Shown here piece by piece: positions 1 to 22,099 of a stretch of DNA of 22,099 nt. A model generated the notes under the pieces. The model was not told where the DNA came from and did not search any database. It saw nothing but the letters and a program-made list of their open reading frames with translations. The DNA is taken from positions 1 to 22,099 of the IMG/VR virus record IMGVR_UViG_3300005253_000645, one strand, 5' to 3'. Made by a program: the position numbers and the translations under genes. Each line of letters opens with the position of its first letter. Position 1 is the first letter of the stretch. Origin of the DNA: a virus.

Positions 1-1
1 A

Positions 2-802
2 GCAATCACATTCGGAAATGGTTTATTTGTTGCTGTTTCCAATGGTGGCACAAACCGGGTCATGACATCACCTGATAGCATCACATGGACTGCAAGGGCT
101 GCAACAGAAGCTAATAATTGGCAAGCAGTCACATTCGGAAATGGTTTATTTGTTGCCGTATCAAGTGCCGGCACCAACCGCGTAATGACAAGCCCTGATG
201 GTATAACCTGGACTGCAAGGGTTGCAGCAGAGGCTAATCAATGGACATCTATTACTTTCGGCAATGGTTTATTTGTAGCTATTTCACAAACTGGCACCTT
301 CCGCGTAATGACATCACCTGATGGCATAACGTGGACTGCACAATCAGCAGCAGAAGTAAGTACATGGCAAGCAATCACATTCGGAAATGGTTTATTTGTT
401 GCTGTTTCCAATGGTGGCACAAACCGGGTCATGACATCACCTGATAGCATCACATGGACTGCAAGGGCTGCAACAGAAGCTAATAATTGGAGAGTAGTCA
501 CATTCGGAAATGGTTTATTTGTTGCTGTTTCCTTTAATGGCACGAACCGCGTAATGACATCGCCTGATGGCATAACTTGGACTGCCAGGGCAGCAGCAGA
601 AGCTAATGGTTGGTTGAGTGTTACTTTTGGAAATAATTTATTTGCTGCTGTTTCCGGTGATGGCACAAACCAAGTCATGACAAGCCCTGACGGCATTAAT
701 TGGATTTCCCAATCAGCAGCAGAAGCTAATGATTGGCAAGATGTTACTTTTGGAAATGACTTATTAGTAGCTGTTTCAATAGATGGCACGAACCAGGTAA
801 TG
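2..802 (+). repeat. 123-bp tandem coding repeats (about 6.5 copies)
   Basis: The repeated ATGACATCACCTGA-type segment recurs at 62, 185, 308, 431, 554, 677 and 800, exactly 123 bp apart each time, which equals 41 codons. Copies are diverged, except that bases 1-121 are identical to 370-490, an offset of three units. The array runs off the left edge. Confidence 0.95.
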
Positions 803-1135
803 ACTTCATCAGGTCACTTTGCAACAAAGACGGCTTTTGACGTAGCCTCATTAGCCGGTATTGATGTAGCTGTTCATGGAGGGATTGAACATGGAGAAAT
901 GGAACATGGGCAAATAGGTGAGCAGGGCATAACTTTGATAGCTAATTATATTGATGAAGATAAAGATATTGGCTTTGATACCGGAGCAACTTTGCGAAGT
1001 ACTTTTTTTGTAGGTGGTAATCCTATTGGTACATTTGCAAATGTTTTAAAAGCACGTGAAGATGAATTTAGACAACTTATTTTAAAAATCAAACCGGTTT
1101 CATCAATAGGATATTTATTTATTAATTTTAATTAA
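2..1135 (+). CDS. Repeat-rich phage tail/adhesin protein, 5' end missing
   Basis: The frame is open from base 2, so the gene starts upstream of the window; the ATG at 62 is only an internal Met inside a repeat. The visible part is a run of 41-residue repeats, each containing a turn like SPDGITW followed by FGNGLFVAVS and GTNRVMT. The SxDGxxW core resembles the Asp-box of BNR-type beta-propellers, so I infer a propeller or beta-rich receptor-binding or virion surface protein. After about residue 270 counted from base 2 the repeats stop. A non-repeated tail of roughly 110 residues follows, containing DTGATLRSTFFVGG and ending in FRQLILKIKPVSSIGYLFINFN-like sequence. That end faintly recalls the C-terminus of Mu gp48-like (DUF2313) baseplate proteins, which is a weak resemblance. 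The neighbours are tail genes. Function beyond virion adhesin is unproven. Confidence 0.7.
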   Translation, partial: AITFGNGLFVAVSNGGTNRVMTSPDSITWTARAATEANNWQAVTFGNGLFVAVSSAGTNRVMTSPDGITWTARVAAEANQWTSITFGNGLFVAISQTGTFRVMTSPDGITWTAQSAAEVSTWQAITFGNGLFVAVSNGGTNRVMTSPDSITWTARAATEANNWRVVTFGNGLFVAVSFNGTNRVMTSPDGITWTARAAAEANGWLSVTFGNNLFAAVSGDGTNQVMTSPDGINWISQSAAEANDWQDVTFGNDLLVAVSIDGTNQVMTSSGHFATKTAFDVASLAGIDVAVHGGIEHGEMEHGQIGEQGITLIANYIDEDKDIGFDTGATLRSTFFVGGNPIGTFANVLKAREDEFRQLILKIKPVSSIGYLFINFN

Positions 1136-1206
1136 AAGATGATTACAGCGATTAAAAGATGATTACAGCGATTAATCTCTGTAATCTTTTATTCATCTCA
1201 GTAATC
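1131..1206 (+). repeat. 20-bp direct repeat and imperfect dyad between two tail genes
   Basis: A 20-bp unit (ATTAAAAGATGATTACAGCG) occurs twice back to back at 1131-1150 and 1151-1170. The segment 1141-1168 can pair with 1179-1206: the 8-bp inner part GATTACAG/CTGTAATC and the outer GATTAC/GTAATC are perfect, with mismatches between, around a 10-nt loop. It lies between the stop at 1135 and the ATG at 1215. It could be a terminator-like or mRNA-stabilising hairpin, but there is no U tract directly after it. Confidence 0.6.
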
Positions 1207-1214
1207 ATATTATT

Positions 1215-1844
1215 ATGGCACGAATTTTAGCAAATAAACCAAATGTACAAGCACCAGGTGGTGATTATCCTTTTGGCAGAATTAAAGATGTAGTACCAAG
1301 CGTATCACCCGGCACGCCTGTTGACGAAGAAGTTCAAGGAGATTTCCATCAGTTCTTTGAAAAATTGATGTCATTAGCATCGGTAGCAGCTAATGACCTT
1401 CCGGATAATAATAATGATGGATTTCAATGGATAGAGGCATTACAAAAAACACGTTTTACTTTAGCCGATACCTGGAATGCTGTTACATTTGCAAATAATT
1501 GGGTTAATGAAGGTTCCGGGACCTATCATAATCTTGAATACACATTAGATAATTTGGGATTTATTCATCTTCGTGGACATATAAAAAGAAGTGATGGGAA
1601 TACAGGAGATAATGTTAGGATATTTACATTACCAACCGGGTTTAGACCGGCAAAAGTGGTAAGAGCCATAATAGAAGCATATAGTCCTGTGGGATATACT
1701 GGCAGGGAGGCTGTAGGGCTTGAAATCACCCCTGTGGGTTTAGTTAAACCACTTTCATATAAAGCAGCTGGTGCGGTTTTAACATTATTAAATCAAGCAA
1801 ATGACTATGTATCTCTTGACGGTGTTCAATTTAAAGTTGCATAA
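1215..1844 (+). CDS. Short tail-fibre-like virion protein (209 aa)
   Basis: The C-terminal half has the form common in phage fibre ends: a W...VTFANNWVN segment, a LGFIHLRGHIK strand and an FTLPTGFRPAK strand (roughly residues 85-150). This resembles the beta-rich domain seen at the tips of many tail fibres. The N-terminal 80 residues contain a GRIKDVVPSVSPGTPVDEEVQ-like region that may anchor it to the virion or partners. The gene follows the repeat adhesin, and its TAA shares an A with the ATG of the next gene, so the two are co-translated. I infer a host-contact or baseplate-appended fibre component. No catalytic motif is visible. Confidence 0.6.
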   Translation: MARILANKPNVQAPGGDYPFGRIKDVVPSVSPGTPVDEEVQGDFHQFFEKLMSLASVAANDLPDNNNDGFQWIEALQKTRFTLADTWNAVTFANNWVNEGSGTYHNLEYTLDNLGFIHLRGHIKRSDGNTGDNVRIFTLPTGFRPAKVVRAIIEAYSPVGYTGREAVGLEITPVGLVKPLSYKAAGAVLTLLNQANDYVSLDGVQFKVA

Positions 1845-2578
1845 TGCCTATCTTAAATGTAAATACTGATAAAGTAGTTGTATTCAGTAATAAATTGGAA
1901 AAGCTACATAGATCGGCCTTTCCTATTGCTATTCGAGGAGCTTTAAATAATGCTGCTTTTGATGTCAAGAAAAATACCATGCCTGTCAGTGCTGAAAAGG
2001 AGTTTACAATAAGACGTAAAAATTTCTTTAAAGCAAATAGTCGTGTAAATATGGCTAAAGGGTTCAATGTTAGGACCATGCAAGCTATGATTGGCTTTGT
2101 TGCTGATAAATTAAAAGGGAGTAATCAGGCCGTTGAAGATTTAGAACAACAGGAGCATGGAGGTAAAATTAAAGGCAGGGCTTTTATCCCATTGGACGTT
2201 GCAAGGGGTGGTAGCAATACAAGACCGGTAAGACCTTCTAATAGATTAACCAGGATAAAAAAGGTTGTAAATGCAAGAAATGCAAGGGGCAAAACCAGGC
2301 AGCAAAAATTTGTTAAGGCCGCTATGGCTGCAGGAGCAGGTGGCTATGTTATAGGTAATTTCACTCCTAAAATACTTTGGAAAATAACGGGGATAACAAA
2401 AAGAGGCGATAAGACAAAAATAAAAAAGAAACCGGTATATAGTTACGAAAAAGGTAGGGATGTTAATGTAAGTGCTACTAATTTTATGAAAAAAGCAACC
2501 TTAAAAACGGCTAAAAAACTTGAAGGATTTTTTATAAAACAAGCTAAAAAGCAAATAGAAAAGGCATTATTAAGATGA
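1844..2578 (+). CDS. Putative gpZ-like minor tail / virion assembly protein (244 aa)
   Basis: This is a very basic protein without membrane segments. Its N-terminal part (ALNNAAFDVKKNT, then FTIRRKNFFKANSRV) resembles the pattern of prophage minor tail protein Z-like proteins that help join or complete tails, where a run of ALN..A..vk is followed by basic residues. A conserved-looking DLEQQEHGGKIKGRAFIPLD stretch sits near residues 98-117, and the C-terminus is Lys-rich and helical. The gene overlaps its neighbours at both ends (taATG at 1844 and ATGA at 2575), which indicates tight co-expression with the DNA-circulation-type tail gene. The gpZ assignment is by pattern only. A tail-tip chaperone or another connector protein is possible. 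Confidence 0.45.
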   Translation: MPILNVNTDKVVVFSNKLEKLHRSAFPIAIRGALNNAAFDVKKNTMPVSAEKEFTIRRKNFFKANSRVNMAKGFNVRTMQAMIGFVADKLKGSNQAVEDLEQQEHGGKIKGRAFIPLDVARGGSNTRPVRPSNRLTRIKKVVNARNARGKTRQQKFVKAAMAAGAGGYVIGNFTPKILWKITGITKRGDKTKIKKKPVYSYEKGRDVNVSATNFMKKATLKTAKKLEGFFIKQAKKQIEKALLR

Positions 2579-3801
2579 GCTGGATAGATAATATAAAAAC
2601 CGATTTAGTAATTGAAACCGGAGACGGTAATAAGTTCACGCCAGATTGGCTGAATGCTTCTAAAGCTGTTGAATACAATCTTGTAGAGTTTGATTTTCCA
2701 AACATTCCGGGAACACTTGTAAAACGAAGCCAGCCACGTGGAAGAAAATATAATCTTGAAATTTATTTTAAAGGAGATGACCATTTGGAACTCTCTAATG
2801 ATTTTGAAAAATCAGCAAACGATAGCAGGGCCTGGACAATATCCCATCCTTTTTATGATAGAATTATAGTACAACCGGTCTCTTTGGCTTTTGATAATAC
2901 CAGGTATAACACTACTAAGATCACGGGGGTAATCATAGAAACAATAACAGAAGATAATCCCAAGACAACAGTTGCTCCTCAGGAAAAAATTTCAGCCGAT
3001 AAAGAAGTTTTGGATGCTACTTTTGAAGATTCATTTGCCAATGATGTTGTTCCTGATACCGATGATATTAATACATTGACTGAAAATACGGCTACATTTC
3101 ATAATACGGGTTTAAATATTGCATCCGAAACAATTGATGCAGAAGATTATTTTAATCTTTTCAATGCTGCTAATGCAGCTATATTAAATGCTACGGCAGA
3201 ACCATTGGCAGCTATAAGAGCCTTACAAGCCGTTATTAATGCACCCGCTCTATTTGCACAGAGCGTAAAAAACAGGATAACTGTATTTGTAGAGCAGATA
3301 ACTAAATTGAGTTCGGGGATAAATGAAATATTAACCCCTAACAATAAAAAGATATATGAAAACAATGTAGGGGTTGGCTTATCTGCAATGGCATTGGCAT
3401 CATCTAATCCACAGCAGGATGATTATGACAGCAGATCAAAGGTGCTGGAAATAATAGATGAAATCAACAGATCTTACAATGCTTATTTGGCAGACCTGGA
3501 TACACTGCAAACCTTAACCGGAGGTGATGAAGATAGTTATATCCCTGATGCAGAAAGCCTGATAGGATTAAATAATCTTATTAATTTCACATTATCTAAT
3601 CTATTTGACATAGCATTAGAAAGTAAACAGGAAAGGTCTGTTATTTTAGAAGATGATTCAAATATTATTCTTTTAACACATCGGTTTTATGGCTTAGAAG
3701 CTGATGATAGTACTATTGATAGCTTAATGGAAATCAATAACATAGGATTGAATGAAATTTTAAATATCAGAAAAGGAAGAAAACTAATTTATTTGGTGTG
3801 A
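2575..3801 (+). CDS. DNA circulation protein-like tail protein with LysM-like C-terminus (408 aa)
   Basis: The N-terminal region (about residues 30-130) contains FPNIPGTLVKRSQPRGRKYN, a GDDH segment, and HPFYDRIIVQPVSLAF. This matches the layout of the DNA_circ_N domain of Mu gp43-like tail proteins: an arginine-rich strand, then gDDh..., then HP.yG.. followed by a beta domain. The middle is helical, with alanine-rich and acidic segments. The last 45 residues (ILLTHRFYGLEADD... INNIGLNEILNIRKGRKLIYLV) look like a LysM or tail-protein-X type fold, which often links tail tube, baseplate hub and peptidoglycan. In Mu-like phages this gene precedes the gp44-type hub, as it does here. The role is inferred from family and order. 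Confidence 0.7.
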   Translation: MSWIDNIKTDLVIETGDGNKFTPDWLNASKAVEYNLVEFDFPNIPGTLVKRSQPRGRKYNLEIYFKGDDHLELSNDFEKSANDSRAWTISHPFYDRIIVQPVSLAFDNTRYNTTKITGVIIETITEDNPKTTVAPQEKISADKEVLDATFEDSFANDVVPDTDDINTLTENTATFHNTGLNIASETIDAEDYFNLFNAANAAILNATAEPLAAIRALQAVINAPALFAQSVKNRITVFVEQITKLSSGINEILTPNNKKIYENNVGVGLSAMALASSNPQQDDYDSRSKVLEIIDEINRSYNAYLADLDTLQTLTGGDEDSYIPDAESLIGLNNLINFTLSNLFDIALESKQERSVILEDDSNIILLTHRFYGLEADDSTIDSLMEINNIGLNEILNIRKGRKLIYLV

Positions 3802-3817
3802 ATAAATTCATATTACC

Positions 3818-4855
3818 ATGATATTAAAGATAAAAAAGAGAAAATTTGATTTTTTCAATAGTTTTCGGCTTAACCTAAAGTATGATAGTGTTGCAAGTAC
3901 ATTTACTTTTGATGATTATTTTAATCCTGAGAATAAGGATCACAGGGAGCTCCTGCATGTAGGTCATTTCCATCCCGTTACCGTAGAACATAATGGCGAG
4001 TTATTAGTAACCGGCATCCTGCTTTCAGAAACATTTAGAGGAGCTGACGTAAAGAAATTAACCTCATTAGGTGGGTATTCACTTCCGGGTGTTTTAGAAG
4101 ATTGCCAGATACCAACTTCTATCTATCCCCTGCAATCTGATGGCTTGAGCTTGCGAGAGATAGCAGAAAAAATAATAAAGCCATTTAAGTTAGAGATGAT
4201 CATAGATCCTGCCGTTTCAAAAAAAATGAATCAAGTCTATGATACTTCTACCGCTAATGAGTTACAGCCTATTAAAGCATATTTAGCAGAACTTGCCTCA
4301 CAGAAAAATATTATACTATCCCATACGCCTGGGGGTAAATTATTATTTACCCAGGCAAATACTAATAAGCCCGCTATTATAGATTTTAATATCCCTGAAG
4401 GCGAATCTATCCCGGGAACACAAATGAGTTTGACTTTTAACGGCCAAGCAATGCACAGCCAGATAACGGTTATAAAACAAGCCGGAAGTGGCAATGCAGG
4501 AGAAAGTACGGTTACTAATCCATTTGTACCTTTTACATTCCGCCCCAGGGTGCTTGTGCAAAATTCAGGAGATGATAATGATACCCGGCAGGCGGCAAAA
4601 AACGCCTTAGCAAAAGAGCTCACGAATATAAAACTAAAAATAACTACCGATAGATGGGAGGTTGATGGAAAAATAATCAAACCTAATAACATTGTATCTG
4701 TAATCTATCCCGATATCTACTTATTTAAAAAAACGAACTGGTTTATAGAATCTATTAATTTTACCGGGAATGAAAAACAGACAACGGCAGTATTAAACTG
4801 CGTTCTGCCTTGTGTATATAATGGAAAGGCGCCAACGTACATATTTGAAGAATGA
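3818..4855 (+). CDS. Baseplate hub protein, Mu gp44/P2 gpD-like (345 aa)
   Basis: The sequence has the usual hub order. A beta-rich start (FRLNLKYDSVASTFTFDDYF) is followed by an HFHPVTVEHNGELLVTGILL strand pair and then GGYSLPGVLEDCQIPTSIYPL, the 'Y..pG.l.dc..p...' signature of the gp44/gpD hub family. Next comes LREIAEKIIKPFKLEMIID, then a long C-terminal part with ILSHTPGGKLLFTQ and DRWEVDGKIIKPNNIVSVIYPD. These proteins form the trimeric hub at the tip of contractile tails, under the tube and above the spike. The stop overlaps the start of the spike gene (ATGA at 4852), the expected partner. Length is close to that of typical hubs. The start at 3818 leaves a 16-nt gap after the previous gene. 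Confidence 0.8.
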   Translation: MILKIKKRKFDFFNSFRLNLKYDSVASTFTFDDYFNPENKDHRELLHVGHFHPVTVEHNGELLVTGILLSETFRGADVKKLTSLGGYSLPGVLEDCQIPTSIYPLQSDGLSLREIAEKIIKPFKLEMIIDPAVSKKMNQVYDTSTANELQPIKAYLAELASQKNIILSHTPGGKLLFTQANTNKPAIIDFNIPEGESIPGTQMSLTFNGQAMHSQITVIKQAGSGNAGESTVTNPFVPFTFRPRVLVQNSGDDNDTRQAAKNALAKELTNIKLKITTDRWEVDGKIIKPNNIVSVIYPDIYLFKKTNWFIESINFTGNEKQTTAVLNCVLPCVYNGKAPTYIFEE

Positions 4856-5346
4856 ATTCAGTAAAGATCATATCAACAGAAACAAATGAGTTAACTCAGC
4901 GTGTGGCAAAATTTCTACGTTTTGGACTAAAGGACGTTCAAACAGCCATACAAACTGCTCCCTATGGCGTGGATTCAAATCCTATAAAAGATATGGTCGC
5001 TATTTATGGGACAACATCGGATAAAGGAAAGCCGGTAATAATTGGCTATATCAATAAAAACCAATTGGCAGATATAGGAGAAACCAGGATTTTTTCTACC
5101 GATGCCTCGGGGACCTTAAAAACATACATCTGGTTACAAAATGATGGAATTATGGAAGTTGGTGGCAGTGTTGATAATATGGTTAGGTTTTCTGATCTTG
5201 AAACGGGATTTAATCAATTAAAAAGTGATTTTAATGCGTTTTTGGTTCATGTTCATGGTGCGGCAGGTACGCCACCGGTACCACTGGCAACTCCATCAAC
5301 GGCATCAATTGCAGGGTCTAAAATTAATGAAATAAAAACATTATGA
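4852..5346 (+). CDS. Baseplate puncturing spike, Mu gp45-like (164 aa)
   Basis: The protein begins with an OB-fold-like stretch: VQTAIQTAPYGVDSNPIKDMVAIYG, then KPVIIGYINKNQLADIGETRIFS. This matches Mu gp45-type spikes, in which a PYG..s.P motif precedes a GE.r.f strand. It then has a short beta region and the tip-like segment with H133-V134-H135. In contractile-tail spikes an HxH of this kind from three chains binds a metal ion at the needle tip. The end (TASIAGSKINEIKTL) is the usual 'aS..neIkT' closing strand. It follows the hub gene with a 4-nt overlap and is followed by a 32-codon ORF that also overlaps. This is the clearest evidence that the virion has a contractile tail. Confidence 0.8.
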   Translation: MNSVKIISTETNELTQRVAKFLRFGLKDVQTAIQTAPYGVDSNPIKDMVAIYGTTSDKGKPVIIGYINKNQLADIGETRIFSTDASGTLKTYIWLQNDGIMEVGGSVDNMVRFSDLETGFNQLKSDFNAFLVHVHGAAGTPPVPLATPSTASIAGSKINEIKTL

Positions 5347-5441
5347 AATTATTTTTGATAGCTTCATTTAGATTGATAAAAGCATTATTTAGGGTGCTTT
5401 ATTTTTTTATAAAGGAAAAAATCTTTAAAATTACAGGATGA
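5343..5441 (+). CDS. Hidden 32-aa hydrophobic, basic protein
   Basis: An ATG overlaps the TGA of the spike gene (5343-5346) and the ORF ends in a TGA that overlaps the ATG of the next gene (5438-5441), filling the gap exactly. The product (MKLFLIASFRLIKALFRVLY, then FFIKEKIFKITG) alternates hydrophobic and Lys/Arg residues, like an amphipathic or membrane-active helix. I do not recognise it. The double coupling supports real translation, either for its own product or to carry ribosomes into the head-tail joining gene. Confidence 0.5.
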   Translation: MKLFLIASFRLIKALFRVLYFFIKEKIFKITG

Positions 5442-5755
5442 TAACTTATGATTCTAGCGATATATACATCCAAAGTGCAACTACTTTAAAGGCTAAGATA
5501 GTTAAGATAGATGCTATCATAGTTGCCTTAGAAGATACCATGCTGAAAGCTGCCGGAACAGGCAACTTAGAAGAATATTCACTTGATGATGGGCAGGTCC
5601 GGATTAAAACGACTTACAGAAATACAGAAGATGTAATCAAATCCATTACTGATTTGGAAGCGATTAGACAAATGTATGTTAACCGGTTAAATGGAAGACA
5701 TATCAGATTAGTTGATGGAAAAAACTTTACAGGCAGACGTTATGGGAGGAATTAA
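5438..5755 (+). CDS. gpW-like head-tail joining protein (105 aa)
   Basis: This small protein sits directly before the portal gene, the position of W in lambda. Two predicted helices (LKAKIVKIDAIIVALEDTML and residues about 68-85) flank a short beta hairpin (DDGQVRIKTTYRN). The protein ends with RLNGRHIRLVDGKNFTGRRY. The pattern 'short strand pair, then sI.dLe...q....g' is that of gpW-type proteins, which bind under the portal and complete the head before tail attachment. The N-terminus is longer than in lambda gpW (68 aa). It overlaps the portal start by 14 nt. Assignment is by pattern and gene order. Confidence 0.6.
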   Translation: MITYDSSDIYIQSATTLKAKIVKIDAIIVALEDTMLKAAGTGNLEEYSLDDGQVRIKTTYRNTEDVIKSITDLEAIRQMYVNRLNGRHIRLVDGKNFTGRRYGRN

Positions 5756-7328
5756 AGACATTTGGAATAACATAAAGAACAAGTTTCCCGGCACTGATTC
5801 CGGTGCCAGGGGAAAAATAGTATCAAGGCGCCCGGAAGCTAATATATCTTATAATAATATTTTTTCCGTTTCTTATAGTGGTGAGAAAAATCTCGGTGAG
5901 ATAGGTCCCATTAAGAATTACCTAATGGATCATGATGCCCTTAGATTAAGGTCATGGCAATCCTATATAGAAAGCGAAATATCTCAAATTGTTTTAAATA
6001 AATTCGCAATATGGGTAGTAGGGGCGGGATTAAAGCTCCAGGCAGAGCCGGCAAGGAAAGTTCTTGAATCGGAGGGGATAATCCTTAATGCGGAAGATTT
6101 TAACGACATAGTAGAGGCAAGGTTTAATGTGTTTGCTAATTCTAAATCAGCAGATTATTCAAACATGAAAAGCCTTAATGCTATTGGTAATACAACATTT
6201 CTCAATTCTATAATAGGCGGTGATGTTTTGATAGTTTTGAGACTTATAAAAGGGGAAGTCAAAGTACAGCTAATTGATGGAGCACACTTAGTTGCTCCCT
6301 TGGGCGATAAAGATAGTAAAGGCAAGAGAAAAGGCAAAAATAATCGTATCCGTAACGGCATAGAAATATCCTCCTCAGGTGAACACGTTGCCTATTGGGT
6401 TAAAACAAAGCATTTTGAATTTGAAAGAATAAAAGCGAGGGGTGATAAGTCGGGTTTGAAAATGGCATTTATAGTTTATGGGGGGGAATATAGATTAGAT
6501 AATGTGCGTGGAATACCAAAATTAGCCCCCATTTTAGAAACATTAAAAAAACTTGAAAGATATAAGGAGGCTACTGTTGGTAGTGCTGAGGAGAGGCAAA
6601 AAATAGTTCTGCAAATTATACATGACCAAATTTCCACAGGAGAAAATCCTTTCCAGGGACAATTAGCAAAGGCATATGATGATGATGCCGTAACAGATGA
6701 TATTCCTACCGATGATGTTGGCAATAAACTTGCCGATACTGTTGCGGCCACAACGAATAAAGCAGTATATAATATGCCTAAAGGTGCGGAATTAAAGGCA
6801 TTAGAAAGTAAAAATGAACTTTATTTTAAAGATTTTTATACAGTTAATATTAATGTCGCTTGTGCAACATTAGGGATACCACCGGAGGTTGCATTAAGCA
6901 AATACGATAGTAACTTTTCAGCCAGCCGGGCAGCTTTAAAAGATTGGGAACATACTATAAAGGTAAATCGCCGGAGATTTTCAGAACAATTTATGCAACC
7001 CATTTATGAATTTTGGCTTGAAGTTCAAATCTTACAAAACAAGGTACAGGCCCCGGGATATTTATTAGCCGATAATAACATGGTAAAAGAAGCTTATCAA
7101 ACTGCCAGGTTTACCGGTGCAACAATACCTCACATTGATCCTTTAAAAGAAGTTAATGCCGTAAGGGAAAAGTTGGGGGATCTGGCTAAAGACATTCCAT
7201 TAACAACGGTAGAAGCGGCTACAGAGGAATTAAATGGCGGGGATAGTTCTTCCAATATGGAACAATACGCTAAGGAGCTGGTAAAATCAAAAGAATTAGG
7301 TATAAAAACCAACGAACCTTCAGAGTAA
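5742..7328 (+). CDS. Phage portal protein, lambda gpB-like (528 aa)
   Basis: The dodecameric portal is the DNA entry and exit channel of the capsid. The early region DALRLRSWQSYIESEISQIVLNKFAIWVVGAGLKLQ is typical of lambda-family portals: two helices followed by 'vvG.Gl.l'. IGGDVLIVLRL and VQLIDGAHL follow, matching the 'GD.l......v.li.g..l..p' part of the wing. The C-terminal half has the stem and crown region with MPKGAELKALESKNELYFKDF and LGIPPEVALSKYDSNFSASRAAL, a conserved portal signature (lgiP.e.l..dys..nySsaR). I chose the ATG at 5742 because the upstream TTG/ATG choices would overlap the W-like gene further. Length is normal for the family. The 3' end converges on the antisense gene at 7320-7493. 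Confidence 0.9.
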   Translation: MGGIKDIWNNIKNKFPGTDSGARGKIVSRRPEANISYNNIFSVSYSGEKNLGEIGPIKNYLMDHDALRLRSWQSYIESEISQIVLNKFAIWVVGAGLKLQAEPARKVLESEGIILNAEDFNDIVEARFNVFANSKSADYSNMKSLNAIGNTTFLNSIIGGDVLIVLRLIKGEVKVQLIDGAHLVAPLGDKDSKGKRKGKNNRIRNGIEISSSGEHVAYWVKTKHFEFERIKARGDKSGLKMAFIVYGGEYRLDNVRGIPKLAPILETLKKLERYKEATVGSAEERQKIVLQIIHDQISTGENPFQGQLAKAYDDDAVTDDIPTDDVGNKLADTVAATTNKAVYNMPKGAELKALESKNELYFKDFYTVNINVACATLGIPPEVALSKYDSNFSASRAALKDWEHTIKVNRRRFSEQFMQPIYEFWLEVQILQNKVQAPGYLLADNNMVKEAYQTARFTGATIPHIDPLKEVNAVREKLGDLAKDIPLTTVEAATEELNGGDSSSNMEQYAKELVKSKELGIKTNEPSE

Positions 7329-7493
7329 ATCTCTTTCTATTTTTAAATTTTCCGGTTGAGATTCGTAAAATTTTCTCAATGCTCCTTTCACTAATGCTGA
7401 AAGCGTTCTCCCTTTGTTTTTCGCTATTGTTTTTAATTGATTCTTTAATTTTCTTGGTATTCCTGTGACTTTGATAAATGTTATATCCGACAT
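7320..7493 (-). CDS. Ribbon-helix-helix DNA-binding protein, antisense (57 aa)
   Basis: This is the only convincing minus-strand gene. From the Met at 7493 the protein reads MSDITFIKVTGIPRKLKNQL, then KTIAKNKGRTLSALVKGALRKFYES. That is a short strand (TFIKVTGIP), a helix, a turn (KNKGRTL) and a second helix (SALVKGALRKFYE), the Arc/MetJ-type ribbon-helix-helix layout used by small dimeric repressors and antitoxins. An upstream in-frame ATG at 7511 would add six residues, but the MSDITF start fits the fold better. The gene lies between the portal and protease genes, overlaps the portal end by 9 nt tail to tail, and diverges from the protease start. It may be a lysogenic-conversion gene or a regulator of late or host genes. 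Its target is unknown. Confidence 0.65.
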   Translation of the reverse strand: MSDITFIKVTGIPRKLKNQLKTIAKNKGRTLSALVKGALRKFYESQPENLKIERDLL

Positions 7494-7497
7494 TTCA

Positions 7498-7505
7498 CAA
7501 AGATA
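7498..7505 (-). promoter_or_regulatory. Possible Bacteroidota -7 box for the antisense regulator
   Basis: Read on the minus strand, this is TATCTTTG, a full match to the Bacteroidota -7 form TAnnTTTG. A TTTTG lies about 16 nt upstream, a little shorter than the usual spacing. It ends only 4 nt before the ATG at 7493, so transcription from it would give a leaderless or nearly leaderless mRNA. The match is short and could be chance. Confidence 0.3.
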
Positions 7506-7564
7506 ATACATTTTTTGTAACCAAAATTTTTTTATTTAAAATAACATGCATTTCTTTGTTGTCA

Positions 7565-8530
7565 ATGCCAAAAGAACTTTTACTATACGGTCAAAATTTC
7601 GATTTTTCAGCCGAAACACTTATCACTGGAATCGAAGAGAATATGGGTGAACCCATAGCTATCCGGGCAAATACTCCAGGTGGCGATGTCATGGCCGGAT
7701 GGGGGATTATAGCCAAAATGCAAGAGCATGGTGATGTTACAATGAAAATTGATGGTAGTGTTGCCTCCATGGGAACATTTATTGCAATATTTGCTAATAA
7801 AGTGGAAGCATTGGATATATCAAAAATCCATCTACACAGAGCTGAAATAGCATTAGTTAATGATCAGGACGATCAGGATTTTATAGATAGTGTTAATGCT
7901 GATTTAAAGAGAAAACTTGAAGCTAAAATTGATAAAGCTAAATTTAAGGAAATAACCGGCGTATCTATTAATCAATTATTTGATTCGGAAGAAAAAATTA
8001 CTGTTACATTAACCGCCAAAGAAGCAAAGGCAGTTGGATTAGTTGACAAAGTGATAACTCTTAAGCCGGCAGAAGCAAAGGCATTTCAAGAAAAATATTT
8101 TAAAATTGCCGCATCAGAAGCTAAAGTAGATGAACCGGTTACACAACCTGTTAAATATAAACCTAAATCCAAAACGATGAAAAGCGAAACATTGAAAGCT
8201 GAACACCTGGAATTATTTGAGGAAATTTATGGTCAGGGCGTTAATGCCGAAAGGGACCGTGTAGGTTCATGGGCTACCTTCCTGGAGGTAGATCCTAAAA
8301 AAGTGATAAAAGCCATCAGCGAAGGTTCGGAACTTACAGCTACATCAATGGCAGAACTTACACTGAAGAGCGTTACTGCGAAGGCTATAAAAAATATAGA
8401 AGCAGATGGTGCAGGAGAAACCGAAACGGATGAAAAGGATGCAAAAGCAAAAACAGAAAATGATAAAAAAATTGAAGCCTTTGAAGAAGAAGTAGATTTT
8501 AAATTAGGACTTAATAAAAAAGCTAAATAA
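7565..8530 (+). CDS. ClpP/S49-like prohead protease with C-terminal scaffold-like region (321 aa)
   Basis: The N-terminal 180 residues form a serine protease of the ClpP/SppA fold. They carry NTPGGDVMAGWG (oxyanion-hole strand), DGSVASMGTFIA with the probable nucleophile Ser in VASMG, and IHLHRAE with the probable catalytic His, then a region ending KEAKAVGLVDKVI. In lambda-type heads this enzyme (gpC) trims scaffold and capsid proteins during maturation. The last 115 residues are charged and helical, and in lambda the scaffold Nu3 is nested at this place. An in-frame ATG at 8177 (residue 205) could start such a product of 117 aa. I chose the ATG at 7565 because the longer upstream reading would run through the promoter-like gap and adds no conserved sequence. 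Confidence 0.8.
   Translation: MPKELLLYGQNFDFSAETLITGIEENMGEPIAIRANTPGGDVMAGWGIIAKMQEHGDVTMKIDGSVASMGTFIAIFANKVEALDISKIHLHRAEIALVNDQDDQDFIDSVNADLKRKLEAKIDKAKFKEITGVSINQLFDSEEKITVTLTAKEAKAVGLVDKVITLKPAEAKAFQEKYFKIAASEAKVDEPVTQPVKYKPKSKTMKSETLKAEHLELFEEIYGQGVNAERDRVGSWATFLEVDPKKVIKAISEGSELTATSMAELTLKSVTAKAIKNIEADGAGETETDEKDAKAKTENDKKIEAFEEEVDFKLGLNKKAK
8177..8530 (+). CDS. Possible nested scaffold protein (in-frame internal start)
   Basis: The ATG at 8177 is in frame with the protease gene and begins right after a Lys/Pro linker. The 117-residue product (MKSETLKAEHLELFEEIYGQ...) is highly charged, mostly helical and ends in a long Glu/Lys/Ala stretch, as expected for a head scaffold. In lambda, Nu3 is made from exactly such an internal start in gene C. 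No Shine-Dalgarno is visible before 8177, so separate expression is uncertain; the region may act only as a fused scaffold released by the protease. Confidence 0.35.
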   Translation: MKSETLKAEHLELFEEIYGQGVNAERDRVGSWATFLEVDPKKVIKAISEGSELTATSMAELTLKSVTAKAIKNIEADGAGETETDEKDAKAKTENDKKIEAFEEEVDFKLGLNKKAK

Positions 8531-8976
8531 TGAGCAAACAAATAGTTAATCTAAACACCGGCCAACAAGCCATTATACATACTGATATATCAAAGATATT
8601 CGTATGGAATAATCGTTATGATACCTTTGCGTATAATAACGATGACTACAATGACGTAACCCTGCAAGCCGGTACGGTAATGGGTCGTATTTCTGCAACC
8701 GGCAAGATCAAACCCCTGCGATCAGATAATGCAGATGGCAGTCAATTCCCTATAGGCGTCCTGAATCAGGGCCGTATAGTTGCAGCCGGTGAAACGGTAA
8801 ATGTATCAATATGTGTAGCCGGAGATGTAGTTAAAGATAAATTAGTATTTGCAAAAGCCGGTGATACTCTGGATACGGTTGTATCCGGGAAAAGACTAAG
8901 GGACAGGATTGGTTCTGATACCGTTGGTATCAAACTTGTTGGTGGAACAGAACACACTAAAACCGATAACGATTAA
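8530..8976 (+). CDS. Head decoration protein, lambda gpD-like (148 aa)
   Basis: This small beta-rich protein lies between protease and major capsid genes, the position of lambda D. The core has LQAGTVMGRISATGKIKPL, DGSQFPIGVL and a later VNVSICVAGDVVKDKLVF, the usual decoration-protein pattern 'l.aGtvlg......g.......dg...a.GvL...v...g....v...v.g.v....l'. Such proteins bind as trimers on the expanded capsid and stabilise it. Its ATG shares an A with the TAA of the protease gene. Length is somewhat above lambda gpD (110 aa), mainly from the N-terminal arm. Confidence 0.7.
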   Translation: MSKQIVNLNTGQQAIIHTDISKIFVWNNRYDTFAYNNDDYNDVTLQAGTVMGRISATGKIKPLRSDNADGSQFPIGVLNQGRIVAAGETVNVSICVAGDVVKDKLVFAKAGDTLDTVVSGKRLRDRIGSDTVGIKLVGGTEHTKTDND

Positions 8977-8993
8977 TTAAATAAATAAACACT

Positions 8994-10037
8994 ATGGGAG
9001 CTATAGCAGCATCAGACGCAAAAGCACTTTTTACTAAGAAATTGATTGACGTATATCGCGAGAAAACTACGCCAACATCATTTTTACGTTCATTCTTTAA
9101 GGTAGAAGAAACTGCAACAAAAGAGTTATCTATTGAAGTTCAACGTGGAACCGAAAAGTTTGCAGTTGATGTAGAAAGGGGTACTGAAGGAAACCGTAAT
9201 CAGTTCTTAAAAAGTACTGAAAAGATTTTTGTACCACCTTTTTATCGTGAATATTTTGATGCAACAGAACTTAGTCTGTATGACAGGTTATTTGGATCTA
9301 CGGAGATTGATGCCGGCATTTTTTCTGCCTTCTTAAATCAGGTTGCTGAAAAATTAAGAACATTACAAGATATAATTGAAAGGGCTTACGAAAAGCAATG
9401 TTCGGAAGTATTAGATACAGGCATTGTAAATCTTACAGCCGGAATAAATATTGACTTCAAAAGAAAAGCGGGCTCTTTGGTAGATAACAGTGGAACCCCC
9501 TGGACAGGTGCCAATGATCCATTCGCTCAAATAGCTGCCGGGTGTAAGATTTTAAGACAGCAAGGTAAAACAATGGGTAATACCTTTAATCTGATTGTTG
9601 GAGAAACCGCATTAGCGGCTTTTTTCAATAATTCTTTTGTAAAAGATACGGCTGATATAAGGAGAATAGATCATGTATCCATCAGACGACCACAAAGAGA
9701 TTCAGTAGGGGGAACAACTCATGGTGAATTTTCTGCAAACGATTATAATATCAGACTTTGGAGCTATCCGGAATTTTTTGATGATGCTAGTGATGTTCAA
9801 ACTCCTTTTATAAATCCTAAGAAAGCTATTTTGCTTCCTGAAAATCCACGTTTTATATTAGGATTTGCCGCTGTGCCTCAGCTTCTTACCAAGGGCGAAA
9901 GTGTTAAAACAGGAGCTTTCATTGTAGGAGATTACATTGACGAAAGAAATGCAAAGCATGTATTTGATATTAAGTCTGCGGGGGTAGCAATACCGGTAGG
10001 AGTTGATATGATCTATACCATGCAGGTAACGGCTTAA
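8994..10037 (+). CDS. Major capsid protein, lambda gpE-like (347 aa)
   Basis: The sequence follows the lambda gpE family of HK97-fold capsid proteins. An N-terminal helix is followed by TPTSFLRSFFKVEETATKEL (the 'ps.fL.d.fF....' motif), then VQRGTEKFAVDVERGTEGNRN and VPPFYREYFDATELSLYDRLFG, the conserved 'aP.y.k..f.it..dl' part. A long A-domain holds GTPWTGANDPFAQIAAGCKIL and NTFNLIVGETALAAFF ('P.vliMg..a...f..n'). The end, GVAIPVGVDMIYTMQVTA, is the typical P-loop and closing strand. Length is normal. The gene sits with decoration and FI-like genes in an uninterrupted operon that ends at a strong terminator hairpin. Confidence 0.88.
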   Translation: MGAIAASDAKALFTKKLIDVYREKTTPTSFLRSFFKVEETATKELSIEVQRGTEKFAVDVERGTEGNRNQFLKSTEKIFVPPFYREYFDATELSLYDRLFGSTEIDAGIFSAFLNQVAEKLRTLQDIIERAYEKQCSEVLDTGIVNLTAGINIDFKRKAGSLVDNSGTPWTGANDPFAQIAAGCKILRQQGKTMGNTFNLIVGETALAAFFNNSFVKDTADIRRIDHVSIRRPQRDSVGGTTHGEFSANDYNIRLWSYPEFFDDASDVQTPFINPKKAILLPENPRFILGFAAVPQLLTKGESVKTGAFIVGDYIDERNAKHVFDIKSAGVAIPVGVDMIYTMQVTA

Positions 10038-10039
10038 AT

Positions 10040-10450
10040 ATGAAACATTACAAGTTAATAGCCCTCTCAGTAGGGGCAAAAGGTAATAGACCTTTATTTA
10101 AAAAGGATAATAAAACTTATCCCGAAAATACCTGGGACGAAGGAAGAGCAGAGGAATTAGTTGGATTGGGATTTTTGGTAAGAATAAAAGGAGATCCCAT
10201 AAAAGCAACGCCTAAAATTAAAAGTGAACCCAAACCCGAAAAAGAAAAGCCTGAAGCTAAAAAAGAACCTTCTATTTTGGATAGCATGAAAGAGGCAGGT
10301 GGCGAAGAGACCGAAGAAATATCAGAAAAAGATGAAAAAGAGGCATTATTAAAAGAAGCTAAAGAGCTTGCTGAGAATAAAGGCATAAAGGCGCCTCACT
10401 ATTTAACAGGCATTGAAAAATTAAAAACTTTTATTGACGATAATAAATAA
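10040..10450 (+). CDS. gpFI-position head protein with Lys/Glu linker and HeH/LEM-like end (136 aa)
   Basis: This begins 2 nt after the capsid gene. The N-terminus (KHYKLIALSVGAKGNRPLF..., then EGRAEELVGLGFLVRI) is a small beta-containing domain often found in the gene after a phage capsid gene. The middle (residues 55-105) is a charged Lys/Glu/Pro linker. The last 35 residues, LLKEAKELAENKGIKAPHYL then TGIEKLKTFIDDN, look like a HeH/LEM- or SAP-type helix-extended-helix fold that can bind DNA or protein. In lambda the corresponding FI protein assists DNA packaging. The role here is inferred from position, and direct sequence similarity to FI is not evident. Confidence 0.5.
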   Translation: MKHYKLIALSVGAKGNRPLFKKDNKTYPENTWDEGRAEELVGLGFLVRIKGDPIKATPKIKSEPKPEKEKPEAKKEPSILDSMKEAGGEETEEISEKDEKEALLKEAKELAENKGIKAPHYLTGIEKLKTFIDDNK

Positions 10451-10471
10451 TTTTTGGTTAGGCAATTTCGG

Positions 10472-10500
10472 GGGGAATATTAATAGTATTCCCCTTTTTT
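10472..10500 (+). terminator. Strong intrinsic terminator after the capsid operon
   Basis: A perfect 8-bp stem GGGGAATA / TATTCCCC (10472-10479 and 10487-10494) encloses a 7-nt loop and is followed at once by six T residues. It lies 21 nt after the FI-like stop codon, and the next gene's ATG is only 3 nt past the T tract. It probably reduces transcription from the highly expressed capsid genes into the neck and tail genes. Confidence 0.85.
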
Positions 10501-10503
10501 GTT

Positions 10504-10881
10504 ATGGGGCTAATAGATAGGGCTAAATCGGATATTAAAGCCATTACAAGCAATCCTGATGAATTTGGGGTAAGTATGACATTTACTGCTCCAAGTGGTG
10601 AGACAGCCACGCTAAATGGGCTGCATTCAAAGCATCATATGAGTATGGATACAGATGGAAATATGATAAGCAGCAAAAATGCTCATATATCCGTTTCAGA
10701 GGAATTATTAACAGCACAAAATTATCCGGTCCGGAAAGCCGGTGAAGTAAATCTCAAAAATCATAGGGTTAGCGTAAAAGATAGTACAGGAATTAGTAAG
10801 GATTATGTGATCAGAGAGTGGTATCCGGATGAAACTATTGGATTAATAACGTGTATATTAGGAAGCCATGGCACAAATTAA
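10504..10881 (+). CDS. Head-tail adaptor, lambda gpFII-like (125 aa)
   Basis: The protein opens with GLIDRAKSDIKAITSNPDEFGVSMTF and continues with a beta-rich body: TLNGLHSKHHMSMDTDGNM, KNAHISVSEELL, and KNHRVSVKDSTG ending YVIREWYPDETIGLITCILG. This is the recurrent pattern of small phage head-tail attachment proteins at the FII position (lambda gpFII is 117 aa), including the closing 'd...g.i.i.L' strands. These proteins sit on the filled head and form the docking site for the tail. The gene starts 3 nt after the terminator T tract, without room for a separate ribosome site. It overlaps the next gene by 14 nt. Confidence 0.7.
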   Translation: MGLIDRAKSDIKAITSNPDEFGVSMTFTAPSGETATLNGLHSKHHMSMDTDGNMISSKNAHISVSEELLTAQNYPVRKAGEVNLKNHRVSVKDSTGISKDYVIREWYPDETIGLITCILGSHGTN

Positions 10882-12295
10882 AGAAATTATACCGGCTCAA
10901 TATTTTGAAGTTATTCGTAATAGGATAGCTGAAATATTAACTGATGAATTAGACAACCAGGTAGTACTTACTTATGATGCCGACCTGGAAGCCACTGTTT
11001 ATGTAGATAGGTTTGTTCCTTTTGATCATACCGACACACCGGCTGTTAACATATCATTTGCAGAGGGCAAATATGATAATCAAACCGTTGTAGATGTTGA
11101 CGGTACTTATGTTTTCTTTATAGACGCTTTTACCCGGGCCAATACAACCAATAGTGATAGGGGGGATAAATTGGCTATGTTCAAACTCCATAAGCTATTA
11201 GGGGTCTGCAGGGCAATTATACAAAATCCTATTTACAAGACACTTGGATTTGAGCCGCCATTTATAATGAGCCGGCAGATATCAAATATTTCTATTGCGG
11301 CCCCCCAAAAAGAAGGTGATGCTTTAAGTGTGGTAATGGGCAGACTAATTTTAACTATAGTCGCTCCTGAAGATACGCAGCTTTTAACTGCAAAATTAAT
11401 AGCCGGCTTTGATACGCAGGTCAAACTTTCTTTAACAGATAAGGGTTATATTTTTTCCGGGGATAATATCCCCATCCCGCCGGTAACTGATGGAAAAGTA
11501 AAGTTAAATGATGATGATTTTGGGACCGTGGCAGAGGGTGATACCTTAAATATTCCGGTTGTAAATACCTATGATGAGGAGTTAGGATCTAAGATCATGG
11601 AAAAATGGGTCATTGAAGATCAACAATATAAAGATACTGATAATGTTGTTAAGAGTGTTCCTGCGGGGACTTTGATAATATGTACGCAAGAATCACCTAT
11701 TAATCAACTTACTTGCCAGGAATTAAACGATGGGCTTACACAAAGCCAACGCCAAGTAATACAAAGAGTTGCATCTATAAAGACAGGGCAGACTATAAGC
11801 TATGCAACAGGCGATGATGCAGACAGGGGAGACGGCAGAGGAGTGGATTTTTTCACTTTAGATTGTAATAATTCTTTTGGAAATACCAATAAACAAACCG
11901 ATATTAATGGGTTACAAGTATATGGAAATGATTATCTGATTGATCATCTAACAGGATTGGGATGGTATTTATTAAAGAGGGTTGATGCTAATTGGGCTAC
12001 GGCAATGGCAAATGCATTAACAGATACGACTCTTGGATATGACGATTGGTTTATTCCTAATCTTAGACAATTTTTATCTTTACTCTTTTTGGGTGATACC
12101 GGCAATAGATACCCATTATATTATGAACCAATAAATAATTTTACCCCAATAATATCTTCTAACTTTTGGACTTCAACGACAAGGATGTTTAATACAGATA
12201 CTGCAGGACTCTTTATTCTCGACGGCGGTTCTGTTTTGTGGTTTTCAAAACTCAATATCAGGCAGGTGGTAATTTGTAGAAAACATTTTGGGTGA
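10868..12295 (+). CDS. Tail terminator-like protein fused to a DUF1566 / C-type-lectin-like domain (475 aa)
   Basis: Residues about 1-195 resemble a tail-terminator or neck protein. An N-terminal helix (PAQYFEVIRNRIAEILTDEL) is followed by VYVDRFVPFDHTDTPAVNISF, VDGTYVFFIDAFTRANTT, LHKLLGVCRAIIQNPIYKTLG, and a strand ending TDKGYIF. After a beta-type linker comes a C-terminal domain (about 305-475) with a DUF1566 (Lcl C-terminal) pattern: DHLTGLGWYLLKRVDANWAT, then GYDDWFIPNLRQFLSLLF, NFWTSTT, and a final strand with VVICRKHFG. DUF1566 domains have a C-type-lectin-like fold and act as ligand-binding display domains, some of them targets of diversity-generating retroelements. No reverse transcriptase or template repeat was seen in the window. 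The fusion suggests a binding domain displayed near the neck or tail. Confidence 0.6.
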   Translation: MAQIKEIIPAQYFEVIRNRIAEILTDELDNQVVLTYDADLEATVYVDRFVPFDHTDTPAVNISFAEGKYDNQTVVDVDGTYVFFIDAFTRANTTNSDRGDKLAMFKLHKLLGVCRAIIQNPIYKTLGFEPPFIMSRQISNISIAAPQKEGDALSVVMGRLILTIVAPEDTQLLTAKLIAGFDTQVKLSLTDKGYIFSGDNIPIPPVTDGKVKLNDDDFGTVAEGDTLNIPVVNTYDEELGSKIMEKWVIEDQQYKDTDNVVKSVPAGTLIICTQESPINQLTCQELNDGLTQSQRQVIQRVASIKTGQTISYATGDDADRGDGRGVDFFTLDCNNSFGNTNKQTDINGLQVYGNDYLIDHLTGLGWYLLKRVDANWATAMANALTDTTLGYDDWFIPNLRQFLSLLFLGDTGNRYPLYYEPINNFTPIISSNFWTSTTRMFNTDTAGLFILDGGSVLWFSKLNIRQVVICRKHFG

Positions 12296-12307
12296 AAATT
12301 TTAAATT

Positions 12308-12532
12308 ATGAAAACATATACTAAAAACACAGGAATAACAAGCCATTTGGAAGTCAAGGCAGACTTCTTTAAAGTAGCTAAAGTAACCTTAGAGGTACAT
12401 TATGCACCTACTAAAAAGGACTTGGCAGATGGTAAAAATATTCATTCCCGGAGTTATGATCTGCCTCTGCCGGCAGATATTGAACAACAATTACTTAAAT
12501 TGGCGATCCATAAAGGAGCTAAGATAGTATGA
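12308..12532 (+). CDS. Small protein of unknown function (74 aa)
   Basis: I do not recognise this protein. It is mixed alpha/beta: GITSHLEVKADFFKVAKVTLEVHY forms two likely strands, then a Lys-rich loop and a strand SRSYDLPLPADIEQQLLKLA leading to a helix. There is no signal peptide or membrane segment. The stop overlaps the next ATG (ATGA at 12529). It lies among virion genes and may be a small structural or assembly protein. Confidence 0.55.
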   Translation: MKTYTKNTGITSHLEVKADFFKVAKVTLEVHYAPTKKDLADGKNIHSRSYDLPLPADIEQQLLKLAIHKGAKIV

Positions 12533-12774
12533 TATTACAAGCACATTGGTCGGATATGACCTTTTATATGAAAGATGTCATATGGTTTTGCACGTTATTA
12601 ATTCCTTTAGTTGTTGCTTATGTAACGATATACGCCAATAAGAAGCGGATAGAAAAATTAGAGAAAAAGACTGATAATTTAAAAGAAATATTTAGTAATT
12701 TGCGGGTTACTATGGTAGAATTGAAACTTGAAATACTTGAAGAGGTAAGAAAAATATTTAATAATAACAAATAA
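12529..12774 (+). CDS. Small membrane protein with cytoplasmic coiled coil (81 aa)
   Basis: One membrane segment (about residues 17-35, DVIWFCTLLIPLVVAYVTIY) is followed by basic residues and then a heptad-rich helix (RIEKLEKKTDNLKEIF... VELKLEILEEVRKIF), so it looks like a single-pass protein with a coiled coil. The basic residues right after the segment suggest that the coiled coil is cytoplasmic. Similar layouts occur in phage lysis accessory or haemolysin-like (XhlA-type) proteins, although in XhlA the coiled coil precedes the membrane segment. It overlaps the upstream gene by 4 nt. Role unknown; lysis or membrane anchoring are possibilities. Confidence 0.55.
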   Translation: MILQAHWSDMTFYMKDVIWFCTLLIPLVVAYVTIYANKKRIEKLEKKTDNLKEIFSNLRVTMVELKLEILEEVRKIFNNNK

Positions 12775-12802
12775 ATGATTATCTTTACAAAAAATTAAAA
12801 CT

Positions 12803-13417
12803 ATGAATTTTCATGATGAATTTTTAGTAAGAGACCATGATTTAAGTGGAGTAGACAAAAATTATATAACAGGTGATTTGAGTGGAATAAAGTTAGCTGC
12901 TATTTTAGTATCTTCTGATAAAAATTTTGCATCCGGGGCGACAAAACCTACGGTAAAGATCAAGGTTATAAATAGTGAATCTATCATAGCAATAGCAGCA
13001 GCCCCTACTGCCGGTGGTGCCGGATATAGTGTTGGTGATATTTTGACGCTTACAGAAGGTTCATTTGGTACGGTAGAAGTAATGGCAGTAACAGATGGTG
13101 TGGTAACTGCTGTTAGTTTAAGAAGTGGGGGAGTTAATTATACTGTGGGTGCAGGAAAAGTTACAATTGGTGGGCAAAGCAACTTTACACCAGGGAAGCC
13201 CGGCGTAAATGTTGTTACCGGAACAGGTTGTACGATAGAGATCATACATGTTGCTAACTTTGTTGAAATAACAGCTTTGCTTGTAACCGTAACGGATAAG
13301 AATGAGACGAATATAAGAGTATTGCCCGACTTTGAGGCAAAATATATAATGGGTGCTGTAGCAAACAATGATGGCTCAGCAGGGAACCTGGCTATACATC
13401 TTTTAGGAAAAAAATAA
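12803..13417 (+). CDS. Beta-rich virion protein with glycine-rich repeats (204 aa)
   Basis: The core (about residues 60-150) is glycine/threonine/valine rich: AGGAGYSVGDILTLTEGSFG, VTDGVVTAVSLRSGGVNYTV, and GCTIEIIHVANFVEIT. The pattern 'GgaGYsvGDiltl...GtveV.aV.dGvVtaVsl.sgG.nYtvg' recurs in phage structural proteins, probably forming a repetitive beta-helix or beta-sandwich. The C-terminal part (NIRVLPDFEAKYIMGAVANN) may be a separate small domain. No enzymatic residues are visible. It lies between a membrane protein and a small virion protein, and is probably a capsid or tail fibre or decoration component. Confidence 0.5.
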   Translation: MNFHDEFLVRDHDLSGVDKNYITGDLSGIKLAAILVSSDKNFASGATKPTVKIKVINSESIIAIAAAPTAGGAGYSVGDILTLTEGSFGTVEVMAVTDGVVTAVSLRSGGVNYTVGAGKVTIGGQSNFTPGKPGVNVVTGTGCTIEIIHVANFVEITALLVTVTDKNETNIRVLPDFEAKYIMGAVANNDGSAGNLAIHLLGKK

Positions 13418-13424
13418 ATAATAT

Positions 13425-13676
13425 ATGGACACATATATAAGAAATGATAGAGCTGTACCCGGGTCCGTCAGGTCAGATGTACATACCCAGACATTAAATG
13501 CAGGGGACAACACAAGAAATCATGGCTTGGGAAAGGCCATCATAGGGTTTTTCGTTCAAGATGGCAATGATTTTGTAGAAGTCGAGGGGAATATTATTGA
13601 TAGTGATAATTTTAATTTCAATCTTGCATCGGGAAGTATTGTCAATGCTAAACTTACATTAATTTATACTCAATAA
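13425..13676 (+). CDS. Small beta-sandwich-like virion protein (83 aa)
   Basis: The sequence has LNAGDNTRNHGLGKAIIGFF, a short linker, and IIDSDNFNFNLASGSIVNAKLTLIYTQ. This alternation of strands with a final 'vNakltliy' strand looks like the small beta domains that phages place at fibre ends. I do not recognise a named family. It follows the glycine-rich virion gene by 7 nt and precedes the signal-peptide fibre by 11 nt, so the three are probably made together. Confidence 0.5.
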   Translation: MDTYIRNDRAVPGSVRSDVHTQTLNAGDNTRNHGLGKAIIGFFVQDGNDFVEVEGNIIDSDNFNFNLASGSIVNAKLTLIYTQ

Positions 13677-13687
13677 AATTTAAAATT

Positions 13688-15961
13688 ATGAGGAAAATAT
13701 TGCTTATAGGGCTATTATTAGTGTCTTTTAACACTTATAGTCAAAATAATGTCAAAAAGAACTATACAGCTCCCTATTTTCAAGGTAGCGTAAAGGTAAA
13801 AGATACATTAGGTGTTGAAAATATTTTCCTTGTGGATACTATCAGGGGATTTAGTTCATCTACTATAATTATAGCTGATACTGTTAGCTTCTTGATTGGT
13901 ATGAACTCTGCAAGAATTAATGTTGACACATTAGGGGTTTCGGCGAATACAAAACAAATCTACTTAGATTCTGCATCATTCATAAAATTTGTAGAATTTT
14001 TAAATAATATAAAAGTAGATAGCGTTAAAGCTAATTTTTTCGGTGGACAAAGTGACTTTTCAATTGGTAAGACAGGAGAGGATGCTACAATGGGGTTTGA
14101 TACTTTAAAGGGTGCACCAATTTGGGAAGGTGAACTTAATGTTACAGATACTATTGAGACAGATAAGGCTTTTGTAAGTGATGTTTTTAGGGCACAAGCT
14201 ACTACTACATATGATGGAGTTGCACGCAATCATATTCTTTGGTTAAATGATGGTGGTAATGCCATTGTACTTACACAGAAAGACGATTACTCAAAAGGTT
14301 GGTTTCAGATTTCTCCTGGACTTATTTCTCTTAATTCAGACACAGGTGCATCTGGTATTTCAACCATAGAAATTTATTGTGAAGAAGTAGGAAGTGGAGA
14401 TGATGGATATACAAATATAAAATTAGTAGGAACTGGAAATCCTTCAAAGCAGGTAAGAGCTTTTAATTATATAAAATTTGAAACACAAAGTCCTGGATGG
14501 GCACAATTTGATGTTCCTTATGTAGAATTTGATGATACTATTTCCAGTAAGAATATAGAGGTGAGGGAACTAATTTACCCCGACACCGACGGCGGTGCAG
14601 ATATAGGGGCAAGCGGATTAGAATTTGGTGATGGCTATATAGATAGCATATTCGCTGATAACTTAACAGTAGGTACTATAACTGTTGATACTGTCCAGGC
14701 GAGTGGTGCTGGCGGATTATATTTATTGGATAGTACTAATAAGGGAATTTTTATAGAAAATACTGGTAGTGTAGGTATAGGCACATCTGCACCGGCAGCT
14801 CGTTTACATATAAAGGGAAGCGGAACACGGTCAATAAGAACGGAAACAACTACAACAACAGGTGTTGCAATTGTCGCTTGTTATAATATTATAGGAAACC
14901 AGTTATCTATGCTTAATTGGTCAACAGCAGCTCCCGGAACAAATTTTGGTATATCTAAAAATAATTTAGGAGTTATCAATAAGGTAGGGGCAGGCAATAT
15001 GGCTATTGGTACAGATGGAGCAGGATTTATGGTGTTTGGGACAAACGATACAGAAGCATTGCGAATAGATAACAACCAGAATGTAGGGATTGGGACGAGT
15101 CCAAGTTCTATATTTCATATTAAAGCAACCATTCCAGGAACAGTTGGCTCACATCCTGCAGGTCAACTGATTATTCAGAATCCTGCCGATGATACAACAG
15201 CTAATGTAGTTATTACTGCTTATGAGTCAGATGGCAGTGGGGATCCAGATCAACAATTATGGTATCTTGGAAATTCATCATCGGGCGATGAAAATATTAT
15301 TCTCTTAAATAGAAGAGATGCTAACCTTGCTCTGGGAACAAATGGCATCACTTTCTTTAAAATGGAAGGTGATGGAGATATAGTATTGTTTAATGGAACA
15401 GCAGATAAAGATTTTACCCTTACGTTTGATGGTGAAACCAATGATGGTATTATTACTTATATGGAGGACGAAGATAGGTTTGATGTTGACAATGATTTTA
15501 AAGTAAGTGGCGACTTAATAGTAACAGGTGATATGGGCATATTTGGTACTCAGGGATTTGCAGATTCAAGCATTACAATAGCAATGACTCAGGATGTATT
15601 TTACAATATTACCAATTCTTCCAGTGATCTTTATACAACCGGAATAAATATAGGTGATTTAGTATTTGCCGGAGATAGTATTCAGGTAGTAACTGCTGGT
15701 CATTATGAAATAAGTTACGACTTGAGTTTTTCAGGAGCCAATACGGACAAGTATCATTTAGAATTATTTGTTAATAATATAGAACAATCCGGCAAAGGTG
15801 AAACGGAAAGAGATATGTCGGTAACAGATGTAGGAGTTTCTGCAAGTTCTACAATACTTAACATAGGGGCAGGTCATTGGGTAGCATTGAAGATAAAGAA
15901 TGTCCAAAACAATAATGATGCAACTATTAAAGCCGGTAATATAACCTTGAAGAAATTATAA
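13688..15961 (+). CDS. Large fibre-like protein with Sec signal peptide and C1q-like C-terminus (757 aa)
   Basis: The first 19 residues (MRKILLIGLLLVSFNTYSQ) are a classic Bacteroidota signal peptide, with a basic start, a hydrophobic core and a polar YSQ end, so the product is probably exported. The body is beta-rich with repeated aspartate/threonine turns. It has two 'VGIGTSxPxxxxHIK' motifs near residues 359 and 464, found in trimeric fibres and in Bacteroidota surface proteins. The last 140 residues (YEISYDLSFSGAN, LELFVNNIEQS, ILNIGAGHWVALKIKNV) resemble a C1q/TNF-like jelly roll, a trimerising binding head. It follows virion genes and precedes lysis genes. It could be a virion fibre that uses the host export route or a prophage-encoded surface protein. 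The signal peptide is odd for a virion part. Confidence 0.65.
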   Translation: MRKILLIGLLLVSFNTYSQNNVKKNYTAPYFQGSVKVKDTLGVENIFLVDTIRGFSSSTIIIADTVSFLIGMNSARINVDTLGVSANTKQIYLDSASFIKFVEFLNNIKVDSVKANFFGGQSDFSIGKTGEDATMGFDTLKGAPIWEGELNVTDTIETDKAFVSDVFRAQATTTYDGVARNHILWLNDGGNAIVLTQKDDYSKGWFQISPGLISLNSDTGASGISTIEIYCEEVGSGDDGYTNIKLVGTGNPSKQVRAFNYIKFETQSPGWAQFDVPYVEFDDTISSKNIEVRELIYPDTDGGADIGASGLEFGDGYIDSIFADNLTVGTITVDTVQASGAGGLYLLDSTNKGIFIENTGSVGIGTSAPAARLHIKGSGTRSIRTETTTTTGVAIVACYNIIGNQLSMLNWSTAAPGTNFGISKNNLGVINKVGAGNMAIGTDGAGFMVFGTNDTEALRIDNNQNVGIGTSPSSIFHIKATIPGTVGSHPAGQLIIQNPADDTTANVVITAYESDGSGDPDQQLWYLGNSSSGDENIILLNRRDANLALGTNGITFFKMEGDGDIVLFNGTADKDFTLTFDGETNDGIITYMEDEDRFDVDNDFKVSGDLIVTGDMGIFGTQGFADSSITIAMTQDVFYNITNSSSDLYTTGINIGDLVFAGDSIQVVTAGHYEISYDLSFSGANTDKYHLELFVNNIEQSGKGETERDMSVTDVGVSASSTILNIGAGHWVALKIKNVQNNNDATIKAGNITLKKL

Positions 15962-15978
15962 ATTAAGTTATCTGTCTC

Positions 15979-16092
15979 GTGAAAAAACTAAAATATCCCG
16001 ATTGGCTAATGCCAGAAACGGTAAAAGTTATTATATATGCTATAATAACTGCCTGTATAGTTGCTGCAACTATTTGGGGGATAAATAAATAA
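15979..16092 (+). CDS. Tiny single-pass membrane protein (37 aa, GTG start)
   Basis: From the GTG at 15979 the frame reads MKKLKYPDWLMPETVKVIIY, then AIITACIVAATIWGINK. It has a basic, amphipathic start and one membrane segment. The ATG at 16009 is an alternative start that would leave 27 residues. It lies in the lysis region, 2 nt before another tiny membrane ORF. It could be a holin-like or spanin-like peptide; the family is not recognised. No clear ribosome site is visible. Confidence 0.4.
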   Translation: MKKLKYPDWLMPETVKVIIYAIITACIVAATIWGINK

Positions 16093-16094
16093 TT

Positions 16095-16172
16095 ATGATA
16101 TTATTTACTTGTGGTTTAATGGTAGGATTTTTGATAGGATTGGTTGTTCAAACGATTGTAGATAATTCTTAA
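16095..16172 (+). CDS. Tiny membrane protein (25 aa)
   Basis: The frame from the ATG at 16095 reads MILFTCGLMVGFLIGLVVQT followed by IVDNS. Almost all of it is one membrane-spanning helix with glycine pairs. It follows the 37-aa membrane ORF by 2 nt and precedes the truncated amidase start by 4 nt. It may be a pinholin-like or assembly peptide, but its size makes the call uncertain. Confidence 0.35.
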   Translation: MILFTCGLMVGFLIGLVVQTIVDNS

Positions 16173-16176
16173 TATT

Positions 16177-16224
16177 ATGGCAAAGAAAACGTGGCTTTGT
16201 GATGCGGGACATTTAAAGATATGA
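16177..16224 (+). pseudogene. Truncated 5' end of a second amidase gene (15 codons)
   Basis: The ATG at 16177 starts MAKKTWLCDAGHLKI and then a stop. The intact amidase at 16958 starts MAKHTFLLDCGHGSI. The two match at M1, A2, K3, T5, L7, D9, G11, H12 and I15, including the first zinc-binding His of the DxGH motif, but differ at many third codon positions. This is therefore a diverged homologue and not a fresh copy. The remnant stops right at the start of the homing endonuclease gene (ATGA overlap at 16221), which shows that the endonuclease was inserted into, or carried in with, an amidase start region. Confidence 0.65.
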
Positions 16225-16955
16225 GAAGAAATCAAAAAATAGTATATTCTGCAATGAATAAGGTTAATAACAAATCTTATATAGGATATTGTATTGATTT
16301 TAAAGAAAGAAAAACAAGGCATTTTTTATGTGCAAAAAAGGGAATTGTAACACGCTTTTATAATGCTATAAGAAAATACGGGGAAGAAAACTTTGAATGG
16401 ATTATATTATTTGATAATTTAGAAAATATTGAAGAGTGCAAAAAAATTGAAAAGTTAATGATAGTATTATTTGATACTTATAATAATGGATATAATTCTA
16501 CATTGGGCGGAGATGGTGGATTTACAGGGCATAATTCAGGGGAATTTAAAAAAGGTCAGCAATCACGGAATAAAGGGAAAAAAATGTCAGAAGAACAAAG
16601 GCAAAAATTAAGCAATGCACATAAAGGTATAAAGTTGTCTAAAAGTCATGCCGAAAGCATAAGCAAGGCAAATAAAGGACGTATAGTTACTAAAGAGACG
16701 AGAGAAAAAATCCGCAAATCACTTATTGGAAAAAAGCGTACACCTGAAGCTACAAAAAGAATAAGGGAAGCTACGAGAAAAGCAAACAATAAACCAATTA
16801 GGCAATTCAATATTGATAAAATAGCAATTATGAATTATAGTAGTCTTACAGAAGCAAGTGAAATTACAGGAATTAGTCGTTCAAATATCAGTATGTCTGC
16901 AAGAATAGGAAGAAAAAGTGTGGGGAATTTTTTATGGGAATATATTAAACAATAA
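16221..16955 (+). CDS. GIY-YIG homing endonuclease with NUMOD3 and NUMOD1 motifs (244 aa)
   Basis: The N-terminus carries the GIY-YIG nuclease core: KIVYSAMNKVNNKSYIGYCI (the 'vYs..nkvNgKsYIGyt' form, residues about 6-25), then IRKYGEENFEW with the expected Glu region. It is followed by repeated NUMOD3-type DNA-binding motifs (GEFKKGQQSRNKGKKMSEEQ, then NAHKGIKLSKSHAESISKAN, then IRKSLIGKKRTPEATKRIRE). The end is a NUMOD1-type segment (IRQFNIDKIAIMNYSSLTEA, then EITGISRSNISMSARI... FLWEYIKQ). Such proteins cut DNA of phages lacking the gene and spread with it. It uses an ATG overlapping the stop of the amidase remnant and ends 2 nt before the intact amidase. Expression is probably coupled to that lysis operon. 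Confidence 0.88.
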   Translation: MRRNQKIVYSAMNKVNNKSYIGYCIDFKERKTRHFLCAKKGIVTRFYNAIRKYGEENFEWIILFDNLENIEECKKIEKLMIVLFDTYNNGYNSTLGGDGGFTGHNSGEFKKGQQSRNKGKKMSEEQRQKLSNAHKGIKLSKSHAESISKANKGRIVTKETREKIRKSLIGKKRTPEATKRIREATRKANNKPIRQFNIDKIAIMNYSSLTEASEITGISRSNISMSARIGRKSVGNFLWEYIKQ

Positions 16956-16957
16956 CT

Positions 16958-17611
16958 ATGGCAAAACATACTTTTTTGTTGGATTGTGGGCATGGCTCTA
17001 TAAATGAAGATGGAATTTATGTTACTGCTCCAAACTTTGATCCTAAGAAACCTGATACTTGGCATAAATCTTACTATCACAATAAAGATGTAAGGATATA
17101 CGAGGGGGAATATAATAGGAAGATAAGGGATGAGCTAATAAAACTTATCAACGAAGATGGTAAGATGCAGTGGTTTATTCTTAATAATAGTTATGAAGAT
17201 ATGTCTTTGACGAAAAGGTGCAGGATAGCTAATGAATTACAATCCAGACATGGAGATTGCGTATTTATATCTATACATGGGAATGGTGGTGGTGGTAGGG
17301 GGATTGAAGGATATACATCACCAGGGCTAACCAAATCTGATCCAATATGTACTGTATTTTTGGAGGAGGCGGCAAAAGAGTTCCCAAAACAAAAGCTGAG
17401 GACTGATCCATCCGATCCCGAAAAAGACCCCGATAAAGAAGCTCGCTTTACCGTTTTAATGGACACTCATTGTCCGGCCTTATTGATGGAGTGGTTCTTT
17501 ATGGATACATTAAAAGATTGTAAATTCATGCTTACAGATGAATGCCATCAGAGAGTAGCTTTAGCAATGTATAGGGCAATGAAGATAGTAGATGCAAGCA
17601 CGGAATTATAG
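16958..17611 (+). CDS. N-acetylmuramoyl-L-alanine amidase, endolysin (Amidase_3-like, 217 aa)
   Basis: This zinc amidase is expected to cut the bond between MurNAc and L-Ala in peptidoglycan during lysis. Expected active-site parts are in order: LLDCGHG with zinc ligand H12, YEGEYNRKI with the second ligand E51 (the N after it is also typical), FISIHGNG with ligand H107, and ALLMEWFF with the catalytic-position Glu178. After the first His come loops rich in Pro/Asp (residues 25-45) and a DPSDPEKDPDKEA insertion. There is no signal peptide, so release from the cytoplasm needs a holin. A diverged copy of its start lies at 16177, on the other side of the homing endonuclease. Length is usual for a single-domain endolysin. 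Confidence 0.88.
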   Translation: MAKHTFLLDCGHGSINEDGIYVTAPNFDPKKPDTWHKSYYHNKDVRIYEGEYNRKIRDELIKLINEDGKMQWFILNNSYEDMSLTKRCRIANELQSRHGDCVFISIHGNGGGGRGIEGYTSPGLTKSDPICTVFLEEAAKEFPKQKLRTDPSDPEKDPDKEARFTVLMDTHCPALLMEWFFMDTLKDCKFMLTDECHQRVALAMYRAMKIVDASTEL

Positions 17612-17639
17612 GAAGGGATGGCTAACGAAAACAAACTAT

Positions 17640-17744
17640 ATGAGTTTTGGTGGAGCATTTAAAATTTCAATAAGAATAATTATTACCTTTGTAATATCGT
17701 TTTCAATGGCAATGTATTTATTATATTTGGTCTTTATTTTTTAA
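17640..17744 (+). CDS. Tiny membrane protein after the amidase (34 aa)
   Basis: The ATG at 17640 gives MSFGGAFKISIRIIITFVIS then FSMAMYLLYLVFIF, a basic start and one long hydrophobic segment. A 14-codon ORF with a good GGAAGGG site begins just upstream at 17618 and ends inside this one at 17662, so it may feed ribosomes to it. Position after the endolysin fits a lysis accessory (holin, antiholin or spanin-like) peptide. The family is not recognised. Confidence 0.4.
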   Translation: MSFGGAFKISIRIIITFVISFSMAMYLLYLVFIF

Positions 17745-17780
17745 TCAATGAGCTTTTTATTAATCAAAACTATAATATCT

Positions 17781-18023
17781 ATGACAAAAGCAGGAAAATT
17801 TATCAGAAGGTTGGGAATGGGCATCAAAGATGTCCTGTTACCCAATTTAAGGGACAACTTGGCTGCTCCGGAGAGTGGATGGACTAAAACAGAAGGTGGG
17901 AAGGGAAAGTTTGACTACTGGCGTTTAGGGACCAGCATAGCCTTTATATTGCTTATAGTGGGCTTCCTGTTTGGGAAGGTAACTATGGAGCAGATACAGA
18001 GCTTTTTGGAGTTTCTGAAGTAG
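17781..18023 (+). CDS. Holin-like membrane protein (80 aa)
   Basis: I prefer the ATG at 17781 (MTKAGKFIRRLGMGIKDVLL...) to the one at 17748, because the upstream 11 residues would add a separate hydrophobic stretch of no clear use. The protein has an amphipathic basic N-terminus, a polar middle and one membrane segment (about 58-73, LGTSIAFILLIVGFLFG) followed by a short helix VTMEQIQSFLEFLK. It directly follows the endolysin and tiny membrane ORFs, so it is the best holin candidate here. A single clear membrane segment is fewer than most holins have, and a phage-specific membrane protein of another role is possible. Confidence 0.5.
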   Translation: MTKAGKFIRRLGMGIKDVLLPNLRDNLAAPESGWTKTEGGKGKFDYWRLGTSIAFILLIVGFLFGKVTMEQIQSFLEFLK

Positions 18024-18031
18024 TATCACTG

Positions 18032-18252
18032 AACTCCGCCAGGAATGGTCGGGGAGTTAGCCATTCCAGATGTGCACTCGGGGATGCGGAGACAAGCGGT
18101 TTCGTAGATAGCTAATAATTATCTTTTTTTACCGCTTCCAGTCTTGACGGGGCAGGTTTTACCTGCCCTGATAATATAGCCCAGCAGGTGAAGTGAGTGG
18201 TCTTTTTACCTTCCCCACAAGGTATTTTCAGCCATTCATTTCCGGCGGGGTT
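18032..18252 (+). ncRNA. Candidate structured non-coding RNA (about 220 nt)
   Basis: The stretch after the holin-like stop has no plausible gene and is visibly richer in G and C than its surroundings. Its ends can pair over 9 bp with one U-G (18032-18040 with 18244-18252). Inside lie nested stems. GGAATGG/CCATTCC pairs 18042-18048 with 18061-18067. AAGCGGT/ACCGCTT pairs 18094-18100 with 18131-18137 and holds an inner AGATA/TATCT. A 10-bp stem with one G-U pairs 18148-18157 with 18161-18170. TACCTT/AAGGTA pairs 18207-18212 with 18219-18224. They are compatible with one multibranch fold closed by the end stem. The family is unknown. It may be a small RNA, an untranslated control element for the downstream replication operon, or a packaging or replication signal. 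Confidence 0.5.
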
Positions 18253-18254
18253 AA

Positions 18255-18291
18255 TTTTTGAACTATTAAGTTTTTCTTAATAGTTCAAAAA
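18255..18291 (+). repeat. Perfect 16-bp AT-rich hairpin without U tract
   Basis: TTTTTGAACTATTAAG (18255-18270) pairs perfectly with 18276-18291 around a TTTTT loop. The stem is followed by A residues and CTTCC on the + strand and by AACCCC on the - strand, so neither strand has a terminator U tract. It lies just past the candidate RNA and before the HNH gene. It may mark the RNA end, bind a protein, or serve as an origin or control hairpin. Confidence 0.7.
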
Positions 18292-18350
18292 AACTTCCTG
18301 AAAAATTAGGTTATTAAGAATATAATTTTTATCTTTATGGTTATCAAAAT

Positions 18351-18422
18351 GCCTCAGTCAAGTGGAATTAAATAAACTTATACCCGCATCTTTACTGTTT
18401 GAGGTTTCTCTTTGACTGGGGC
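18351..18422 (+). repeat. 11-bp inverted repeat in front of the HNH gene
   Basis: GCCTCAGTCAA (18351-18361) can pair with TTGACTGGGGC (18412-18422) with one T-G pair and a 50-nt loop. The right arm ends 37 nt before the HNH start codon at 18460. It could fold in the mRNA leader or be an operator. There is no direct evidence of function. Confidence 0.4.
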
Positions 18423-18459
18423 TACCAACATTAATGGTATTGGTGTGGGTTTTTTATTT

Positions 18460-18894
18460 ATGCTTAAACAAACAGTAAAAATAAAAAATGGGGATTGGTT
18501 GGATACTATTAATATTTATAAATGTGATATAACAGGAGAAGAAATACCGGAAAATCATGGATGGTATGGAAATGATAAAATACATATATCAGATAATGGA
18601 ATTGAATTATTAATAGAACAGTGGATAAAAAGAAATTCTGGCTATGTCGGATTTCCTATTTTTTTACATTATTTAATTGCAAGATTGTGTAATAAAATAC
18701 GTCCAGATAGATATATATCAAAAAAATTAAAAGATTTCGTATTAAAAAAATACAAACATAAATACAATAATTGTGGAGTAGAAAAAAATCTTGAAATAGA
18801 TCATATTAAACCAATATCTAAAAAGGGATTAACTGAACTAAAAAATTTGCAGGTTTTATGTAAAACTTGTAACATTAAAAAAAGTAATAAATGA
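18460..18894 (+). CDS. HNH endonuclease with an unusual zinc site (144 aa)
   Basis: The C-terminal 45 residues are an HNH nuclease: C105-G, then LEIDHIKPISKKGL with the metal-binding D114-H115, NLQVLCKTCN with N129 and C134/C137, and a Lys-rich end. In typical members the first zinc pair is CxxC, but here it is Y102-N-N-C105, so one zinc ligand is missing. The N-terminal 95 residues (MLKQTVKIKNGDWLDTINIY...) may bind DNA. I chose the ATG at 18460; a TTG at 18412 would put the start inside the inverted repeat. Its TGA overlaps the ATG of the replication gene. It may be a homing endonuclease that entered the replication operon, or a packaging nuclease. Confidence 0.7.
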   Translation: MLKQTVKIKNGDWLDTINIYKCDITGEEIPENHGWYGNDKIHISDNGIELLIEQWIKRNSGYVGFPIFLHYLIARLCNKIRPDRYISKKLKDFVLKKYKHKYNNCGVEKNLEIDHIKPISKKGLTELKNLQVLCKTCNIKKSNK

Positions 18895-19649
18895 TAACAG
18901 TAGAAACTTGGATAACATTACTTAGAAAATTTAGACAATGGGAATGGTATCAAAATAGCAATATGGTGCACCTTTTTATTCATTTATTATTATCTGCTAA
19001 TCATACTGATAATAGTTGGCAGGGAAAAATTATTAAAAGGGGGCAATTAGCGGCAGGTAGAAAAAAGCTAAGTGCCGATACCGGTATCTCTGAGCAGACA
19101 ATAAGAACCTGTTTTAATAAATTAATTCTAACCAATGAAATTAATATAAAATCAACCAGCAAATTTAGCATCATAACTATATGTAAATATGATGAATACC
19201 AACCAAAAACATTGGTCACCAACCATCAGACTAACCATCAGACTAACCAGCAACTAACCAACAATCAACCAGCAACTAACCAGCAACTAACCACAAACAA
19301 TAATGATAAGAATGATAAGAATGTAAAGAATGAAGATAATATATATAATGGCACTGATATTTCCTTTAATAATTTCTATTCTACTTATGATAAAAACGCA
19401 GATAAAAAAAGATGTGAGAATAAGTGGGCTACTATGTCAAAGAAAAAGAAAAAGTTAGCAGTAGATTATTTGCCAGGTTATAAAGCTACAAAGGAAAAAA
19501 TGTATCGCAAAGACCCTATCAGATATTTAAACCACTCTGTCTGGGAAAATGAGCTAATCAAAGAGGAGACCCCGGAGAGTAAGCAAGCTAAAATCAGTAA
19601 AAATCTAAAGGAAAAATGGGAAAAAGAAGATGCTGGGAAAATTAACTAA
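18891..19649 (+). CDS. Replication initiator-like protein, winged-helix (252 aa)
   Basis: The N-terminal 105 residues (WYQNSNMVHLFIHLLLSANH, then GQLAAGRKKLSADTGISEQT, IRTCFNKLI, KFSIITICKYDEYQ) form the winged-helix domain found at the start of many phage replication proteins of the DnaD/lambda O class. GISEQTIRTCFNKL is the recognition helix region. An Asn/Gln/Thr-rich linker (about 105-140) follows. The C-terminal 100 residues (FNNFYSTYDKNADKKRCENKW... RYLNHSVWENEL) are a common partner domain of such initiators, probably binding helicase or loader. The DNA of the linker carries helically spaced repeats (19231-19293) and an AT-rich run, as in lambda O, where the origin lies inside the gene. 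It overlaps the HNH gene by 4 nt. Confidence 0.75.
   Translation: MITVETWITLLRKFRQWEWYQNSNMVHLFIHLLLSANHTDNSWQGKIIKRGQLAAGRKKLSADTGISEQTIRTCFNKLILTNEINIKSTSKFSIITICKYDEYQPKTLVTNHQTNHQTNQQLTNNQPATNQQLTTNNNDKNDKNVKNEDNIYNGTDISFNNFYSTYDKNADKKRCENKWATMSKKKKKLAVDYLPGYKATKEKMYRKDPIRYLNHSVWENELIKEETPESKQAKISKNLKEKWEKEDAGKIN
19231..19346 (+). promoter_or_regulatory. Iteron-like repeats and AT-rich run: candidate replication origin
   Basis: The 7-mer CTAACCA occurs at 19231, 19243, 19254, 19276 and 19287, with the one-base variant TCAACCA at 19265. Spacings are 12, 11, 11, 11 and 11 bp, about one helical turn. An 11-bp period does not follow codons, so it is not explained by protein repeats. Next to it is an AT-rich run of five 9-bp units (AATGATAAG-like) at 19302-19346, a possible unwinding region. 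The array lies in the linker of the replication gene, the same arrangement as the lambda origin in gene O. Confidence 0.6.
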
Positions 19650-19660
19650 AACTTGATATT

Positions 19661-20014
19661 ATGAAAGCAACAGAATTAAGAATAGGGAATTTAATAAACA
19701 ACAATGCAGAAGTTGTTGGAATTGTAAATGGAACTGTTTATGTAAAACCTTCGGAGAGAAGTATAATAACATCTTATCGCTACGACCAGCTAAAACCTAT
19801 CCCCCTCACTAAAGAATGGTTAAAGAAGTTCGGGTTTGTAAAATCAAGTCAAGATGAAAGAATGTGGATAGATGATACTACAGGATGGTTTATGATATAT
19901 GAGAAAGATGAATATTATAAATTTAGTACATCAGAAAATGTATATGGTAAGCAATTTAATAAAGTTCACCAACTCCAAAATCTTTATTTTGCCTTAACGG
20001 ATGAAGAATTATAA
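19661..20014 (+). CDS. Conserved phage protein of unknown function (117 aa)
   Basis: The start MKATELRIGNLINNNAEVVG, the middle PIPLTKEWLKKFGF and the end VHQLQNLYFALTDEEL match a protein type I recall as frequent in phages and prophages of Bacteroidota, in which 'lRiGNlv', 'PIpLT.eWL.kfGF' and 'VHqLQNLyfaLTgeEL' are conserved. Its function is not known to me. It is probably cytoplasmic, without membrane segments. It sits between the replication initiator and another unknown gene, 11 nt after the former, so it is expressed with the replication genes. Confidence 0.75.
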   Translation: MKATELRIGNLINNNAEVVGIVNGTVYVKPSERSIITSYRYDQLKPIPLTKEWLKKFGFVKSSQDERMWIDDTTGWFMIYEKDEYYKFSTSENVYGKQFNKVHQLQNLYFALTDEEL

Positions 20015-20029
20015 TAATAACCGAACACT

Positions 20030-20713
20030 ATGGAAAATAAAAACGAATTAGCAGATGCCTTACTCTACATAGTAACCCTCTGCGGATATTACCCGTTAAG
20101 CGAAAATGATATTGATGTCCTGGTTAAATACATCAATAAAGACGATCCAACCCTATCTGTATTGAAATTAAAAGAGATGTTTGATTGTGCTATTAAGGAT
20201 AAGCTGGGGATAGAATTGAAGGGACGGCTGAGCGCTAAAGAATATCTAAGGGTCAAGTATGCTTGGGGTAGGAATTTTCAGGTAGAGCAGAAAATTCAAA
20301 AGCCTAATGAGCCCACAGAGGAGCAAAAGGAAAAGATGCATAAGGACTGGCTGGAAAATTGTATATTTAAGCAGATAGATAATTTTTACAAGACCGGTGA
20401 TTATAAGATAACCGATTACGGCAATTCTTTGTATAACTATCTGGAACGAATAGGGCTGCTCACCTTTTCAGAAGAGACAAAGGCTAAATTTTTCAAGCGG
20501 GAAAAGATTGCTTTATCTCAAAATTCAAGCAGCTTAAATGAACCAATATCAATTAAGACCATCATTAACCAAAGCGACAAAATAACTAAGATGAATTATA
20601 AGAAATATGCTCTGGAGCAATTTCTCAGGACCTGCAAGGAAGAAAAGCGGGACATTGTGGGAGAGATCAAGAGCTATGAACAAAAACTGGAATATGAAAA
20701 TGCAACTAAATGA
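20030..20713 (+). CDS. Unknown protein in the replication operon (227 aa)
   Basis: I do not recognise a named family. The protein is mostly helical and charged: an N-terminal region (LADALLYIVTLCGYYPLSEN, then DDPTLSVLKLKEMFDCAIKD), a middle KEYLRVKYAWGRNFQVEQKI, and a coiled-coil-like C-terminus. No P-loop is visible, so it is not a classical helicase or ATPase loader. It overlaps the methyltransferase start by 4 nt (ATGA at 20710). Similar-sized helical genes after a phage initiator are sometimes helicase loaders or replication adaptors, which is only a positional guess. Confidence 0.55.
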   Translation: MENKNELADALLYIVTLCGYYPLSENDIDVLVKYINKDDPTLSVLKLKEMFDCAIKDKLGIELKGRLSAKEYLRVKYAWGRNFQVEQKIQKPNEPTEEQKEKMHKDWLENCIFKQIDNFYKTGDYKITDYGNSLYNYLERIGLLTFSEETKAKFFKREKIALSQNSSSLNEPISIKTIINQSDKITKMNYKKYALEQFLRTCKEEKRDIVGEIKSYEQKLEYENATK

Positions 20714-21594
20714 CATTAGGTAGTCTATTTTCAGGGATAGGTGGGTTTGAGTTAGCAGCAACCTGGGCAGGTATAAAACCAATTTGGAGCAATGAGATCG
20801 ACTCTTTTTGTTGTAAAGTATTAAGAAAAAACTTTGACCATGAGATCATTGAAAAAGACATCCGGTACATCGGAAAGTATAACCTCAAATCAGTTGATAT
20901 TATCACTGCCGGTGTACCATGCCAACCAGCAAGTATTGCCGGAAACAGAAAAGGAAAGTCAGATGATCGCTGGTTATGGGATGAGGCTATTAGGGTTATC
21001 TCAGAACTTAAACCAACCTATATTATTTGCGAAAATCCTCCTGGCATCCTCAGCTTGGAAAATGGCAAGCCATTTGACGAAATACTATTTGCGTTGGAAA
21101 ATGAAGGGTACACCATCGAACTTTTTAATATTCCAGCTTGCAGTATTGGAGCGTGGCATAGACGAGAAAGGATTTGGATTATTGCTTACTCTGACGCAAT
21201 TAGAAATAAGCGAGAAGCCAGAAAAAATGAGAAAGAGAGCAAAAAGAATGGGCTACAAAAACGGAACGAAATGGAACAGCTTATCAAGCCAGCTAAATTA
21301 CGGATTCCTCCCTACTTTAACGAGCAGGGATTACAGAAGTCAGCATGCACCAGAAAGCAAAGCGTTCAAAGCCAGGCAAAAGCATCCCAGGGCGGTAAAT
21401 TTAGTAGAGCAAATGCAAAGAAATGGGATTATTGGAAAATTGAACCCAACGTGGTGCGAATGGTATATGGGGTATCCCAAAAATTGGTCAAAGATAGAAG
21501 AAAGCGTATAATCGCATTAGGCAATAGTATTGTACCACAAATTGCAGTAGAATTATTTAAGGTAATTAAGGAATATGAGAAATCAATTAGCTGA
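20710..21594 (+). CDS. C5 cytosine DNA methyltransferase (Dcm-type, 294 aa)
   Basis: Motifs of the C5 methyltransferases are in order: motif I SLFSGIGGFE (5-14, SAM binding), motif IV GVPCQPAS with catalytic C71, motif VI ENPP (108-111; the usual form is ENV), motif VIII RRERIWIIAY (151-160), and motif X GNSIVPQIA (271-279). It probably methylates cytosines in phage DNA, guarding against host restriction. Between motifs VIII and X this frame is Lys/Gln-rich and ends WKIEPNVVRMVYGVSQKL, recalling the 'EP.v.Rv..Gv' element of some family members. The same DNA in the next frame also encodes a methyltransferase-like C-terminus (see the entry at 21191-21511), so the exact target-recognition region is uncertain. 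Confidence 0.82.
   Translation: MTLGSLFSGIGGFELAATWAGIKPIWSNEIDSFCCKVLRKNFDHEIIEKDIRYIGKYNLKSVDIITAGVPCQPASIAGNRKGKSDDRWLWDEAIRVISELKPTYIICENPPGILSLENGKPFDEILFALENEGYTIELFNIPACSIGAWHRRERIWIIAYSDAIRNKREARKNEKESKKNGLQKRNEMEQLIKPAKLRIPPYFNEQGLQKSACTRKQSVQSQAKASQGGKFSRANAKKWDYWKIEPNVVRMVYGVSQKLVKDRRKRIIALGNSIVPQIAVELFKVIKEYEKSIS
21191..21511 (+). other. Second reading frame with methyltransferase-like C-terminus
   Basis: Shifted by +1 from the methyltransferase frame, an ORF open from 20834 contains, in its last 105 residues, the pattern of the C-terminal part of many phage C5 methyltransferases. It has GFLPTLTSRDYRSQ at 21302 (usually LPTPTarDY), then HPRAVNLVEQMQ, and LNPTWCEWYMGYPKNWS from 21440 (usually LNPeWvEWLMGyP.gWt). 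The stop is at 21509-21511. Rejoining the first frame near there would add motif X. Either two compensating indels have moved this region between frames, or both frames are used. Confidence 0.5.
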
Positions 21595-21645
21595 ATACTT
21601 GCATATTAACAAACCTAATATTAATTAATCAAAAAAAACATAGCC

Positions 21646-22056
21646 ATGAAAAATAAAGACTTTAAATTAGAAAAACCACCAGTACAAGGATGTGCCGGCT
21701 TAGCTGTAATAGCAATAATAATCTTTTTTATTATCTGGTTTAATATACCCGGCTGTAATGATGAAGAAGAAATACCTGCAAAACCATTAACAAAAGAAGA
21801 AAAAAGAACGAAAGAAATAGCCAGATGTTTTAGTGGATGGAATGGCTCACATCTAAAACTACGTGAATTAATCAAAAAATCTATGAATGATCCTGATAGT
21901 TATGATCATGTAGAAACAAAATATATAGATAATGATAGTACATTATTAGTAATAACTACATTTAGAGGGAAAAATACTTATGGTGGCGTTGTAAAGCAAA
22001 CAATAACAGCAATAACAGACACTAAAAATTGTACTGTACTTAAAATAATAGAATAA
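21646..22056 (+). CDS. Single-pass membrane protein with soluble C-terminal domain (136 aa)
   Basis: The N-terminus (KNKDFKLEKPPVQG) is followed by one membrane segment (about 16-33, CAGLAVIAIIIFFIIWF) and an acidic linker, then a soluble domain (about 58-136). That domain contains CFSGWNGSHLKLRELIKKSM, NDPDSYDHVETKY, and TTFRGKNTYGGVVKQTITAI. The form 'sgwdGsh..L...ik..mndP.Sy.hveT.y......vvt.fRgkN.fGgvv' recurs in small membrane proteins of bacteria and prophages. I know of no settled function. As a phage gene next to a methyltransferase it may be a superinfection-exclusion or other host-altering protein; this is a guess. Confidence 0.55.
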   Translation: MKNKDFKLEKPPVQGCAGLAVIAIIIFFIIWFNIPGCNDEEEIPAKPLTKEEKRTKEIARCFSGWNGSHLKLRELIKKSMNDPDSYDHVETKYIDNDSTLLVITTFRGKNTYGGVVKQTITAITDTKNCTVLKIIE

Positions 22057-22099
22057 ATATGCTGTCAACCCATAGGACATTACCATATTTATATTAAAA

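Follow-up and report, generated by a model that had tools for sequence, protein, structure and literature searches.

The closest described counterparts of the element reported here are the processing hairpins and 3′ retroregulators that phages offer to RNase III, such as the T7 R1.1-type sites and lambda sib. These share with our element a long stem, an asymmetric internal loop and a position on a phage transcript downstream of a gene that may be under its control; the differences are that our sequence is nearly invariant, and that it comes from other phages with, presumably, a Bacteroidota host. To our knowledge, few cis-acting RNA elements have been described from Bacteroidota phages, and lysis timing in these phages has hardly been studied. 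Other systems must also be weighed at this locus, namely phage tRNA genes, the HEARO/OMEGA RNAs that accompany IscB, and the leaders of attenuators and riboswitches.

Here we describe hairpin C, a real, new and narrow structured-RNA element of a known general kind. It is carried by four distinct tailed phages whose promoters fit Bacteroidota, one of which provided the window, that is, the whole stretch of 22,099 nucleotides that was analysed. The features of the window to which we refer are the following:

17748-18023, + strand: small protein with a single transmembrane segment, product of the gene that ends the lysis cassette, holin-like from its place there, and always preceding hairpin C.
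18024-18178, + strand: lineage-specific 3′-UTR slot, structured in this phage (fold z -2.9) and not conserved.
18089-18145, + strand: hairpin A of the slot, with 12 bp and a bulge, a 5/6-nt internal loop and 6 bp.
18148-18170, + strand: hairpin B of the slot, with a 10-bp GC-rich stem and a UUU loop.
18179-18251, + strand: hairpin C, the conserved element, as seen in alignment A2, pair counts, folds and matches to covariance model R1.
18255-18291, no strand assigned: AT-rich palindrome, perfect over 16 bp, directly after hairpin C and found in the window only.
18330-18337, + strand: -7 box TATCTTTA (consensus TAnnTTTG) of the Bacteroidota-type promoter of the next operon.
18342-18459, + strand: structured leader RNA of the replication operon, in which a stem, P1, crosses a terminator-like stem with a U-run.

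Three distinct relatives in IMG/VR carry hairpin C. The first, L003, was reached via a relative of the DnaD-like loader (L003 and L006 are two contigs with the same match and were counted once), and the other two, L026 and L029, by exact sequence patterns. Exact patterns and patterns for the 3′ arm returned known loci only, the hits of loose DNA patterns were unrelated sequences that lacked the fold, and the loci of capsid-protein relatives held no further copies. Covariance model R1 scores 91-105 bits in all four phages, with one copy per record, and no other convincing match was obtained in 272 kb of loci.

The earlier note on this DNA had singled out positions 18032-18252 as a gene-free, GC-richer and well-folding stretch, and in this it was right. 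The stretch follows the stop codon of the ORF at 17748-18023 and lies ahead of the next operon, with a GC content of 0.48-0.49 vs 0.21-0.35 in nearby sequence; folded in isolation it reaches -88 kcal/mol (z -5.1), which none of 200 shuffles equalled. Across 200 tiled 220-nt windows on both strands, the lowest z (-5.1) belonged to the tile at 18041 on the + strand, and the stretch is therefore unusual for this genome. The exact stretch scored z -4.1 (+) and -5.2 (-) in the same scan, with 20 shuffles each, and its absolute fold energy is lower on the + strand (-87.4 vs -70.2). Rfam offered no match for hairpin C, the slot or the leader at either gathering or permissive thresholds, with no match at the gathering threshold in the whole window and none at E<=10 in 17900-18420. 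The claim that the stretch matches neither tRNA nor tmRNA likewise holds, as no such cloverleaf was found in the window by ARAGORN or by Rfam models. BLAST of the region against 50,697 phage records gave unrelated AT-rich matches only, and the titles and abstracts that literature searches listed include no description of the hairpin C element.

The same note had read the stretch as a single RNA of 221 nt, with at least four internal stems inside a 9-bp closing stem, in which ACCTGC at 18161 could pair instead with GCAGGT at 18184 as a two-state switch. The closing stem is indeed part of the minimum free energy structure of the isolated 221 nt, and predictions for the window include three further stable hairpins. 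With flanks included (18024-18300), however, the closing stem becomes a minority alternative with a pairing probability of ~0.12-0.14, as against 0.74-0.86 for local closure of hairpin C, and the switch pairing costs ~5 kcal/mol and has a probability of ~0. The relatives point the same way: the outer stem borrows GGCGGGGTT, the counterpart of which in L003, L026 and L029 closes hairpin C against CCCCGC; ACCTGC was not found in their 5′ segments; and their 5′ part is replaced by unrelated sequence or a tRNA. A single switching RNA of 221 nt is thus very unlikely. A structured RNA does lie between the lysis and replication genes in four distinct phages, but the four-hairpin star is not one conserved RNA, as only its last hairpin is conserved; the note had the right place, with the wrong boundaries and the wrong pairing partners.

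The ~155 nt upstream of hairpin C, which fold in the window as further hairpins, are best described as a variable slot. BLAST found no match to 18024-18178 in the relatives. Hairpin A has the same architecture as hairpin C with no similarity in sequence, and a duplication linking the two is unsupported, as 331 of 2000 shuffles were as alike as the real pair. In L003 the slot holds a tRNA gene with anticodon GCT (2885-2961; ARAGORN and Rfam), ending a few bases from hairpin C. Here lies the likeness to phage tRNA genes; the difference is that neither ARAGORN nor the Rfam tRNA model finds a tRNA in the window slot, and that hairpin C itself is no tRNA. The L003 gene is called as Ser, and by eye its variable loop is just 5 nt; bacterial tRNA-Ser normally has a long variable arm. 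The slots of L026 and L029 hold other sequences, faintly tRNA-like by eye, in which neither the intron modes of ARAGORN nor Rfam found a tRNA; calls made by ARAGORN at a low threshold (-ps50) were dubious and were not accepted. The 5′ segment of L029 resembles, by eye, the D-arm of a Leu tRNA. A further small fold, GGGCG..CTTAACCAAATCCTAAC...TTCAAGTAT.TGATCATCCCGCCC, is common to L003 (~3049-3125) and L026 (~2590-2515, - strand), downstream of hairpin C in both and absent from the window.

Hairpin C makes up the last 73 bases of the stretch and is its sole part common to the related phages. A GCCC.GC closing stem is followed by a 12-bp helix (GAAGUGAGUGGU/GCCAUUCAUUUC), above which lie an internal loop (CUUUU/AUUUUC), an upper stem of 6-8 bp and a variable apical loop. 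The sequences GCAGGTGAAGTGAGTGGTCTTTTTAC, in the 5′ arm, and GTATTTTCAG.CAT..TTCATTTCC, in the 3′ arm, hardly vary, and both sides of the internal loop are close to invariant in primary sequence. Identity among the phages is 85-97% in hairpin C vs 64-85% in the DNA of the adjacent holin-like gene, with no alignment at all for the stretch between the two. In each of the four phages the hairpin is closed by its own stem and starts 92-224 nt past the stop codon of the last lysis-cassette gene, with the replication genes following or facing it. An upper-stem pair reads C-G, U-G or U-A across the phages with pairing kept, a ~30-nt insertion in L029 sits in the apical loop and leaves the stem intact, and 97% of the cells in the alignment are paired vs 41-55% with slid partners.

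The checks named in the earlier note, an Rfam/Infernal search and covariation, were both run; the former matched no family, and in the latter, among only four distinct sequences, no pair of hairpin C was double-changed relative to the commonest pair and pair shuffles were not significant. Covariation alone is therefore no proof of hairpin C, and the argument for an RNA draws on where hairpin C lies, how well it is conserved and how its two strands differ in folding. In each of the four homologues the + strand fold is more stable than that of the - strand by 6.6-19.4 kcal/mol, owing to several invariant G-U pairs, which agree with an RNA transcribed in the direction of the genes. In its position, its fold and its pair-keeping substitutions, hairpin C qualifies as a generic conserved structured RNA.

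Could the conserved 73 bp be a DNA site, serving recombination or module exchange, packaging or an origin, with the hairpin incidental? It occurs once per genome, on a boundary between modules at which the phages swap their endolysins, the contents of the slot and the operons downstream. However, a DNA cruciform would have mismatches in place of the invariant G-U pairs, the - strand folds worse by the amount just given, and the upper stem varies yet keeps pairing; we consider a DNA site improbable. Coding is less credible still: a short - strand ORF (MAENT...) could account for the conservation, as ATG GCT GAA AAT ACY is common to the - strands of the window, L026 and L029, but the ORFs of the window and L029 stop after ~9-13 codons, that of L026 runs on without a stop, and the spacing of the conserved arms varies by non-multiples of three. 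Because indels break the frame and the candidate ORFs stop at different points, we give this explanation almost no weight.

Hairpin C lies downstream of lysis genes. The holin-like protein shares 48-56% amino acid identity with its counterparts in L003, L026 and L029, belongs to no Pfam or PHROG family, and has no match in the 50,697 phage records. Although the genes at the endolysin position differ (Amidase_3 in the window, M15-like in L026, DUF5675 in L029; the M15 match is weak, with a Pfam E of 0.0066, and PHROG assigns endolysin at 1e-28), the small membrane protein and hairpin C stay together. Just upstream of the holin-like gene, positions 17643-17744 encode a very small membrane peptide (..ITFVISFS..), similar to one at ~6875-6933 in L029, which may be part of the lysis cassette. 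Elsewhere in the window, a GIY-YIG homing endonuclease with NUMOD domains lies between the tail fibre and endolysin genes (16221-16955), and a 63-aa ORF that by eye resembles a ribbon-helix-helix DNA-binding protein (7320-7511, - strand) is flanked by portal-like and protease-like genes.

In the window and L003 the downstream operon is co-directional, and in L026 and L029 it is convergent. From these orientations, hairpin C belongs to the late operon's 3′ UTR in all four phages, and the convergent arrangements place it at the 3′ end of the late transcript. In the window, L003 and L029, the interval from the membrane-protein gene to hairpin C contains no TAnnTTTG box, the -7 consensus of Bacteroidota promoters (PMC9723704), and read-through from the late operon is therefore likely.

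A strong, GC-closed hairpin at an operon's 3′ end, facing a convergent operon in L026 and L029, might suggest a transcription terminator of the late operon. However, its stem has no direct U-run in any of the four homologues (GGGGTTAATTTTTG, GGGGACTTAAAT, GGGGTTCTAAAT, GGGGTGAATTTT), a terminator scan did not list it, and its sequence is conserved far beyond the needs of termination; we find this role improbable too. The palindrome that follows in the window carries its T-tract 5′ and its A-tract 3′, and so is not a canonical terminator either.

Perhaps, then, hairpin C exists as a separate small RNA, released from the late transcript by processing or made from an unrecognised phage promoter, and acts in trans by binding a host or phage protein or mRNA and travels as cargo of the lysis module. 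Its near-invariant sequence, internal loop included, exceeds the conservation of the neighbouring gene and forms an island between variable stretches, as such an RNA might; on the other hand, no recognisable promoter precedes it in the window, L003 or L029, it is always tied to the same gene, and no target was found. We regard a trans-acting role as possible, if rather doubtful.

We favour, tentatively and at somewhat less than an even chance, a cis-acting role, in which the late lysis mRNA would be ended, processed or protected by hairpin C as a stem-loop of its 3′ UTR. The hairpin would work as RNA where the late transcript ends; there a protein, either a processing enzyme of the RNase III type or one that binds RNA, would recognise the long interrupted helix and cut or cap the lysis message, setting the 3′ end and the stability of the holin mRNA. 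Processing at this point might also free a small RNA or tRNA in the slot. The RNase III-type role is proposed by analogy with the phage hairpins described above, and the near-invariance of the helix, which exceeds what a processing site defined by structure alone would require, counts against the cis proposal.

A structured RNA near an HNH gene recalls HEARO/OMEGA RNA with IscB, a likeness that the earlier note had drawn whilst doubting that the HNH protein was an IscB. That doubt was justified: the protein is 144 aa, HNH-only and without RuvC. The Rfam model does not match the region, no IscB with RuvC and HNH lies adjacent, and the HNH gene is part of the next operon, follows a promoter box of its own and has no match in L003; the -7 box at 18330-18337 separates hairpin C from the HNH/replication transcript. 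We reject HEARO because of the missing Rfam match and IscB, the placement of HNH in another transcription unit and its absence from L003.

Directly after this promoter lies a second structured RNA, the leader of the replication operon, which is a better switch candidate than the ACCTGC/GCAGGT pairing. It is conserved in all four phages (window 18342-18459; L003 3205-3340, + strand; L029 8731-8605, - strand; L026 676-543, - strand) although the first gene differs. Its stem P1 (18351-18360/18413-18422) has 10 bp fully paired in each phage from different sequences, with arms GCCTCAGTCA/TGACTGGGGC, GCGGGAAGCA/TGCTTCCCGC, ATTCCAGCAA/TTGCTGGGAT and CAGCCAGCAA/TTGCTGGCTG; eight of its ten pairs show double (compensatory) changes, and arms swapped between phages form only 3-8 pairs. 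A terminator-like stem (18382-18389/18443-18450, ACCCGC.../...GTGGGT) has double changes in 4 of 8 pairs, and after it comes a U-run, just upstream of the first ATG. Because P1 and this stem cross, they either make up a pseudoknot or exclude each other. Shuffles of any one sequence yield a crossing stem of 10 bp in 6-15% of cases, so that the strength of P1 lies in its same placement in all four phages. A descriptor of the leader, run over ~500 kb of loci, recovered the leaders of the window and L029 plus one unrelated match; those of L003 and L026 were recognised by alignment and a sequence fingerprint.

The leader resembles attenuators and riboswitch leaders in its place right after a promoter, in having a terminator-like hairpin with a U-run ahead of the first start codon, and in a second stem that overlaps this hairpin. 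It differs from them in having no Rfam match, and from a standard antiterminator in that the 3′ arm of P1 lies in the terminator loop, which points to a pseudoknot or a kinetic competitor. We posit it as a candidate attenuator or pseudoknot switch of the replication operon.

Taken to its full extent, this would amount to two undescribed phage RNA families: hairpin C, tied to the lysis module, would control lysis timing through the holin mRNA and its 3′ end, and the leader, as a pseudoknotted attenuator, would gate the replication operon. We think this unlikely as a whole, but if true, the late and replication programmes would meet at a control point made of these two RNAs. The neighbouring leader, with its clear compensatory changes, offers a candidate attenuator or pseudoknot switch for the replication operon. 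Hairpin C, near-invariant and kept with one small membrane protein through swaps of the endolysin, provides a testable handle on lysis timing in these phages.
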